IMG/VR virus record: IMGVR_UViG_3300009702_000021 | Coordinates: 19,008 to 83,007 of that record | Source: a virus | Length of the DNA stretch: 64,000 nt | Strand: one strand, 5' to 3' | Program-made: the position numbers and the translations under genes | Notes under the pieces: model-generated | Database searches by the model: none | Told to the model about the DNA's origin: nothing | Seen by the model: the letters and a program-made list of their open reading frames with translations, nothing else | Shown here: one piece after another, positions 1 through 64,000 of the stretch | Layout of the letters: the number at the start of each line of letters is the position of its first letter | Numbering within the stretch: the first letter of the stretch is position 1

Positions 1-1
1 G

Positions 2-424
2 CTAGCAGTAAACGTGACTGCTGGTGCGGCGATGACACTCACGGCTGGTGGGCTCTTGTCGATGATCGGCTCCGGGGTCTCGATGAACAGCGGAGGCGGA
101 CCGACTACGGTCGTCAGCGGAGGACTGGTGACCAAGCAGTTCCTAGGCGCGGTACAGGAGACGATCACCGGGATACTGACACAGACCCTGAACGGTGCTG
201 CAACCATCAACGCCGCCGGACTCTACGCAGTGATCGGGGCCTCTATCCAGCTCGGGATCACGGCAGCGCTCAAGAGCCTAGTTACCCAAGACGTTTTCGC
301 CCAGTGGGGAAACCTCCATACTCACGGAGGAGGATCCGTTCCTGACCAGAAGGTCGTTCCCTCTGCAACGGGCCCAGACGTCGACATCAACCTCGTGACT
401 ACACAGAACGTGACTGCGAGCTAG
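2..424 (+). CDS. C-terminal part of a probable baseplate spike/tip protein (5' end outside window)
   Basis: The frame is open from the first bases, so the gene begins upstream. The visible 141 residues start with Gly/Ala/Thr-rich, beta-helix-like repeats (TAGAAMTLTAGG), which are common in gpV/gp5 baseplate spikes. They end with an HTHGGG motif and a polar tail (VPDQKVVPSATGPDVDINL) resembling spike-tip sequences, where histidines bind metal. Position directly ahead of baseplate genes supports the call. The assignment rests on composition and context, not on a full domain. Confidence 0.5.
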   Translation, partial: LAVNVTAGAAMTLTAGGLLSMIGSGVSMNSGGGPTTVVSGGLVTKQFLGAVQETITGILTQTLNGAATINAAGLYAVIGASIQLGITAALKSLVTQDVFAQWGNLHTHGGGSVPDQKVVPSATGPDVDINLVTTQNVTAS

Positions 425-461
425 GTGAGGATCAGATACTATGCCCACCAAGGAGGCCTAA

Positions 462-662
462 GTGGCCTACAAGATCACCTTCACGGACGGCGTCATCAGG
501 CAGTTCCCGCTCGGGACCCAGCCGTGCTGCATCGCGCTCGACGAGTCTAAGAACAAGTGGGCCATGAAGAAGGTCCAGGACCTCCAGGCCGGTGACCACT
601 TGGCCTTCTACTATGAAGCCAAGGGGCCGACGCAGGAGGTCCAGGTGGTCGAGGCAGTCTAG
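462..662 (+). CDS. Small hypothetical protein
   Basis: 66 residues with a GTG start behind a good AAGGAGG site (450-456). A central LQAGDHLAFYY segment recalls the short beta strands of Hint-type folds, but it is too short and lacks catalytic residues. It lies between the spike fragment and a fibre-like gene, so a minor virion component is possible. Function not recognised. Confidence 0.6.
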   Translation: MAYKITFTDGVIRQFPLGTQPCCIALDESKNKWAMKKVQDLQAGDHLAFYYEAKGPTQEVQVVEAV

Positions 663-686
663 CCATACACGCAGGAGTAACTCACC

Positions 687-2219
687 ATGGCTCGCAATAC
701 TCTCGCCGTTGAATACATGACGCCTGCTACGCAGGTCCAGGTCTACCGACTCAACAACGGTTCATTCATCGCCCTCGGAAACCCGTTCACTCCGTCGAAC
801 GGAATGGTCACGAACGCCAGCCCTCCCGCCCACACGAATCTGGCGGTCGAGTTCGGTGGAGACTTCTATGTCAACGTCGCCGGAGACGTGAGGAAGCTGG
901 ACCCTTCCACGGACAACTGGGTCGCTGAGACCCTCCCGGCCGTGACGCTCGATGCGAATGTGGACTTCACTGGGTTCTTTATCGGGTGGAGCAGCGCGGG
1001 GATCCCTCGCCTCTGTTGGGCACTCAGGACGAACACGAATCTCGCCAGGACGATGTACCTCGAACTAGGCGGGGCTTGGACCCTCGGTGCTCCGGGTCCC
1101 ATTGTGACCCAAACTGCAGGTCAGGGCCCTTCTGGGCGTGGCATGTTCCGCAACACATTCCACACGAGCCTAGGGGGCAATGAGAGTCACAACTACGACG
1201 TAGCGACTGACTCCTGGGGAGTCCAATTCTTGGGTCAGAATTCGAGGTCCCAGTTCGTTCGTGCGCGTGGCCGGTTCTTCATGTTGCGCACTACCAGTGA
1301 GAATCCGCTCGGTGGGTTCTTGGATATCCACGAGTTCATTGGTGGCGTCTGGGTCTTGATCATCGACGGGTCGATCGTCGGTCAGCCCATGCTTCAGGAT
1401 AACGGGATCGGCTATCCACTGAGCAGTGGAGGCAACTCCGCGGACGGCTTTGCTGCATTCTACGATCAGGCTGCTGACAAGATCATCATCGTCGCCTACG
1501 AGGACCTGGGCACAGTACAGACCCGTGGCATGAAGGTCCTCTCGGTCGACCCTGACACGCGCACCGTCGTGGATCTCACGACGCCAGTGGCGCCTGCGGC
1601 ACTCCGCTACAACACGACAGCCCCGAGCGCTGTGATTGACGCTCGCATTCGGATCCAGGTTGACAATGAGACGAACCCGCTCGCTCAGACCGTCTCGGTC
1701 TGGATCGAGATCGCTGACGGCCAGTACGAAGGCTTTGCCTACGCCAACACGACCACGACCATGACATCCCTCGGAACTGGTGGAGGACGCGAGATCGCCC
1801 TCGCGCACGACGTGATTGGTGGCGGCGAGTTCTTCTATGAGGGCTCCACGACGGCAGATCCATATCGGTCGGTGTTCGAGGTCCAGGCACGCGTCCCGAT
1901 CCCTGGCGGGACGCGCATGTTCTTTACCGCGTGGGTATTCGACGAGACCGGTGGAGCACCTGCGACGACTGACCTGACGCTCGCCATTTACTACAACAAG
2001 TCAGCCCAGGGCCTGTTTGGCAAGCCTGGCGCGCTCGCGTCAATCAGCGCTGTCGCAAAGGTTAGTGGGCCGGGATCGGCCCCGGTCCTGAGCGCCGGGA
2101 AGGTGAACAACGTCACGCCAGACGGGACAACGGTGTACTCCGTGGACTGGAATGCGGTCGGTGCGGCTCAGGTCGCAGACGGCGAGTTCCACCAGCTCAT
2201 GCCGCGCGTCGAGGTCTAG
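687..2219 (+). CDS. Large beta-rich virion protein, possible fibre or receptor-binding protein
   Basis: 510 residues, no transmembrane segment or signal peptide. The first ~350 residues are rich in Trp/Gly/Asp and aromatic beta-strand-like repeats (for example FGGDFYVNVAGDVRKLDP), suggesting a propeller-like or kelch-like fold. The last ~170 residues look like a separate beta-sandwich. The position between spike tip and gp25-like gene suggests a baseplate-attached adhesin. No family recognised with confidence; the fold statement is inference from composition. Confidence 0.55.
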   Translation: MARNTLAVEYMTPATQVQVYRLNNGSFIALGNPFTPSNGMVTNASPPAHTNLAVEFGGDFYVNVAGDVRKLDPSTDNWVAETLPAVTLDANVDFTGFFIGWSSAGIPRLCWALRTNTNLARTMYLELGGAWTLGAPGPIVTQTAGQGPSGRGMFRNTFHTSLGGNESHNYDVATDSWGVQFLGQNSRSQFVRARGRFFMLRTTSENPLGGFLDIHEFIGGVWVLIIDGSIVGQPMLQDNGIGYPLSSGGNSADGFAAFYDQAADKIIIVAYEDLGTVQTRGMKVLSVDPDTRTVVDLTTPVAPAALRYNTTAPSAVIDARIRIQVDNETNPLAQTVSVWIEIADGQYEGFAYANTTTTMTSLGTGGGREIALAHDVIGGGEFFYEGSTTADPYRSVFEVQARVPIPGGTRMFFTAWVFDETGGAPATTDLTLAIYYNKSAQGLFGKPGALASISAVAKVSGPGSAPVLSAGKVNNVTPDGTTVYSVDWNAVGAAQVADGEFHQLMPRVEV

Positions 2220-2222
2220 GAC

Positions 2223-2236
2223 TTGCGGTACCGCAA
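2223..2236. repeat. TTGCGGTACCGCAA palindrome, perfect copy
   Basis: Lies between two structural genes, just upstream of the GAGGAG ribosome site of the gene starting at 2256. Confidence 0.97.
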
Positions 2237-2255
2237 ATCTCCTGAGGAGTAACCC

Positions 2256-4136
2256 ATGCCCCTGCCATCTGGCGGCGCATCACATGAACCAGCACTCGAT
2301 GCAGTTTCGGTTCCGCCAGCGGCTGGGCCGGCACAGGAGGTTGCACTCGATGCAGTTTCGGTTCCGCCAGCGGCTGGGCCCTCGCGTTCACTGTCCCTAT
2401 CTACAAGTGCAGGTGAGTCATCCGGTGCATCACAGGAGATGTCCGGTGACTTCCTTCCCCGCTCGTGGATAGGACCGGTCCAGGAGAAGCAGGGTAGCTT
2501 CCTCCCGGTACTGGCACCTACCAAGTTTTCGGGTCCAGCGCGTTCAGCCAAGATGGTCGCATCGCTGTTTCTCCCGCCAGGCGCAGGGCCGGCCCAGGAG
2601 TCACAGCTTGAAGCTGTAACTGGCCTCGCGCCCTTCGTAAACGATGTCGTAGTAGAGCAGCGTGATAGGGCCAATACTTTCCTGACCGACGTCTCCTTCC
2701 TTGCGGGTCAGGTGACGGGAGACAAGCTCTCGTTGGCAGTGGAGTGGCAGATCGGCGGTACGTCTGGGACATGGAATCCTGCGACTCCACAGACATTTGA
2801 TCGCAAGCATGATCCAGAGGACCCGGGTGGGATCATCCGTCGCGTGGATCGCCGTGGACTCGAGGGATACTGGCGCTTTGAGCAGGACTTCCTAGACACA
2901 GCGGAGTTCGCTCGCCCACTGACCGAGATCGGCACTGTTCCGTTCACTACAGGAGGCGTACAGGGAGACGCAGTCCAGTTCGCCAACAACTCAGCAAACT
3001 ACCTACAGCGCAACGTCGATGACCCCACCATGGCGTTCGCAGCTGATGATGACTTCACGCTGCGTGTCTGGGTCCGCTGGACCAGCATCGCGGGTTCCCA
3101 GACCATCATTGAGAAGTTCACTCCACCCTCTGGGCCGGGCTGGAGCCTGACCAAGCTCGTCGACTCTCGGATCCAGTTCCACTACGGTGGCCCACCGGGG
3201 CTTCTGATTGAGACCTCTGGCTCGCTCGCAGTCGCAGATGCAACTTGGCACCAGATCGTCGTGCGCCGCCGCACCAAGGTCCTCGAGGTGTTCTACGACG
3301 GGGCCAAGGCTGCGCTGGTCGTAGACCCTCCCGAGCCGATCACCCCGCTCGCTCCATCCACGAACTTCCTCACCCTGGGTCGTCGGTCGAACGGTACCCA
3401 GCCCCTGGATGCTGACGTGGATGAGGTTGCGATCTGGACGCGATCCCTCAGCAATGCAGAGGTAGTTCAGGACTATGCGGAGGGAGCCGGGCGAGTCCTC
3501 CCGGGCACCGAGACAGTTCCTCTCGGTCTTCCATTCAACTTCGTCTGGGACACGATCCGTGACCTACCGGAAGGAGAATTTGAGGACGTCTTCGTCAGGG
3601 TCAGCGTCTCCAACAACCCAACTACGTCGGTGATCGTTGGTCCGCTATCCATAGCTACGGTTGCTCTGACTTCCGAGGACGCCCTAGCACGGAACCTCCA
3701 GCGGCGCGCACTCGCTGATCGGGTCGATCAAGACTTCCTCGGATGTGGGCTCCTGATCCCGTTCTGCCGTGGCTCAAGGGATTTTGAGAATGCTTGTGGG
3801 GTTGAATTGGTCCGCTCATCTGTACGACAGATCCTCGGGACTCGTGCCGCGGTTGGTCAGTTCCCAGGTGACCTCCCGTGGCGCCCAGATTTCGGCAATA
3901 AGATATGGATCCTGAGGCACCGGAACAATGACAGGATCCTGCGTGAGGAGGCGGTAGCGTTCGTCCAGGAGGCCCTCCGGTTCGAGCCGCGGGTAGAGGT
4001 CACGGAGGTCGTCGCCTCCGTTAACCCTGAGGACCCGAACCGGCTTGACGTCACGGTCCGATACCGGATCATCAAGACGAACACCCTGGACAACAGGGTA
4101 TTCCTACCCGAGTTCGAGGAAGTGGTAACGATCTGA
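2256..4136 (+). CDS. LamG-domain / gp25-like baseplate wedge fusion protein
   Basis: 626 residues in three parts. Residues ~5-130 hold imperfect repeats around AGPAQE and SVPPAAGP, including one almost exact 51-bp DNA duplication. Residues ~200-410 look like a LamG/concanavalin-like domain (EGYWRFEQDF, DDFTLRVWVRW, DEVAIWTRSLSNAEV), which typically binds carbohydrate. Residues ~495-600 match the GPW/gp25 family (IPFCRGSRDF, QILGTRAAVGQFPGDLPWRPDFG, EALRFEPRVEV), a sheath-initiating wedge component of about 130 residues in T4. The start at 2256 has a GAGGAG site. A sugar-binding module fused to a wedge protein is unusual. Its stop overlaps the next start by one base. Confidence 0.8.
   Translation: MPLPSGGASHEPALDAVSVPPAAGPAQEVALDAVSVPPAAGPSRSLSLSTSAGESSGASQEMSGDFLPRSWIGPVQEKQGSFLPVLAPTKFSGPARSAKMVASLFLPPGAGPAQESQLEAVTGLAPFVNDVVVEQRDRANTFLTDVSFLAGQVTGDKLSLAVEWQIGGTSGTWNPATPQTFDRKHDPEDPGGIIRRVDRRGLEGYWRFEQDFLDTAEFARPLTEIGTVPFTTGGVQGDAVQFANNSANYLQRNVDDPTMAFAADDDFTLRVWVRWTSIAGSQTIIEKFTPPSGPGWSLTKLVDSRIQFHYGGPPGLLIETSGSLAVADATWHQIVVRRRTKVLEVFYDGAKAALVVDPPEPITPLAPSTNFLTLGRRSNGTQPLDADVDEVAIWTRSLSNAEVVQDYAEGAGRVLPGTETVPLGLPFNFVWDTIRDLPEGEFEDVFVRVSVSNNPTTSVIVGPLSIATVALTSEDALARNLQRRALADRVDQDFLGCGLLIPFCRGSRDFENACGVELVRSSVRQILGTRAAVGQFPGDLPWRPDFGNKIWILRHRNNDRILREEAVAFVQEALRFEPRVEVTEVVASVNPEDPNRLDVTVRYRIIKTNTLDNRVFLPEFEEVVTI
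2292..2380 (+). repeat. 51-bp tandem repeat inside the LamG-gp25 gene
   Basis: A 38-bp stretch at 2292-2329 recurs identically at 2343-2380, encoding ALDAVSVPPAAGP twice. More diverged GPAQE-type repeats follow to about 2640, so the linker grew by duplication. Confidence 0.9.
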
Positions 4137-4336
4137 TGTCCAGCCAAGCAACGCCGCGAACTTCTAACTTCCTCGCCTGGCTCACGACTGAGCCGGATCA
4201 CCACGAGGTCCGGTCGGCGCCGGGGACCTACTGCCGAGACCATTCTCTGGGTGAAGTGCTCTACTGTGGAAAGTGCAAGAAGGCGTGGAGCCCGTGCTGT
4301 AGCGAGTCGCGCCCGTGTCCGCAGGAGGAACGCTAG
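4136..4336 (+). CDS. Small cysteine-rich protein in the baseplate operon
   Basis: 66 residues, translationally coupled to the gp25-like gene (TGATG). The C-terminal half has a zinc-ribbon-like pattern (CGKCKKAWSPCC) plus other cysteines. It sits between the gp25-like and J-like genes, where phages often carry short accessory baseplate proteins. No family recognised. Confidence 0.6.
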   Translation: MSSQATPRTSNFLAWLTTEPDHHEVRSAPGTYCRDHSLGEVLYCGKCKKAWSPCCSESRPCPQEER

Positions 4337-5878
4337 ATGGTCTCAACGATCACCAGCCAGGCGAGTGACTTCACGAGCCGGGACTTCGACTCATGGGTGA
4401 TCCAGCTACGCTCTAACGTCAACGCGGCATTTCCTGGCTGGACCGACTTCAATACATCTAACTTCGGCAACATCCTCCTCGAGATGTTCGCCCACACGCT
4501 TGATGTCCTGAGCTTCTACCAGGACCAGCAATACCTCGAGACCCGGATCATGTTTGCCCAACTGCGCCGGTCCATGATCGCCCTGGGTAAGAACGTGGGA
4601 TTCGAGCTGCCCGGAGCCGTCGCGGCCACCGCGGACCTCGAGTTCACCTTCGCTGACGGACTAACTCGGGCGACCGACCTGATCATTCCCCAGGGGACGG
4701 TCGTCAGGACCAACGACCTGACGGATAACGTCGAGTTCGACCTCCTGGCCCCAGCCACGATCACGGCTGGTCTGATCCAGGTCAGCAGCCAGAGCGCCGA
4801 ACAAGCCCGGGCCCAGGTCCAGGCGATCACTGCAGACGGTACGGCGGACCAGCGTGCTCAGTTGAACGCTACTCCCTACCTTGACCGGTCTGCCTCTGTC
4901 TTGTTCGGAATCACCGCCTGGACCGAGGTCGACGACTTCCTCTCGAGCGGTCCCGCCGATACCGTGTTCCGCGTGGCCGTGGACGAGAACGACCGTGCGG
5001 CCCTGATATTCGGTGACGGCATCAACGGGGCAATCCCGTCTGGCGGAGGCACGGTTGACTACAAGACCGGGGGAGGGAGCCAGGGAAACGTGGATGCCAA
5101 CACGATCGATACCTTCCGCGACGGTAGCGTCTTCACGACGATCGGTGGAGAGTCGGTCCAGCTGCTCGTGCGGAACCCTAGCGCGGCATCTGGCGGTGTA
5201 GACCGCATGTCCGTCGAGGAGGCCAGGGTGGCGATCCCTGCGAGCCTCAGGACTGTCGGGAACCGGTCCGTGACCCGCGACGACTTCGAGGACAACGCGA
5301 AGAAGGTCCGCGGCGTGGCCCGCGCGATGATGCTGACCTCGGACGACGACGCGACGATCCCGGAGAACACGGGGCGTCTCTACATCGTCCCGGTCGGCGG
5401 TGGTCTCCCGAGCGCAGCACTCAAGACTGAGGTCGCCGACTTCATCAACACCAGCTTCCCTCCAACGATCACGTTCACGTTCAGCGTCGAGGATCCTGTC
5501 CTTCTGATCATCTCGTTCGACGCCGTGACCCACCTCAACCCGGGCGTGACTGAGGTTGAGGCCCGGACGGCAGTAGAGGCATCCCTCGATGCCTTCTTCT
5601 CACTGCTGAACGCTGACGGGTCAGAGAACAGCCAGATTGACTTCGGATTCAAGATCCGCACCGAGCGGATGCCGGCTGGGTCCCTCACTGGTGAGATCCC
5701 GTTCTCGGACCTGTTCAACGCTGTCCGTGATGCTGCGTTGCCTGACGGCCGGCTCGCCTTCCGCAAGGTGGAAGAGGACACGTTCGTGCCAGCCAACGAC
5801 GTCGTCTTGCTTGATACCGAATTCCCCGTAGTTGGGAGCATATCACTCACCAATGGACAGACGAGCGCGCCTTACTAA
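4337..5878 (+). CDS. Baseplate J-like wedge protein (gp47/gp6 family)
   Basis: 513 residues, usual size for Baseplate_J proteins. N-terminus SRDFDSWVIQLRSNVNAAFPGW leads to the typical LLEMFAHTLDVLSFYQDQ helix; the middle carries IFGDGINGAIPSGGGTVDYKTGGGSQGNV, a diagnostic J-family segment; the C-terminal third has the DAVTHLNPGVTEVEARTAVE ferredoxin-like region. It assembles the baseplate wedge together with gp25-like and I-like products. SD AGGAGGA lies just ahead of the ATG. Confidence 0.9.
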   Translation: MVSTITSQASDFTSRDFDSWVIQLRSNVNAAFPGWTDFNTSNFGNILLEMFAHTLDVLSFYQDQQYLETRIMFAQLRRSMIALGKNVGFELPGAVAATADLEFTFADGLTRATDLIIPQGTVVRTNDLTDNVEFDLLAPATITAGLIQVSSQSAEQARAQVQAITADGTADQRAQLNATPYLDRSASVLFGITAWTEVDDFLSSGPADTVFRVAVDENDRAALIFGDGINGAIPSGGGTVDYKTGGGSQGNVDANTIDTFRDGSVFTTIGGESVQLLVRNPSAASGGVDRMSVEEARVAIPASLRTVGNRSVTRDDFEDNAKKVRGVARAMMLTSDDDATIPENTGRLYIVPVGGGLPSAALKTEVADFINTSFPPTITFTFSVEDPVLLIISFDAVTHLNPGVTEVEARTAVEASLDAFFSLLNADGSENSQIDFGFKIRTERMPAGSLTGEIPFSDLFNAVRDAALPDGRLAFRKVEEDTFVPANDVVLLDTEFPVVGSISLTNGQTSAPY

Positions 5879-6069
5879 TGAGTGAAGCTGAGAAGATCGC
5901 CAGAGCATTCCATGAGGCCTACGAGCGGCTTGCTCCTGCATACAGCTACAAGACCCGAAAGGCCAGTGCCGTAGACTGGCTTGATGTACCGGAGAACAAC
6001 AGGGCCCTCATGGTGGCTACCGTTCAGGACCTCATCGACCGTGGTGATGTTGCGGTACCGCAAACATGA
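5878..6069 (+). CDS. Small conserved-looking phage protein
   Basis: 63 residues, overlapping the J-like stop by one base (TAATG). The sequence FHEAYERLAPAYSYKTRK then WLDVPENNRALM resembles a small domain often seen in phage genomes that is predicted to be helical. No function known. Its last codons (AVPQT) are written by one copy of the 14-bp palindrome. Confidence 0.7.
   Translation: MSEAEKIARAFHEAYERLAPAYSYKTRKASAVDWLDVPENNRALMVATVQDLIDRGDVAVPQT
6050..6063. repeat. TTGCGGTACCGCAA palindrome, perfect copy
   Basis: Inside the end of the 63-residue gene, read as AVPQ. Confidence 0.97.
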
Positions 6070-6178
6070 CCAGGATGGCGGACAAGATGATTCGGTTTTC
6101 GACGCAGAGACGGGGTCTGGCCCGATCTGTAGGAAGCAGTCCTCACCTTGAGTTTCTCTCGGTATTTGAGGGTCGGTC

Positions 6179-6907
6179 GTGAGCTTTCTCCTCGAGGGTC
6201 TCATCCCGGACTTCAACCTCAGGATCGACGATCCCGTCATCGTCGTCCCCGGAGAGACCGTCACTCGAGGCTGGCTCGACGTCTTCCTGAACGAGATTCT
6301 CCAGCCGTCGCTCGATGATGCCTGTTCCGAGGCGCGGCGCTGGATTGACCAACAGGACATCGACACCGCAGACTCACAGACCATCGACGCTATCCTCCGG
6401 GACCTCGGAAACCCGTTCGAGATCGCATTCAGCCTGCCACTGAACCGTCGACGCCTACTCGCCCGCGTCCTGTTTGACGTCTACAAGAGCAAGGGCACCA
6501 CGACGGGCATGGAACAAGTGATCTTCGCCCTTACCCAGATCGCGGCAACGGTGGTGGCCCCGGGGACAGTATCTGCGTTCATCCTCAATGAGGACGAGCT
6601 GGCAGATACGCCTACCGTGCCCCCTCCGGTGCCAGACGAGAGCCTGACCAGCTTCGGGTTCTTGGGCGTCTCACCGGGGTTCAACTTCTACAGCTTCCAG
6701 GTCGACGTTCCTCAGGTGCTTACCTCAGAGGAACGCGCTATCATCACGGAGATCGTGCTGCTGATGAAGCCGGCACATACACACTTCGTAGGATTCATCG
6801 AGCCGGCGGCCGGGACGTCGATTGATCACTGGGAGTTAGGGCTGAGTCACCTGACGGATCCGAGCGAGCCACTCCTCGGGGACGAAGCCGACATCCACGG
6901 GCCGTAG
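6179..6907 (+). CDS. Tail protein I-like baseplate protein
   Basis: 242 residues, GTG start. RRRLLARVLFDVYKSKGTTTGMEQVIFALT at residues ~88-117 is the typical tail-protein-I signature (Arg-rich helix, then KGT and a second helix). The family connects wedge and tail fibre in P2-like baseplates. The C-terminal part (LLMKPAHTHFVGFIEP) also fits. About 110 bases upstream hold no obvious gene. Confidence 0.8.
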   Translation: MSFLLEGLIPDFNLRIDDPVIVVPGETVTRGWLDVFLNEILQPSLDDACSEARRWIDQQDIDTADSQTIDAILRDLGNPFEIAFSLPLNRRRLLARVLFDVYKSKGTTTGMEQVIFALTQIAATVVAPGTVSAFILNEDELADTPTVPPPVPDESLTSFGFLGVSPGFNFYSFQVDVPQVLTSEERAIITEIVLLMKPAHTHFVGFIEPAAGTSIDHWELGLSHLTDPSEPLLGDEADIHGP

Positions 6908-6928
6908 GTCAGCAGCAGAGGTTAGACA

Positions 6929-8641
6929 ATGGATCGTAAGGACTTCTACTTCAGGCAGCGCCTCGCGCAGAGCGAGATGGACGATGCCTTCCAGGCAGCC
7001 GAGCTAGCAGATCAGCGGATCATGTCTGACGTGCTCGGTGCTGGATTCTTCATCGACGTGAGCAACACGGCGGTGGTGGTCGAGTCTAGCCCCCCGGCGC
7101 TCACCGTCAGCGCCAGTCAGCTCCTCGGTTACGACCAGCTGGGGCAGCGGCTCTCGAACCTGAGTAGCGCATTCCAGGGAGGCATTGAGATCGGGACTGC
7201 ACCGCCCTACACGGTGGACCTCTCGGTCGATGAGAACGGCGCGGCAACAACCGTAGCAGCTCCGGGTAATGAACGCATCCTGACGATCTTCGTCAAGTTC
7301 GCGCGGAGACTGCTCGACCCGAGAGTGGACGGTAACGCCACCACGGTGTTCTTCGTTCGGGATGAGTCGATCCAGTTCAACGTAGCTCAGAGCGCGGAGG
7401 CGGCAGCCGGTACGGCGGTCCCGACGCCGGCTAGGACCGACGAGCTGATCCTCGCAGACGTTACTCGGATCTTCGGTCAGACGACCTTCCTCAACGCCGA
7501 CATCGACCAGTCACGACGCCAGGACTTTGCATTCTCCATCCTGCACGGTCCAAGCCATGCGGAGAATGGTGCAGACCCTGTCCCGAACGCCGTGGCGGTC
7601 GCGGGCCAGGGTGGGCTCCTGTCGGGTGCGGACAAGATCAAGCTCGACGACATCACCTTTACCCCCGCTGGAATCGGGACACGCCTGGGAAACACCCACT
7701 ATCGCGACTTCCAGCCTACGAACATCAGCGCTCCGGCCGGGACCTCACTCGATGTCACTGGTTCCCTGGTCGGCAAGAACGCAACGGGCTCCCCGACCGT
7801 TGAGGGGGTTCTGGTCACGCCCCCGGACAACACGGTGATCATCAAGGACAGCGACCGGGACGACTTCCTCGATGCGAACGGTAACAAGGTCTATGCCCGG
7901 CTGACCGAAACAGCTGGCGTCTGGACGCTGTCGTTCGTCAGCTTCGTCGAGGGCGCTCCTGGAACCGAGACCGCGTTCGACATGACCCCGTTCGCCGGCC
8001 AGGCCGTCCTGTGGTACATCCAGGAGGCCTTCTTCATCCACAACACCCCGCCGGCAAACGCACAACGGTCGATCCCCTCCGACCAGGTCGCCGCCGAGGT
8101 CCCGACCGCGTCGACGACTGTCCAGGGCAAGGGCCTCAAAGCCAACAACCCAGGCACTCAGCCGGCCGTACCGCAGATCGGCACCATCGCTGAGATCCAG
8201 AACAACACGGTTGAGCTGGCTGGAGGTCCGTGGCACACGATCAACCTCCCGTCCGGTGGAGCGTCCAGCTCGAGCCCCGGCGTGGTTGACATCCCGGCCA
8301 GCGCTGGCCCTTCAGGTCCAACCGGGCCCACTGGGCCTACGGGACCAACTGGCCCCGCTGGTCCTGGGTTCTCTAGCGCGAGTAGCTACTCCCTGAGCCC
8401 GAACATTCCTAGCTTCCCATCCGGTGGCTCGACCATCGCGTTCCCTGCTGGGTTCCCGGTCCGGGGATTCACGGTCACCAACGCAAAGTTAAACCTCCCG
8501 ATTGGCGGTCAGGCTGATACATTCGTGATCACCAATGCAGTGATTTCCGGCTCTCAGGTCAACGTTACAGAGTCCCATACGGACTCTGGTGGCGGGAGCG
8601 CAGATATCATCGCCCAGATCGGCGTGGTCAGCTTCGGGTAG
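6929..8641 (+). CDS. Tail fibre-like protein with collagen-like repeat
   Basis: 570 residues. The N-terminal ~60 residues (KDFYFRQRLAQSEMDDAFQAAE) are helical and may anchor it to the baseplate. The body is beta-rich; residues ~452-476 carry a collagen-like GPTGPT repeat, typical of trimeric phage fibres. The last ~90 residues form a small beta domain that would be the distal tip. It follows the I-like gene, the classic fibre position. Confidence 0.75.
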   Translation: MDRKDFYFRQRLAQSEMDDAFQAAELADQRIMSDVLGAGFFIDVSNTAVVVESSPPALTVSASQLLGYDQLGQRLSNLSSAFQGGIEIGTAPPYTVDLSVDENGAATTVAAPGNERILTIFVKFARRLLDPRVDGNATTVFFVRDESIQFNVAQSAEAAAGTAVPTPARTDELILADVTRIFGQTTFLNADIDQSRRQDFAFSILHGPSHAENGADPVPNAVAVAGQGGLLSGADKIKLDDITFTPAGIGTRLGNTHYRDFQPTNISAPAGTSLDVTGSLVGKNATGSPTVEGVLVTPPDNTVIIKDSDRDDFLDANGNKVYARLTETAGVWTLSFVSFVEGAPGTETAFDMTPFAGQAVLWYIQEAFFIHNTPPANAQRSIPSDQVAAEVPTASTTVQGKGLKANNPGTQPAVPQIGTIAEIQNNTVELAGGPWHTINLPSGGASSSSPGVVDIPASAGPSGPTGPTGPTGPTGPAGPGFSSASSYSLSPNIPSFPSGGSTIAFPAGFPVRGFTVTNAKLNLPIGGQADTFVITNAVISGSQVNVTESHTDSGGGSADIIAQIGVVSFG

Positions 8642-8663
8642 GATCGCAGAGTGGGGCCTGAGT

Positions 8664-8677
8664 TTGCGGTACCGCAA
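8664..8677. repeat. TTGCGGTACCGCAA palindrome, perfect copy
   Basis: Intergenic; extends to an 18-bp perfect palindrome with flanking GT/AC. Lies about 30 bases upstream of the next start codon. Confidence 0.97.
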
Positions 8678-8706
8678 ACCGTTAGAGCACAGCAAAGGAG
8701 CACCTG

Positions 8707-9300
8707 ATGAGGCATTACCTTGGCTATACGGTGACTGGCGTGATCCGCTACATCGCATTCGGCCCACTACCGGTGGCGTGTGATCCGAACACTCCTGGGT
8801 CCGACGATACCGCTGACCACTTGATCGCCGAGGCTGCCCGGGACTGGCCGGACGTGATCGGCTGGCTCGAGTACAACTGCGCCTGTGCCGATGACCAGTT
8901 CGGGACCTGCCAGTGCCCCCAGGCCCGGACTCAGGACTCGAACGTCGACATCAGCGGCGCCCCGGTCATGGCGACGCTTCCCACGGCGTCCTGGAAGCTC
9001 GACGGGGTCGCTAAGGCGGTCAACACCCGGGAGGCACCGGAGGTCCTCACGCCGGGCGCCACGGTCGCCGGCAAGCTCGTGGTAGCCCTCCCAGACACAA
9101 CCGAGCTGAGCCTCGAGGCAATCCCGGGTATGGGCGCCATCCTCGCGGACGGCCTCCCGGCGACCCTGACGATCACATCAGGGGAATCCGACGCCGTCAA
9201 CCTCACGGTCCCGCCGGCAGGCATCACTGGTGGCGTCCGGGTTCACACGGAGGGAGTCCACACGATCGCCGGCATGTTCATTCGCGGGAGCCTCTCGTGA
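8707..9300 (+). CDS. Hypothetical protein after the fibre gene
   Basis: 197 residues with AAAGGAG upstream. A small Cys-containing N-terminal half (CACADDQFGTCQC) precedes a beta-rich C-terminal half that resembles an Ig-like or fibre-decorating domain. Its stop overlaps the oxygenase start (GTGA), implying coupled translation. Function not recognised. Confidence 0.6.
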   Translation: MRHYLGYTVTGVIRYIAFGPLPVACDPNTPGSDDTADHLIAEAARDWPDVIGWLEYNCACADDQFGTCQCPQARTQDSNVDISGAPVMATLPTASWKLDGVAKAVNTREAPEVLTPGATVAGKLVVALPDTTELSLEAIPGMGAILADGLPATLTITSGESDAVNLTVPPAGITGGVRVHTEGVHTIAGMFIRGSLS

Positions 9301-10085
9301 GCCTGGACCTGATCGAGCGCCACAAGAAGGACCGCGCGAAGATCCTCACAGTCCTCGAGAGCGCGCCAAGCTTCCCCACCCCACAGGACATCCACTCGGT
9401 CAGCGTACCGGTTCCTCACGTCCAGTGGTGTGGACAGCAGAAGGGTGAGTATGAGGGGGAGGCCCTCAGCGAGTACGGCGATCGGACGCCGGTAAAGATG
9501 CCCTTCGAGTGGCTGACCAAGGACATCATGGTGATGAGGAACACCCTCGATCACTATCCCGGCGGACCCGGGGAGGCAATCAGGGTCGCAGAGTCGGTTA
9601 ACAACTGGCGCCGGACTGACGTGATGACGGCGGACGATAAGCCGCGGATCATCTATGACGATGAGTCTCGGAACAACGATGCTCTGTCAATCTGGCGGGG
9701 TAATGATGAGGCCCTAGTACTCCTCGAGCGTGCCTTGATGCTCGTATCGAGCGCCGCCGTGTTTTGCTACCAGACCAACAACACGTTCCTCGATGTCCGG
9801 CATGACATGGGCTACCTACTCAACCGCTATCGTGAAGGTCAGTACTTCCGGGCCCACATCGACACGGTTCGGAACGACGCCTACCTCGCCCTGCGGCGAC
9901 TGAGCCTGGTGATCTTCCTCAACTCAGTCGAGGAAGGCGGAGAGCTGCTGTTCATCCGCGACAACATCAAGATCAAGCCAGAGCCAGGCCTCGCCGTCGC
10001 CTTCCCAGCCGGGATCACGCACCCACACGAGGCGTGCGAGGTCACGAAGGGCGTCAAGTACGCGATCGTGACGTGGTACGTCTGA
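9297..10085 (+). CDS. 2-oxoglutarate/Fe(II) oxygenase, prolyl-4-hydroxylase type
   Basis: 262 residues. The double-stranded beta-helix core lies at ~165-262: YFRAHID supplies the His-x-Asp iron ligands, VIFLNSVEEGGELLF the core strands and AFPAGITHPHEACEVTKGVKYAIVTW the distal His and the Lys/Arg that would bind 2-oxoglutarate. Family members hydroxylate proteins or nucleic-acid bases. The location between fibre and esterase genes suggests a virion or surface substrate, which is inference. GTG start coupled to the preceding gene. Confidence 0.8.
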   Translation: MSLDLIERHKKDRAKILTVLESAPSFPTPQDIHSVSVPVPHVQWCGQQKGEYEGEALSEYGDRTPVKMPFEWLTKDIMVMRNTLDHYPGGPGEAIRVAESVNNWRRTDVMTADDKPRIIYDDESRNNDALSIWRGNDEALVLLERALMLVSSAAVFCYQTNNTFLDVRHDMGYLLNRYREGQYFRAHIDTVRNDAYLALRRLSLVIFLNSVEEGGELLFIRDNIKIKPEPGLAVAFPAGITHPHEACEVTKGVKYAIVTWYV

Positions 10086-10894
10086 TGCGAGTCGTCACCA
10101 TCGCTCTGATCCTGGGCGTCCTGGTCCAGGGCTGCTGCAACCCCGATGTCAAGATGAACCTCAGCTACGGACCTATGTCGGAGAACACGTTCGATGTCTA
10201 CTCACCAGGCGAGTTCTGTCCTGGTCACGGCAAGTCGAACCGGCCGGCGATTATCGCAATCCATGGCGGGGCCTGGCGTAGCGGAGACAAGAGCTGGGGT
10301 GAGCGGGTCGCGGACCGGTTCACTCCGAACGGCTACGTGGTGTTCAGCATCAACTACCGGCTCGCGCCGGGATCACGCTGGCCCGCCCAGATCAACGACT
10401 GCGTGGCAGCCCTGCGCTACTTTCGCGGTACCGCAAACCTCTGGGGCATCGACCCGGACCGAATCGCCGCATTCGGGGTATCCGCCGGAGGCCACCTAGC
10501 CGCCATGCTGGCGCTCCGTGGGCCAGACCGGGTGAATGTAGCAGTGACTGCTGATGGGGAGGGAGACCTGGCGGTATTCGGGAGAGCCCCAATCATGGCC
10601 GACGAGACGTCGATCCTGGAGGACGTACTGGGGCCCCAGCCATTCACCCAGGCGGACCTCGTGTCACTGAGCCCAGTCCGCTACGTGCGGCCCGACGTGG
10701 CCCTCATGGTCATCCACTCAACAGGTGACCAGAACGTCTACTACGACCAGGGAGTACGCCTCCACGACGCCCTCCTGGAAGCCGGAGCAACGACGGCGTT
10801 CGAGACCGTTAACGACGACTGCCACGGAAGGTGTTGGCGAGAGCCGAAGCCACTCCGGGCGATCAAGCGATTCCTAGCTGACAACCTGAATTAG
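10085..10894 (+). CDS. Lipoprotein alpha/beta-hydrolase (esterase-like)
   Basis: 269 residues from the ATG overlapping the oxygenase stop (TGATG). MRVVTIALILGVLVQGC is a lipoprotein signal with lipobox LVQGC, so the product should be exported and lipidated. HGGAWRSGDKSWGERVA is the oxyanion-hole region, GVSAGGHLAA holds the nucleophile Ser, STGDQNV the acid and NDDCHGRCW the His. The closest types are carboxylesterase/kynurenine formamidase-like hydrolases. A lipoprotein esterase in a tail operon could modify host envelope lipids; that role is not shown. Confidence 0.8.
   Translation: MRVVTIALILGVLVQGCCNPDVKMNLSYGPMSENTFDVYSPGEFCPGHGKSNRPAIIAIHGGAWRSGDKSWGERVADRFTPNGYVVFSINYRLAPGSRWPAQINDCVAALRYFRGTANLWGIDPDRIAAFGVSAGGHLAAMLALRGPDRVNVAVTADGEGDLAVFGRAPIMADETSILEDVLGPQPFTQADLVSLSPVRYVRPDVALMVIHSTGDQNVYYDQGVRLHDALLEAGATTAFETVNDDCHGRCWREPKPLRAIKRFLADNLN
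10423..10436. repeat. Palindrome copy, 13/14 (TCGCGGTACCGCAA)
   Basis: Inside the esterase gene, read as RGTAN. Confidence 0.85.
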
Positions 10895-10908
10895 AGACTG
10901 GAGACCAC

Positions 10909-11190
10909 ATGCCGTATTTCCCGAAGGCCCGTAAGGCCGGATTCACCCTCGCCATCCTCACGGCACTGATCCTGCCTGGGTGCTGTACCTGTCAGGAGCG
11001 CTACGACCCGTTCCTGGGGCAGCTCGAGGAGAACCTCCGGGACGACATCAGGCCCAAGTATGAGGCTGCCCTGAAGGCCTCGAACCGGCCGGCTGACCTG
11101 ATGAAGAACGACCTCGGGCTCGTCGACAACATGATCTCGGCGATCAAGCGCATCCGCACGAGCAGCCCCCAGACTGGAGGTGATGAGTGA
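10909..11190 (+). CDS. Small lipoprotein, possible o-spanin-like or lysis protein
   Basis: 93 residues. An N-terminal hydrophobic segment ends in lipobox LILPGCC; the rest is helical and charged (QLEENLRDDIRPKYEAALKAS). The size and layout recall outer-membrane spanin subunits, but no Rz partner is evident. It may instead be an accessory envelope lipoprotein made with the esterase. Stop overlaps the next GTG by four bases. Confidence 0.55.
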   Translation: MPYFPKARKAGFTLAILTALILPGCCTCQERYDPFLGQLEENLRDDIRPKYEAALKASNRPADLMKNDLGLVDNMISAIKRIRTSSPQTGGDE

Positions 11191-11651
11191 CTGGGAAGCT
11201 GGTCAGGGATATCGGGTCCGTTGCGGTACCCGAGATCGAGAGGCTCAGCAAGCAGATCGCAGATGACTTCCTCGGTGGACTCAGTGACGTCCTCAAGGAT
11301 GCTGCTGAGTCCCAGCAGGAAGAGGTCAAGGCGATCCTCCAGGAGGGCGCGAAGTTCAAGTGGAAGGCCCTCACGGCAGACGACGCTGCTCAGGCACGCC
11401 AGTACGCCGAGGCCGTTGAGACGTCCGTTCGGCGCGTCAAGACGATCTTGTTGGCTGAGGAGATCGTGGCCGAGGAGAAGCTGGCGGCGGTGATCAGTCG
11501 CCTCTGGGGCAAGGCCCTCGATGGTCTGGCTGTCATCGCTCAGGGGCTCCTGACCACGGTAGTCAAGGGCATCGTGCAGGGAGCCGTGTCGGGATTCACC
11601 GGAGGGGAGGGAGGAGACTCAAACATCAACGGCATCTTTCACTTCTCCTGA
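11187..11651 (+). CDS. Hypothetical helical protein with C-terminal hydrophobic stretch
   Basis: 154 residues, GTG start coupled to the lipoprotein gene. Long amphipathic helices cover residues ~10-110; a weakly hydrophobic Gly/Val segment (LAVIAQGLLTTVVKGIVQGAVSG) lies near the end. This could be a membrane-associated partner of the lipoprotein. No family recognised. Confidence 0.55.
   Translation: MTGKLVRDIGSVAVPEIERLSKQIADDFLGGLSDVLKDAAESQQEEVKAILQEGAKFKWKALTADDAAQARQYAEAVETSVRRVKTILLAEEIVAEEKLAAVISRLWGKALDGLAVIAQGLLTTVVKGIVQGAVSGFTGGEGGDSNINGIFHFS
11221..11234. repeat. Degenerate palindrome copy, 11/14
   Basis: TTGCGGTACC is kept in the left half, the right half has decayed. It may be chance or a dying copy. 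Confidence 0.35.
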
Positions 11652-11685
11652 GCTACCCAAGCCACCTGGAATCAAGGAGCAGATC

Positions 11686-12048
11686 ATGGCTGAATTCACC
11701 GAGAAGCAGGTCCTCGACGCCATCAAGCGGATCAGGGACGCGTTCACCGACGGCAAGATCGAGCTAAAGGACATCTATCTGCTCATCAAGGAGGCGACCG
11801 AGTTCGCAGAACTGGCGAACCTCCCGGGTGAGGAGAAGCGCGCTTTGGCGATGCGCGTCGTCAAGAAGGTCCTCGAGCAGACCGACATCCCGTGGCTGCC
11901 CGACAAGCTGACCCTCCCGATCGTCGGTGACGTCGGCGCAGATGCACTGATCATGCGCTTCCTGCCGAGCATCCTGGACCTCGTGGTCGATGCAAGTCGC
12001 GGTAAGTTGGCCCTGAACAAAGCTGACGCTGACTCGACCGAGGCCTAG
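11686..12048 (+). CDS. Hypothetical protein, last gene of the structural operon
   Basis: 120 residues, helical N-terminal half, then PDKLTLPIVGDVGADALIMRFLPSILDLVVDASRGKL, a compact motif I associate with small phage proteins of unknown role near lysis genes. AAGGAGC precedes the ATG. It is followed directly by a terminator. Confidence 0.6.
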   Translation: MAEFTEKQVLDAIKRIRDAFTDGKIELKDIYLLIKEATEFAELANLPGEEKRALAMRVVKKVLEQTDIPWLPDKLTLPIVGDVGADALIMRFLPSILDLVVDASRGKLALNKADADSTEA

Positions 12049-12072
12049 CGCCCAAGGACAACCTTTGCTGAT

Positions 12073-12117
12073 GGCAGCGCGCGGTCCATCCAACCGGGGG
12101 GCCGCGCGCTGCCTTTT
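12073..12117 (+). terminator. Intrinsic terminator closing the structural operon
   Basis: 12-bp perfect stem GGCAGCGCGCGG / CCGCGCGCTGCC (12073-12084 with 12102-12113), 17-nt loop, then TTTT. It separates the late structural genes from the replication block. Confidence 0.85.
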
Positions 12118-12199
12118 GGGGGTCGTAGTCATCTCAAGCGTACTATGTAGTGCTGTTCAGCTGAGAACTGATAACTAATACAGCTAGGGGGTACAGTAC
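12118..12199 (+). promoter_or_regulatory. Probable promoter region of the replication block
   Basis: An AT-richer gap between the terminator and the next gene, containing TAATAC (12176-12181) and a short inverted repeat (AGCTG/CAGCT). No convincing -35 box was found, and it does not match the TAGACA promoters elsewhere in the window. Confidence 0.4.
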
Positions 12200-12808
12200 A
12201 TGGCACTGACGTTGGAGCACGCTGACTTCGACTCGCCAGTTGAGGGCGGACGGGCTGGCCTACTGGCATGGTGGGTCAAGGACGAGGAGCGCAAGCAGCC
12301 ATTCCTCTGCATCCGCTGGGCCGACCTCCTGGTGATACGCCCTAGGGTCTCCTGGCCCCGTGACCTAGACAGGAAGGCTATCGATGGCTGGGGACGGGAC
12401 AGCCAACACCTCGCCTACGTGCCATCGATGGGGATGTGGACGATACAGACCATTGTTCCGGTTCCGGCGCTCGGAGACCTCATGAGTTTGCGGCGCCGCA
12501 AGTACCAGCGAGCCAAGCTAGGGCGCCGGGTCTTCAGGTGGTCGAAGCGACTCAGGTTCCGTGAGCTGGACCTCTGCAACCCTGGGCTGGGCTGTAGCCT
12601 CTGGATCCCCAAGAGGTCCCTGAGGCGTCTCGAGGCAGCCCTGGAGGGCGCGGTAGGGCCCCTGAAGGGAGACCTCGACGCCAGGATAGTCCAGCCGCCC
12701 TGGGACGAAGGCACGGACCTCCTGGTTGTCTGGAAGGGAGGAGATGTCAGGGCCTCGGCGTCAATTGTCCCGACCGGAGTCCTCGAGCGCAGCATGGCGG
12801 ACAGGTGA
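12200..12808 (+). CDS. Hypothetical protein upstream of the SNF2-type helicase
   Basis: 202 residues, preceded by a GGGGG-type ribosome site. Basic and Trp-rich (KYQRAKLGRRVFRWSKRLRFRELD), so nucleic-acid binding is possible. The stop overlaps the helicase GTG start, implying stoichiometric expression. No known domain seen. Confidence 0.6.
   Translation: MALTLEHADFDSPVEGGRAGLLAWWVKDEERKQPFLCIRWADLLVIRPRVSWPRDLDRKAIDGWGRDSQHLAYVPSMGMWTIQTIVPVPALGDLMSLRRRKYQRAKLGRRVFRWSKRLRFRELDLCNPGLGCSLWIPKRSLRRLEAALEGAVGPLKGDLDARIVQPPWDEGTDLLVVWKGGDVRASASIVPTGVLERSMADR
12488..12501. repeat. Palindrome variant TTGCGGCGCCGCAA
   Basis: The central TA is replaced by CG, so dyad symmetry is kept. Read as LRRRK inside the 202-residue gene. 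Confidence 0.8.
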
Positions 12809-15543
12809 TCAAGGTCACGGTCTCGCCTGCCGGCACGGTCATCTTGGAGCCTACTTCCCAGGCCGACAAGAAGACCGTAAAGGACCTGCTATACGTCGTT
12901 CGCCGGAAAGGTAAATGGGTCACGTTCTGGACCTACCTCGTAGACCTCCGTCGTGACGTACCGGCGGGACTGCTCCAGTGGCACCCAGCGGCAACAGCCA
13001 GGATCCGAGCCTTGCTCCGTCAGGTCCGGGATCTAATCCGGGGAGACGATGAGAGGATTGCCGGGCAATTCAAGCCAGACCGGAGGCCCTACGACTTCCA
13101 GATGCAGGCGATCCACGCTGGCCTGAAGGCCAAGCAGATACTTATCGCTGACGATACGGGCCTCGGGAAATTATCCCCAGTCGACACCCCCGTCCTGACT
13201 CCTCTGGGCTGGCGGGAGATCGGGTCAATCCGCAAGGGAGACAGGGTCATTGGATCGGACGGGAAGCCTACAGAGGTGACGGGAGTGTTCCCACAGGGGG
13301 TCAAGCCAAGTTACCGGGTAACGTTCTCTGACGGGTCCAGCGCAGAGGCCGGACCAGAGCACCTCTGGGCGGTTGATTACTGGAGGGGAGGTCGTACCAA
13401 GTCTCGCATCGTTATAACTACTGATGATCTACGACTGCGTCCAATCAAGGATGGACTCGACCTCTCCAAGACCAGGCTCATGGTCCCCATGCTCTCTGGT
13501 CCGGTCGAGTTCGATAAGGGCCATCCCTTGCCTATCCCTCCATATGCAATGGGTGCGTTGATCGCTAATGGGGGGCTGACTTGTGGATCGGCTGTGCTTA
13601 CCTACGGGACCAAAGACTGGGACGAGATTAGGAACCTGATCTATGAGGGATACGGCTACGAACCTATGGGGAAGATTCAGAGGTCAGCCAACACAACACG
13701 AGCCAGCCTCCTCGGGGCGATAGTCGCCGTTCGCGATCTCAAACTGGATGTGAGAAGTCAGGAAAAGTACATTCCGACCTGCTACGCCACTGCATCTCCG
13801 GTTGACAGACTGAAACTCCTGCGCGGGCTCATGGATGCAGACGGGTCGATCACCAAGAAAAGGAATCGAGTCACCTACCATACGATCTCTTACGACCTAG
13901 CCCACGACGTGGCTGGGCTCGTGCAAGGACTTGGTGGGATTGGCAGTGTTCGACGCTATGACCGGACCCATGAGGGTAAGCCGGTCGAGTATCAGGTCAG
14001 GGTCAAGATGCCACATGGCATCAACCCGTTCTCACTTAGGCGAAAAGCAGACCGATATAACCCAGGACCCAAGGCTGGCCCCTGCCGAACGATCAGGACG
14101 GTCGAGTACGTTCGTGAGGCTGAGTCGGTCTGCATTTCTGTAGCTGCCAGTGACTCGCTCTACGTGGTCAAGGACCATATCTTGACTCACAACACCATCG
14201 AGTGCCTAGGAATCATGCTGACGGCCTTTCGGGAACGGTCGATCAAGCGCGCAGTCCTGGTCGTCCCAGCCGGGCTCAAGCACCAGTGGGCCGAGGAGAT
14301 CGAAGAGTTCGCGCTCGAGGCACCGGACCCGGTGATGATCGCCGTCTCGGGAAAGAACCCACGGCGCCGGAAGCAGCTATACAAGAAGCCATGGCGGGTC
14401 CTGATCATCAACCCAGAGCTAGTAAGGATCGATGAGGACAGCCTCAGGGAAGTGGCGAATGGTGTAGGCTTCGTAGCCCTCGACGAGGCATCCTGTATCC
14501 GCAACGAGGACTCGCAGATCGCTAGGGTCATGAAGCGCCTCTGGGCCTCGGCGATCTACAAGGTGGCCCTGACGGCTACTCCTGTCGAGAACCGGCTCGC
14601 GGACCTCTGGTCGATCATCCGCTGGGTAAGCCCGAAGGCGTTCCTGAGCCGGACCTACTTCGACCGCCACTACATCGTCTGGAGGAAGCTGAGGTTCAAG
14701 GTCAAGAAGCGTACGGGACGCACGGTCACGATTACCAAGGAGGAGCCCTTGCGGTACCGCAACCTCCGGGAGGTAGAGTCAAAGATCAGGCACTGCTACA
14801 TCAGGCGCCGCGTCAGCGAAGTCGGGAAGGAGCTACCCGAGCTTGTTGTCCAGTGGGACCAGCTGCTACTCCCGAAGCGTCAGCGCGCGATCTACGACGC
14901 CGTCAAGGACAAGCTCGAGAAGAAGATCAAGGGCCTACGCGGTGTCGCCCTCCACGCGCCACTCCAGGCCCTAAGGCAGGCGTGTAACAGCACCGCCCTA
15001 GTCGAGAAGGATCGCGGGCAGAAACACGCCTCAGTCAAGATCGATCGGCTCAGGGAGCTGTTGGAGACCGAGTTCACTGGCGAACAGGTGATCGTGTTCA
15101 CCGACTACGAGCGGTTCGGCCGGATCCTCAAGCACGAGCTGAGGGCCTACCGACCCGTGACCTACACCGGGAAGATGAACCGTCGGGACCGCCAGCAGGC
15201 GATCGATGCATTCAGGCTCGGTGATCGTAGGATCCTGATCGGGACCAAGGCACTCGAGCGGGGTCATAACCTCCAGAATGCCGCGATCGTGGTGAACATC
15301 GACCTCCCGTTCAACCCGGCCTCGGTCAAGCAGCGCCTCGGCCGAGTACGCCGCCTCGGCTCCAAGCACCAGACGGTCCGGCTCTGGAACATGGTAGTCA
15401 ACGACACCGTCGAGGAGCGACTGATCATGCGCTCGCTCTACGCGAAGCGGAAGCTGTTCGAAGGGATCTTCGAGTCGGACGAGCTGACCGACGCCGACCC
15501 CCTGGAGAGGATGGTCGGAGGTAAGCTGTGGGACCTCTTGTAG
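12805..15543 (+). CDS. SNF2-family (SF2) helicase containing a class 3 intein
   Basis: 912 codons; after removal of the 341-residue intein the product is ~571 residues. Motifs: QMQAIHAGL (Q-like), GLGK|T Walker A split by the intein, VLVVPAGLKHQW (Ia), ALDEAS (DEAH-like box II), LTATPVENR (III), TKALERGHNLQNA (V) and KQRLGRVRRLGS (VI). ATP-driven translocase likely used in replication or recombination. GTG start overlapping the preceding stop. The C-extein contains a palindrome copy read as LRYRN. Confidence 0.9.
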   Translation: MIKVTVSPAGTVILEPTSQADKKTVKDLLYVVRRKGKWVTFWTYLVDLRRDVPAGLLQWHPAATARIRALLRQVRDLIRGDDERIAGQFKPDRRPYDFQMQAIHAGLKAKQILIADDTGLGKLSPVDTPVLTPLGWREIGSIRKGDRVIGSDGKPTEVTGVFPQGVKPSYRVTFSDGSSAEAGPEHLWAVDYWRGGRTKSRIVITTDDLRLRPIKDGLDLSKTRLMVPMLSGPVEFDKGHPLPIPPYAMGALIANGGLTCGSAVLTYGTKDWDEIRNLIYEGYGYEPMGKIQRSANTTRASLLGAIVAVRDLKLDVRSQEKYIPTCYATASPVDRLKLLRGLMDADGSITKKRNRVTYHTISYDLAHDVAGLVQGLGGIGSVRRYDRTHEGKPVEYQVRVKMPHGINPFSLRRKADRYNPGPKAGPCRTIRTVEYVREAESVCISVAASDSLYVVKDHILTHNTIECLGIMLTAFRERSIKRAVLVVPAGLKHQWAEEIEEFALEAPDPVMIAVSGKNPRRRKQLYKKPWRVLIINPELVRIDEDSLREVANGVGFVALDEASCIRNEDSQIARVMKRLWASAIYKVALTATPVENRLADLWSIIRWVSPKAFLSRTYFDRHYIVWRKLRFKVKKRTGRTVTITKEEPLRYRNLREVESKIRHCYIRRRVSEVGKELPELVVQWDQLLLPKRQRAIYDAVKDKLEKKIKGLRGVALHAPLQALRQACNSTALVEKDRGQKHASVKIDRLRELLETEFTGEQVIVFTDYERFGRILKHELRAYRPVTYTGKMNRRDRQQAIDAFRLGDRRILIGTKALERGHNLQNAAIVVNIDLPFNPASVKQRLGRVRRLGSKHQTVRLWNMVVNDTVEERLIMRSLYAKRKLFEGIFESDELTDADPLERMVGGKLWDLL
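13171..14193 (+). other. Class 3 intein in the SNF2 helicase P-loop
   Basis: 341 residues between GLGK and T. There is no Cys/Ser at position 1 (starts LSPVD); Trp in block B (PEHLW), Cys in block F (SVCISVA) and Thr in block G (LTHN|T) form the WCT set of class 3 inteins. A LAGLIDADG-type endonuclease is present, but its first motif reads GALIANGGL, losing the catalytic Asp; the second, GLMDADGS, is intact. It is probably splicing-competent but impaired for cutting. Confidence 0.88.
14749..14762. repeat. TTGCGGTACCGCAA palindrome, perfect copy
   Basis: Inside the helicase C-extein, read as LRYRN. Confidence 0.97.
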
Positions 15544-15586
15544 GGTCGCTCTCGGCCCGTGCGTTGAATGAGATAGGAGGTCCCGC

Positions 15587-15877
15587 ATGGCCGAAGAACG
15601 AGTATTAGCACATGCACCGAAGCTGCTACAGGACATCGTGGACGGGCTCAAGGACCTCGAGCAGGAGGAGCAGCGGAAACAAGCCGCCTGCGTCCCGTTC
15701 CACCCGATCCAGTTCGCCCACATCGGCGTCACGTTCTATGAGGGCGGCGGTGACACCGGAGACGTCGTCTGGGACGGTAGCCTGGCGACGGCGCTGGACT
15801 TCATCTCCAACGACACCTACTGGGACGAGGAGCGCAACTGGGCCGGCGCCGACACGGCGAGCGTGAGCTATGGATAG
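15587..15877 (+). CDS. Small hypothetical protein
   Basis: 96 residues, acidic, with AGGAGG ahead of the ATG. Helical start (LLQDIVDGLKDLEQEEQRKQ) then a mixed fold. It sits between helicase and polymerase genes. No family recognised. Confidence 0.6.
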   Translation: MAEERVLAHAPKLLQDIVDGLKDLEQEEQRKQAACVPFHPIQFAHIGVTFYEGGGDTGDVVWDGSLATALDFISNDTYWDEERNWAGADTASVSYG

Positions 15878-15944
15878 GCACCTCTGCTCCGACTGCGGTC
15901 GCAGCTATGAGACCGACGAGGACATCCCGGATAAATCTACCTAG
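15870..15944 (+). CDS. 24-residue zinc-knuckle-like peptide
   Basis: ATG overlaps the end of the preceding gene by eight bases; encodes MDRHLCSDCGRSYETDEDIP and four more residues. CxxC with a nearby His suggests half a zinc ribbon. It may be real because of the coupling and composition, but length makes it uncertain. Confidence 0.35.
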   Translation: MDRHLCSDCGRSYETDEDIPDKST

Positions 15945-15996
15945 TTAACTCGCCACCAACTCCCGAAGCACCAGACGCCAAGACGGAGGTCTGTTC

Positions 15997-18900
15997 ATGG
16001 GAAAGAAACGCACTTGGTTCCCACACTTCCACGTCCATGACGAGCACTCGATCAAGGACGGCTGCTCGACCGTCGAGACCTACGCCGACCTGGTAGTTGA
16101 GTCAGGCGGAGACTGCCTAGCGATCACGAATCACGGGCAGGCAGCCGGGTTCGCGCGCCAGTACTTCGCCTGCCGTGACCGAAAGATCAAGCCCGTCTTC
16201 GGCATGGAGGCCTACGTCAACGAGTGGAGGACTCGCCCGATCAAGAGGCTCCAGGAGGAGCTGAAGAAGGCCGAGAAGGCTGCCAAGAAGTCGCCAGCCA
16301 GGCTCTCACAGATCAAGGCCAAGCAGGAGTCCCTCAAGCGGTTCATTGCTGAGCGGTTCCGGCCAAGCCCACATGCGATCATCCTCGCTAAGAACCGGGT
16401 CGGCTACCAGAACCTCGTTCGCATGAGCACGGACAGCTACCAGCACGGCTTCTACTATGTGCCGCGGACCGACACCAAGTTCCTCTCCGAGCACCGCGAG
16501 GGGCTGATCTACAGCACAGCCTGCATCGGTGGCTACATCCCCAGGATGGCCCGGGTAGACTTCGCCGCTGCGTGCGAGGAGGCTCGTCGGCTCAAGGCGA
16601 TCTTCGAGGACGGCGGAGGTGGCTTCTACGTCGAGCTGATGATCACCGAGTACGAAGCACAGCGTGAGACCAACGAGGTCATGATCCGGCTCGCCACCGA
16701 GATCGGCGCCAAGTGCATCCTGACCTGCGACGTCCACTACGCGAAGCCCGACGACGGGCAGGCGCAGAACGTCCTCCTGCTGATGCGGGACAAGAAGACG
16801 ATAGCCGACCGGGAGGCCGGCGAGGGAGTCTGGCAGTTCGAGGCTAAGGACCTCTGGTGGAGGACGGTCCAGGACGTGGTCCAGTGCTGGAGGGAGAACC
16901 ACTCGGACTACATGGACCGGAGCTGTTTCCAGGCTGCCCTCAAGAACACCCTTGCCCTGGCAGACGAGATCGAGGACGTCGAGTTCGATACGAGCCTCAA
17001 GCTACCTGGGGTCTTCAAGGAGCCAGATCACGACCTCAAGGAGCTGGTCAAGTCGGGCTTGCGGTACCGCAAGGAGCACGGGCAGCTAGCGCCGGGAGTC
17101 AAGCTCTCGGAGTACACCGATCGGATCAAGCGTGAACTATCGGTCATCAGCCCCAAGGGGTTCAGCGAGTACTTCCTGATCCTGCACGACGTCTGCCGGG
17201 CAGCCCGGGAGATGGGAGCCCGCATGGGCCCGGGCCGCGGTAGTGCCGGCGGATCCCTGACGGCCTACCTCTGTCGGATAACCGAGATTGATCCGCTCAG
17301 GTTCGGACTCCTGTTCGAGCGGTTCCTCGATGCCGGCCGCGATGACCCACCGGACATTGACCTCGATTTCTCCCCGGAACACCGAGACGGCATCAAGGCC
17401 TATGTCGAGAAGGCCTACCCGGCAACTGCAACGATCGGGTCCAACGCTACATTCAAGCCGCGCGCCACGCTCCAGGACGTCGGCCGGGTCTTCGGGATCG
17501 ACTACCGGGAGATGCAGCAGATAACCAAGCCCCTGGGTACCGAAGCTGATGACATGACGTGGGATGAAATCTTCGAGGCCTGGCCGGCCGTTGAGAGGTT
17601 TGCTGACGACCACCCGGAGGCGTGGAGCGTCGTCCGGGTCCTCCGGGGGCTCATCAGCCACCGCGGCAAGAATGCTGCCGGGATGCTCATCGCTCCGGCC
17701 TCAGCCCTCAACGACGTCCCGATGATCATGGAGACGGACAGCAAGGGCAACAAGATGACCGTGACAGCATTTGCGGACAGCCAGGGAGACGGAGTCGAGC
17801 ACAAGGGGCGGGAGCTGACTCGACTCGGCTACCTAAAGGCCGACCTGCTCGGTGTCCGAAACCTGAACATCGCGCCGCAAGCAGTCGAGATCGTAGCGCG
17901 GGATACTGGGCAGGAGATCGACCTAGAGTCACTCTCCCTCGACGACGAGGAGACGCTCCAGACTGCGGCAACGGGAGACGTCCCAGGGGCCTTCCAGCTC
18001 GACACCAACACGACGCGACCGATCCTCCGTCACGTCGGGGTAGATAGCTTCGCTGACCTAGTCATGATTACTGCCCTCTGCCGACCAGGTCCCCTCAAGA
18101 ATCAGATTCATCGTGAGTTCGCCAAACTCAAGCGCAGCGATGCATGGGAGGACGATGTACTGCCAGAACTAAGGGAGCTGCTCCGGGACAGCCGCGGACT
18201 CATGGTCCTCCAGGAGGACGTCATGTGGGTCGTGCAGGTAGTCAGCGGCATGTCGATGCAGGAGGCCAACATGCTCCGAAAGATCATGTCGAAGAAGCAA
18301 CCTGAGGCGATGAAGCAGTGGAAGGAGAGGTTCGTTGAGGGAGGCAAGGAGGTAGGGCTCGCCACGGAAGAGGAGCTGGTCGAGCTGTGGGACAAGATCA
18401 AGACCTTTGCCGGCTACGGGTTCAATAAATGTGTATGTTATAATCAGCCCATCACCGTGAGGCGGACTTGCGGTACCGCAAAGGAGACTGATCGTGGGCA
18501 AGAGTACACCAACGAAGTGCGCGTGTGGGGCGGTGTTCCCGAAGAAGAAGTTGTGGGTGGACCACAAGAGGACGTGCAGTCCACACAAGGAGATAGTCAA
18601 ACAGGCCCGGCTGTCCAACCTCGCCAAGGCCAATGCACCGGATGCGAGGGAGAGGGCGCGAAAGACTTTCCTGATGAGGGATTACGAGGTAACCGAGGCC
18701 CAGAGAGATGCTCGAAGGAAGAATGCCCGCAAGCACCTCACGCCGTGGGCGCAGAGCGAGGATGGCAGGAGGGTGTCTTCCGAGACAGCCAAGAAAACGT
18801 CAGCGAGGAAGGATGTCAAGCAGGCGAGGGCGAAGCGCATGAAAGAGTGGGTGCGAAACAATCCAGGAGTGATCGCTCGGACAGGTCAGCGTGCAGCGGC

Positions 18901-20637
18901 ACTGGCCATCGACGGAGCAGGGGAGCTGGAGTTAGCAGAACTTCTTCACAATCTGAATGTAGTCAGACAGGAAGTGGTAGAGGTCGTACCGGGAAAGTTC
19001 GGCCTGTTCGATCTATCTCTTCCGAGCCGAAGCGTATTGATCGAGGTGGACGGCTCAGAGCACTTCAATCAGGGTGGACGGGAGATGATCGCCGACTACG
19101 CCAAGGAGGACTGGGTCAGGAGCAAGGAAAACGAGCAGGGGTGGGGATTGATCAGGGTACAACTCACCAACGACCGCAGGCTAGTCAGGGAAGTGAAGAT
19201 CGGACTCTTGCGAGCTATCAAGAAAATCAAACCGAGGGAGGTTCTATTCGTCGGGGATTGCTACGACAAGAGGAGGAGGCCCAAGAAGAGGAAACGATCC
19301 CGATCGGCGAAGTAGCCGTCGGTGACCTCGTCCTCGCACAGGATGGAGACTGGGTCCGAGTCCTCGACGTCCATGACCACGGTCTCCAAGAGTGCGTGGA
19401 GGTAGTGCTTCCGACCGGCTCCGTGGTCTGCACCTGGGATCACCGTTTTCCTACCCCACAGGGAACCCTGACGCTGCACAAAATCATCAATACCAAAACT
19501 CGGATCCTCACAAAGCAGCGCCTCGACACCATCTCAATTGACACCTGGCAGCTTCCGACCTCTGTCACTCCAGTTGGAGTTCGTCACACCGTTGATCTCG
19601 AGGTTGACCACCCGACTCACTGCTACTTCCTCGCCAACGGAGTCTGCACCCACAACAGCCACGCTACCGCCTACATGATCACTGCCTACCGTCAGCTCTA
19701 CATGCTGACCCACCACACGGTCGAGTACTTCGCTGCCCTGCTGACTCACACGCCGCGGGGTAAGAAGACTGCCGGCGGCGGGGAGCTGGTGGTCGACTAC
19801 ATGCGAGCCGCGATGTCCCGGCGGATCACCCTGCTGGGTCCATGTGTTGTAGACGGAGCTATCGGTTTCGACGTCGATAAGTACGGTCGGATTCGCTACG
19901 GCCTCGGGCACGTCAAGGGAGTCGGAGGCGCAGCCCAACTGGTAATGGCTGCGAGTCCGTTCGAGTCCCTCGAGGATATGTTCGACCGGATCGAACGACG
20001 CCGGGTCAACTCGCGCGTGTTCAAGCAGCTGATCTTCAGCGGCGCCCTGGACAAGCTCGACTTCAACCGACACGCCGGCAAGGGTGACCCGATCCCGGAG
20101 TGGATCGGAGTCGAGCGCAGAAATGGGATCCTAGCCCGCTATGAGCAGCTGAGGAAGGCGAAGGAGACACCAGATGTATTCTCGACATCGGTCCTCCGGG
20201 AGAAGGAACGTGAGGTGCTAGGACTCCCGCTGTCCTGGTGGTCCTCCGACACGGTCCAGGAACTGCGCGACCAGGAGGGGCTGGAGACGATCGACTATCA
20301 CCTCCGCAGTGACCTCAGCAAGCTAGAGATCATCGCCGAGGTCAGCAGAGCTAGGACGCACCGGACCAAGAAGGGGACGACGATGGCGTTCCTGACGCTG
20401 GCGGACGAGACCGGGACCCTGCCGAACGTCACGATCTGGCCCGAGCAGTGGTCAACATACAGGCGGATGCTCTCCCAGGGTCGGATGGCGATCATCCGCC
20501 TCCGGCGCAAGGAGAATCACAACCGCGAGTTCGGTGAGTGGTCCTACTACCTCGAGGACAAGTGGAGCGAGCCCGTCGAGAGCGTGGCCCGCGCACTACG
20601 GCGTGATACCGAAGGCGTGGAATCGGATGACGAATAG
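15997..20637 (+). CDS. dnaE: DNA polymerase III alpha subunit (C-family), intein-containing
   Basis: 1546 codons; without the 409-residue intein ~1137 residues, the usual DnaE size. The N-terminal PHP domain has HFHVHDEHSIKDG; GPGRGSAGGSLTAYL and DDPPDIDLDF carry the palm with catalytic Asp residues; the tail holds HhH and OB-fold regions (LSKLEIIAEV, AFLTLADETGTLPNVTIWPE). It would be the replicative polymerase, with DnaB and RecA nearby. The intein lies after YGFNK and before SHATAY. A start further upstream is not supported; GGAGG precedes this ATG. Confidence 0.95.
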   Translation: MGKKRTWFPHFHVHDEHSIKDGCSTVETYADLVVESGGDCLAITNHGQAAGFARQYFACRDRKIKPVFGMEAYVNEWRTRPIKRLQEELKKAEKAAKKSPARLSQIKAKQESLKRFIAERFRPSPHAIILAKNRVGYQNLVRMSTDSYQHGFYYVPRTDTKFLSEHREGLIYSTACIGGYIPRMARVDFAAACEEARRLKAIFEDGGGGFYVELMITEYEAQRETNEVMIRLATEIGAKCILTCDVHYAKPDDGQAQNVLLLMRDKKTIADREAGEGVWQFEAKDLWWRTVQDVVQCWRENHSDYMDRSCFQAALKNTLALADEIEDVEFDTSLKLPGVFKEPDHDLKELVKSGLRYRKEHGQLAPGVKLSEYTDRIKRELSVISPKGFSEYFLILHDVCRAAREMGARMGPGRGSAGGSLTAYLCRITEIDPLRFGLLFERFLDAGRDDPPDIDLDFSPEHRDGIKAYVEKAYPATATIGSNATFKPRATLQDVGRVFGIDYREMQQITKPLGTEADDMTWDEIFEAWPAVERFADDHPEAWSVVRVLRGLISHRGKNAAGMLIAPASALNDVPMIMETDSKGNKMTVTAFADSQGDGVEHKGRELTRLGYLKADLLGVRNLNIAPQAVEIVARDTGQEIDLESLSLDDEETLQTAATGDVPGAFQLDTNTTRPILRHVGVDSFADLVMITALCRPGPLKNQIHREFAKLKRSDAWEDDVLPELRELLRDSRGLMVLQEDVMWVVQVVSGMSMQEANMLRKIMSKKQPEAMKQWKERFVEGGKEVGLATEEELVELWDKIKTFAGYGFNKCVCYNQPITVRRTCGTAKETDRGQEYTNEVRVWGGVPEEEVVGGPQEDVQSTQGDSQTGPAVQPRQGQCTGCEGEGAKDFPDEGLRGNRGPERCSKEECPQAPHAVGAERGWQEGVFRDSQENVSEEGCQAGEGEAHERVGAKQSRSDRSDRSACSGTGHRRSRGAGVSRTSSQSECSQTGSGRGRTGKVRPVRSISSEPKRIDRGGRLRALQSGWTGDDRRLRQGGLGQEQGKRAGVGIDQGTTHQRPQASQGSEDRTLASYQENQTEGGSIRRGLLRQEEEAQEEETIPIGEVAVGDLVLAQDGDWVRVLDVHDHGLQECVEVVLPTGSVVCTWDHRFPTPQGTLTLHKIINTKTRILTKQRLDTISIDTWQLPTSVTPVGVRHTVDLEVDHPTHCYFLANGVCTHNSHATAYMITAYRQLYMLTHHTVEYFAALLTHTPRGKKTAGGGELVVDYMRAAMSRRITLLGPCVVDGAIGFDVDKYGRIRYGLGHVKGVGGAAQLVMAASPFESLEDMFDRIERRRVNSRVFKQLIFSGALDKLDFNRHAGKGDPIPEWIGVERRNGILARYEQLRKAKETPDVFSTSVLREKEREVLGLPLSWWSSDTVQELRDQEGLETIDYHLRSDLSKLEIIAEVSRARTHRTKKGTTMAFLTLADETGTLPNVTIWPEQWSTYRRMLSQGRMAIIRLRRKENHNREFGEWSYYLEDKWSEPVESVARALRRDTEGVESDDE
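17059..17072. repeat. TTGCGGTACCGCAA palindrome, perfect copy
   Basis: Inside dnaE, read as LRYRK. Confidence 0.97.
18468..18481. repeat. TTGCGGTACCGCAA palindrome, perfect copy
   Basis: Inside the DnaE intein, directly abutting the AAGGAG ribosome site of the nested endonuclease gene; read as CGTA in the intein frame. Confidence 0.97.
18494..19315 (+). CDS. Nested Vsr/PD-(D/E)XK-like homing endonuclease, overlapping frame
   Basis: 273 residues from GTG with AAGGAG seven bases upstream, in a different frame from dnaE. Residues ~9-30 form a zinc finger (CACGAVFPKKKLWVDHKRTC); the middle has short basic repeats like nuclease-associated DNA-binding modules; residues ~155-235 carry FGLFDLSLPSRSVLIEVDG, a His and WVRSKENEQGWGLIRVQ, as in Vsr/DUF559-type nucleases and the related EDxHD homing endonuclease family. 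It ends in a Lys/Arg-rich tail overlapping the resumed intein. It likely spreads the intein by cutting intein-less dnaE. Confidence 0.82.
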   Translation: MGKSTPTKCACGAVFPKKKLWVDHKRTCSPHKEIVKQARLSNLAKANAPDARERARKTFLMRDYEVTEAQRDARRKNARKHLTPWAQSEDGRRVSSETAKKTSARKDVKQARAKRMKEWVRNNPGVIARTGQRAAALAIDGAGELELAELLHNLNVVRQEVVEVVPGKFGLFDLSLPSRSVLIEVDGSEHFNQGGREMIADYAKEDWVRSKENEQGWGLIRVQLTNDRRLVREVKIGLLRAIKKIKPREVLFVGDCYDKRRRPKKRKRSRSAK

Positions 20638-20926
20638 TCGACGGGACCTGGTAGCGACAGCCATAAGCGGGCTCTTGCCCATGATAGCCATCGAGGTCGG
20701 TGACTTCCCTACGGACGAGGAGAGGAGGAGGTGCGTCGACACCATCGTCATGGCCGATTCTCTGGTTACCGGAGGTCCGCCACGGAAGGGATCGTTAGTC
20801 GAGGCAGCTAAGGCTATTTACTGGCTCAGCAGGGTGCCACCGGGCCCAGTCGTATTCGGGCAGCACTGGGTAGACGGAGGGGGTCACACAGCTGGACCGG
20901 ATTGCCCATTCGGGTGCAGCAGATGA
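20627..20926 (+). CDS. Small hypothetical protein
   Basis: 99 residues, ATG inside the last codons of dnaE. Short helical domain followed by a Gly/His/Cys tail (GGGHTAGPDCPFGCS). Coupled at both ends (next start overlaps by four bases). No family recognised. Confidence 0.55.
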   Translation: MTNSRRDLVATAISGLLPMIAIEVGDFPTDEERRRCVDTIVMADSLVTGGPPRKGSLVEAAKAIYWLSRVPPGPVVFGQHWVDGGGHTAGPDCPFGCSR

Positions 20927-21543
20927 CGTGCAGGCTCTGTGGTGGGTCACGGCACGTCTTCTCTGAGGAGCGCGGAGGCTACGTCGCCTGTGAGTGCCTC
21001 CAGCGGAAGCAGCGCACTGACTCATATCGGCGAGCCGGGGTCCCTGGGCGCTACGACAACGAGACGTGGAGGACCTTTGTCGAGGCATACACCGTAGAGC
21101 GTGTGCGGAGCCTCCTGGCGGTCGCAAAGTCGCTGAAGGCCGGAGACACCGACCCCCAGTGGATACTCGCACACGGGCGCCCTACGAGAGCCAGGATGCT
21201 CGTTGCGTCCCTGGTCCTGAGGTCCGCGTGTGACGGAGGCCTTGAGGGCCGGTTGCTAGACCTCCCGAAGCTGATCGACGCTGAGTTTCAGCCCGGCCGC
21301 GGTGAGGACCTCTACCGGATGCCAGTACTGGTCATAGAAGTGGGAAGCGAACCCGGCAACAAGTGGAACACGGTGGTGATGGAGAAGCTGGTGCATAAGC
21401 GGTGGGAGGCGAGTCTGTTCACCATGCTCGTCGTCGAGGGAGAGCCGACGCGGGTCCTGAACAGCTACAAGAGCAGCCGGGTTACCCTCGCTGCTTCCGA
21501 GAGGTTCCTACGGGTCCGGGTCGGGCCGAAGGAGGAGGATTGA
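20923..21543 (+). CDS. DnaC-like helicase loader with degenerate P-loop
   Basis: 206 residues. An N-terminal zinc motif (CRLCGG ... CECLQRK) is followed by an AAA+-like region: AHGRPTRARMLVASLVL sits where GxxGxGKT would be, and LYRMPVLVIEVGSEPGNKWN resembles the DnaC Walker B strand. Position two genes upstream of dnaB fits a loader. The GKT residues are absent, so ATP binding is doubtful; an ATP-independent loader or adaptor is inferred. Confidence 0.6.
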   Translation: MTCRLCGGSRHVFSEERGGYVACECLQRKQRTDSYRRAGVPGRYDNETWRTFVEAYTVERVRSLLAVAKSLKAGDTDPQWILAHGRPTRARMLVASLVLRSACDGGLEGRLLDLPKLIDAEFQPGRGEDLYRMPVLVIEVGSEPGNKWNTVVMEKLVHKRWEASLFTMLVVEGEPTRVLNSYKSSRVTLAASERFLRVRVGPKEED

Positions 21544-21869
21544 GCAAGCCGATGTTTCAGAAAAGGGATCTCGACCTCATCCGAGCCGCGACCTGGGGCT
21601 GCTGGGACGCGGTGAAGACCAAAGACCACCTCGGGGACGCGGCTAGGAAGCGAGGTCTCGTAGCCAGGACCGCGACCGGTGATGCCCACGAGACAGCCTT
21701 CAAGTGGGCCCGGCAGGAGCAGAGGGCCCACGATCTGCTTGCGGTACCGCAACCCATCAACGGGACCCTGCGGGATTACATCGCCTGCACCTGCTCCTAC
21801 GACGAGAGTGAGGAGATGACGCGCCATGCTCCGCTATGCTCGATCACCAAGGCGGGGATCAACTGGTGA
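21540..21869 (+). CDS. Hypothetical protein between loader and DnaB
   Basis: 109 residues from a TTG start (SD AAGGAGGAGG five bases away); an ATG at 21552 is an alternative. Helical, with a Cys/His C-terminus (CTCSYDESEEMTRHAPLC). Its stop overlaps the dnaB GTG. It contains a palindrome copy read as AVPQ. No family recognised. Confidence 0.5.
   Translation: MSKPMFQKRDLDLIRAATWGCWDAVKTKDHLGDAARKRGLVARTATGDAHETAFKWARQEQRAHDLLAVPQPINGTLRDYIACTCSYDESEEMTRHAPLCSITKAGINW
21739..21752. repeat. TTGCGGTACCGCAA palindrome, perfect copy
   Basis: Coding, read as AVPQ in the gene upstream of dnaB. Confidence 0.97.
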
Positions 21870-23932
21870 GCGACTACGAACACATCATCACCGCCGGGAT
21901 CCTCCAGCGCCCGTCCCGCATTTCAGACGTCTCGTCGATCAAGCACGAGTACTTCTCAGACAAGGAGGCCCGAGCCCTCTTTGCGATGGTCCAGACCTAC
22001 CACGAGAAGTGCGGCCGGCGGAACGCGATGGACATCGCCCTCGCCCGGTCGCGTCTCGAGGACAGCAAGAGTAAGCTCGCGCCACACCTGCTCTACCTCG
22101 TCGACGAGTACACGGAGCTGGACCCGGTCACCGACTCCGAATTCAGGGACGCGATCGAGAAGCTGGTCACCTCGCGCCGGGAGGGGCTGCTGCGTGAGCA
22201 TGGCGCCGCTGCCCTGGAAGCCATGGTCGAGGGAGAGTACTCCGAGGCGACCGCCCGGATGCGCGAGGCCCTTCTGGCGGCCGACGACACGGACCTCGAG
22301 GACGACCGACCCGTCGACATCCGCAGCTCCGTCGAGATCGACCGGGAGCGCCGGAGGACCGAGCGGCCACCCGAGGACGGGACGCTGGGGTTCGACATCG
22401 GGTTCCCTCGGCTGATGCGCGCCACCCGGTTCCGCCGCAAGGAGCTGACGATCCTGGGAGGCTACGCCTCAGATGGCAAAGCACTGAGCCATGGGACCCC
22501 GGTCTTGACCCCGAGCGGTTGGAGGGATGTCGAGGACGTCCGGGTCGGGGAGCTGGTAACCGGCCGGGACGGGAGTCCCACCCGGGTCGTCGGCGTGTTC
22601 CCCCAAGGACGACGAGACCTGCTCAGGGTCACCTTTGCTGACGGGTGCTGGGTGGACGTGGACCAGGACCACCTCTGGGCGGTCCAGGATGTCAATGACG
22701 CCAGGAGACCTGGGTTGGTGACGAGGACCAAGACGACAAGAGAGTTGGTCCCGGACCTGCGCCTCAAGAATGGCTCCGCCAAGTGGCGGGTTCCGCTCTG
22801 CGGCTCGGTGGAATTCGAGCCCGGTCCGCCGCTCCTGATCGACCCCTACCTGCTCGGGGTCCTCTTGGGTGACGGGTGCCTGAGTCAGACTTCCGTCACC
22901 TTCTGCACCGGTGACGAGGACGTCCCGTGCGAGGTAGAGAAGGTGCTGCCTCGGGGCGTGGTCATGCGCAAAAACGGGACCGACGAAGCCTCAGGCAGGG
23001 CCGTGCGCTACAGCCTCGTGACAGAGGGGAGGAGACAGAACCCCGCCAGAGATGCCCTCGAGGCCCTCGAGGTGATGGGCAAGAGGGCCTGGGAGAAGAC
23101 GGTTCCCGAGGTCTATCTCTTCGCCAGCCCCGAGGATCGACTCTCTCTCCTGCAGGGGCTCGTCGATACCGACTCAGACGTGGCCTCGAGAGGGAAGCCC
23201 AGTTTCGTGTTCACCTCTTCGTCCGAGAACCTGACCCGCTCAGTGGCCTTCCTGGTGCGCTCACTTGGTGGTGTCGCCCGGGAGCGAAGCCGAATTCCCA
23301 CCTACTGCCACCTCGGCGAGAAGAAGCAAGGTAGGAGGTCCTACGAAGTGTGCGCGAACCTCCCGGTTCACCTGATCCCGACTAGGGCCCACCGCACCAA
23401 GTGGCCGACGAGGCTGAGCAGGAACCTCGTCAGGAAGATCACGGCCATTGAGCCCGTCGGGGAGGCGGAGGCGACCTGTCTAGCGGTTGAGGCCGAGGAC
23501 CACCTATTCATCGTCAAGGACTTCGTAGTCACACACAACACTCAGTTCAGCAAGTCACTGGCCTACAACGTCAACCGAGCGGGTGCGACCGTGATCTTCG
23601 TTGCGCTTGAGATGACCCGTGAAGAGATACGCACGATGTTCGTAGCCCAACATGCGGCATCCCTAGATCCCCGCGGGGTGCCGTGGGTCGACGCCCTGGA
23701 CGGGATCCTGAACGCCGGCCAACGGAAGCTGTGGCACCGGGCCCTCGACGACTGGCAGATCGACTCGCACGAGGACACGGACGAGATGACCAGCGAGTCC
23801 GGCTCTCTGATCATCTGGGCGCCGACCCGGCGGATCACACAGGCAGACTGGAAGGCCAGGTTGCGGGCGTCGAAGCAGGAACACGGGATCGACGTCGCCT
23901 TCAAGGACTACACCGAGCTGGTCAAGCCCTAG
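21866..23932 (+). CDS. dnaB: Replicative helicase DnaB, N-terminal and core part, with class 3 intein, ended by an in-frame TAG
   Basis: GTG start overlapping the upstream stop. The N-terminal domain begins YEHIITAGILQRPSRI; the RecA-like core starts FRRKELTILGGYASDGK, with the intein inside Walker A; after the intein TQFSKSLAYNVN and VIFVALEMTREE follow. The frame stops at TAG 23930-23932 right after IDVAFKDYTELVKP (Walker B region), yet the same frame continues with canonical DnaB sequence. Either a nonsense mutation, read-through or a sequence error; the missing Q-like residue is consistent with CAG to TAG. Confidence 0.9.
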   Translation: MSDYEHIITAGILQRPSRISDVSSIKHEYFSDKEARALFAMVQTYHEKCGRRNAMDIALARSRLEDSKSKLAPHLLYLVDEYTELDPVTDSEFRDAIEKLVTSRREGLLREHGAAALEAMVEGEYSEATARMREALLAADDTDLEDDRPVDIRSSVEIDRERRRTERPPEDGTLGFDIGFPRLMRATRFRRKELTILGGYASDGKALSHGTPVLTPSGWRDVEDVRVGELVTGRDGSPTRVVGVFPQGRRDLLRVTFADGCWVDVDQDHLWAVQDVNDARRPGLVTRTKTTRELVPDLRLKNGSAKWRVPLCGSVEFEPGPPLLIDPYLLGVLLGDGCLSQTSVTFCTGDEDVPCEVEKVLPRGVVMRKNGTDEASGRAVRYSLVTEGRRQNPARDALEALEVMGKRAWEKTVPEVYLFASPEDRLSLLQGLVDTDSDVASRGKPSFVFTSSSENLTRSVAFLVRSLGGVARERSRIPTYCHLGEKKQGRRSYEVCANLPVHLIPTRAHRTKWPTRLSRNLVRKITAIEPVGEAEATCLAVEAEDHLFIVKDFVVTHNTQFSKSLAYNVNRAGATVIFVALEMTREEIRTMFVAQHAASLDPRGVPWVDALDGILNAGQRKLWHRALDDWQIDSHEDTDEMTSESGSLIIWAPTRRITQADWKARLRASKQEHGIDVAFKDYTELVKP
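22481..23539 (+). other. Class 3 intein in the DnaB P-loop
   Basis: 353 residues between SDGK and T. Starts ALSHGTPVLTPSGW, has DHLW (block B Trp), ATCLAVEAEDH (block F Cys) and VVTHN|T (block G Thr). LAGLIDADG motifs GVLLGDGCL and GLVDTDSD are both intact. Class 3 inteins at this DnaB site are known from mycobacteriophages. Confidence 0.88.
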
Positions 23933-24295
23933 GAGATCAAGCGATTCAAAAACTACCGGCTCGACCTCAAGGAGATGATCGAGGAAGACAAGGCACTCGC
24001 GCGGGAGCTAGACATCTGGCTCGTTGACAATCACCAGATCAGCCGGAAGGGACGCGACGAGGCTGAGAAGAGGAACCCACCGCACTACCTGATGCGCGAC
24101 CTCGGTGAGTCCTCCGGCCTCGAGCGCGCGGCTGACTCTGTGCTCTGGATCTACAGCGACATGGACCTCCGGGATGACCGCGGGGCCATTGCCGGGGTAG
24201 CCAAGGCCCGGAAGGGCAAGCCGATCATCCACGGCGTCCGGCTCTACGCCGACTTCGAGAAGGCCGTGGTCGCGCCGCGGGCCGACTACGACTAG
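23933..24295 (+). pseudogene. dnaB: DnaB C-terminal part, in frame after the TAG
   Basis: The frame continues uninterrupted (EIKRFKNYRLDLKEM) into LARELDIWLVDNHQISRKGRDEAE, LMRDLGESSGLERAADSVLWIY and the final strands, all DnaB helicase motifs (sensor and arginine-finger regions). If not read through, re-initiation at ATG 23975 would lack ~14 residues. Called broken only because of the single amber codon. Confidence 0.7.
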
Positions 24296-24948
24296 TGGGC
24301 GAGCTGGGACGGAGGATCGCGCGGATCAAGCTGGATCCATACCTCGACACGATCATCCGTGTCTTCCCGGAGATCGAGCACCCGGACCGGCTACCCGCCA
24401 AGCTGCGCTGCCTGTTGCCGGACCACGATGACAGCACTCCCTCGTTCTGGCTCTATGAGGATCACTGGCACTGCTACGGCTGCTCACGAGGTGGAGACGC
24501 AATCGACTTCGTCCAGTCCTACCACGACCTCGGAGTCCGTAAGGCGGTGGAGCTGGTCGAAACCGCGCTCGGGATCGGACTCGGTCAGTGCCAGGACCTC
24601 CAGGCCCTTGTCCTGCTCGCCCGCCGCAAGAAGGACGAGAAGGGGCGCCGGGAGTGGGAAGCGACCGTGAGGGAGATCGAGGACGCCTACACGGAGGTCA
24701 TCCGTCCCTACCTGCTCTGTCGGGATACCCTGATCCAGGACCTCGCTTTCCATGACTCCGACTACGTGTTCGATGAGCTGAGATTGGCCTCCTGGGAGCC
24801 CCCTGCGAGGACAAAACGACGAGCACGGGAGAAGGCACGGCGTCTCATGGCATGGGCGCTCGAGTGGGCACAGGGGACGGTCAGGTTAGTAGAGAGCGCG
24901 ACCGGCAAGGACCGCGTGACCGTCCTCCGGCAGCACCGTAGGTCGTAG
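24295..24948 (+). CDS. Primase-like protein, CHC2 zinc-binding domain only
   Basis: 217 residues, GTG start overlapping the dnaB stop. Residues ~37-65 form the DnaG zinc domain: CLLPDHDDSTPSFWL then HWHCYGCSRGGDAIDF. The rest (~140 residues) is helical with no TOPRIM motifs, so the polymerase domain is missing from this protein. It may work with another subunit outside the window or act as a template-recognition subunit. Context (after dnaB) supports replication. Confidence 0.8.
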   Translation: MGELGRRIARIKLDPYLDTIIRVFPEIEHPDRLPAKLRCLLPDHDDSTPSFWLYEDHWHCYGCSRGGDAIDFVQSYHDLGVRKAVELVETALGIGLGQCQDLQALVLLARRKKDEKGRREWEATVREIEDAYTEVIRPYLLCRDTLIQDLAFHDSDYVFDELRLASWEPPARTKRRAREKARRLMAWALEWAQGTVRLVESATGKDRVTVLRQHRRS

Positions 24949-24953
24949 CCGAC

Positions 24954-24967
24954 TAGCGGTACCGCAA
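24954..24967. repeat. Palindrome copy, 13/14 (TAGCGGTACCGCAA)
   Basis: Intergenic, six bases after the primase stop and ~85 bases upstream of the promoter at 25051. Confidence 0.88.
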
Positions 24968-25050
24968 AAAGTTTTGCGACGGAACGACGGACTACCACGT
25001 TCGTTAGGTCGGGCTCGAGCTAGCGACATCGAATAAAACTAGAATTCGAC

Positions 25051-25079
25051 TAGACAGCGGCTAGGTGACAGGATAGTCT
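25051..25079 (+). promoter_or_regulatory. Promoter of the AAA+ ATPase gene (TAGACA-N17-TAGTCT)
   Basis: -35 TAGACA at 25051, 17-bp spacer, -10 TAGTCT at 25074. The upstream element ATAAAACTAGAAT and spacer start GCGGCTAGG also occur before the gene at 28229, so both share one promoter design. The rest of the 185-base gap holds no gene. Confidence 0.75.
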
Positions 25080-25133
25080 TGTGGGTGTAGAGGCAAGGAC
25101 GCCACTACCCAGAACAAACACGAGGCAGGAAAC

Positions 25134-26450
25134 ATGACCAAGTCGACTAAGAACAAGCCAACTGAGACCTCACGCGCTTGGATGCACCGCGCGCACCAGT
25201 CCGGCCAGTTCAACCTCAACTCGTTGATCGAGTTCACCTCCAGTGTCGTGGCCTACTGGGAGGCCACCAACCGCTCGGGCAAGACGATGCCGCTCCTCCA
25301 GCGCCTCCGCGGCTATGAGACCCCCAAGGGCGGCCTTCTCCCGCGGACCATGAAGCACCCGGTCACCAAATCCAAGTTCATCTTCCCCCTGTTCAGCTTC
25401 GAGGTTGGCGACGACGGCCTCTACCAGGCGACTCCCCTCCTCCCCAAGTGCCCGGAGTGCGCCGGAGAGATGAAGCGGGTGGCCGCGACCGAGAAGCGCC
25501 CCGAGGCCTTCGCCTGTTACGCCTGCAAGAACATCACGGAGGCGTTCGCGGACGTGACCGGTGACGGCACGCAGAAGAACGAGGCCCCAAAGGCCAAGGT
25601 CGAGGATGAGAAGCCCCGCAAGCTCCGAGACTACCAGCAGCTGATCACACGCGTGATCGCCATCGTTACCCTGGCCCGAAAGGTCGTTGAGCAGGCCAAC
25701 ATGACGCTGCCCATCGGCGTCCGCACTAGTGAGCACCTGGCGAAGCTCGCCGTTGTCCTCGGTGATGCCGACGAGGCATGGCGCCTGTGGGTTGACGGCA
25801 GGATCCCCTCGCAGTGGCGCGAGAAGTTCGACGCTGCTGGCCTGCCCCGCGGCAAGTTCCGCCCCCTGCCGACCAAGGACGAGAACGACCCCAGTTGGTA
25901 CGGCACGGTCGCGGCCGTCCTCGACGCCGGCCTCCCGGTGATGATCGTCGGCCCCGCCGGCTCGGGTAAGACCTACTTCGCCAAGCACTACGCGAAGCGC
26001 GTCCAGAAGGACATCGAGATCGTCGTCGGATCCGGCGACCTGGCCGGTAGCCAGCTCTGGGTCGACCAGATCAGCGCCGATAACGGCTCGACCACGGTCC
26101 ACCGCGGTCCGGCCAGCCGCGCCTGCACGGACGGCTCGGTCCTCCTCCTTGACGAGGTCGACGGGTTCGACCCCAACAGCCTCCTCCCGATGAACGCCGT
26201 CCTGAATGGCGACCGCCAGCTGAGCGTGCCGGTCCTCGGCGCCCTCGACATCAACCCTGAGGTGCGGATCATCGCCTGCGCCAACACCACGGGGTTGACC
26301 CGGGACCGGACCTACACCGCCCGCAACAAGCTGGACGGCGCGTTCCTGAACCGCTTCGCCGTGGTGGTCGAGGCTACCTACGAGGAGAAGGTCGACCGGA
26401 AGGTGGCCGAGAATGCAGTCCTGGCCGCCCTCGAGGCCCTTGAGGACTAG
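25134..26450 (+). CDS. MoxR/CobS-like AAA+ ATPase
   Basis: 438 residues. A zinc ribbon (CPECAGEMKRV ... CYACKN) at ~104-131; AAA+ core from ~250: GPAGSGKTYFAKHYAKR (Walker A, ~273), VLLLDEVDGFDPNSLLPMN (Walker B), RIIACANTTG (sensor 1), AFLNRFAVVVEA (arginine finger). MoxR/CobS ATPases work with VWA proteins to remodel complexes or insert metals. A putative VWA-like protein at 28229 has the same promoter, suggesting a pair. Its own strong promoter and codon use imply high expression. Confidence 0.85.
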   Translation: MTKSTKNKPTETSRAWMHRAHQSGQFNLNSLIEFTSSVVAYWEATNRSGKTMPLLQRLRGYETPKGGLLPRTMKHPVTKSKFIFPLFSFEVGDDGLYQATPLLPKCPECAGEMKRVAATEKRPEAFACYACKNITEAFADVTGDGTQKNEAPKAKVEDEKPRKLRDYQQLITRVIAIVTLARKVVEQANMTLPIGVRTSEHLAKLAVVLGDADEAWRLWVDGRIPSQWREKFDAAGLPRGKFRPLPTKDENDPSWYGTVAAVLDAGLPVMIVGPAGSGKTYFAKHYAKRVQKDIEIVVGSGDLAGSQLWVDQISADNGSTTVHRGPASRACTDGSVLLLDEVDGFDPNSLLPMNAVLNGDRQLSVPVLGALDINPEVRIIACANTTGLTRDRTYTARNKLDGAFLNRFAVVVEATYEEKVDRKVAENAVLAALEALED

Positions 26451-26461
26451 GGGCGCATGGT

Positions 26462-26493
26462 CCCGGGTGGGGAGGCAGAGAACCTCACCCGGG
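26462..26493 (+). terminator. GC-rich hairpin after the AAA+ gene
   Basis: 11-bp stem (CCCGGGTGGGG with CCTCACCCGGG, one G-T pair) and a 10-nt loop, no T-run. It could terminate, attenuate or set the 5' end of the tRNA-like element just downstream. Confidence 0.55.
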
Positions 26494-26510
26494 GCTGACC
26501 CGACTACCTA

Positions 26511-26570
26511 GCCCGCACGGGGACACGCTACCTGCCTCAGCGTGACCTGGGTTCGACTCCCGGGGCGGGC
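26511..26570 (+). tRNA. D-armless tRNA-like element
   Basis: 60 nt: GCCCGC pairs with GCGGGC as acceptor; CACGCT/AGCGTG makes a 6-bp anticodon-like stem with a 9-nt loop; CCTGGG/CCCGGG with loop TTCGACT forms a textbook T arm (GGTTCGACTCC). The D arm is replaced by about seven bases. No anticodon can be assigned. It may be a degenerate tRNA, a tRNA mimic or a structured UTR. Confidence 0.4.
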
Positions 26571-26609
26571 GTCCCGAGCAGATGCGAACAAAGGAACACG
26601 GAGCACGTG

Positions 26610-27119
26610 ATGAGCAAGCAGAAGACCCGCTACAAGATCCTGACCACCATCCACAAGGCAGGGACGATCGGTGGCATGACCGCAGCGCGGATCGCCCACC
26701 TCGCCAAGGTCCACCCGGCTACGGCCCGACGGCACCTCGCGGAGATGCGCCGGGACCCGACGTCGCTCTACGCCGAGTACCTCATCTCGGCCGGGAGCGA
26801 GCGCGGCTACCGTTACCTGGTCGACGGCTGGCCGCCCAAGCCGGCCCGCAAGCAGAAGGCCCCGCGTCGCCGTCGTAGCTCGCCCGTGCGGGTCGCCAAG
26901 CCCATCGATGTCCTCCAGGTCCAGGTGACCGCTCCCGAGCCCGTGACGGTCCGCGTACGTGTCCTGACGGCCCTCCGGGGTAGGGACCTGGGCCTCCACG
27001 AGCTGGGCCAGGCCCTCCGGGTCAAGCGCAACGTCCTCCAGCGCGAGCTGGACGCCCTGGCGGGCCAGGTGACCCGGACGCGTGAGAACAACCGCTGGAT
27101 CTACACCCGGGCTAGCTAG
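26610..27119 (+). CDS. Double winged-helix DNA-binding protein
   Basis: 169 residues. Residues ~6-55 form one helix-turn-helix (MTAARIAHLAKVHPATARRHLAEM) with a wing; a basic linker (RKQKAPRRRRSS) follows; a second HTH (LGLHELGQALRVKRNVLQRELDAL) occupies ~125-150. Likely a phage transcription regulator. GTG at 26607 is an alternative start. Confidence 0.65.
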   Translation: MSKQKTRYKILTTIHKAGTIGGMTAARIAHLAKVHPATARRHLAEMRRDPTSLYAEYLISAGSERGYRYLVDGWPPKPARKQKAPRRRRSSPVRVAKPIDVLQVQVTAPEPVTVRVRVLTALRGRDLGLHELGQALRVKRNVLQRELDALAGQVTRTRENNRWIYTRAS

Positions 27120-27122
27120 GCC

Positions 27123-27136
27123 TTGCGGTACCGCAA
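27123..27136. repeat. TTGCGGTACCGCAA palindrome, perfect copy
   Basis: Intergenic, 15 bases upstream of the GAGGAG site for the next gene. Confidence 0.97.
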
Positions 27137-27159
27137 ACCCCCCAACCCCTGAGGAGACG

Positions 27160-27738
27160 ATGATGAGCATGACCGTGAAACAGATCAATGCACGAGTGGA
27201 CCAGTTCTGCGACAGCATCGAGACCCGGCTCCGAGAGCTTCGCCGGGACCACCCGCGGGCGCAGTTCCGCTATCGGATCAGTCCCCGTTGGGGATGCGGG
27301 TCTCCGGCCGAGTTTGGTTCGCTCCTCCTGAGCGCGGTCCTCGACGAGGTCCGCAACTACTGCTACGCCCTCGAGGGAGCCTACGGCCCGGAGCAGCAGC
27401 GGGAGGCGGAGTCCGACCGGGCTCGATCCGGGATCGCCGTGGTGTTCTGGGATGCCCGCTGCCACTGGGAGTGCCACGACCTCCTGACCGGGGAGTCGTT
27501 CCGCCAGCCCTACTCGGGCAGGAAGCGGTGCAAGCACACGCGCCACCCAGATGGCTGGATCAACAAGGCTGTCCACGACATCGGGAGCAGCTACGACCTC
27601 GAGCTGCCGCGCGAGGAGCGGGCCAAGCTGATGCAGGTCCTCGAGCGGCTCCGGGACGAGCTGACCGGCAAGGGGCCGGTCGAGCTGACTCGGATCGGCC
27701 AGCCGGCCTTCACCTACGATGACCAGGTTATCTGGTAA
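27160..27738 (+). CDS. Hypothetical protein
   Basis: 192 residues, ATG behind GAGGAGACG. Mixed helical protein with WDARCHWECHDLLTG and a Cys/His patch (KRCKHTRHPDG). It lies between the HTH regulator and a small gene upstream of the second shared promoter. No family recognised. Confidence 0.6.
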   Translation: MMSMTVKQINARVDQFCDSIETRLRELRRDHPRAQFRYRISPRWGCGSPAEFGSLLLSAVLDEVRNYCYALEGAYGPEQQREAESDRARSGIAVVFWDARCHWECHDLLTGESFRQPYSGRKRCKHTRHPDGWINKAVHDIGSSYDLELPREERAKLMQVLERLRDELTGKGPVELTRIGQPAFTYDDQVIW

Positions 27739-27748
27739 GGAGCGAGCG

Positions 27749-28135
27749 ATGACACAGACCATGACTCTCGTGATGGACACGCAGAACGTCGAGGTCGTCG
27801 GCGTGTTCCAGACGCCCCTGGCGGCCCTGTCTTACCTGCGCCGCCGAGACCAGGTCGACTACGAGGTCGTCGCGCGTGAGGATGGAGCCCCGCACGCGAT
27901 CCGCGGCAAGGGGGTCTTCTACGACCTCATTGCGGTGGAGGTCCACCCGGAGACCGACGAGACCCTCCGGTTGTACGCCATCCACCTCCTGAAGCAGTTG
28001 CACAACATCAGGGCGATGAACGCCGTGAACCTCAGGGGCCTCCCGCGGGACGAGCTGCGCTCCCTGACATTCGTCCTACAGGGGATCGTCTCCAACTTCG
28101 CGGACGCCCAGCGACGGGCCAACCGCCCCTGGTAG
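27749..28135 (+). CDS. Hypothetical protein
   Basis: 128 residues with AAGGAGCGAGCG upstream. N-terminal alpha/beta part (VVGVFQTPLAALSYLRRRDQ), then long helices. Last gene before the promoter at 28179. No family recognised. Confidence 0.6.
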   Translation: MTQTMTLVMDTQNVEVVGVFQTPLAALSYLRRRDQVDYEVVAREDGAPHAIRGKGVFYDLIAVEVHPETDETLRLYAIHLLKQLHNIRAMNAVNLRGLPRDELRSLTFVLQGIVSNFADAQRRANRPW

Positions 28136-28178
28136 GGCCCGGCCACACCTCGGATTAAGGATAAAACTAGAATGGGAC

Positions 28179-28207
28179 TAGACAGCGGCTAGGGGTGCCG
28201 GTAGTTT
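28179..28207 (+). promoter_or_regulatory. Promoter of the VWA-like gene (TAGACA-N17-TAGTTT)
   Basis: -35 TAGACA at 28179, 17-bp spacer starting GCGGCTAGG, -10 TAGTTT at 28202, plus the upstream ATAAAACTAGAAT element shared with the promoter at 25051. Confidence 0.75.
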
Positions 28208-28228
28208 GTAGGAAGAACGGAGACGCAG

Positions 28229-29179
28229 ATGAGCACGACACTCCCCAATACCGTCCGCATCCAGTCGACCAAGGGCGACGTCGATGCTCCGGTGACATCG
28301 CTCGGTAGCACGGACGTCCACCAGCACAAGGGCGGCAACTACGCCCATGACATCAGCGAGGCCAACAAGGACTGCTGGCATGGCTGGTATCGCGAGGCTG
28401 TCAAGCCTCACCTCCTGAGCTGGTCGTTCCCCCGGGAGGTCCAGGCCATCAAGGATCGGGCTGAGCAGGTCCTCGAGGAGGGGATCCCGAGTCAGAAGCG
28501 GACGATGCTCCGCAACCAGGTCTATGGACAGCTCGACCAGCGGTGGATCAGCCAGATCGCCATCGGCCAGGACATCGAGCGTCCCTTCCAGCGCTGGTCG
28601 AAGGCCAAGCGCGACACGATCAGCGTCGCCATCTGCCTCGACACCACGGTCGCCTCTGGGCTCAGTAACGAGATGCTCAAGGCCAGGATGTGCCTCGCGG
28701 CCGGCCTCGGCGGCGCGCTCGAATTCCTGGACTATGACGTGGCGATCATCGGCGCCCACCTTCAGGTCAGCATGGAGCGCGCTGGATTCATGACCCGACC
28801 GCGTCAGGCCCCGGATAAGGCGGAGGTCCAGGCGATCACCTGTAAGGACTGGAACGAGCCGTTCACTGACTCCGGCCTGGCCCACATGGCCGATACTGGC
28901 CTCCACCGCCTGTCCTGCGCATGGGGGCTCAAGTCGGACGGCTATACCACGCAGCTGACCGACCGTGAGTGGCGGGAGTTGACTGACGCAGACCTCCTGG
29001 TGGTCGTCGGTCCACACAAGGGTAGCCGGAACGTCCTCAACTATGAGGGGTTGCCTAAGGGCGCGACCCTGCTCCCGACCGGTGACGACACCATTTACCT
29101 GCCCTGCGACAAGATCACAGACCTCGACCCGGCGGTCGACGTCCTCGAGCAGTTCTTCAACGCCCATTTCGGGAAGTAG
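28229..29179 (+). CDS. Possible VWA-like partner of the AAA+ ATPase
   Basis: 316 residues. From ~130, TISVAICLDTTVASGLSNEM resembles a von Willebrand A strand with a degenerate metal site (DTT instead of DxSxS), followed by alternating helices and strands (YDVAIIGAHLQV, DADLLVVVGPH). The assignment is weak by sequence alone but is helped by a promoter shared with the MoxR/CobS-like gene. GGAGACGC precedes the ATG. Alternatively an unrelated alpha/beta protein. Confidence 0.45.
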   Translation: MSTTLPNTVRIQSTKGDVDAPVTSLGSTDVHQHKGGNYAHDISEANKDCWHGWYREAVKPHLLSWSFPREVQAIKDRAEQVLEEGIPSQKRTMLRNQVYGQLDQRWISQIAIGQDIERPFQRWSKAKRDTISVAICLDTTVASGLSNEMLKARMCLAAGLGGALEFLDYDVAIIGAHLQVSMERAGFMTRPRQAPDKAEVQAITCKDWNEPFTDSGLAHMADTGLHRLSCAWGLKSDGYTTQLTDREWRELTDADLLVVVGPHKGSRNVLNYEGLPKGATLLPTGDDTIYLPCDKITDLDPAVDVLEQFFNAHFGK

Positions 29180-29183
29180 GACG

Positions 29184-29378
29184 ATGGCAAATACGAACAG
29201 TAAGAACGATGAGCTGAACGATGAGCTGACCCGGGGACGCCCACAGCAGATCGGCTTCCAGACCGCTGGCAAGATCGAGCAGCGGCTCATGGTCCCCATG
29301 ATAGACGAGATGGGGTCGTGGGTCTCGTGGGCCCTCCCGACTGAGCGCGAGCGCGCTGCGCATGAGGGCCGGCGATGA
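29184..29378 (+). CDS. Small hypothetical protein
   Basis: 64 residues, Asn/Glu-rich start (ANTNSKNDELNDELTRGRPQQ), predicted mostly disordered then helical. Overlaps the next ATG by four bases. No function seen. Confidence 0.5.
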   Translation: MANTNSKNDELNDELTRGRPQQIGFQTAGKIEQRLMVPMIDEMGSWVSWALPTERERAAHEGRR

Positions 29379-29527
29379 TCGTCCTCGCCTGCGGCGACGG
29401 AGGCCTGTTCTGTGGGCCTCTCCTGATCCTCGGGGGCGGAGCCCTCGCGGTCTGGTGCGCGACCAGCCATGAGCCCAGGACGAAGCCTGAGGGCGATCCC
29501 CGGGAGGAGCATGGTGAAGCCCACTGA
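29375..29527 (+). CDS. Small membrane protein
   Basis: 50 residues starting in the ATGA overlap with the preceding stop. One hydrophobic segment (CGPLLILGGGALAVWCATS) then a charged tail, so a single-pass membrane peptide. Its 3' end overlaps the HNH gene start. Confidence 0.5.
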   Translation: MIVLACGDGGLFCGPLLILGGGALAVWCATSHEPRTKPEGDPREEHGEAH

Positions 29528-30152
29528 GCCCCGCCTGACCCTCGACGTCGTCCCGGCCACCTGCCACTACAGCAACCTCCGCACGGAGCTGCCCCGGCAG
29601 TCCTGGAACCGGCTCAGGGCGAAGGCTTACTTCCGTGCCCGTTACCGCTGCGAGGTCTGTGGAGGCCGTGGTCCGGAACACCCCGTTGAGGCCCACGAAC
29701 AGTGGGCCTACGAGATACCGGACGACCACAGCCAGATGCCTACACAGCGGCTCACTGGCATCATCGCGCTCTGCCCGGACTGCCACGAGGTCAAGCACTA
29801 CGGGCTCGCCCAGGTCCGCGGCCGGGAGGCCGAGGCCCTCGCTTACCTCTGCCGGGTCAACGGCTACACGGACATCCAGGCCGAGGAGGCGATCTATCTC
29901 GAGGCGATGGTCTACCGCGCCAGGTCGACCCTGCTCTGGCGGTTGGACGTCTCACTGATCCTTGAGATGGGGGAGAGCGAGCTGTATGTCCAGGAGGTCA
30001 TGGACCGGCGGGACGCCAAGAACGCAGTCGTCGCCGCTGAGCATGTCCAGGACCTCGACGCGTTCATCCAGATCGCCCGTGAGATCCTTGCGGTACCGCC
30101 AACCCCGGAACCTGAACCTGAGGATTCGACGGACGGATTTAAGTGGGTCTGA
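29511..30152 (+). CDS. HNH endonuclease-like protein
   Basis: 213 residues from ATG with GGGAGGAG upstream. RYRCEVCGG, PVEAHEQWAY and IIALCPDCHEVKHYG form a zinc-bound HNH fold at ~43-105 (two CxxC pairs and central His). The C-terminal half is helical with an acidic tail. It may be a free-standing homing or DNA-processing nuclease. A 13/14 palindrome copy is read as AVPP near the end. Confidence 0.75.
   Translation: MVKPTEPRLTLDVVPATCHYSNLRTELPRQSWNRLRAKAYFRARYRCEVCGGRGPEHPVEAHEQWAYEIPDDHSQMPTQRLTGIIALCPDCHEVKHYGLAQVRGREAEALAYLCRVNGYTDIQAEEAIYLEAMVYRARSTLLWRLDVSLILEMGESELYVQEVMDRRDAKNAVVAAEHVQDLDAFIQIAREILAVPPTPEPEPEDSTDGFKWV
30088..30101. repeat. Palindrome copy, 13/14 (TTGCGGTACCGCCA)
   Basis: Inside the HNH gene, read as AVPP. 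Confidence 0.85.
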
Positions 30153-30266
30153 CGCTCCCGACTCGTGCGTATCTAGAGGCGGCAGGGGAGCCCCAGCACG
30201 AGGCCGGAACCCAAGCTTGGAGACCAAGACCTAGGAGACAGATTCAGGTCCGTGGTGGGCCGGAGA

Positions 30267-30317
30267 ATGAATGACAGAGGGATGTGCTGGCCGACCCCAG
30301 CGTGGAGACACCCATGA
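30267..30317 (+). CDS. 16-residue leader-like ORF before the Ski2-type helicase
   Basis: ATG preceded by CGGAG; the stop overlaps the helicase ATG (ATGA). It encodes MNDRGMCWPTPAWRHP. It may couple translation; existence as a peptide is speculative. The remaining 100 bases of the gap show no other feature. Confidence 0.3.
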   Translation: MNDRGMCWPTPAWRHP

Positions 30318-33300
30318 GCAAGAGCAGGTTGACCCCGGTCCTGAAGGGCCTCAACCCCATAGAGAAGTCGAGAGTTGAGACCTGGGTGCCCACGGACCGG
30401 GAGGGCCTGGTCGTTCGGGTCAGGGATCCCGGACCCGGTGAGGGGATCCCGGTCACCCTGATCGAGGACCTGACTGAGGTAGAGGTCCACGACGAGACAT
30501 CCGGTGCGTGGATCCGGGGCCGCGCCGCAGCACAGACTACCCCTGGCTGGCCCGTCACGCTGATCAAGGCCGTCGAGAGGATCCGCGCCGAGGCCGAGCG
30601 AGCCATGGTCTGCCCGGAGTGCGACAGCTACCTGATCCTCCGGGACCGGGACCTAGAGTGCGCGGAGTGCGGACTGTGCATGAACCCCGACTGCCCGAAC
30701 TGCGGAGGCCGGACGGCCTTGCGGTACCGCAAGCTCAAGGGCCAGCCAGCCGACATCCCTCCGGCATTCTGGGCGTGCCGGGATGATGCCTGCGCCTCTG
30801 CGCTCCTGTGGGGCCAGCGAGACCCTCAACCACAGCAGGTCCCGGATAAGCCGTGGACGGAGCACGGGGAGAGGGAGGAGCAGATCGCGGAGGCGCGTGA
30901 GGTCCTAGATCACCCGCTGGTCTCGGAAGCCAATGCGGTCAAGAAGCTGCGAGTGATCCTCGACGAGAACCCCGACCGGGTCCTGCCACTGGTCCTCGGG
31001 GAGACCACGCCCTCAGGCAAGAAGACGGTCCAAGCCAGGCTCGAGGAAAAGCTGGCTGAGGAGCGCCGGCAGGGCAAGCCACGACGCCGGGTCAAGAGGC
31101 GTGCCCAGAAGGCACGCCGGGTCCAGCCCGGGGAGAAGCGTGAGGGTATCAAGTACTACGGCCCCGAGGACTCATTGCCTGGTCCGTCCGGGACGTCCCT
31201 GGTCGAGGTCCCTGAGGACGATGAGACCTCCGTGGCGTCGTCTGTCTACCCACACCACCGGCTAGCTCATGCAGCGCTGAACCCGATCCAGTCGCGCGTC
31301 CTCGATGTCTATGACCGGAACTGCAACGTGGTGATCGCCGCCAGCACCAGTGCTGGTAAGACCCTCAGCGCTGAGATGGTCATGGGTGACGCCCTCGACC
31401 GCGGCGCCAAAGCGATCTTCCTCGCGCCGCTCCGGGCCGTCAGCCAGGAGAAGTACGACGACTGGTGCGATGAGGACCACCCGTGGTCAGAACTAGGGGT
31501 CGAAATCTGCACGGGTGACTACACGATGAGCCAGGCGAAGCGGAAGGCCCTGCGCCGCGCCGACGTGATCGTGATGACATCTGAGATGCTCGACTCCAAG
31601 ACGCGTCGGATGGGGAGCGACGAGAACGGCTGGCTGATGGAGACACTCTGCGTGGTCGGCTCCTCCGGGATTGCACTTGCGGACGGGACTACGAAGACAA
31701 TCAAGGAGATCGTGGAGGAGCGTCTCGAGATTGAGGTCTTAGCTTTCAATCACTCGATTGGGAAAGTCGTCAAGCGCAGGGTGACGGGATGGCACAAGAA
31801 CCGGTTAGGAGACAGGAATCTCGTTGAGATCACTTGCGGTACCGCAAGTCTGACCTGCACCGAAGATCATGAGATATACCAGCGAGGCGTGGGGTATACT
31901 GCTGCCAGGAAGCTCACATCTTCGAGCACGCTGGAGGTGCTGGATGCCGGTCAAGAAGGGACACAGATTCGGCGCGAAGCGCACGGTCGAGCTGACGGAC
32001 ATAGAGCGATCGGTTGTCATAGGGACACTGCTCGGAGACAGCTCACTATCGTGGGGAACAGGGAACCGGGTAAGTGCCAGAATGCGTGTGAGGAACAGCC
32101 TCGCACAGCGGGAGTTCGTGTTGTGGAAGTACGAGATGCTTCGGCGTCTTGTGCGGACTCCTCCGAAGGAGGCGCCGAATCGTGGATACAAGCGCGACGG
32201 AATGGCATTCGGATTTTCCACGAGGTCCTTCGGAGAGGACCTACTCAAGATCAAACAATTGATCGAACCCGGGAAGACGGTGACGCGCGATCTGCTGGAC
32301 TTGTTGACGGAGCCAGAGGGACTGGCCGCGTGGTACATGGACGACGGATCGAGGTCGAGGGGGGCGAGTCTCGTACTACATACACAGTCAATGACTGCCG
32401 ACGAGGTGCGGTTGACGTCGCGTTGGCTCAGGGAGGAGTGGAATATCGAGACCAGGCCGATGTCGGTCAAGAACAGAGCCTACGAGGTGCTACGTATTCC
32501 GGCGGAATCAGGCGAGCGGTTTATGGATATCGTGAGACCATTCGTGACCGGGATAACATGCATGGAGCACAAGGTATTGCACAGGAGAGAGTCGCTGTTC
32601 TGCACGATGTGCGGCACAGGGTTCGAGGCAACGAGGCGTCAGATCCAGCGCGAGACGAGACTTGTCACCTGCCGGTCCGAGGACTGCATGAGGGCCCTAG
32701 CCCGTATGATTCAGAGACTGAACGACGCGAGGATCGGTTCGTCTACGACCTAACCGTCGAGGGTGAGCACAACTACTTCGCCGAGGGAGTCCTGGTCCAC
32801 AACTGCGTGGTCGTTGACGAGGCTCACCTGCTAACGATGAAGGACCGCGGCGACGCCTTGGAGTGCGGACTCGAGCGATTCACTCGGTTCAACCCCCACG
32901 CTAGGATCGTCCTCCTCAGCGCGACCATGCCGAACGTCCATGAGCTAGGGTCCTGGCTGACCCGCCTGAACGGGAAGCCGACCCGCCTTGTCCAGAGCGC
33001 GTGGCGTCCCACCAAGCTGACCGTTCACCCCGTGCCGTACGACCACCAGACGTCGGGTTACAGCTACCACAAGAACGAGGACTCCAAGCGGGCTAAGGCG
33101 ATCGAGCTGCTCCAGAAGTACAGCGAGGACAAGTGGATCGTCTTCGTCCACACGAAGAAGATGGGCCACGCCCTGCTGGCCCAGCTACGGGACCGGCACG
33201 AGCCAGCCGAATTCCATAGCGCTGACCTCACCCGAGACAACAGGCTCCGGCTCGAGGACCGGTTCAGGCACGGAGACCTCAGGGTCGTCGTAGCCACTTC

Positions 33301-34384
33301 GACCCTGGCCTACGGCATCAACATGCCGGCGCGACGGGTCATGGTCGTCGGAATCCACCGCGGCCTGGAGAAGGTCGCACCGCTAGACGTACTCCAGATG
33401 TTCGGGCGGGCCGGGCGAGTGGGCCTCGACCCTGAAGGCGATGCCTACCTACTGGTCCCGGAGACCCGTGATCCACGCGAGTTCGACCGGACCGTCGAGG
33501 CCTACTCGAAGCCAGGTCTGATCGAGAGCCAGCTGAACGAACTGCACACGCTGGCCTTCCACTTGACGGCGGAGGTAGCCGAGGGGTCAGTGAGGACGAC
33601 CGCGGATGCAGTTGCCTGGCACGCCCGTTCGCTCGCGGCACAGCAGGGCCGGGGTCTTGACCAGGAAGGGAAGGTGCTCAGCGCCTCCCGGGTAATGCAT
33701 GACCTCTGCCAGTGCGGCGTCCTCAAGGAGGAGGACGGGAGCTATGAGGCGACACAGCTCGGTCACGTCGCGAGCCGACTCTACTACAGTCCGTTCGACG
33801 TAGCTGACTGGGCGTCCAACTTCCGCTGGGCCGCGGAGCGGGATAAGCACCACAACGATGACGTGGTCGCGTGGGCGCTCGGGAACGTCCGGTCGGCCTA
33901 TTCCAAGAGCTACTTGCCGAAGGAACACGCTGGTGACATGGGAGACCTCGAGTGGCGCCTAGGACAGGTCGGAGTGGACCGGGCCTCCAACCTCCCGCCC
34001 GCTTGCCTGGCTTTCCGTGGGATGATCGAGGGGACCAAGTACAGGGCGATGTCGTCCTATCAGCGCCAGCTAGAGTACGACGCCGACAGGATCATGCAGG
34101 CGATCACCATGATCGACGCTCGGGTGCTCAAGTCGCTCGGGAAGACCTACTGTGACGGCCTGGGTATGCGACTTCGCTACGGGTGCTCCTGGGAGGAGGC
34201 CGACCTGTGTCACATCCCCGGGGTAGGCTCCCGCCGCGCACGGCAACTGGCTGCCGCGGGAGTCAGTGGGGTAATGGACGTCCTGGAGAATCGCAAGAAG
34301 GTGGTCGACGCACTCGGGAGCAAGATCGCGCAGAGCGTGATCCGCGGGGCTAAGGAGGTTGCCAGGAAGCGTGGAGCGCGTTGA
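30314..34384 (+). CDS. Ski2/Hel308-like SF2 helicase with class 1 intein
   Basis: 1356 residues, ~971 after splicing. N-terminal zinc ribbons (CPECDSYLILRDRDLECAECG, NCGGRT) lie at ~97-140 and a basic linker follows. Helicase motifs: NPIQSRVLD (Q), ASTSAGKTLSAEM (I), FLAPLRAV (Ia), VVVDEAHLL (II, next to the intein), LLSATMPN (III), STLAYGINMPA (V), QMFGRAGRVG (VI), then a helical domain and HhH (IPGVGSRRARQLAAAG). Hel308 relatives unwind stalled forks; a recombination-dependent replication role is inferred. Confidence 0.9.
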   Translation: MSKSRLTPVLKGLNPIEKSRVETWVPTDREGLVVRVRDPGPGEGIPVTLIEDLTEVEVHDETSGAWIRGRAAAQTTPGWPVTLIKAVERIRAEAERAMVCPECDSYLILRDRDLECAECGLCMNPDCPNCGGRTALRYRKLKGQPADIPPAFWACRDDACASALLWGQRDPQPQQVPDKPWTEHGEREEQIAEAREVLDHPLVSEANAVKKLRVILDENPDRVLPLVLGETTPSGKKTVQARLEEKLAEERRQGKPRRRVKRRAQKARRVQPGEKREGIKYYGPEDSLPGPSGTSLVEVPEDDETSVASSVYPHHRLAHAALNPIQSRVLDVYDRNCNVVIAASTSAGKTLSAEMVMGDALDRGAKAIFLAPLRAVSQEKYDDWCDEDHPWSELGVEICTGDYTMSQAKRKALRRADVIVMTSEMLDSKTRRMGSDENGWLMETLCVVGSSGIALADGTTKTIKEIVEERLEIEVLAFNHSIGKVVKRRVTGWHKNRLGDRNLVEITCGTASLTCTEDHEIYQRGVGYTAARKLTSSSTLEVLDAGQEGTQIRREAHGRADGHRAIGCHRDTARRQLTIVGNREPGKCQNACEEQPRTAGVRVVEVRDASASCADSSEGGAESWIQARRNGIRIFHEVLRRGPTQDQTIDRTREDGDARSAGLVDGARGTGRVVHGRRIEVEGGESRTTYTVNDCRRGAVDVALAQGGVEYRDQADVGQEQSLRGATYSGGIRRAVYGYRETIRDRDNMHGAQGIAQERVAVLHDVRHRVRGNEASDPARDETCHLPVRGLHEGPSPYDSETERREDRFVYDLTVEGEHNYFAEGVLVHNCVVVDEAHLLTMKDRGDALECGLERFTRFNPHARIVLLSATMPNVHELGSWLTRLNGKPTRLVQSAWRPTKLTVHPVPYDHQTSGYSYHKNEDSKRAKAIELLQKYSEDKWIVFVHTKKMGHALLAQLRDRHEPAEFHSADLTRDNRLRLEDRFRHGDLRVVVATSTLAYGINMPARRVMVVGIHRGLEKVAPLDVLQMFGRAGRVGLDPEGDAYLLVPETRDPREFDRTVEAYSKPGLIESQLNELHTLAFHLTAEVAEGSVRTTADAVAWHARSLAAQQGRGLDQEGKVLSASRVMHDLCQCGVLKEEDGSYEATQLGHVASRLYYSPFDVADWASNFRWAAERDKHHNDDVVAWALGNVRSAYSKSYLPKEHAGDMGDLEWRLGQVGVDRASNLPPACLAFRGMIEGTKYRAMSSYQRQLEYDADRIMQAITMIDARVLKSLGKTYCDGLGMRLRYGCSWEEADLCHIPGVGSRRARQLAAAGVSGVMDVLENRKKVVDALGSKIAQSVIRGAKEVARKRGAR
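30719..30732. repeat. TTGCGGTACCGCAA palindrome, perfect copy
   Basis: Inside the Ski2-like helicase gene, read as LRYRK just after the zinc ribbon. Confidence 0.97.
31834..31847. repeat. TTGCGGTACCGCAA palindrome, perfect copy
   Basis: Inside the intein N-terminal splicing domain, read as CGTAS; about 100 bases upstream of the nested endonuclease start. Extends to 18 bp (ACTT...AAGT). Confidence 0.97.
31944..32753 (+). CDS. Nested LAGLIDADG homing endonuclease, overlapping frame
   Basis: 269 residues from ATG with GGAGG six bases upstream, in a different frame from the helicase/intein. VVIGTLLGDSSLS and LAAWYMDDGSRSR are the two LAGLIDADG helices; the C-terminal part has a zinc-like cluster (CTMCGTGFEATRRQIQ ... 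CRSEDC). An upstream in-frame ATG at 31869 lacks a ribosome site. It ends inside the resumed intein block F region. Likely drives intein homing. Confidence 0.85.
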   Translation: MPVKKGHRFGAKRTVELTDIERSVVIGTLLGDSSLSWGTGNRVSARMRVRNSLAQREFVLWKYEMLRRLVRTPPKEAPNRGYKRDGMAFGFSTRSFGEDLLKIKQLIEPGKTVTRDLLDLLTEPEGLAAWYMDDGSRSRGASLVLHTQSMTADEVRLTSRWLREEWNIETRPMSVKNRAYEVLRIPAESGERFMDIVRPFVTGITCMEHKVLHRRESLFCTMCGTGFEATRRQIQRETRLVTCRSEDCMRALARMIQRLNDARIGSSTT

Positions 34385-34395
34385 GGATTTTAGGG

Positions 34396-34424
34396 TAGAC
34401 AGCCGGCTATATACCGGCTATACT
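34396..34424 (+). promoter_or_regulatory. Promoter TAGACA-N17-TATACT before the regulatory cluster
   Basis: -35 TAGACA at 34396, exactly 17 bp, -10 TATACT at 34419. The spacer contains a direct repeat CCGGCTATA. It closely matches the promoters at 25051 and 28179 and would drive the genes from 34453 through the sigma-like and ParB-fold genes. Confidence 0.8.
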
Positions 34425-34452
34425 CTGACTAGATTAGAGTTAGAGGTGAGCT

Positions 34453-34710
34453 ATGGCAAAGAAGCGAATCAAGCGACCGAACAACCCCGCTGGGGATGCG
34501 GTACCGCAAACTCCGACCATCATAGTCAATGACCCTACGTCCTCGGTTGACTTTAGCCGTGACGCTAAGGGGCAGCCCCGTTGGACCATCAAGGTCTATG
34601 GGGATGCTGACCAGATGGACGAGGTCCTCGATGAGGTCCTCCGGCTCGACCGGGAGCTACTCCGCCGCACCACCATCGGGGAACAGAGAGAGGACCCCGA
34701 CGATGAGTAA
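34453..34710 (+). CDS. Small basic hypothetical protein
   Basis: 85 residues, basic N-terminus (AKKRIKRPNNPAG). First gene behind the 34396 promoter. Middle strand DAKGQPRWTIKVYG, then acidic helices. A 13/14 palindrome is read as AVPQT. Stop overlaps the next start by eight bases. Confidence 0.55.
   Translation: MAKKRIKRPNNPAGDAVPQTPTIIVNDPTSSVDFSRDAKGQPRWTIKVYGDADQMDEVLDEVLRLDRELLRRTTIGEQREDPDDE
34496..34509. repeat. Palindrome copy, 13/14 (ATGCGGTACCGCAA)
   Basis: Coding, read as AVPQT in the 85-residue gene. Confidence 0.88.
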
Positions 34711-35155
34711 GAACAGGATCAGACGGCGCAAGAAGGCTCGGAGAAAGCGCCCACAGGATCGCTCGAGTGGTAGTCCCGAGGGGTTGACCATGGATGAGAT
34801 GCTGAACCGGATCAACGAGGCCAAGGACCCGACGTGGATGACGACTGATGAGGTCAGGCACGTCTTCAACGACTGCCACGTCGTCACGGTCTACAAGATG
34901 AACGCCCGGAAGGAGTTGACTCCCTACAGGAGGAGGTCAACGGGACCGTCCAATTACTACAGGCGCGATCAGGTCGAGAGCGCCGTTAGGCGCCGGTTCC
35001 AGCTGGTCCAGGCAAGCAGCGACAGCACAGGGAGTGATGATGGGGCAGTCTACGAGACGGGCGTCCTTCGGGGAGCCAGGGGTCGTCCTCGCAAGAGCCA
35101 GAACGACGACACGAAGCCGCGCCGGAAGGCCAAGCGACGGAACAAGCCCAGGTGA
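34703..35155 (+). CDS. MerR-type/excisionase-like DNA-binding protein
   Basis: 150 residues. A Lys/Arg-rich N-terminus, then MTTDEVRHVFNDCHVVTVYKM and YYRRDQVESAVRRR (~47-95), the layout of a winged-HTH of MerR/excisionase type (helix-turn-helix plus Tyr-rich wing). The C-terminal tail is basic and disordered. Sits in the regulatory cluster. Confidence 0.6.
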   Translation: MSKNRIRRRKKARRKRPQDRSSGSPEGLTMDEMLNRINEAKDPTWMTTDEVRHVFNDCHVVTVYKMNARKELTPYRRRSTGPSNYYRRDQVESAVRRRFQLVQASSDSTGSDDGAVYETGVLRGARGRPRKSQNDDTKPRRKAKRRNKPR

Positions 35156-35735
35156 CCTGCTCACGGTCGAGACTACGGTTAGGAATCTGGCCTATCAGAT
35201 GCGCCGAAACATCCCACTGCTCCGTGACCTCGACAACGAGGACCTGGTCCAGGAGTGCTACGTGAAGGCCCTCACGAGCCTAGACCACTATGACCCTAGG
35301 CTCTCATCGCTCAAGACGTGGACCGTAGGGATCGCTAGGAATCACCTGGTGAGCGTGGCCCGCAGGATTGGATCACGGCCCCAGGTAAACCGGGAGGACA
35401 TTGAGATAGTCTCCGGCGTGCCTGGCTCAGCGGATCCGTCCTATGAGCCAGATATTGGTCGCAGGGTCGTGCTACGTTCCCAGACCAAGGAGATGCTCGG
35501 GTGGCTCTCGCAGTGTCCCGACGGGATCGACCAGGGGTGGGCGGTCCTGAACCTCCTACTCAAGACGAACGCTAACTGGAGCTACACCGCCAACGCCCTC
35601 TGCATCCACACCGGGCAGGCATGGACCACTGAACGCGTGCGCAATGTGGTGCGCGCGATCAAGAAGACTCCTCGCGGACAAGCGCTGTGCGACTCCCTGG
35701 GAATCCGTATCGACAACGACAACGAAGGAGACTGA
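35040..35735 (+). CDS. Sigma-70 family-like factor (region 2 recognisable)
   Basis: From ATG 35040 (SD AGGGAG), overlapping the preceding gene by 116 bases; a start closer to the end of that gene is possible because the conserved part begins only at VETTVRNLAYQMRRN. NEDLVQECYVKALTSLDHY, RLSSLKTWTVGIARNHLVSVARR is sigma region 2 (core binding and -10 recognition). The C-terminal half has no clear region 4 HTH. It could direct the TAGACA promoters; that is inference. Confidence 0.65.
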   Translation: MGQSTRRASFGEPGVVLARARTTTRSRAGRPSDGTSPGDLLTVETTVRNLAYQMRRNIPLLRDLDNEDLVQECYVKALTSLDHYDPRLSSLKTWTVGIARNHLVSVARRIGSRPQVNREDIEIVSGVPGSADPSYEPDIGRRVVLRSQTKEMLGWLSQCPDGIDQGWAVLNLLLKTNANWSYTANALCIHTGQAWTTERVRNVVRAIKKTPRGQALCDSLGIRIDNDNEGD

Positions 35736-35736
35736 A

Positions 35737-37110
35737 ATGGCTCGGGTTGCTACCAAGAAGACCAACAAGAAGGCTGACCCTCTCGATGACCTCGAGCGCG
35801 AGATCGCGGAAGACCTCGAGAGCGAGTTCGACCCGGAGGACCTCGATGGGGACGAAGCGCCGGCCAACGAGGCCAGTAAGCCGGCGAAGGCCCTGTTGGG
35901 GCAGATCGTCAGCTTCACCAACGATGAGGGGGCGACGATCACCGGTAAGGTGATCGAGGCCGGCCTCACCGACGAGGACACCAACGAGTTTGACCCGGAC
36001 GGCGTGACCGTCGAGGACGAGGAGGCGTTCTGGGACACGACGCACGACCAGTGTACTGTTCACGGCGGCAAGAAGGACTCCGGTAAGAAGGCACCGGCAA
36101 AGACTTCCGGCCGTAAGCCTAAGGCCGCCAAGTCGTCGGCCAAGACGGAGGACAAGGACGGGACTGGGGCGCGTGAGCGCCGCATGATCGAGGTCGGCAA
36201 GGTCAAGGTGTCGCGCGACAAGCCACGCGACGTCGACAAGGAGTCGCCGCGCTACAAGCGGATCCTGGCGGACATCAAGAAGCGCGGTCAGCGCCATCCG
36301 ATCGACGTCGAGTCGTTCAGCAAGCCCACGCTGATCGACGGGCTCCGTCGGCTCTCCATCGCTGAGGACCTGGGCTGGACCCACATCGAGTGCCAGGAGG
36401 ACGAGAAGGTCGAGGACGCGGACGACCGGCTGTTCCACGGCCTGATGGACAACGAGGCCAGGGAGGAGATGAGCTGGGTCGACATCGGCCGCACGACGGC
36501 CAAGCTCGTCAACGGGGGTAAGTACTCCCAGCGGAAGATCGCCCGGAGCCTCGGGCTCAGCGAGTCGCAACTGTCCAAGATGGTCAGCGCCGTCTCCAAG
36601 AAGGGGCTGCCGAAGAAGCTGCTTTCCATCGCGGAGAACGGGTCGGTTGACCCCGGTGACGAGAAGCACTCCAACTACTCGATGTCGGTCTTCCTGGAGT
36701 TGCCGACGGCGTCGAAGAAGGTCCAGGACCAGGTCTACGAGCTGATGTCTGATGGCAAGCCCTGTTCGCTCCAGGACCTCCGCAACCTCAAGAAGGCCGA
36801 CAAGAAGGAGCGCCAGGCGGCTGGCGAGGACGTCGGTGAGGATCGCCCGAGCAGCAGCAGCGGTGCGTCCTCCTCGACCTACCAGGCGGTCAAGGTGGGC
36901 GACTGGATCGAGTTCAAGGTCGTCCAGGACGAGGTCGTGGTCAAGGTCACCCTCGACTGGCCGAAGAAGACGTTCCGGGGCTTCGACCCGGTCCAGGAGA
37001 TCAAGGAGGCCCTCGAGGTCGCCTACGGGGACGAGAACAAGGCCGACAGCATCGACTCCGACAAGGCGCTCGGGACGGCCCTCTCGCGGGCCAAGAAGGA
37101 GCTGGCCTAG
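35737..37110 (+). CDS. ParB-fold DNA-binding protein
   Basis: 457 residues. Residues 1-145 are acidic then Lys/Ala-rich (disordered linker). ~148-230 match the ParB/Srx N-terminal domain (VGKVKVSRDKPRDVD, ILADIKKRGQRHPIDVESF, LIDGLRRLSIAEDLGW). ~262-290 is a ParB-type HTH (YSQRKIARSLGLSESQLSKMVSAV). A C-terminal ~60-residue domain may dimerise. No ParA ATPase is visible in the window. It is the best local candidate to bind the repeated 14-bp palindrome. Confidence 0.8.
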   Translation: MARVATKKTNKKADPLDDLEREIAEDLESEFDPEDLDGDEAPANEASKPAKALLGQIVSFTNDEGATITGKVIEAGLTDEDTNEFDPDGVTVEDEEAFWDTTHDQCTVHGGKKDSGKKAPAKTSGRKPKAAKSSAKTEDKDGTGARERRMIEVGKVKVSRDKPRDVDKESPRYKRILADIKKRGQRHPIDVESFSKPTLIDGLRRLSIAEDLGWTHIECQEDEKVEDADDRLFHGLMDNEAREEMSWVDIGRTTAKLVNGGKYSQRKIARSLGLSESQLSKMVSAVSKKGLPKKLLSIAENGSVDPGDEKHSNYSMSVFLELPTASKKVQDQVYELMSDGKPCSLQDLRNLKKADKKERQAAGEDVGEDRPSSSSGASSSTYQAVKVGDWIEFKVVQDEVVVKVTLDWPKKTFRGFDPVQEIKEALEVAYGDENKADSIDSDKALGTALSRAKKELA

Positions 37111-37130
37111 CAGGGTCCAGGGGCCGAGAC

Positions 37131-37661
37131 GTGGCGGCGAAGCGCGCACGTAGGGTGGAGAGGAAGCCGGACGACGTCCGGCGGTCCACTCCGGTCGACC
37201 CGGACAGGGTCGCTGGCCTGCACCGCAGGCTCGCGGTCCTCCGGGTCCGGCACGAGGATCCAGATGAGATGGACGCCTCGTCCCTCCGCACGCAGTTCGT
37301 AGCGATCCGCCGGTCGCGAAACGTGATCCAGCGGATAGTCTCACGCCTCAGCCCACGGCTCGGACAGCTACGTGCCGACGCCTCTCGGATCGAGGCCGTC
37401 ATAGCGGCGGAAGCAGCAGAGTTGTCCCTGCCCACCAACGCTGCGCTCGACGGGTGCCGGAACGAGTCCCAGAGGAAGGCCCTGCTGCGGTCTTACCTCC
37501 AGGAGTGGTACGAGGCGAGGGAGGACGTGCGTGCGGACCTCCTGCTCATCGAGGAAGTGATGACGCACGCGAAATGGGTCCGCGAGGAGATGAAGTACGC
37601 GTTCGAGGAAACGAGTCGGAGCCTCGCGGCTATCGAGATGGACTACAAATACGAGCGGTGA
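37131..37661 (+). CDS. Hypothetical coiled-coil protein
   Basis: 176 residues, GTG start. Very basic N-terminus, then long Arg/Glu/Leu helices likely forming coiled coils (LRTQFVAIRRSRNVIQRIVS, EVMTHAKWVREEMK). No motif for catalysis. Between ParB-fold and ssDNA-binding genes. Confidence 0.6.
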   Translation: MAAKRARRVERKPDDVRRSTPVDPDRVAGLHRRLAVLRVRHEDPDEMDASSLRTQFVAIRRSRNVIQRIVSRLSPRLGQLRADASRIEAVIAAEAAELSLPTNAALDGCRNESQRKALLRSYLQEWYEAREDVRADLLLIEEVMTHAKWVREEMKYAFEETSRSLAAIEMDYKYER

Positions 37662-37663
37662 CC

Positions 37664-37677
37664 TTGCGGTACCGCTA
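37664..37677. repeat. Palindrome copy, 13/14 (TTGCGGTACCGCTA)
   Basis: Intergenic, immediately upstream of the AAAGGAG site of the next gene. Confidence 0.88.
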
Positions 37678-37695
37678 ACAGCAAAGGAGCCAGAG

Positions 37696-38505
37696 ATGCC
37701 ACGCACAGTCGGATGGGAAGACAAGTCGATCACTGGAGGCCGGGGAGGGCCAGACAAGGAGCGCAGGTTCCGGGGCGTAAAGGGGACGACGTTCGTCGTC
37801 AGGGTCGTCACGGACTGTGAGGAGTACCGGAAGCACTTCGTCGATGACGTGTTGGAGCCGAGCAAGAGTGGCGAGGCCAGGGGGTTCAACATGAACTGCT
37901 CGAAGACCTGGAACGACGAGCTGGAGGACTACGACGGAGAGTGCATCGGCTGCGAACGGGAGTACGAGACCTCGACCAGCTACATCGCCGGCATCCTGGT
38001 GCTCGGGTTCTACAAGGGCCGGTCGACGCGCGTGCAGCGGCAGGACCCCGAGAACGCGGTCCACTACTGGGACTTCGGTCCGGACAAGTACCGCCAGATC
38101 AGCGACATCGTTCTGGACCTCCAGCGGAGCAAGAAGCCGAAGAAGTTGGCCCAGGTGGAGCTGACGGTGAAGTGCGAGGACGAGCACTACCAGAAGTTGA
38201 ACATCGCGATCGGAACTGGAGACCCGATCATGGACAAGGAGAACGCCCGCGACTACCTCGACTGCTGGAAGGAGGAGGGCCCCGCGCTGATCAAGGCCGC
38301 CTCGGAGGCTCCCAGCATCGCGGAGCAGAAGCGTCGGCTCAAGCCCAAGCGGAAGCGCGATGATGACCGTGGTGATGGCAGTGAGGACGAGAAGCGGACG
38401 AACAAGAGGACTCCCAAGCGCCGGAGCAAGAAGCCAGACCCGGAGCCGGACGATGACCAGGACGGAGGTGACGAGGACCTCGACTCCCTGCTGGATGACA
38501 TCTAG
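37696..38505 (+). CDS. Probable ssDNA-binding protein (gp32-like)
   Basis: 269 residues. A central domain with a zinc-like cluster (MNCSKTWND ... CIGCEREYET) and YIAGILVLGFYKGRSTRV, HYWDFGPDKYRQISDIV strands as in gp32-type OB folds; a Lys-rich linker; an acidic C-terminal tail ending DEDLDSLLDDI, the hallmark of ssDNA-binding proteins that recruit partners. Followed by a strong hairpin, as expected for an abundant protein. Confidence 0.65.
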   Translation: MPRTVGWEDKSITGGRGGPDKERRFRGVKGTTFVVRVVTDCEEYRKHFVDDVLEPSKSGEARGFNMNCSKTWNDELEDYDGECIGCEREYETSTSYIAGILVLGFYKGRSTRVQRQDPENAVHYWDFGPDKYRQISDIVLDLQRSKKPKKLAQVELTVKCEDEHYQKLNIAIGTGDPIMDKENARDYLDCWKEEGPALIKAASEAPSIAEQKRRLKPKRKRDDDRGDGSEDEKRTNKRTPKRRSKKPDPEPDDDQDGGDEDLDSLLDDI

Positions 38506-38509
38506 GGAT

Positions 38510-38543
38510 CTTGGTGGGGCCTGCTCAGTCAGGCCCCACCAAG
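38510..38543 (+). terminator. Perfect 14-bp hairpin after the ssDNA-binding gene
   Basis: CTTGGTGGGGCCTG, 6-nt loop, CAGGCCCCACCAAG. No T-run follows, but stability suggests termination or mRNA 3' protection. Confidence 0.7.
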
Positions 38544-38551
38544 ACCTGACC

Positions 38552-38565
38552 TTGCGGTACCGCAA
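38552..38565. repeat. TTGCGGTACCGCAA palindrome, perfect copy
   Basis: Intergenic, between the hairpin and the GGAGG site of the HIRAN gene. Confidence 0.97.
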
Positions 38566-38581
38566 AGTGAAGGAGGTTGAA

Positions 38582-39022
38582 GTGTTCAAGACGACGCTAA
38601 AGCTGGCCGGGGTCACGTTCCCTAACCCGGACGGGACTGCGCGTCAGGACATCCTAGGGGTGCTCTATGACGAGTACTGGACTGAGGACCTGGAGCAGGA
38701 GATCAAGCTGGAGCTACGGCCGGAGCCGGACAACAAGTACGACAGCAACGCCGTCGCTGTGTTCTGCACTGCCCCTGAGGATGCCGTGGGCCAGATCGGC
38801 TACGTCCCGGCGGAGCAGGCCGCGATGGTCGGTACTGCTATCACGGAGGGACGCCTGAGGTCAGCCGAGTTCGATGAGATGGGCTGTGCCCGTGGTAACC
38901 GAATCTGGGCACGTCTCCACATTGAGATGAGGTCAGAGCATGACTCCCCAGAGGACCCGTTCGGGGACGACGCCGAGTTCCTGACGGACGAGGACGGGAC
39001 GACCTACAGGGTTATCGGATAA
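38582..39022 (+). CDS. HIRAN-domain protein
   Basis: 146 residues, GTG start behind AAGGAGG. KLAGVTFPNPDGTARQDIL, LRPEPDNKYDSNAVAVFC and GQIGYVPAEQAAMVG are the HIRAN signature, a module that recognises DNA ends or stalled forks and is often fused to SNF2 helicases. Here it is free-standing and could pair with the SNF2-type helicase of the window. Acidic C-terminal tail. Confidence 0.8.
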   Translation: MFKTTLKLAGVTFPNPDGTARQDILGVLYDEYWTEDLEQEIKLELRPEPDNKYDSNAVAVFCTAPEDAVGQIGYVPAEQAAMVGTAITEGRLRSAEFDEMGCARGNRIWARLHIEMRSEHDSPEDPFGDDAEFLTDEDGTTYRVIG

Positions 39023-39028
39023 GGACTC

Positions 39029-39118
39029 ATGTAGATCGACTGGGACACGGTGAAGCAACTCCACATGAGGCTCGACAACGCGCGGGACGATTATAGGCTC
39101 AAGGAGGAGCGCGGATAG
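39029..39118 (+). pseudogene. Small ORF with TAG as second codon
   Basis: ATG (SD AAGGA) is followed at once by TAG and then 27 codons reading IDWDTVKQLHMRLDNARDDY and on to a TAG stop. The protein-like composition suggests a real reading frame broken, or recoded, by the amber; GTG at 39050 could start a 22-residue peptide. Rest of the gap to the tRNAs looks empty. Confidence 0.35.
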
Positions 39119-39160
39119 AGGCCCATGATGAGGAGACGAAGGCTAGGAACAACAAGACAA

Positions 39161-39232
39161 AGCGGTGTAGCTCAGTGGTAGAGCGGCGGTCTTATGAGCC
39201 GTTAGCCGGGGGTTCGATCCCCTCCATCGCCA
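39161..39232 (+). tRNA. tRNA-Ile (anticodon TAT)
   Basis: 72 nt cloverleaf: acceptor AGCGGTG/CATCGCC (1-72 pair A-C mismatched), D arm GCTC..GAGC, anticodon stem GCGGT/GCCGT with loop CTTATGA, T arm GGGGG/CCCTC with TTCGATC. TAT would decode AUA, rare in a GC-rich genome. CCA is not encoded. Confidence 0.75.
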
Positions 39233-39234
39233 AT

Positions 39235-39315
39235 GGTCCTGGTAGCTCAGTTGGTAGAGCGTATCCAGTGAAATATCTGGGTAAGGTGTCACGGGTTCGA
39301 TCCCCGTCCAGGGCC
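39235..39315 (+). tRNA. tRNA with enlarged anticodon arm (isotype undecided, Phe-like body)
   Basis: Acceptor GGTCCTGG/CCAGGGCC, D arm GCTC AGTTGGTA GAGC and T arm ACGGG TTCGATC CCCGT are canonical. The part between D and T arms is 30 nt instead of 23: TATCCAG pairs with CTGGGTA (7 bp, one G-T) around an 8-nt loop TGAAATAT. GAA in the loop hints at Phe; a four-base anticodon is conceivable. Confidence 0.65.
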
Positions 39316-39372
39316 ACCTCATACAAACGTCCTGTGGGTCCCGTAGCGGGTTCCGTGGCGGGTCGCAGGATA

Positions 39373-39408
39373 GATTCGGGACCCGGTCTCCCCGCCGGGT
39401 CCCGAATC
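39373..39408 (+). terminator. Perfect 14-bp hairpin after the tRNA genes
   Basis: GATTCGGGACCCGG, 8-nt loop, CCGGGTCCCGAATC. No T-run. Probably ends the tRNA transcript. Confidence 0.7.
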
Positions 39409-39442
39409 GCTTACACAGTCAGAGACGCATCCTGGAGGCTAC

Positions 39443-40099
39443 GTGGCAGGACGAGTCAGGAAGCGTAAGCAGCAGAAACTATATGTCGGAGTCGACCCGG
39501 GAAAAGAGGGGTTTATCTGCGCCGTTGACCACCGCTGTCACATCAGAGTCATGTGGTCGATTCCCTACGCCGGGAAGCAGATCGATGAGGTCCTGTTGGC
39601 GAAGATGATCATCGCGCTGGTCAAGTCCGGGGCCCAGGTGTTCTTCTTGGAGCACCAGCAGCCGCACGCGAAGGAAGGCGCGGTCGGGGCCCACAGCGGT
39701 GGGACTGCCTACGGCGCCCTGAGGATGGCCTGTGCCATGGCCGGGATCCTGGGCAAGGTGCCCTACGAGATCCTCCGGCCGGAGGACTGGAAGCGCAGGG
39801 CGAAGATCCCGGTGCCATCCGTCCCGAAGGCTAAGCTGCCGCCGGAGCCGGAGAAGACTAAGAAGGCCGACCACCGACGCTGGAAGAAGGAGGTTGAGAA
39901 GATCAAGGCCAAGCGGAGCCGGGAGGTTAAGAAAAGGCGGAAGGCCCACAGTATCGCGATGGCCGAGCGCCTCCAGCCGCACTATGACTTCTACAAGACC
40001 GCGAGGTCGAAGGGACCACACGACGGCAAGTGCGAATCGTTCTTGCTGGCGAGAGAGGCCTGGAAGCAGGCCCGAGGGATTAGAGACGATGCCACCTAA
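39443..40099 (+). CDS. RuvC-like Holliday-junction resolvase
   Basis: 218 residues, GTG start. LYVGVDPGKEGFICAVD (~12-28) is the first RuvC strand with catalytic Asp; QVFFLEHQQPH supplies the Glu; LRPEDWKRRA and a late HSIAMAERL follow. A Lys-rich insertion (KKEVEKIKAKRSREVKKRRK) is unusual. Phage RuvC-like enzymes resolve branched DNA before packaging. Overlaps the recA start by 11 bases. Confidence 0.8.
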   Translation: MAGRVRKRKQQKLYVGVDPGKEGFICAVDHRCHIRVMWSIPYAGKQIDEVLLAKMIIALVKSGAQVFFLEHQQPHAKEGAVGAHSGGTAYGALRMACAMAGILGKVPYEILRPEDWKRRAKIPVPSVPKAKLPPEPEKTKKADHRRWKKEVEKIKAKRSREVKKRRKAHSIAMAERLQPHYDFYKTARSKGPHDGKCESFLLAREAWKQARGIRDDAT

Positions 40100-42332
40100 G
40101 ACAAAGAAGAAGGCCAAGCGGAAGGCCAAGCCGACCGCGAAGAAGCAGCAGCGCGCCGCGGTCAAGAAGGCCGCCAAGCAGGACTCCGGCGGGACCCTCG
40201 CAGAGCGCCGCGCGAAGATCCGGGAGCGCTATGACCGACAAGTAGTGGTCTACGCCGATGACCCGCCAGCAGAGTTTGCACCGATTGACTTCGTCATGCT
40301 TGCCCGGCTGCTCGGTGGAGGGATCAAGCAGGGTGCAGTGGTCGAGATCGCGGGCTGGGAGGACTCAGGGAAGATGCAGCACGTTGACGAGCCTGTCTTG
40401 ACTCCGACTGGCTGGAAGAGGATCGGCGACCTCGTGATCGGCGACCTCGTGATCGGAGCGGACGGGAAGCCCACCCCCGTTGATGGCGTGTTCCCACAGG
40501 GGGTCCTCGAGTCCTACGAAGTGACGTTCTCAGACGGAGCGAAGACTGAGTGTGGAGACGAGCACCTGTGGCTCACCAGGACCATGCTGGACCGTGAGAG
40601 GGGCACTCCTGGCTCGGTGAAGACCCTCTCGGACATTCGTAGGACCATCAGGCGCGGCCGGAATCCCAACCACTCGATCCCCCTGGTGTCCCCGGTCGAG
40701 TTTGCGGTACCTCAAGACCTCCCGATTGACCCGTATACCCTGGGCCTCCTGATCGGGGACGGGAGCATCATCGGGTCCAGTGTCGTCCTCCATAACCCAG
40801 AGAGGGATGTCGTCGATCGGTTTGAGTCAGGTCTCCCCTACGGTGACCTGACCAGCCCCTACGAGTCTCCAGGTAAGTGCCTGGCTACGAGAGTCAGGAG
40901 CCCAGTGATGTCTGCCTCGTCAGCTACGGCAGAGGCCCTGCGGGACCTGGGGCTAGCTGGGTGTCGCTCCTACGAGAAGTTCATTCCCGAACCCTATCGG
41001 TTCGCCTCGATTGAGGACCGTCGCAACCTGCTCCTTGGGCTCATGGACACGGACGGGACGGTCGACAAGCCGGGTCAGCCGTCGGTGTCCTACTCGACAT
41101 CATCGGAGCGTCTCGCGGACGACGTCGCCTTCCTGGTGCGTTCACTGGGTGGTATCGCCCGGACGACGAGCAGGATTCCGCGCTACAAGTACAGGGGCCT
41201 GCTCAAGAATGGCCGGAGGACCTATCGGATTTCGATTCAATTCCCCTGTGGGTGGTGCCCGGTGTCGAGCGAGAAGCACGTCTCTCGCTGGAGCCCACCG
41301 AGGCTGATCAAGCACCGGAGCATCGTCGGGGTCCGTGCTGTCGGGGCTAAGGAGAGTGTCTGCATCAGCGTTGCTGCACCTGACGGGCTCTACGTGACTC
41401 GCGACTTTATCGTCACCCACAACACGTCTCTAGTGGTTGCTATCGCGGGGATGATCCAGCGCGCTGCACCGGAGGGTAAGAAGCACGTTGTCATGGTCAA
41501 CTTCGAGATCGTCGAGGACCGCGTCTGGTGGGCCACGCTCGGGCTCCAGACCGATGACGACCACTTCACCATGATCGCCAACGTCCCTCTCGAGGAGGGG
41601 ATCGGGGCCCTCGCTGACCTGATCCGGTCCGGGGAGGTCTGCTGTGCCATCGTGGACTCGGTCTACGCCGCGTCATCACGGGCGAATGACGAGCTTCTCA
41701 ACAACTGGGCGGACCCGAAGGGCAAGCAGGGTGGCGGAGGAGGGATCGGTGTCGAGGCCCGCCAGTGGGGCGTAGCCTGGACTGCCATGAAGGGCCTGTT
41801 CACCGAGTTCGGCGTGATCTGCCTGGCGGTCAATCAGGTCAGGATCAAGATCGAGATGGGAGGTGGGGGTAAGAAGTCGTATGGGCCTCCGCCGACCACG
41901 ACGCCGCGGGGCAGCGCGCTCAAGTTCTACGCCTGGATTCGGCTCGAGCTGACCGGACGGCTCCTGGTCGACGACAAGAACAAGAAGCGCACCGACGTCG
42001 ACGGCCGGCAGATCAGGATCCGGGTCATCAAGAACAAGACCTCGGGCGACCAGCGCGGGCTCTGCCACTACGACCTCATCCGCGGTCAGGGATTCGACCT
42101 CACGAACGAGCTGATTGAGCTTGCCAAGGAGGCAGGTGCGATCCGTCAGAAGGGCGGCTGGTACTACATCGGGAAGGCCACCAAGGTCCAGGGCGCGGCG
42201 AAGCTGCGCGCGTGGGTCGAGGCCGAGCCCCGGCGCCGGGATGTCCTCCGGCAGGTCGTCAAGAGGTATCTGAGTAAGGTCGATGACGACGAGCTGTTTG
42301 AGGAGGTCAACCTCGATGCCGATGACGAGTAG
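40089..42332 (+). CDS. recA: RecA-like recombinase with class 3 intein
   Basis: 747 codons, ~397 residues after splicing. A Lys-rich N-terminal extension, then GAVVEIAGWEDSGK (Walker A up to the intein), HVVMVNFE, CCAIVDSVYAASS (Walker B), GVICLAVNQV (L2 region start), RGSALKFYAW and the C-terminal FDLTNELIELAKEAGAIRQKGGWYYIG typical of RecA. Works with RuvC-like, SbcCD-like and helicase genes nearby in recombination-dependent replication. Confidence 0.9.
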   Translation: MPPKTKKKAKRKAKPTAKKQQRAAVKKAAKQDSGGTLAERRAKIRERYDRQVVVYADDPPAEFAPIDFVMLARLLGGGIKQGAVVEIAGWEDSGKMQHVDEPVLTPTGWKRIGDLVIGDLVIGADGKPTPVDGVFPQGVLESYEVTFSDGAKTECGDEHLWLTRTMLDRERGTPGSVKTLSDIRRTIRRGRNPNHSIPLVSPVEFAVPQDLPIDPYTLGLLIGDGSIIGSSVVLHNPERDVVDRFESGLPYGDLTSPYESPGKCLATRVRSPVMSASSATAEALRDLGLAGCRSYEKFIPEPYRFASIEDRRNLLLGLMDTDGTVDKPGQPSVSYSTSSERLADDVAFLVRSLGGIARTTSRIPRYKYRGLLKNGRRTYRISIQFPCGWCPVSSEKHVSRWSPPRLIKHRSIVGVRAVGAKESVCISVAAPDGLYVTRDFIVTHNTSLVVAIAGMIQRAAPEGKKHVVMVNFEIVEDRVWWATLGLQTDDDHFTMIANVPLEEGIGALADLIRSGEVCCAIVDSVYAASSRANDELLNNWADPKGKQGGGGGIGVEARQWGVAWTAMKGLFTEFGVICLAVNQVRIKIEMGGGGKKSYGPPPTTTPRGSALKFYAWIRLELTGRLLVDDKNKKRTDVDGRQIRIRVIKNKTSGDQRGLCHYDLIRGQGFDLTNELIELAKEAGAIRQKGGWYYIGKATKVQGAAKLRAWVEAEPRRRDVLRQVVKRYLSKVDDDELFEEVNLDADDE
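40374..41423 (+). other. Class 3 intein in the RecA P-loop
   Basis: 350 residues between SGK and T. Starts MQHVDEPVLTPTGW; block B DEHLW, block F SVCISVAAPDG, block G IVTHN|T give the WCT set. LAGLIDADG motifs GLLIGDGSI and GLMDTDGTV both look active. A 15-bp tandem duplication encodes GDLVIGDLVIG near residue 20. Confidence 0.88.
40702..40715. repeat. Palindrome copy, 13/14 (TTGCGGTACCTCAA)
   Basis: Inside the RecA intein, read as AVPQ. Confidence 0.85.
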
Positions 42333-42350
42333 GGCGCCGTCCTAGGCATT

Positions 42351-42379
42351 GAGGTTATAGGAACGGCAGTGGTAACCTC
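42351..42379 (+). promoter_or_regulatory. Inverted repeat before the small gene at 42382
   Basis: GAGGTTA and TAACCTC are perfect 7-bp arms separated by 15 bases, ending three bases before the start codon. It could be an operator or a hairpin limiting initiation. Confidence 0.4.
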
Positions 42380-42381
42380 TA

Positions 42382-42672
42382 GTGGTGATTAGTCCGCACA
42401 TCAGATTCGACGTCAGGATCAGCGCTCGCCTGTGGCGAAAGTGGCTGAAGGCCAACCCGCAATTTATCCAGGTCGGGAGGGCCCATGACCCGGACCAGAC
42501 TGAGGCGGCTGCGATCCTCGAATCGTTGTTGGCAACGATCCTGACGAGTGACCTACTGAAGGTACATCGCACTCCTCTAACCGATACGAGCACGGCCCTC
42601 ATGCTGGCGGTCGGTCACGTCGAGGTAACCGAGGAAGGCCTAGTCAAGGATCAGGATCCTGAGGAGAGCTAG
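42382..42672 (+). CDS. Small hypothetical protein
   Basis: 96 residues, GTG start (42385 also possible) with no clear ribosome site. Helical N-terminus (ISARLWRKWLKANPQFIQVG). Its stop lies inside the 46-bp palindrome that follows. Confidence 0.5.
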   Translation: MVISPHIRFDVRISARLWRKWLKANPQFIQVGRAHDPDQTEAAAILESLLATILTSDLLKVHRTPLTDTSTALMLAVGHVEVTEEGLVKDQDPEES

Positions 42673-42709
42673 GTCGGGCTTGCGGTACCGCAAGCCCGAC
42701 CTAGCTCTC
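42664..42709. terminator. 46-bp perfect palindrome centred on TTGCGGTACCGCAA
   Basis: Each 23-base half is the exact reverse complement of the other (outer arm GAGAGCTAGGTCGGGC). As RNA it is a long hairpin and a likely bidirectional terminator; as DNA it is an extended version of the 14-bp repeat. Confidence 0.85.
42680..42693. repeat. TTGCGGTACCGCAA palindrome, perfect copy
   Basis: Centre of the 46-bp palindrome. Confidence 0.97.
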
Positions 42710-42713
42710 AGGC

Positions 42714-42836
42714 GTGAAGTCATCACGATGGTCAGGATTCAGCAGTGACCCTCCGCTCGGAGACCCACCGACATGGATGTTCTGGCTGGGAGTCACCATC
42801 GTCGTCGCCTACCTACTCATGGAGGCGCTGACCTAG
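42714..42836 (+). CDS. Small membrane protein
   Basis: 40 residues from GTG; ends in a transmembrane helix (TWMFWLGVTIVVAYLLMEAL). No strong ribosome site, so the start is uncertain. Confidence 0.45.
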   Translation: MKSSRWSGFSSDPPLGDPPTWMFWLGVTIVVAYLLMEALT

Positions 42837-42871
42837 CTGACCTGGCGGTATAGTCCCAGCAGGAGGAAGCA

Positions 42872-43341
42872 GTGACCGAACCGGCGTTTAGGTACCCGCT
42901 GAAGGACAACACCTACCGGGTCATCGACGGAGACACAGTGTCCGTGCTGATAGACCGAGGGTGGGGAGACTGGCGGAAGGTCTCAGTCAGGATCCTCGGT
43001 GTTGATGCCCCGGAGTCCAGGACCCGCAAGAACCTGCTCGAGCGCGAGGCCGGCGGGATGGTCACGACGTCGTCAAGGCCTGGCTCACAGAGAAGGTCGC
43101 GGCCTCCACGGCATCTCAGCTGTTCGCCTCGTCCGAGGAACGGCCCAAGTACTTCGGTCGGGTGATCGGTCGGCTCTGGGTCGATGACCTCACGCTCGAC
43201 GGCAGCGAGCTGTCTAGGTTCCTGATCGATGGCGCATTCGTCCGGCCATACAGCGGAGGAAGGCGGGGGGAGTGGTCGGCGGATACCCTGAGGTCGATCA
43301 TCGAGAGTGCCAGGGATTATCTAGGTGAGTCAGATGGCTAA
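42872..43341 (+). pseudogene. Thermonuclease (SNase-like), frameshifted
   Basis: GTG start with AGGAGGA. The first frame gives VIDGDTVSVLIDRGWGDWRK and RILGVDAPESRTRKNLLEREAG, the SNase core with the catalytic Asp/Arg region. Near 43050-43060 the homology jumps one frame back and continues VVKAWLTEKVAAST, KYFGRVIGRLWVDDLTLDG, LSRFLIDGAFVRPYSGG to TAA at 43341. A net loss of one base (or two extra) separates the halves. No convincing slippery heptamer is seen, so a mutation or sequence error is more likely than programmed frameshifting. Confidence 0.75.
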
Positions 43342-43372
43342 AAACCCCCACCACCACTAGCTCTCGCTCCCA

Positions 43373-43400
43373 TCTCCTGCGTTTAATAGAGAGCAGGAGA
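43373..43400 (+). promoter_or_regulatory. Hairpin sequestering a ribosome site
   Basis: TCTCCTGC (43373-43380) pairs perfectly with GCAGGAGA (43393-43400), which contains the GGAG ribosome site of the gene at 43406. The A/T-rich 12-nt loop (GTTTAATAGAGA) follows. Suggests a structure-controlled start. Confidence 0.5.
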
Positions 43401-43405
43401 CGAAG

Positions 43406-43738
43406 ATGAGAATGACTACCGTCATCCTCTGGGTTAACAACGCAGAGCAGCCGTACGATCACGGAGGCGTCGTCGAATACATCGATGGATACCTCGAGGC
43501 GACCTACGGTGAGGGGATGTTGACCCGCGTGGACCACCGCGGAGGAGGAGATGCTCGCGGCGAAGGCTACGTCTACCTGTTTACCGCCAGGGACCTCGAC
43601 GTTACGGAGTTCGTTGACGTGGTCCACAACGCGCCATGGAAGCACCAGGGCACGAGCACCCTGATGATCCACTGTCCCGGCTGGGACGCGCCTCACGTCT
43701 ACGCCACCGGAGACCCGATCCCGCTGAGGCAGGCATGA
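43406..43738 (+). CDS. Hypothetical protein
   Basis: 110 residues, alpha/beta pattern (TTVILWVNNAEQPYDHGG, ATGDPIPL). Ribosome site lies in the hairpin described upstream. Overlaps the next short gene by four bases. No family recognised. Confidence 0.6.
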   Translation: MRMTTVILWVNNAEQPYDHGGVVEYIDGYLEATYGEGMLTRVDHRGGGDARGEGYVYLFTARDLDVTEFVDVVHNAPWKHQGTSTLMIHCPGWDAPHVYATGDPIPLRQA

Positions 43739-43800
43739 GCTACCTGAGGCTAGACGCCGCGGGCTACGACCTGAACATAGCCATGATCATGGTGTCCTGA
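43735..43800 (+). CDS. 21-residue peptide
   Basis: Starts in an ATGA overlap and ends in a TGATG overlap with the Rad50-like gene, so it probably serves at least as a coupling cistron. Encodes MSYLRLDAAGYDLNIAMIM plus two residues. Confidence 0.4.
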   Translation: MSYLRLDAAGYDLNIAMIMVS

Positions 43801-44846
43801 TGTCTCACCTCCGAAAGGTCGGGATCAGGGCCTACCGGAGCATCACCAAGGCGAACCTCAGGCTCGGGGAGGTCACGGTGATCATCGGGCATTCAGATTG
43901 CGGAAAGTCGAATGTGGTCCGTGCGCTCCGGGACTGGGCGTTCAACGTCGCCGGGACCAGCTTCATCACCCTAGGACAGCAGCAGGCCAGGATCGCCGTT
44001 GCAGTCGGAGAATCCTGCCGGGTCATGTTCGAGAAGTCGGTCAATAACAAGAAGGGCGCGAGCCGCTACGCAGTACAGGACGCCAGGACCGGCGAGAGCC
44101 ACTCGTTTGAGAAGGTAGGACTCAACGTGCCCCCGGAGGTCCAGGACGTCACCGGGATCGGTGAGATGGACATCGACAAGGACACCCGGATCAGGATCCA
44201 GTTCGCGGAACAGGATGACCCTTGGTTCCTGCTGAGCAAGTCCTGGAGCCCCGGACGGGTAGCGAAGGTGGTAGGCAAGATCAGCGGTGTTGACGCCCTG
44301 ATCCTTGGACAGCGAGACGTCATGCTGGAGCGGAACAGCCAGCGCAAGGTCCTCAAGGACGCGACCGCCGTTGAGGAGTCGGCCCAGCAGGCGCTGGAGG
44401 GCCTCTCCTGGGCCCGAGAGGCCAGGGAGCGGTTAGACTCCGCCCTGGTAGTCGAACGACGCCTGACGGGCCGGAAACGAAGCCTGGCGACATCCCAGCG
44501 CCACGTCGTCCACCTGAGGGGGCTCCGACTGCGCCAGGCAGCGGTCCAGGGGGTCTACGGGGCCCTGAAGCAGGTTTGCCTCGAGGTCGACGAGTCCGGT
44601 TACCTGGCCGACCTGGGCCGGCTCCGGGAGGCCACGGCGCGGCACCGGGAGGTCGAGCGGACCACGGAGCGCCTGGAGCGCGTCCGGGCCGAGCACGTTG
44701 CGGCGAAGGAGCAGCTTACCTACGCGGCGAAAGAGCTGAAGAAGGCAGCGCGGGCTGGAGGGACGGAGTGCCCGCTGTGCGGTCAGGGCTCCCACCCGGG
44801 GTGCCTCGAGGGGCTCGCCCGCGAAGCCGAGGAGGCAGCACGGTGA
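43800..44846 (+). CDS. Rad50/SbcC-like ATPase, N-terminal half with zinc hook
   Basis: 348 residues. RKVGIRAYRSI, VTVIIGHSDCGKSNVVRALR (Walker A, ~30-38) and FAEQDDPWFLL (Q-loop area) form the first lobe; ~180-315 is coiled coil; GGTECPLCGQGSHPGC (~320) is the CxxC zinc hook. It ends there, without signature motif or Walker B. Those are in the separate gene at 48851. Together with the SbcD-like gene they would form an MR-type end-processing complex. Confidence 0.85.
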   Translation: MSHLRKVGIRAYRSITKANLRLGEVTVIIGHSDCGKSNVVRALRDWAFNVAGTSFITLGQQQARIAVAVGESCRVMFEKSVNNKKGASRYAVQDARTGESHSFEKVGLNVPPEVQDVTGIGEMDIDKDTRIRIQFAEQDDPWFLLSKSWSPGRVAKVVGKISGVDALILGQRDVMLERNSQRKVLKDATAVEESAQQALEGLSWAREARERLDSALVVERRLTGRKRSLATSQRHVVHLRGLRLRQAAVQGVYGALKQVCLEVDESGYLADLGRLREATARHREVERTTERLERVRAEHVAAKEQLTYAAKELKKAARAGGTECPLCGQGSHPGCLEGLAREAEEAAR

Positions 44847-45181
44847 ACGACGCTCGACTGGCTGAGGTGATGAAGAATCTCACGGGGCGCGCAGAGCTAC
44901 CAGGTGACCTGGTGCGGGTCGAGGACGGGGTGACACGGGACGAGCTTCGCCGGGCCCTAACGGACCTCGCGAATCTTCGCCGGGCCGACCGGAACCTCAG
45001 GATCATGGGCAAGGCAGTCAGGATCACAGTAGTCAGCGACCTCTGCACGGCCCTCCGGGAGAGCATCGCCCTGCAAGCACACTACGCCGCGCTGCTGAAC
45101 ATGCACGACGGCGGCGAGCGAGTGATCTTCCACACCGTCGATGAGTGGGAGACCCGGCTGAGGGAGATCGGCAAGCTATGA
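44843..45181 (+). CDS. Hypothetical helical protein
   Basis: 112 residues, GTG overlapping the Rad50-like stop. Mostly helical (LAEVMKNLTGRAELPGD, TDLANLRRADRNLRIMGKAV). Coupling to the ATPase half suggests related function. No family recognised. Confidence 0.55.
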   Translation: MNDARLAEVMKNLTGRAELPGDLVRVEDGVTRDELRRALTDLANLRRADRNLRIMGKAVRITVVSDLCTALRESIALQAHYAALLNMHDGGERVIFHTVDEWETRLREIGKL

Positions 45182-45438
45182 GCAACTGGCCCGGGGACAG
45201 CATTGACTGGCGTGGTATCCGGCCCGGAGACTTGGTCACCATGGTTCCGGCTTCGTCCTCTCCGACCGCCCAGCGAGGCTATGTCGTCACCAAGCCTGAC
45301 GGCCGGCTGGCTCTCGCATACTGGGACTCCAAGAGTGCCGTGATGGCCCAGCACATGCTCGACCTCTGGGCAGCGGCCGGCCAATGCACCCGGACGAAGA
45401 GGGAGGCCAGGAAGCTGGCCTCAGGACGGCAGCCGTGA
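45178..45438 (+). CDS. Small hypothetical protein
   Basis: 86 residues, coupled at both ends. WRGIRPGDLVTMVPASSSPT suggests a small SH3-like beta barrel, followed by a basic helix. No family recognised. Confidence 0.5.
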   Translation: MSNWPGDSIDWRGIRPGDLVTMVPASSSPTAQRGYVVTKPDGRLALAYWDSKSAVMAQHMLDLWAAAGQCTRTKREARKLASGRQP

Positions 45439-45560
45439 GTGACGACATCGACGACCTGATGGACGAGATCAAGTCCCTGCCCCCCATCGAGCGCGCGTGC
45501 TGCCACAAGGCTAATCCGTGCTGGGACTGCCCACTTGCGGTACCGCAAACCGAGGCGTGA
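45435..45560 (+). CDS. 41-residue Cys-rich peptide
   Basis: GTG overlaps the previous stop (GTGA). Acidic helix, then CCHKANPCWDCPLAVPQTEA; four clustered Cys and one His suit a zinc knuckle. The AVPQ codons are a perfect palindrome copy. Confidence 0.5.
   Translation: MSDDIDDLMDEIKSLPPIERACCHKANPCWDCPLAVPQTEA
45535..45548. repeat. TTGCGGTACCGCAA palindrome, perfect copy
   Basis: Coding (AVPQ) at the end of the 41-residue gene and ~20 bases upstream of the next gene's GAGGAG site. Confidence 0.97.
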
Positions 45561-45569
45561 GGAGACGAC

Positions 45570-46130
45570 ATGAGCAGCAACATCGTGAGGCTCTGTGGGC
45601 GACGTGGGCTCATGGCCTGGTGTCATAGCTGTGTGGACTGGGAGCCGTTCACCACAGGACCCAGCGGGTGTAGTCACTGTAGGGTCTGCCGGAAGCCTAT
45701 GCCCGAGGTATACAGCTACGCGGATAGCGCTCCTCCGACTAGGACGTGGAAGCAACAGGCGGAGGTCCAGCCCGAGGCACCGGAGCGAGAGCCGACGTGG
45801 TGGCTCTACACCGAGTATGACGAGGCCGGAGTGGTCCGGTCAGCAGCGACGCCGGAGGATACCCTTAGGGACGCCCTAGCGGCCGGATGGTGCCCGACCG
45901 GAGAGGTCTTCGCCTACCGGCTGGTCGACATGGAGATCCTCGGATGCTACCGAGACGGGGAGCTGTTCCTGGATGGAGCAGTCGGTCCAGAGACGCCAAG
46001 TAAGGAGTGGTGTTGCACGGTCTGTGGGTCCCTGATCCCAGATGACATGGTCTCGGTAGCGAACGCAGACGGTAGTGGACGTCGTCACGTTATCGGGTCA
46101 CCGAACTGCCACCCCGGGAGCCCCCAGTGA
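45570..46130 (+). CDS. Hypothetical protein with N- and C-terminal zinc motifs
   Basis: 186 residues. N-terminal Cys/His cluster (WCHSCVDWEPF, CSHCRVCRK) and C-terminal CCTVCGSLIP with a late Cys. The middle is acidic. GAGGAGACGAC precedes the ATG. No family recognised. Confidence 0.55.
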   Translation: MSSNIVRLCGRRGLMAWCHSCVDWEPFTTGPSGCSHCRVCRKPMPEVYSYADSAPPTRTWKQQAEVQPEAPEREPTWWLYTEYDEAGVVRSAATPEDTLRDALAAGWCPTGEVFAYRLVDMEILGCYRDGELFLDGAVGPETPSKEWCCTVCGSLIPDDMVSVANADGSGRRHVIGSPNCHPGSPQ

Positions 46131-46315
46131 CCCTGACCGAACTCGAGGACCGCCTGACCGAGATCCGCAGGATCGCCTCGGCGTCAGGCCAGAAGCCGGG
46201 TAGTTACCTGGTCGAGATCCTTTCCAGCGACCCGGAGGGACTCATCAGCATCGCTTTGAAGAGCGTGAAGGTTGACCACAGGAGGAACACCATCACCCTA
46301 CGGACGTGGAGCTAA
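46127..46315 (+). CDS. Small hypothetical protein
   Basis: 62 residues, GTG overlapping the previous stop by four bases. Helix (LTELEDRLTEIRRIASASG) then strands. No function seen. Confidence 0.5.
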   Translation: MTLTELEDRLTEIRRIASASGQKPGSYLVEILSSDPEGLISIALKSVKVDHRRNTITLRTWS

Positions 46316-46323
46316 CATGGTGC

Positions 46324-46587
46324 ATGCCTCTTACGGTCTCGGTGGTGCTGGTCTTCGCAGAGTCGCCCGAGGTCGCCCGGAAGTGGATCGCCGCTCACCA
46401 GCGACCAGGGGTGATCTTCGCCTACGCCTACCGCTGGTCGTCGATCGTCGGCCGGAACCGCGAGAGCACATTCTGGGCCCGCGTCGGGGAGTGGTGGCGA
46501 ATCGAGTCCAACGAGGAAGCGATCTGGTGGGCCAAGGACAACGGTTACCAGGAGTGGTCCTGTGAGCTACTGGATCGTGACCTATGA
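46324..46587 (+). CDS. Small hypothetical protein
   Basis: 87 residues from ATG 46324 (GTG 46306 is possible). A short alpha/beta protein (LTVSVVLVFAESPEVARKWI), Trp-rich. Overlaps the next gene by 26 bases. Confidence 0.5.
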   Translation: MPLTVSVVLVFAESPEVARKWIAAHQRPGVIFAYAYRWSSIVGRNRESTFWARVGEWWRIESNEEAIWWAKDNGYQEWSCELLDRDL

Positions 46588-46846
46588 GTACGACTCGTTA
46601 AACCCGCACGCCTCGAAGCGCTACGAGACCGAGGTCTGTGAGGGTGACCTAGGGGTGTGGTGGGCCGACAAGCTCGAGTGGTATCGGCGCTATGCCGATG
46701 AGGGCCGCGAGTCCGAGAGGATCGCCGAGGAAGATGGCCGCAAGGTTCCGCTCGCTGATCGACGCTACTCGGTCAAGCTCTCCATCATCAACGCGACACC
46801 GATCCTCAGGAGGGGCTACGAGCGCCTCAAGGAACTTACTGGATGA
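46562..46846 (+). CDS. Small hypothetical protein
   Basis: 94 residues, GTG start within the preceding gene. YWIVTYEYDSLNPHASKRYE then Trp/Arg-rich helix; resembles its upstream neighbour in size and Trp content. Unknown. Confidence 0.5.
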   Translation: MSYWIVTYEYDSLNPHASKRYETEVCEGDLGVWWADKLEWYRRYADEGRESERIAEEDGRKVPLADRRYSVKLSIINATPILRRGYERLKELTG

Positions 46847-47193
46847 AGTGGAAGCTGATGCACCTGGTGACGTCGCATGACCTCGAGATGAACCGCCGCT
46901 GGTGGAGCGCCGACGGGGAGTGGGTACGCGCCTGGAGTGAGGGTCGGATCTACGACTCAAGGATGTCCGCCCGGATGGGGCGCAAGGTCGCGGTCAAGCG
47001 CAGCGGGCTCCAGGACACCAAGCGGGTCCGGCTCGTCCCGGTCTGTGACGACGGGGGCCGGTGCCACCACGACTGTATGCCCGAGGACTACGCCGAGGGG
47101 CAGGGGTGCTTCCGGCGCCAGCACGCCTCGCCACTCTCCGCGACGGGGCACGAGACCTGGGAAGCGTTCGACAACGCAGCGGAGACCGAATGA
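46843..47193 (+). CDS. Hypothetical protein
   Basis: 116 residues, ATGA-type coupling on both sides. Basic, with a His/Cys patch (DDGGRCHHDCMPEDYAEGQG). Directly precedes the SbcD-like gene. No family recognised. Confidence 0.5.
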   Translation: MKWKLMHLVTSHDLEMNRRWWSADGEWVRAWSEGRIYDSRMSARMGRKVAVKRSGLQDTKRVRLVPVCDDGGRCHHDCMPEDYAEGQGCFRRQHASPLSATGHETWEAFDNAAETE

Positions 47194-48224
47194 CACGCCT
47201 GGTGTTCATGAATGACCCCCACTACAGCAGGCACGCCCCGGAGTGCCGGGCGGAGTCCTACGCGCACGAGATCCTCGACAAGCTCCACCAGTGCGCCCGG
47301 ATCGCCGCCAGGCTGAAGGCGGAGGTGATCGGCTGTTCAGGTGATTGGTTCCACCGCAAGGGCAAGGTCACCTTCAGCGAGGCTAACGACATCCTGACCC
47401 TCCTGCATCAGTGGCGCGCCGGGTCCAGGAATCGGGACCCACTCGACGTGATCGGGATCCTGGGCAATCACGACATCGCCGGACACTCCCTGGATAGCCT
47501 GACCGGGAGGGCGGTCGGAGCGCTGGTCCACAGTGCGCTCCTGCACCTTCTGGACCATTCGCCATGGGTCAGCCGGAACAACAAGGTCGTCGTCACGGGC
47601 TCAAGCTACCGGCACGGCGAAGACGCCAACGACGAAGCGCGGCTCGAGACATACAGCGTCGGGAAGGAGTCCGAGTTCGATCATGAGGGTCGGTTCTGGA
47701 TCCACGTAGCCCACGGGACGCTGGTCAAGCGCGAATTCTTCGGGGACTACACCCGCATGGGGGACCTGGTCAAGTTACTTGATCAGTACGGTATCTGCCC
47801 GGACGCGATCGTCTGCGGTCACCTCCACTACTCCGAGGGGATCGTCAAGTTCGCCCGCCCCAGCGACGGGAAGCCGGTCAAGATATGCCGCGTCGGGTCC
47901 CTGGGCCGGGTAAGCATCGACGACCTCGAGAGGACACCTCAGGCCCTCGTCCTCGTGGTCCAGGACGGGCGCTGCGTGGCGAAGGCCGTCCCGATTGGGG
48001 AGGAGCCGAATCGTCGCTCTGCTGAACCGGCAACCTCGGGTAACGATGAGGACGCTGGGGCCTACGAGGCCAGGATCAAGGACTTCGTCAGGATACTCCG
48101 GGAGGAGGCCGACGACTGGTCTATGGCAGACCACCAAGACCTACTTCACAGATTAGCTGAGGAGATGGGTCACAACGAAGACGTCGTCGCAGCGGCTATG
48201 AGAGCCGTTGAGCGCCGGCAGTGA
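47190..48224 (+). CDS. SbcD/Mre11-like metallophosphoesterase
   Basis: 344 residues. All calcineurin-like motifs are present: MNDPHYSRH (I, with Asn replacing the usual extra residue), CSGDWFH (II), GILGNHD (III), VAHGTL (IV) and CGHLHY (V). Residues ~280-344 could bind the Rad50-like ATPase. Lies between the two halves of that ATPase, supporting an MR-type nuclease complex for end resection. Confidence 0.88.
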   Translation: MTRLVFMNDPHYSRHAPECRAESYAHEILDKLHQCARIAARLKAEVIGCSGDWFHRKGKVTFSEANDILTLLHQWRAGSRNRDPLDVIGILGNHDIAGHSLDSLTGRAVGALVHSALLHLLDHSPWVSRNNKVVVTGSSYRHGEDANDEARLETYSVGKESEFDHEGRFWIHVAHGTLVKREFFGDYTRMGDLVKLLDQYGICPDAIVCGHLHYSEGIVKFARPSDGKPVKICRVGSLGRVSIDDLERTPQALVLVVQDGRCVAKAVPIGEEPNRRSAEPATSGNDEDAGAYEARIKDFVRILREEADDWSMADHQDLLHRLAEEMGHNEDVVAAAMRAVERRQ

Positions 48225-48237
48225 TTAGGAGATTGAG

Positions 48238-48519
48238 ATGACGAGGAATGAAATCGCTGATGCGATCTATGAGCATTCGGACGACTTGGCGAGCAAGGCC
48301 AGCGCGAAGCGCGTGGTCGCCGCGGTGTTCCAGGAGATGTTCCACGAGCTGGGCCGCAAGGGCGAGGTCAGCATCGGTGGATTCGGAAAGTTCACTACCA
48401 AGTACCGTAAGGAGAGGGAGGGACGCAACCCGATCAACGGTGAACAGATCACGATCAAGGCGAGGTACGTCCCACACTTCAAGCCGGCCTCGGTGCTGAA
48501 GGATGCCGTTAACAGCTAG
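48238..48519 (+). CDS. HU/IHF-like DNA-bending protein
   Basis: 93 residues, the usual HU length. MTRNEIADAIYEH, VVAAVFQEMFHEL, the GEVSIGGFGKFTTKYRKERE arm start and GRNPINGEQITIKARYVPHFKP are all HU signature. It would compact or bend phage DNA and may cooperate with the palindrome system. Followed by a strong hairpin. Confidence 0.92.
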   Translation: MTRNEIADAIYEHSDDLASKASAKRVVAAVFQEMFHELGRKGEVSIGGFGKFTTKYRKEREGRNPINGEQITIKARYVPHFKPASVLKDAVNS

Positions 48520-48527
48520 GGACGAAC

Positions 48528-48557
48528 AAGCCGGGGAGGCCGGTACCTCCCCGGCTT
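48528..48557 (+). terminator. 12-bp hairpin after the HU-like gene
   Basis: AAGCCGGGGAGG, 6-nt loop, CCTCCCCGGCTT; perfect stem, immediately followed by two palindrome variants. Confidence 0.75.
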
Positions 48558-48569
48558 GCGATACCGCAA
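48556..48569. repeat. Palindrome variant TTGCGATACCGCAA, first of a tandem pair
   Basis: 13/14 match; intergenic, its first two bases overlap the hairpin stem. Confidence 0.9.
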
Positions 48570-48572
48570 AGC

Positions 48573-48586
48573 TTGCGATACCGCAA
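48573..48586. repeat. Palindrome variant TTGCGATACCGCAA, second of a tandem pair
   Basis: Identical to its neighbour 17 bp upstream (a recent duplication); directly before AAAGGAGG of the next gene. Confidence 0.9.
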
Positions 48587-48596
48587 AGGAGGTCAG

Positions 48597-48854
48597 GTGG
48601 CTGAGGACGTAGGCAAGCTGAGGAAGCGGATCGAGAAGGCGAAGGCCGACCTCGCACGTACTGAGGGAGAACAGGGGGCCCTGCTGAAGCAGATCGAGGC
48701 AGAGAAGGAGGCGCTGCGGGAGACGCTTGACTGCGAGCCAGGTGAGGAGAAGGAAGCGATCACGGCCCTCCGGAAGAAGATCAAGGCTGATGAGGTTGAC
48801 CTCGAGGAGTTGCTCGATGAGGCCGAGAAGCTAGCCCAGGGGGATCCTGAGTGA
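48597..48854 (+). CDS. Short coiled-coil protein before the Rad50-like C-half
   Basis: 85 residues, GTG start behind AAAGGAGG. Almost entirely heptad-like (LRKRIEKAKADLARTEGEQ), without motifs, coupled to the following gene. It could bridge the two ATPase halves or be a remnant of the coiled coil. Confidence 0.6.
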   Translation: MAEDVGKLRKRIEKAKADLARTEGEQGALLKQIEAEKEALRETLDCEPGEEKEAITALRKKIKADEVDLEELLDEAEKLAQGDPE

Positions 48855-49681
48855 CGGGCAGGCTCCAGAAGCTATCACGCCTGGTATCTCAGGCTGAGGG
48901 TGAGGTCAAGGTTACCGAGCGTAGCCTAGTGTCTGCCCGGCAGCGGAAGGCAACGGCGACCCAGAAGATCGAGACCCTTGAGGTCGCGAGTGAGCTGCTG
49001 ACCGCCGCTACCGAGGCCCGCCGGGAGGAGCTGCGCGACCGCGTCGAGGTCCTGGTGACTAGGGGACTGCGGGCGGTGTTCAACAGGCCTGACTATGAGT
49101 TCGCCTTCCGGGTCAACCTCCAGCGCGGCTACATGGGGATCGTCCCCGTGCTCCGGTCTGATTTCATGGGGAAGCGCCTCGAAGACGAGATCAGGGATAG
49201 CCGCGGCGGAGGAGTCCAGGACGTGGTCAGCTTCATCCTCCGGGTCGTAGTGCTCAGCCTCGCCCGCCCGGCTCTGGCGAAGGTCCTCGTGCTCGACGAG
49301 GCGTTCAGAAACGTCGCCGACGCCCACCTCCGTGGTGTCGCTACGCTACTGATGGAGCTAAATCGGAGCGCTGGCGTCCAGTTCATCCTGGTGACCCACA
49401 AGGCCTCCCTGCTAGATGCCGCTGACGTGATCTACAGGGCCTGGCTCGAGGACGGTGAGACCAAGTTCACGCTCGAGCACGACCTAATCGACGAGGACTA
49501 TCACCAGGCTCCGTCTCGCGAGAGGCTGAGGGAGGAGGAACACAGGTCGGCATTCCAGGACACGGACCTCACTCGCCCCGTCAGCGGTGAGCCAGCAGAA
49601 GCATCAGGCCAGGCTGGGATCGAGCAGCGCCGCCACGTCACGCGAAAGAAGGTCCAGAGGAAGAAACGAAAGCGTGGCTGA
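48851..49681 (+). CDS. Rad50/SbcC-like ATPase, C-terminal half
   Basis: 276 residues, GTG start. ~5-75 coiled coil; GGGVQDVVSFILRVVVLS is the ABC signature (~117); AKVLVLDEAFRNV holds Walker B and catalytic Glu (~143-150); FILVTHKASLL is the H-loop. There is no Walker A. Complements the N-half at 43800, ~4 kb upstream. The C-terminal tail is basic (RKKVQRKKRKRG). Confidence 0.85.
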   Translation: MTGRLQKLSRLVSQAEGEVKVTERSLVSARQRKATATQKIETLEVASELLTAATEARREELRDRVEVLVTRGLRAVFNRPDYEFAFRVNLQRGYMGIVPVLRSDFMGKRLEDEIRDSRGGGVQDVVSFILRVVVLSLARPALAKVLVLDEAFRNVADAHLRGVATLLMELNRSAGVQFILVTHKASLLDAADVIYRAWLEDGETKFTLEHDLIDEDYHQAPSRERLREEEHRSAFQDTDLTRPVSGEPAEASGQAGIEQRRHVTRKKVQRKKRKRG

Positions 49682-50138
49682 CCCAAAATCACTGCTCTAC
49701 GAGTTGGTCGATGAACACGGCGAGTTCGTGCGAAAGACCAAGCATGGTGGCGGGCTCTACATCATCAACGGTCAACGCGTCGTTATCCCCGGGACAGCTG
49801 GAGACTACCGCGCATGGAACAACAGCCTCGCCGACGTCAAGCGAGCTATCCAGGAATCCGATACTGGCCAGGTGCTAGGCACCAATGAGTTGGAGGACGA
49901 AGTGAGTGGATTCTCGAAAGAACAGATGCAGGCGATGGGGATCCACGTCGGGGAGAAGCGGGTCATCGAGGTCCGACAGGTGGCTACGCTGACCCTCAAG
50001 GCTCTCTCTGGCCTACTCGGACTCTCAGGCGGACAAGATGATGGGGATGCCATGCTGGCTCTCCGGGACGTCAACGGAAACGAAGTTGAGGGACCGATCC
50101 AGTTGATCAGAACTATGAAGGAGGAGGAGGAAGAGTGA
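49674..50138 (+). CDS. Hypothetical protein
   Basis: 154 residues, GTG inside the end of the Rad50-like gene. N-terminal beta part (YELVDEHGEFVRKTKHGGG), acidic tail EEEEE. May be a small adaptor. No family recognised. Confidence 0.55.
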   Translation: MADPKSLLYELVDEHGEFVRKTKHGGGLYIINGQRVVIPGTAGDYRAWNNSLADVKRAIQESDTGQVLGTNELEDEVSGFSKEQMQAMGIHVGEKRVIEVRQVATLTLKALSGLLGLSGGQDDGDAMLALRDVNGNEVEGPIQLIRTMKEEEEE

Positions 50139-50452
50139 TTGTGTCAGCAGAGCAGGCCACGGCAGAGAAGGGCTATCCCCACCCGGGGAATCAGATCACG
50201 TTGCCGGACGGCGGAGGGGTGATCACCCTCCAGTACGGCCACCCCGGAGAGGTCGGCCGAAACGGCTGCTTCCCGACGGACGTGATCCAGGGGCTGATCG
50301 ACAACATCAGCGTCTACCAGGACCGCGGCCACCCGATGGCTACGAGAGAGACCGCCCTGGCGATCACCAGGCTCCAGGAGGCCAAGCACTGGATCGAACA
50401 CCGCAAGAACGAACGTAGGGATCGTGGCGTTCACCAGACGGATAAGCCGTGA
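50135..50452 (+). CDS. Hypothetical protein resembling Acb2/DUF-type small phage proteins
   Basis: 105 residues, GTG start. C-terminal helix pair with ITRLQEAKHWIEHRKNERR, preceded by NCFPTDVIQ-like strands (here GCFPTDVIQGLIDNISVYQ). The helical tail recalls small phage proteins that bind cyclic nucleotides, but that is a resemblance in one segment only. Confidence 0.45.
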   Translation: MIVSAEQATAEKGYPHPGNQITLPDGGGVITLQYGHPGEVGRNGCFPTDVIQGLIDNISVYQDRGHPMATRETALAITRLQEAKHWIEHRKNERRDRGVHQTDKP

Positions 50453-50679
50453 AGATCCTACTGAGCGAGGCCAAGCCGGGGCACTGGGAGATCGAGGTAG
50501 CGCCGACCCGGGATGATGAGGAGACGCCGTCGATCGCTCAGATCGTGCAGGTACTCAACACCGTCCAAGGGGAGCTGATCAGCCAGCTCGTGAGGAAGAA
50601 GAAGGAGAAGGCTGGGTCGCTGATCCAGATGCCTACCCTGGGACAGATTGACTCAGCCCAGCGCGGTAAGACCGAGTGA
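50449..50679 (+). CDS. Small hypothetical protein
   Basis: 76 residues, GTG start coupled by four bases. Strand-rich start (KILLSEAKPGHWEIEVAP) then helices. Unknown. Confidence 0.5.
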   Translation: MKILLSEAKPGHWEIEVAPTRDDEETPSIAQIVQVLNTVQGELISQLVRKKKEKAGSLIQMPTLGQIDSAQRGKTE

Positions 50680-50709
50680 GGAAGGCGCTGGTGACAAGGT
50701 GAGTGACAC

Positions 50710-51150
50710 ATGAGCGGACTTCATGCAGACCCTCCGGACTGCCGCGCCTGTGGACTCTGCTGCATCGCCTCGTCGGAGCAGGATGCATGGGCTGACGTGG
50801 AGCCCGAGGACATTCGCCGGCTCAATCAGCGCTGGGTCTCCAAGAACGTATTGTTCAGCCGGCCCATTGACTTCTTGTCTGCGTTGATCGACGGAGGGGA
50901 GCCGGTGTTCGGCGCGATCCGCACTCAGGCTCGCAAGGTCAAGCGCGGGCCACTGAAGGGCTACTCGATCTGTGGGTGCGTGGCGTTGCGCGGGTCACCG
51001 CTCGGGCAGGTTAGCTGCACGATCTACACCCGACGTCCCAGCGTCTGCAAGGACGCGCTGAGCCCCGGTGACCGGGAGTGTCTCAGCCTGCGCGAGCTGA
51101 CCCGGGCCAAGATAGAGGCCGAGGCCGATCTGAAGGTCCTGGAGAGATGA
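50710..51150 (+). CDS. YkgJ-like zinc/iron-cluster protein
   Basis: 146 residues. CRACGLCCIASSEQDAWADVEPEDI is the CxxCxxCC signature of the YkgJ/FliB-like family; later CGCVALRGSPLGQVSCTIY and RPSVCKDAL provide the remaining Cys ligands. Family members bind a metal cluster; their reaction is poorly known. Stop overlaps the UDG start. Confidence 0.75.
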   Translation: MSGLHADPPDCRACGLCCIASSEQDAWADVEPEDIRRLNQRWVSKNVLFSRPIDFLSALIDGGEPVFGAIRTQARKVKRGPLKGYSICGCVALRGSPLGQVSCTIYTRRPSVCKDALSPGDRECLSLRELTRAKIEAEADLKVLER

Positions 51151-51827
51151 GATTCATCACGGATCAGGATTTCAGGGAGTACCTCGTCGACGGCATGGCC
51201 CGGACCTACCGGGACTGCCAGGCCTGTCCCCTGTCCCGTCACAGGACCAACGTCGTGCTCGGTGACGGTCCGCTCGAGCCGCTCCTGGCGATCATCGGGG
51301 AGGCACCACGGGACGGGGCCGATGACTACGGCGTACCGTTCCATGAGTCTGATGAGCCGAGCCGACTACTCCGCCGGGCCCTGGAGAAGGTCGAGATCGA
51401 CGTTGAGCGGGACGCCTGGATGACCTACGTGGTGTCCTGCCAGCCACGCGATGACCGGAAGGCGCGGCCTGAAGAACGACGCGCCTGTACGGAGCGCCTA
51501 CACGCTGAGATGCGGATCGTGAAGCCCTACGTGATCCTCTGCCTAGGCAAGGCAGCGCTGCACCACGTCTGCCTCAACATCCACCGGTCTGACTCTCTCG
51601 GAAAGCACCGCGGCCTGGTCAAGAAGCAGCACTGGCCCTACGCGTCGTTCGGAGGTTGCGGTACCGCAAACCTCAAATCCGTCTTCGCCACCTACGACCC
51701 GGCCTACCTGATCAGGATGCAGGGCAGCGCAGATCAGCGAAGGATATCTCACCGGTTCGGACAGGACCTTCGCAACGTGAAGCGCGTCTTGGACAAGGTC
51801 GCCAAGAAGGTCAGAAAGACAGGATGA
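51147..51827 (+). CDS. Uracil-DNA glycosylase, family 4/5 type
   Basis: 226 residues. CQACPLSRHRTNVVLGDG and VVSCQPRDDRKARPEERRACTERL hold the four cysteines of the [4Fe-4S] cluster; LAIIGEAPRDGADDYGVPFH is motif A; the late region AYLIRMQG replaces the usual HPS-type loop. It removes uracil or other deaminated bases from DNA. A perfect palindrome is read as CGTAN. Confidence 0.82.
   Translation: MRFITDQDFREYLVDGMARTYRDCQACPLSRHRTNVVLGDGPLEPLLAIIGEAPRDGADDYGVPFHESDEPSRLLRRALEKVEIDVERDAWMTYVVSCQPRDDRKARPEERRACTERLHAEMRIVKPYVILCLGKAALHHVCLNIHRSDSLGKHRGLVKKQHWPYASFGGCGTANLKSVFATYDPAYLIRMQGSADQRRISHRFGQDLRNVKRVLDKVAKKVRKTG
51656..51669. repeat. TTGCGGTACCGCAA palindrome, perfect copy
   Basis: Inside the glycosylase gene, read as CGTAN, with near-symmetric flanks (GGAGG/ACCTC). 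Confidence 0.97.
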
Positions 51828-52213
51828 GCCAGCACACAACGCAACATGAACTTGATGTCGAGGGGTCGAAGTTCGCCGTCCTCCGCCGGAAGACAGTTTA
51901 CGAGGACGGTCAGTTCATCATCGACTACAGCATGGACAACGGCACCTCGTGGGTGAGCACGATGGCCGACGCCTACAACGTAGCCAAGAGAACAGGGAGC
52001 CTGACGGAGATCAGCAGGCCGATCACCGAGGGAGGTGAGTTCGAGGCCTTCCTGCTTGCCCTGGTCGAACAGCTCGGTGAGCTGAAGCCTGGTGAGCGCC
52101 TGATCCTCGCCCGCACAGATACACAGGTCGTGACCCTAAAGGAAAGTGCCGTGTTGGCTGTCCGGGCCTCGGCTATCGCAGATGTTGATTTGAAGATGAC
52201 GGAGGGCATGTGA
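51824..52213 (+). CDS. Hypothetical protein
   Basis: 129 residues, ATGA overlap with the glycosylase gene. Beta-rich N-terminus (FAVLRRKTVYEDGQFIIDY), then helices and strands. Unknown. Confidence 0.5.
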   Translation: MSQHTTQHELDVEGSKFAVLRRKTVYEDGQFIIDYSMDNGTSWVSTMADAYNVAKRTGSLTEISRPITEGGEFEAFLLALVEQLGELKPGERLILARTDTQVVTLKESAVLAVRASAIADVDLKMTEGM

Positions 52214-52536
52214 GCCAGGAGAGGTTGGTCGAGGTCTACTGCCAGACCGAGGACCGGGTAGCCGGGACGTTTCGCACAGTAGGCAAGTTGAACGCTGCCT
52301 CGATGAGGAACGTCGAGACCCGGGACGCAGCCAGGTGGCCGGTCCAGATCCAGGACGGTGTTCAGCTGCTCTGCCTGGGGTGTAGCTCACCGTTGTACTT
52401 CCGTGACGGTGAGGGTGGCATGATCGCCGCCGTGCCCGGCATGGCTGAGGTCTGTGAGGACACGGCTGAGGTCAAGGCCAGAGAGGCCCGCGCTGACGAG
52501 GCGTTGAGGGCCGAAGCGAAGAAGAAGGAAGGTTAA
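52210..52536 (+). CDS. Hypothetical protein
   Basis: 108 residues, GTG start coupled to the previous gene. One C-xx-C-like pair (LLCLGCSSPLYF) suggests a small zinc site. Acidic helical tail. Unknown. Confidence 0.5.
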   Translation: MSQERLVEVYCQTEDRVAGTFRTVGKLNAASMRNVETRDAARWPVQIQDGVQLLCLGCSSPLYFRDGEGGMIAAVPGMAEVCEDTAEVKAREARADEALRAEAKKKEG

Positions 52537-53238
52537 ATGGCCCACAAGAAGGGCTGGGGAGACGAGAAGGTGGGACGGAAGCCCAAGGTCGATGACGAGA
52601 TTGAGCTGGACCTCGACGACGCGGATGACGACGAGATGTCGGCGCTGCTGGACGAGATCGAGATGGACCTCGGCAACAGTGAGGAGGACGGTGACGATAC
52701 GCCTCAGAAGCCGAAGAAGGCGGCCAAGGCCACCAAGAAGTCGAAGCGCCGGTCCAAGAAACCAGCGCCCGAAGATGAGGACAGCGGAGGCACGAAGGTC
52801 GCCAAGAAGAAGGCCAAGAAGGCGACTAAGAAGCGCGCAGTAAAGAAGGCCGCTAAGAAGGCGACATCAGAGGCCGACATTGAGGACCTCCTGGACGAAC
52901 TGCCTGACGGCGACGAGCCCAAGAAACCAGGGGCTAAGAGGGGTGATGTCGCCGCCGTAAGTGAGTGCCCTGTCTGCCGGTCCATCGATGACTGTGCCTG
53001 CAATGAGGACGACCGCGCGTTCACCCGCCGGACCCGGTTCGAGTCGGACGTCGAGACCGTCTCGCGCTGCCCGCGCTGCGGCCTCCCACTGTCAGTGCTC
53101 TACGTCCCTCGGGCCGGGACGTCAGCGCCCTATGACCTGAGCCACGCGGCAGCTATCTATGCGTGCGTCGTTCACGGTGGAGCCGGGATCGCCACCGTAG
53201 CCGCTATCCAGTCTTCCGGCATCGAGCAGGAGGACTAG
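52537..53238 (+). CDS. Lys-rich protein with C-terminal zinc fingers
   Basis: 233 residues. Acidic start (DDEIELDLDDADDDEM), a long Lys/Ala/Thr-rich, histone-like tract (~60-115), an acidic patch, then CPVCRSIDDCAC and CPRCGLPLSVLY zinc fingers. Resembles phage DNA-compacting or nucleic-acid-binding proteins. Function is inferred from composition. Confidence 0.55.
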   Translation: MAHKKGWGDEKVGRKPKVDDEIELDLDDADDDEMSALLDEIEMDLGNSEEDGDDTPQKPKKAAKATKKSKRRSKKPAPEDEDSGGTKVAKKKAKKATKKRAVKKAAKKATSEADIEDLLDELPDGDEPKKPGAKRGDVAAVSECPVCRSIDDCACNEDDRAFTRRTRFESDVETVSRCPRCGLPLSVLYVPRAGTSAPYDLSHAAAIYACVVHGGAGIATVAAIQSSGIEQED

Positions 53239-53240
53239 AC

Positions 53241-53381
53241 GTGCTTGGGCGGCCGTGCCCCCATCCGGTGGACCCGATCCCCGGCAGGCGGGCACTGGCC
53301 GCCCATGCTCTAGGACTATCACTAGTCACCGACAATGTCACAGCAAAGGAGAGCAGATGCCACAAGCCGAGCAGCAGGTAA
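53241..53381 (+). CDS. Small ORF, uncertain
   Basis: 46 residues from GTG without a good ribosome site; overlaps the next gene by 25 bases. HALGLSLVTDNVTAKESR is protein-like, but this may be chance. Confidence 0.3.
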   Translation: MLGRPCPHPVDPIPGRRALAAHALGLSLVTDNVTAKESRCHKPSSR

Positions 53382-53638
53382 CCGTTACGGTCATCGTCCT
53401 GGTCGAGGGACAGGAAGCCATGAGGGGGCAGGCGACGATCCCGCCCTACAAGCGTGCGTCTATCGAGGACCATATCGTGCAGGGCACGGTCCGCAGCGCC
53501 GCCTTGAGGGCGCTGTCGACGACACCGCTGTTGAACACCCACCAGGTCTGGGACAGGCTCCACTCAGTCTGGCAGGTCGGCGAGGAGCGCCGGCAGATCG
53601 CTGAGCTGGAGGCCTCCGGCGCGGACATCGAGGACTAG
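53357..53638 (+). CDS. Small hypothetical protein
   Basis: 93 residues, ATG behind AAAGGAGAGC. Strand TVTVIVLVEGQEAMRGQATI then a helical C-terminus. Unknown. Confidence 0.55.
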   Translation: MPQAEQQVTVTVIVLVEGQEAMRGQATIPPYKRASIEDHIVQGTVRSAALRALSTTPLLNTHQVWDRLHSVWQVGEERRQIAELEASGADIED

Positions 53639-53640
53639 CC

Positions 53641-53883
53641 ATGATCGACGTCAAGACCGAGACCAAGCCAGAGACTAGCCACGGATCCGGGTCACCGATC
53701 GTGTCCCCGCGCCATATCGTGGAGAACGTGGGATTCGGTCGGGACCCTGACGACCCACAGGCTCCGTTCAGGGCGGCAGACACGACGCTCTGCGGGGAGC
53801 CCTGGGACCGGTTGAACGTCAAGCACAATGGTGCGATCTGCCAGAAGTGCGTGGACGAACAACGACGGAGAGCAAGCCGATGA
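53641..53883 (+). CDS. Small protein with Cys motif
   Basis: 80 residues. TTLCGEPWDRLNVKHNGAICQKCVDEQ contains three Cys and one His, a plausible zinc site. Overlaps the UDG-like gene by four bases. Unknown. Confidence 0.55.
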   Translation: MIDVKTETKPETSHGSGSPIVSPRHIVENVGFGRDPDDPQAPFRAADTTLCGEPWDRLNVKHNGAICQKCVDEQRRRASR

Positions 53884-54569
53884 GCGATGACTACAAGCAA
53901 CAGGTCGAGCTGATCAAGAAGCAGTGCAAGGTGGCGGGTCGGAAGCGCAAGAGCAAGCCGAACGTCCTGGTCTTCCGATCCTCCGGGACCGGCAGGGTCG
54001 GAGACCTGGTGACATTCGGTCCGCCCTGCGCACACGACCTGCGCTGGTCCTGTCTGCTCCTCGGGGAGGCACCGAATCGTTGGCAGGGGGAGGATCCGAT
54101 CCAGCGCGGCCGGCACACGCTCTATCGCGAGGACCTGGCCGAGCTATGCGGGCTCACGATGCCAGCGTTCTACCGCTGTTTCGTCCGAGCGAATCTCCTG
54201 AGCCGCTGGCCCGGTCGCTCCGGCCGGGGCTCAGCCTTCCCGCCCGCAGAGGCTCGTAGACGAGCCGAGAGCGTCGCACAGCACCTCGGGTCCTTCCGCA
54301 GCGTGGTCCTGGTCGGGAGACGAGTGGCGCGAGCCTTTGGGCGCTACAAGCAGGACTGGTACGCCTGGTACGACGACGGACCCCGGGTAGCGGTCGTCCC
54401 GCACCCGAGCCGGGTCAACCGCTACTGGAACGACCCGGCCAACGTCCGCGCCGCCGAGGCGTTCTTCCGACTCCTGGCCGAGGGTATCCTCGAGCCGCTC
54501 CGGGCTGAGAGTTTGCGGCGCCGCAATTTGATCGCCGCGGGGCGTGACCCCGACAAGGAGACGCGGTGA
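53880..54569 (+). CDS. Uracil-DNA-glycosylase superfamily protein
   Basis: 229 residues. SCLLLGEAPNRWQGEDPI resembles motif A of the UDG fold (GEAPN), SVVLVGRRVARAFG the central strand, and VAVVPHPSRVNRYWNDP the HPS motif B. This is closer to MUG/SMUG-like members than the protein at 51147. It may act on a modified base. A symmetric palindrome variant is read as LRRRN. Confidence 0.7.
   Translation: MSDDYKQQVELIKKQCKVAGRKRKSKPNVLVFRSSGTGRVGDLVTFGPPCAHDLRWSCLLLGEAPNRWQGEDPIQRGRHTLYREDLAELCGLTMPAFYRCFVRANLLSRWPGRSGRGSAFPPAEARRRAESVAQHLGSFRSVVLVGRRVARAFGRYKQDWYAWYDDGPRVAVVPHPSRVNRYWNDPANVRAAEAFFRLLAEGILEPLRAESLRRRNLIAAGRDPDKETR
54513..54526. repeat. Palindrome variant TTGCGGCGCCGCAA
   Basis: Same GC centre as the copy at 12488; dyad symmetry kept. 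Coding, read as LRRRN. Confidence 0.8.
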
Positions 54570-55084
54570 AGGCCGTTCTCATGGTCGCAGCCAAGGACCT
54601 GCGTGCCGGCGACTGGATCTGGCAAGCCGCACTCTCGCACCAGTCGATGAGTGGATACCGCCGGGTCACGTCGCTGCGGGTCATCGGCGACAACATCCAC
54701 GTAGACCTAGCGACCGGGTGGAGTACTGCCTACCACCCCAGAGAGAGCGTGGCCATTGAACGAGACATAAGGGGAGACACCGTGAAGGTTGAGCACCGTG
54801 AGACCAAGTGGGGGCGGATGTTCCGCCTCGGTGAGGCCGAGGTCATGCACTTCGACAAGCCCGGAAAGTTCCACGCCCACCAGGACCAGACTGAGATCGT
54901 GTATTGCGTCGCCGGGATGGGAGACGTGGTCGAGCAAGACGGGCCCGACGATGAGGTCAGAAAGCCCTGCACCCCAGGGTGCGTGATCGAGGTCGGGTAT
55001 GCCGTTCCTCACCGGATGGAGCCTGACCCGCTCGGGCCTGGGCTGACGTGCCTAATCACCTATCAACCGAAGGAGACGACATGA
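54566..55084 (+). CDS. Cupin-domain protein
   Basis: 172 residues, GTG start. ~1-75 is a small beta domain (AKDLRAGDWIWQAALS); ~85-170 looks like a cupin barrel: GKFHAHQDQTEIVYCVAGMGDVV and VGYAVPHRMEPDP give the two metal-binding His motifs. Cupins include oxygenases, isomerases and sensors; no substrate can be named. Confidence 0.6.
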   Translation: MKAVLMVAAKDLRAGDWIWQAALSHQSMSGYRRVTSLRVIGDNIHVDLATGWSTAYHPRESVAIERDIRGDTVKVEHRETKWGRMFRLGEAEVMHFDKPGKFHAHQDQTEIVYCVAGMGDVVEQDGPDDEVRKPCTPGCVIEVGYAVPHRMEPDPLGPGLTCLITYQPKETT

Positions 55085-55114
55085 GGCTACTGTGTTGATG
55101 AGGCTACTGTGTTG
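55081..55114 (+). repeat. 17-bp tandem duplication creating a five-codon minicistron
   Basis: ATGAGGCTACTGTGTTG occurs twice in direct succession (55081 and 55098). The first copy has the AAGGAG site and reads MRLLC then TGA; that stop overlaps the second ATG (TGATG), which opens the real gene. Confidence 0.85.
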
Positions 55115-55373
55115 GATGATCGCCCTCTTCACGGGTGGATTCCGGGGCCACCGCTGGCGGATGGTGCGGATCAATCCGGCTAAGCACGTCTCCATCATGC
55201 ACCTCCACACCATGGCCGGCCTCGACGCTGACTGCGTCCGCTGCGGAGCAGAATGGCGGGACGCCCAGCCGGCCGTTTCCCCGTGGTCCAGGGTCGAGGA
55301 CGTCGAGGGCGTGTTCTACGTCTATCCCTGGGACAGGCCGACGCACGAAACAGTCAACAAGGAGACGACGTGA
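55098..55373 (+). CDS. Small protein with hydrophobic N-terminus
   Basis: 91 residues. MRLLCWMIALFTGG could be a signal anchor; then HTMAGLDADCVRCGAEW. Probably translated by re-initiation after the minicistron. Unknown. Confidence 0.5.
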   Translation: MRLLCWMIALFTGGFRGHRWRMVRINPAKHVSIMHLHTMAGLDADCVRCGAEWRDAQPAVSPWSRVEDVEGVFYVYPWDRPTHETVNKETT

Positions 55374-55744
55374 GCAAGGACAACGAGATCAAGGTCAGCG
55401 GGGTCACGAAGCTGCCGGACGGGAGCGGGTTCGCCACTGCGAGCACTCCTCTCTCGAAGGACCACTGGCTGTATGCCGAACCCTCGAGCGGCTATGAAGC
55501 TCCACCGATGCCACTGCGGATGGGGAAGGGCTCACCCAAGCGGCGCGAGATGACTGAGATGCTCAGGGCCGCCGGTCGATACGCGATCCGGGCCGCGACG
55601 ATGAACGGACAGGACGAGGACTTCGACCCAGACGCGATGATCCAGAACCTCGTCGTCGGGATGTTCGGCTACCACACCGACGACGGACTCTCAGGCGACG
55701 ACTGGGCCAACCCCGACCCGATCCCGCAGCGCGCCGACGCATGA
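55370..55744 (+). CDS. Hypothetical protein
   Basis: 124 residues, GTG start with GGAGACGAC upstream. Helical centre (REMTEMLRAAGRYAIRAATM), acidic end. Overlaps the methyltransferase start by four bases. Confidence 0.5.
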   Translation: MSKDNEIKVSGVTKLPDGSGFATASTPLSKDHWLYAEPSSGYEAPPMPLRMGKGSPKRREMTEMLRAAGRYAIRAATMNGQDEDFDPDAMIQNLVVGMFGYHTDDGLSGDDWANPDPIPQRADA

Positions 55745-56601
55745 GGTCCCGCCGCGGAGGGCGCACGCTCGATTTGGTCCAGGCCGACATCCTGTCCTAC
55801 CGACCGGAGCCGGAGTCGGTCGACGTGATCATGACCTCGCCGCCCTACAAGGACGAGGACGGCTGGACGCGCGAGCTGATGTACGCCCTGGGGAAGGTGG
55901 CCCGGGAGGCCCTCCGGCCCGGAGGCCGCCTATTCGTCAACCTGGGGCAGCTGCGCGGCAACTATGACCGCCCGATGAGGTCCTGGGGTGCGATCAGGAC
56001 CTCGGGGCTCAAGCCCGGCCAGACGATCGCATGGGTCAAGAGCGCCGTCGTGCCGTCCTGGCGAGAGGCCGTCCTGGAGGCCCTCCGGGACCCGGACTGC
56101 ACGCCAGAGATGGTGAGGAAGATCCTCGAGGCGCCGGGACGGCCGACGCAGCGCGGGCACTACACGCCGATCACGCTCAAGAGCCCGACGCTCAACTACG
56201 GCTGGGAGTTCGTGTTCACGTTCTGGAAGCCACCGGAACGCGCGATGGACCGGCTCTCGATCGGCGTCCCTCACACCGACCCGAGCAACCGGGACCGCGG
56301 GACGCGGGGTAAGCACGGAGGGCTGCACTGCGCCGGAGACGTCTGGGTAATTCCCTATCGGACTACTGGCGCGAAGACCAAGAAGACGACCGCTGGGCTC
56401 CAGGGCGCCTACTCGTTCCCGGACGAGTTAGCCCGCCGGGCGATCAAGCTATGTGGCCTCGAGCCGGGCAGTACGGTGATGGACCCGTTCTGCGGAGGAG
56501 GCACGGTGCTCCGGGTAGCCCGAGAGCTAGGACACGACGCGGTAGGGATCGACCTGAACCGCGAGGCGCTGAAGGTCGCCTGGAAGACGTGGGCCGGTTA
56601 G
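55741..56601 (+). CDS. DNA methyltransferase (N4-cytosine or N6-adenine, beta-class order)
   Basis: 286 residues. DLVQADILSY, then VIMTSPPYKDEDGW (motif IV, ~29-42), and near the end SFPDELARRAIKLCGLEPG and VMDPFCGGGTVLRVARELG (motif I). The order IV then I fits beta-class enzymes. It could protect phage DNA or mark a regulatory site; the target is unknown and the palindrome TTGCGGTACCGCAA is one untested candidate. Confidence 0.82.
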   Translation: MRSRRGGRTLDLVQADILSYRPEPESVDVIMTSPPYKDEDGWTRELMYALGKVAREALRPGGRLFVNLGQLRGNYDRPMRSWGAIRTSGLKPGQTIAWVKSAVVPSWREAVLEALRDPDCTPEMVRKILEAPGRPTQRGHYTPITLKSPTLNYGWEFVFTFWKPPERAMDRLSIGVPHTDPSNRDRGTRGKHGGLHCAGDVWVIPYRTTGAKTKKTTAGLQGAYSFPDELARRAIKLCGLEPGSTVMDPFCGGGTVLRVARELGHDAVGIDLNREALKVAWKTWAG

Positions 56602-56882
56602 CCGATCAGGTCTGGTGCGTAGGCCTCGAGGTGCTGGCGGTGGACGCCGGTCCGGCCGTCGACGGCATTTTCGACCGTGACCCCGAGGTCGGTCAGCCAG
56701 CGCCGGTCGGTGAGCGGGAGGTCCTCCCAGATTGGTGCCAGGTCCCCGCGGTAGAAGGAGCGGACGATAGCCCCAGCGCGGTAGTCGTCGACCTGGACGA
56801 CACGCTCGTGATCCTCGATCGAACTACCGGGACCGGGAGTGAAGGCGAACAGGGTCAGGGGGACGGTGGTCGTTGTGGTCAT
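56598..56882 (-). CDS. Lone minus-strand small gene
   Basis: 94 residues, the only convincing gene on the minus strand. Convergent with the methyltransferase (overlap four bases) and divergent from the gene at 56970. Sequence (VQVDDYRAGAIVRSFYRGDL, LPLTDRRWLTDLG) is protein-like with a Thr-rich N-terminus. No family recognised; a regulator is possible. Confidence 0.6.
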   Translation of the reverse strand: MTTTTTVPLTLFAFTPGPGSSIEDHERVVQVDDYRAGAIVRSFYRGDLAPIWEDLPLTDRRWLTDLGVTVENAVDGRTGVHRQHLEAYAPDLIG

Positions 56883-56969
56883 GTTAGGAACCTACTAGAT
56901 ACTGCGCTCTCAGTTCAACCGTTTAATGGATTAGGCGGAAGATGCCTAGGATACGAGAGTCTCGGTCAG
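56883..56969. promoter_or_regulatory. Divergent intergenic region
   Basis: 87 bases between opposite gene starts, AT-richer than its surroundings. On the minus strand TATCTA and on the plus strand TAGGAT could be -10 boxes with weak -35 elements; neither fits the TAGACA design. An operator here would control both directions. Confidence 0.4.
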
Positions 56970-57515
56970 ATGCAGAAGAAGCGAGTGAAGAAGCGGGTGA
57001 AGTCGAAGAAGGTACGGAAGGCCCTCGGAGCCGGGTTGTCAGCAATTGCTGGTCTGGATGATGACCCGGATCCGCCTGAGACCCAGAAGGCCACGCCGAA
57101 GCGTCATGAGACTCAGAAGGCTACACCGAAGCGTCGCGTAAAGCGCCGGTCGAAGGCTCCTCCCAAGCCGTTCTTCGCTACCTGCGGAGTTTGCGGTACC
57201 GCAAACGTCGAGATCGCCTACACCGAGGCTGACGTCAACTGGGAGATCGCAGGACACCAGGACCACTACGAACGGCAGGTTGGCTCCTGCTGCTCCGGCT
57301 ACGTGATCGGTCGTGACCTACTCACTGCCGCCGTCCTCCGGGAGGTCTCGAGCCGCCTCAGGGGAGTCGACAGGACACATCACAAGCTTGAGAAGCTGCG
57401 CGAGGCTGTAGGTCCCGAGCTGGGTTTAACCCCCGGGGACCCCGGGGAGGCCCAGCTGATCCGATGGGCCGAGAAGGTCGGCGTTGAGTCGGAGTGGCTG
57501 GAAGCCTATACATGA
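56970..57515 (+). CDS. Basic protein with repeat and zinc-like motif
   Basis: 181 residues. A Lys/Arg-rich N-terminus, a 30-bp duplication (ETQKATPKR twice), then FFATCGVCGTANVEIAY and GSCCSGYVIG with four Cys, and a helical end. Likely DNA-binding. Carries a palindrome as CGTAN. Confidence 0.5.
   Translation: MQKKRVKKRVKSKKVRKALGAGLSAIAGLDDDPDPPETQKATPKRHETQKATPKRRVKRRSKAPPKPFFATCGVCGTANVEIAYTEADVNWEIAGHQDHYERQVGSCCSGYVIGRDLLTAAVLREVSSRLRGVDRTHHKLEKLREAVGPELGLTPGDPGEAQLIRWAEKVGVESEWLEAYT
57191..57204. repeat. TTGCGGTACCGCAA palindrome, perfect copy
   Basis: Coding (CGTAN); extends to 18 bp (GTTT...AAAC). Confidence 0.97.
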
Positions 57516-57979
57516 GGAACGACGGTATCAGGAGATGTAGGCACGGGTTCCCTGTCACGACTATCCAGGACCGGGGCTGGATAGTCCCACAGGCTCCGTC
57601 GGAGTGTTCCGTCTGCATCCAGGAAGGGTGGTCTGGACCAGCATACCGACCCGGGAAGCCAGGTGAGGCGCCTAACCCGAAGATACCGCCTCCCGTGGTC
57701 ATGGACACCTGCCGGGTGACTAAGGGCTGCATCATCGTCATAGAGCAGGGCAAGCCCCATAGCGCTCCGTGCCTGGTCGATGATGACCCGGGCACGGAGC
57801 CCGATCACGGGTTCTATTCCCTATGCTTCACGGCGACTGGAAAGATGCACGCTATCGGGTCCTACAGCCCGAACTGGTCGGTAGCACTATGTGGGCAGAA
57901 GGGAACCCACTGGGGGATCTCGAAGGAACCCGGACACATCAACTGTAAGACCTGTAAGAAGCTGAGTGGACTCCAATGA
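57512..57979 (+). CDS. Hypothetical protein with several Cys/His motifs
   Basis: 155 residues, ATGA-type overlap on both sides. CRHGFPVTTIQ, ECSVCIQEGW, and HINCKTCKKL suggest two or three zinc sites. Central beta part. No family recognised. Confidence 0.5.
   Translation: MRNDGIRRCRHGFPVTTIQDRGWIVPQAPSECSVCIQEGWSGPAYRPGKPGEAPNPKIPPPVVMDTCRVTKGCIIVIEQGKPHSAPCLVDDDPGTEPDHGFYSLCFTATGKMHAIGSYSPNWSVALCGQKGTHWGISKEPGHINCKTCKKLSGLQ

Positions 57980-64000: not shown

What the first reader, a model, noticed from the sequence alone, without database searches (positions are those of the whole stretch)
18430..19656. DnaE intein carries its homing endonuclease in a different reading frame
The intein is open from Cys1 to HN|S in the dnaE frame, but a 273-residue Vsr/PD-(D/E)XK-like nuclease with its own GTG and AAGGAG is encoded one frame over in the same DNA. 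The intein frame yields low-complexity linker there. The insert lies ~20 residues into the intein, the site where atypical split inteins break, so this may be the unsplit relative of fractured genes with free-standing Vsr-like endonucleases.
Basis: partly seen in the sequence, partly recalled or inferred. Interest (0 to 1): 0.92.

Follow-up and report, generated by a model that had tools for sequence, protein, structure and literature searches.

The report
Intein hides endonuclease gene out-of-frame
In this virus a self-splicing protein insert (intein) in the DNA polymerase gene carries its DNA-cutting gene not as part of the same protein but written over the same DNA in a shifted reading frame, and relatives in other phages and in bacterial chromosomes show that this is a recurrent way of building a mobile intein that appears not to have been described before.

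Summary
The dnaE intein (18430-19656) is open throughout. A 273-aa Vsr/EDxHD-like homing endonuclease gene (HEG, 18494-19315, Shine-Dalgarno + GTG) lies in the +1 frame of the same DNA. Chance is excluded: synonymous recoding of the HEG predicts 8-10 stops in the dnaE frame, 0 are seen (P <= 2e-4). HEG homologues sit at the identical dnaE site (FNK|SH) in 15+ fractured dnaE genes with split inteins. Seven others are overprinted in the +1 frame of unsplit inteins: five phage contigs and two bacterial dnaE genes at 40-41% GC. In these eight HEGs T occurs at 0 of 218 third positions where it would make a host-frame stop, against 447 of 679 elsewhere. The design recurs with other endonuclease families and hosts: a LAGLIDADG HEG in a helicase intein in this same window (31869-32753), DUF559 HEGs in helicase inteins of cultured phages phi673 and MR14, and others. 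Best explanation: the precursor is translated through the HEG as a filler loop and the intein splices out; the HEG is made by internal initiation and drives homing. Splicing, expression and cutting are not shown.

The parts
15997..20637 (+). dnaE (DNA polymerase III alpha) ORF, uninterrupted by stops, with intein
   Evidence: Pfam PHP, DNA_pol3_alpha, finger, HHH_6; phrog_405
18430..19656 (+). intein (409 codons) inserted at FNK|SH; C1, TxxH, HN|S all present
18430..18474 (+). intein N arm (CVCYNQPITVRRTCG), the part before the insert
   Evidence: alignment
18480..18486 (+). Shine-Dalgarno AAAGGAG for the HEG, duplex -8.7 kcal/mol
18494..19315 (+). out-of-frame (+1) homing endonuclease gene, GTG to TAG, 273 aa
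18494..18610 (+). N-terminal zinc-finger-like segment of the HEG (CACG...H..C)
   Evidence: weak zinc-finger hits
18917..19273 (+). C-terminal restriction-endonuclease-like domain with E144, D173, E184xD186G, H190, E205/D206, R221
19288..19656 (+). intein C arm; its first ~9 codons overlap the HEG 3' end
19372..19383 (+). HDHG motif shared with the other overprinted dnaE inteins
19432..19443 (+). intein block B, TWDH (TxxH)
30284..34384 (+). superfamily 2 helicase ORF with a second overprinted intein
31649..32803 (+). helicase intein (CVVGSSG...VLVHN|C) just before motif II VVVDEAH
   Evidence: (Pfam Intein_splicing 1.2e-9)
31869..32753 (+). second out-of-frame (+1) HEG, LAGLIDADG_2 family, 294 aa, inside the helicase intein
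   Evidence: (3.2e-27)

Best explanation
This is a mobile intein with two overlapping genes in one stretch of DNA. Step 1 (inferred from sequence): the ribosome reads dnaE straight through the intein, so the HEG region is translated in the dnaE frame as a ~270-residue filler loop between the two arms of the Hint fold. Step 2 (inferred): the intein excises itself and ligates the polymerase halves at FNK|SH. Step 3 (inferred): a second ribosome starts at the internal GTG behind AAAGGAG and makes a separate 273-aa EDxHD/Vsr-like homing endonuclease with an N-terminal zinc finger. Step 4 (inferred): that enzyme cuts intein-less dnaE near FNK|SH and the intein plus HEG is copied in. Shown here: both frames are kept open by selection. 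The HEG is conserved in its own frame, and the host frame is held mainly to having no stop, which in the +1 register can always be met by synonymous T-to-other changes at HEG third positions. The same design recurs with at least three endonuclease folds (EDxHD/DUF559 of the Vsr type, a different PD-(D/E)XK, LAGLIDADG) and in several host genes.
For: Open dnaE frame against chance. Seven further dnaE inteins at the same site with the homologous HEG in +1 and the host frame open, including chromosomal dnaE genes of Thiotrichaceae and proteobacterium MAGs (L078, L079) at 40-41% GC. T at HEG third positions before AA/AG/GA codons: 0/218 against 447/679 elsewhere; fractured relatives 558/908 and 1098/1510. 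HEG homology: E 5e-15 and 2e-10 pairwise, conserved catalytic columns, AF2 pLDDT 83.5 with a REase-like core, Foldseek to Vsr, AbaSI/PvuRts1I and viral DUF559/Vsr endonucleases. Divergence is highest at HEG third positions (e.g. L078/L079 0.25/0.25/0.48) and HEG aa identity (0.62) exceeds host-frame identity (0.42). Intein: profile hits DnaE inteins of the PDB, E 1.4e-25. No intron family in the region or in 9 relatives. Independent recurrences: window helicase/LAGLIDADG, L038 second intein, L054, phi673 gp43 and MR14 gp44, L087-L091, FoX3 gp40 in +2.
Against: No expression, splicing or cleavage data. The window HEG is on a long branch (3.93) and only 19-28% identical to relatives, so its activity is less sure than theirs. 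Its last catalytic acid is E205 or D206 (alignment ambiguous). Seven relatives begin with Thr1 or Ser1 and most lack the penultimate His (SN|S), so their splicing is less certain than that of the window (C1, HN|S). SD strength is weak in some relatives (L037 -1.5; phi673 -4.1). Most sources are metagenome contigs; phi673, MR14 and FoX3 are named phage records.
Confidence: 0.86

Rival explanations
1. The nuclease is really in frame with the intein and two base errors or natural frameshift mutations at its ends make it look out of frame.
For: The window is one metagenomic record. Relatives of the second (LAGLIDADG) HEG are in frame with their hosts (L092-L095), so a switch by paired indels is conceivable as origin.
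Against: Errors would not remove ~8-30 expected stops from the other frame. The same arrangement is in many independent assemblies and in named phages. HEGs have their own starts with stops just upstream in their frame.
Confidence: 0.02
2. The HEG is reached by programmed +1 frameshifting from the dnaE frame, giving an N-extein/intein-N/HEG fusion, not by internal initiation.
For: The HEG is in +1 in nearly all cases. In the window its frame is open for 11 codons before GTG.
Against: In L037, L047, L078 and L079 the HEG frame is closed by a stop 2-3 codons before the ATG. SD-like sequences precede the start in the window, L035, L047, L078, L038 and L050. FoX3 uses +2.
Confidence: 0.07
3. The insert is removed or skipped at the RNA level or by ribosomal bypassing (group I/II intron with HEG, or a bypass element).
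For: Phage HEGs often sit in group I introns; long translational bypasses are known elsewhere (own knowledge).
Against: No Rfam intron family in the window region or in 9 relatives. HEG ends overlap the Hint arms, leaving no room for a ribozyme. If the insert were removed from the message the host frame would not need to lack stops.
Confidence: 0.02
4. The intein does not splice and DnaE carries the insert permanently, as proposed for the ShiLan domain, or the record is a decaying intein.
For: No splicing test was possible; the ShiLan insertion is thought to stay in the protein (PMC11855218).
Against: Here complete Hint motifs flank the HEG and match DnaE inteins of the PDB at E 1.4e-25. Insertion is in the polymerase between FNK and SH, in an essential gene for the two bacterial cases.
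Confidence: 0.04

Closest known systems
Fractured genes with split inteins and Vsr-like (EDxHD) endonucleases (Dassa et al. 2009, doi 10.1093/nar/gkp095; text not held, known from memory and citations)
   Same: Homologous HEG, same dnaE insertion site, same intein lineage
   Different: There the host gene is broken by stops into two ORFs and the HEG stands free; here the host gene is unbroken and the HEG overlaps it
ShiLan domain and Pacc40 insertion: out-of-frame HNH in phage methylases (PMC11855218)
   Same: HEG in another frame with the host frame open and no stops
   Different: No intein or intron around it, no splicing motifs, HNH family, no Shine-Dalgarno, a non-essential methylase
Canonical full-length inteins with in-frame LAGLIDADG or HNH domain
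   Same: Hint domain plus homing endonuclease in one mobile unit; in-frame HNH inteins occupy the same dnaE site in L011, L016 and L019, and L014 may be another (truncated)
   Different: The endonuclease is a domain of the same polypeptide there, a separate overlapping gene here
Atypically split inteins (PolB16 OarG, IntN 15 aa; AceL-TerL, IntN 25 aa; PMC10189870, PMC11766414)
   Same: Position of the break, after ~15-20 residues
   Different: Those are two polypeptides; this is one ORF with an 820-nt overlapping gene at that point
I-Bth0305I / EDxHD homing endonuclease family
   Same: E, D, H and R columns and Vsr-like fold
   Different: The I-Bth0305I structure was not among the listed Foldseek hits; membership rests on motif and fold

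Membership tests
Class 1 intein (Hint), DnaE type | Cys/Ser1, TxxH block B, C-terminal (H)N and Ser/Thr/Cys+1 | tested here: met
   C1, TWDH, HN|S
Class 1 intein (Hint), DnaE type | Homology to known inteins over both arms | tested here: met
   profile of A4 against PDB: DnaE inteins E 1.4e-25, two stretches
Class 1 intein (Hint), DnaE type | Protein splicing | not testable with these tools
   needs expression
EDxHD (Vsr-like) homing endonuclease | Conserved E, D, H, D residues in a REase-like fold | tested here: inconclusive
   E144, D173, H190 and R221 conserved in 25 relatives; last D is E205/D206; fold like Vsr/AbaSI/DUF559 but PDB E-values only 0.03-0.16, viral models 1e-5 to 1e-3
EDxHD (Vsr-like) homing endonuclease | Site-specific cleavage of the intein-less allele | not testable with these tools
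   needs assay
Fractured gene | EDxHD-type HEG at a split-intein site | tested here: met
   homologous HEG at the same dnaE site
Fractured gene | Host gene broken into two ORFs encoding intein halves | tested here: not met
   dnaE frame open 15997-20637
ShiLan-type out-of-frame endonuclease insertion | HEG in another frame, host frame without stops | tested here: met
ShiLan-type out-of-frame endonuclease insertion | No self-splicing element around the HEG | tested here: not met
   intein arms flank it
Full-length intein with in-frame endonuclease domain | Endonuclease domain in the same reading frame | tested here: not met
   HEG frame = host +1
Group I/II intron with HEG | Catalytic intron RNA around the HEG | tested here: not met
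   no Rfam match
Atypically split intein | Break after ~15-37 residues | tested here: met
   insert after ~15-21 residues
Atypically split intein | Two separate polypeptides | tested here: not met
   one ORF

The most novel reading that the evidence does not exclude
Overprinted inteins are a widespread third architecture of mobile inteins, beside in-frame full-length inteins and fractured or split inteins. They arise when an endonuclease gene enters an intein in the +1 register, where its protein is free to evolve because every host-frame stop can be removed silently, and they are the missing link from which fractured genes and naturally split inteins arise by a single stop mutation plus an internal start.
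Probability: 0.5. Interest if true: 0.92.

Novelty: new variant of a known kind. Interest (0 to 1): 0.86.

Why it matters
How free-standing endonucleases come to live in inteins, and how inteins become split, are open questions. PMC6801210 states that all intein endonuclease domains sit at one conserved site and discusses why free-standing endonucleases do not seem to invade elsewhere. The overprinted inteins show endonucleases of several families inside inteins without being part of the intein protein, in one case at an atypical position, and homologues of the same HEG in fractured genes at the same dnaE site. That makes the route from contiguous to split inteins directly testable. They are also unusually clean natural dual-coding genes (0 of 218 forbidden third positions), they explain otherwise meaningless low-complexity stretches in annotated phage proteins such as phi673 gp43, and they offer inteins that tolerate long foreign loops at defined places.

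Tried and rejected
Single-sequence AF2 of the HEG was poor (pLDDT 51) and its Foldseek hits meaningless; redone with 25 homologues. tblastn of the HEG in named phages gave nothing at E < 0.01. L001 is an unrelated protein that shares one short Hint-like stretch. Mycobacteriophage hits of the intein C arm lie on the strand opposite to annotated genes and were taken as chance. Idea that +1 is preferred because it gives a hydrophilic filler: tested, the difference is small and not specific to +1, rejected. Idea that the register is always +1: refuted by FoX3 (+2); independent origins are too few to claim a significant bias. Intron and bypass readings: no Rfam family. Host relatives could not be sampled with the genome search because the record is a virus. 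The L054 host gene looks like a terminase large subunit by eye but Pfam gave no terminase hit, so its identity is unsure.

Full report
WHAT IS THERE. The window is bases 19008-83007 of an 83,007-base virus record of IMG/VR. Its dnaE gene (15997-20637) is open from end to end and encodes a DNA polymerase III alpha subunit of phage type. Between ...AGYGFNK and SHATAY... lies an intein of 409 codons, 18430-19656. Inside it, one frame over (+1), is an ORF of 273 codons, 18494-19315, starting GTG behind AAAGGAG; SD duplex -8.7 kcal/mol, as strong as that of several genuine gene starts of this phage, though 14 of 151 start-like codons within dnaE score as well or better.

IS IT MORE THAN CHANCE. Codon usage and GC by codon position say that 18494-19312 is coding in the HEG frame and that dnaE is coding on both sides. 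Still the dnaE frame contains no stop. Re-encoding the HEG protein with the codon usage of this phage gives 9-10 stops on average and an open dnaE frame in 5e-5 to 2e-4 of trials; shuffling the HEG's own synonymous codons gives 8.4 stops and no open case in 20,000. The third frame has 15 stops. In the other genes of the window the same register has 0.033 stops per codon and no run longer than 171 codons. Both frames are therefore used.

RELATIVES. A search for inteins at the same dnaE site (pattern for GYGFNKC) found in-frame HNH inteins (L011, L016, L019; L014 is truncated), mini-inteins (L015, L023, L031, L033) and fractured genes (L020, L021, L027, L029). The fractured genes carry, between the two halves, an endonuclease homologous to the window HEG (BLASTP 5e-15 and 2e-10; shared block TSARKD...W.R..P; EDxHD columns). 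A profile search gave a family of 25 HEGs. Host-frame analysis sorts them in two. About fifteen are fractured or free: the host ORF stops ~100 codons into the intein, the HEG follows, and the C half has its own start. Eight are overprinted: the window, L035, L037, L038, L047, L050, and two bacterial chromosomal dnaE genes, L078 (Thiotrichaceae MAG) and L079 (proteobacterium MAG). All eight have the intein at the same FNK|SH site, an HEG in the +1 frame and a host frame that spans it without a stop, at GC contents of 0.35-0.62. Pfam confirms that L078 and L079 are ordinary DnaE proteins.

SELECTION IN BOTH FRAMES. In the +1 register a host-frame stop arises only when an HEG codon ends in T and the next begins AA, AG or GA. 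In the eight overprinted HEGs T (of T+C) is found at 0 of 218 such places and at 447 of 679 others; in fractured HEGs at 558 of 908 and 1098 of 1510. Each overprinted HEG alone departs from its synonymous-permutation null (expected 7-18 stops, observed 0). Between overprinted pairs, differences are most frequent at HEG third positions and HEG identity exceeds host-frame identity (L078/L079: 0.62 against 0.42). So the HEG is under protein-level selection, and the host frame is held mainly to being open. Because T to C at a third position is always synonymous, an HEG in this register can keep any protein sequence; that is an inference from the code.

TREE. On the HEG tree the 8 overprinted and 17 other sequences are separated by one branch (95/100), with the window on a long branch nearest L038. 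One switch between architectures suffices for this family; its direction is not resolved.

POSITION. All overprinted and fractured dnaE relatives examined carry the HEG at the canonical endonuclease position after intein block B. The window alone has it after ~15-21 residues, while its canonical position holds a short linker. Natural atypical splits lie in the same region (15 aa in PolB16 OarG, 25 aa in AceL-TerL). PMC6801210 argues that endonucleases in inteins are confined to the one conserved site.

THE ENDONUCLEASE. With 25 homologues AF2 gives pLDDT 83.5: zinc-finger-like N terminus, long helices, and a C-terminal restriction-endonuclease core with E144, D173, E184/D186, H190 and R221. 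Foldseek lists AbaSI/PvuRts1I and Vsr among the top PDB hits, at weak E-values, and viral DUF559/Vsr-like and homing endonucleases at 1e-5 to 1e-3. This fits the EDxHD (Vsr-like) family; cleavage was not testable.

THE INTEIN. The window has C1, TxxH and HN|S. The profile of 15 same-site inteins finds PDB DnaE inteins at 1.4e-25 over both arms. Seven overprinted relatives start with Thr1 or Ser1, most ending SN|S, so their chemistry deserves its own test.

RECURRENCE IN OTHER FAMILIES. The same window has a second case: a superfamily 2 helicase (30284-34384) whose intein (31649-32803; Pfam Intein_splicing 1.2e-9) hides a LAGLIDADG_2 endonuclease (3.2e-27) in +1 at 31869-32753, 0 stops against 8.2 expected, T 0/31 against 31/76. 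L038 has a second dnaE intein with a hidden PD-(D/E)XK nuclease of another type. L054 hides a DUF559 nuclease (1.6e-13) in a second intein of a terminase-like gene. Named phages show it too: Corynebacterium phage phi673 gp43 and Pseudomonas phage MR14 gp44, helicases with an intein and an out-of-frame DUF559 HEG, and five IMG/VR relatives (L087-L091). Xanthomonas phage FoX3 gp40 hides a LAGLIDADG ORF in the +2 register of a helicase intein (P 0.008). Relatives of the window LAGLIDADG HEG are in frame with their hosts (L092-L095), so both designs occur in one endonuclease family.

KNOWN WORK. [quoted passage not shown] Fractured genes (Dassa et al. 2009; text not held) describe the split relatives. 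Full-text searches for out-of-frame or overprinted endonucleases in inteins found no other report. The search covers only openly licensed papers.

VERDICT. Observation confirmed, interpretation supported and extended to a recurrent architecture. Splicing, internal initiation and homing remain inferred.

Noticed in passing
window 30284-34384, ORF 31869-32753: A second overprinted intein in the same phage: a helicase intein hides a LAGLIDADG_2 endonuclease in the +1 frame. Included in the finding because it is the same design with a different endonuclease family.
   Followed up: yes
window 13168-14187 and 22481-23533: Two more inteins, in a SNF2-type helicase and a DnaB-like helicase, with ordinary in-frame LAGLIDADG domains: at least four inteins in one phage, two in-frame and two overprinted.
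   Followed up: partly
L035, L037, L047, L050, L078, L079 and L038, first intein residue: These inteins begin with Thr1 or Ser1 and most end SN|S without the penultimate His, unusual for class 1 inteins; a Thr1 nucleophile would be worth testing.
   Followed up: no
L038 (IMGVR_UViG_3300017971_000250): One dnaE gene carries two inteins, each with a different hidden +1 endonuclease.
   Followed up: partly
L005 (Shigella phage ESh36, ON528746): A T4-type gp41 helicase gene is fractured, with an EDxHD-like endonuclease ORF overlapping both halves; annotated as two primase/helicase genes and a hypothetical protein.
   Followed up: no
L080 (Corynebacterium phage phi673 gp43), L081 (Pseudomonas phage MR14 gp44), L084 (Xanthomonas phage FoX3 gp40): Annotated helicases contain an unannotated intein with a hidden endonuclease gene; the in-frame middle of these protein records is not a real domain.
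   Followed up: yes
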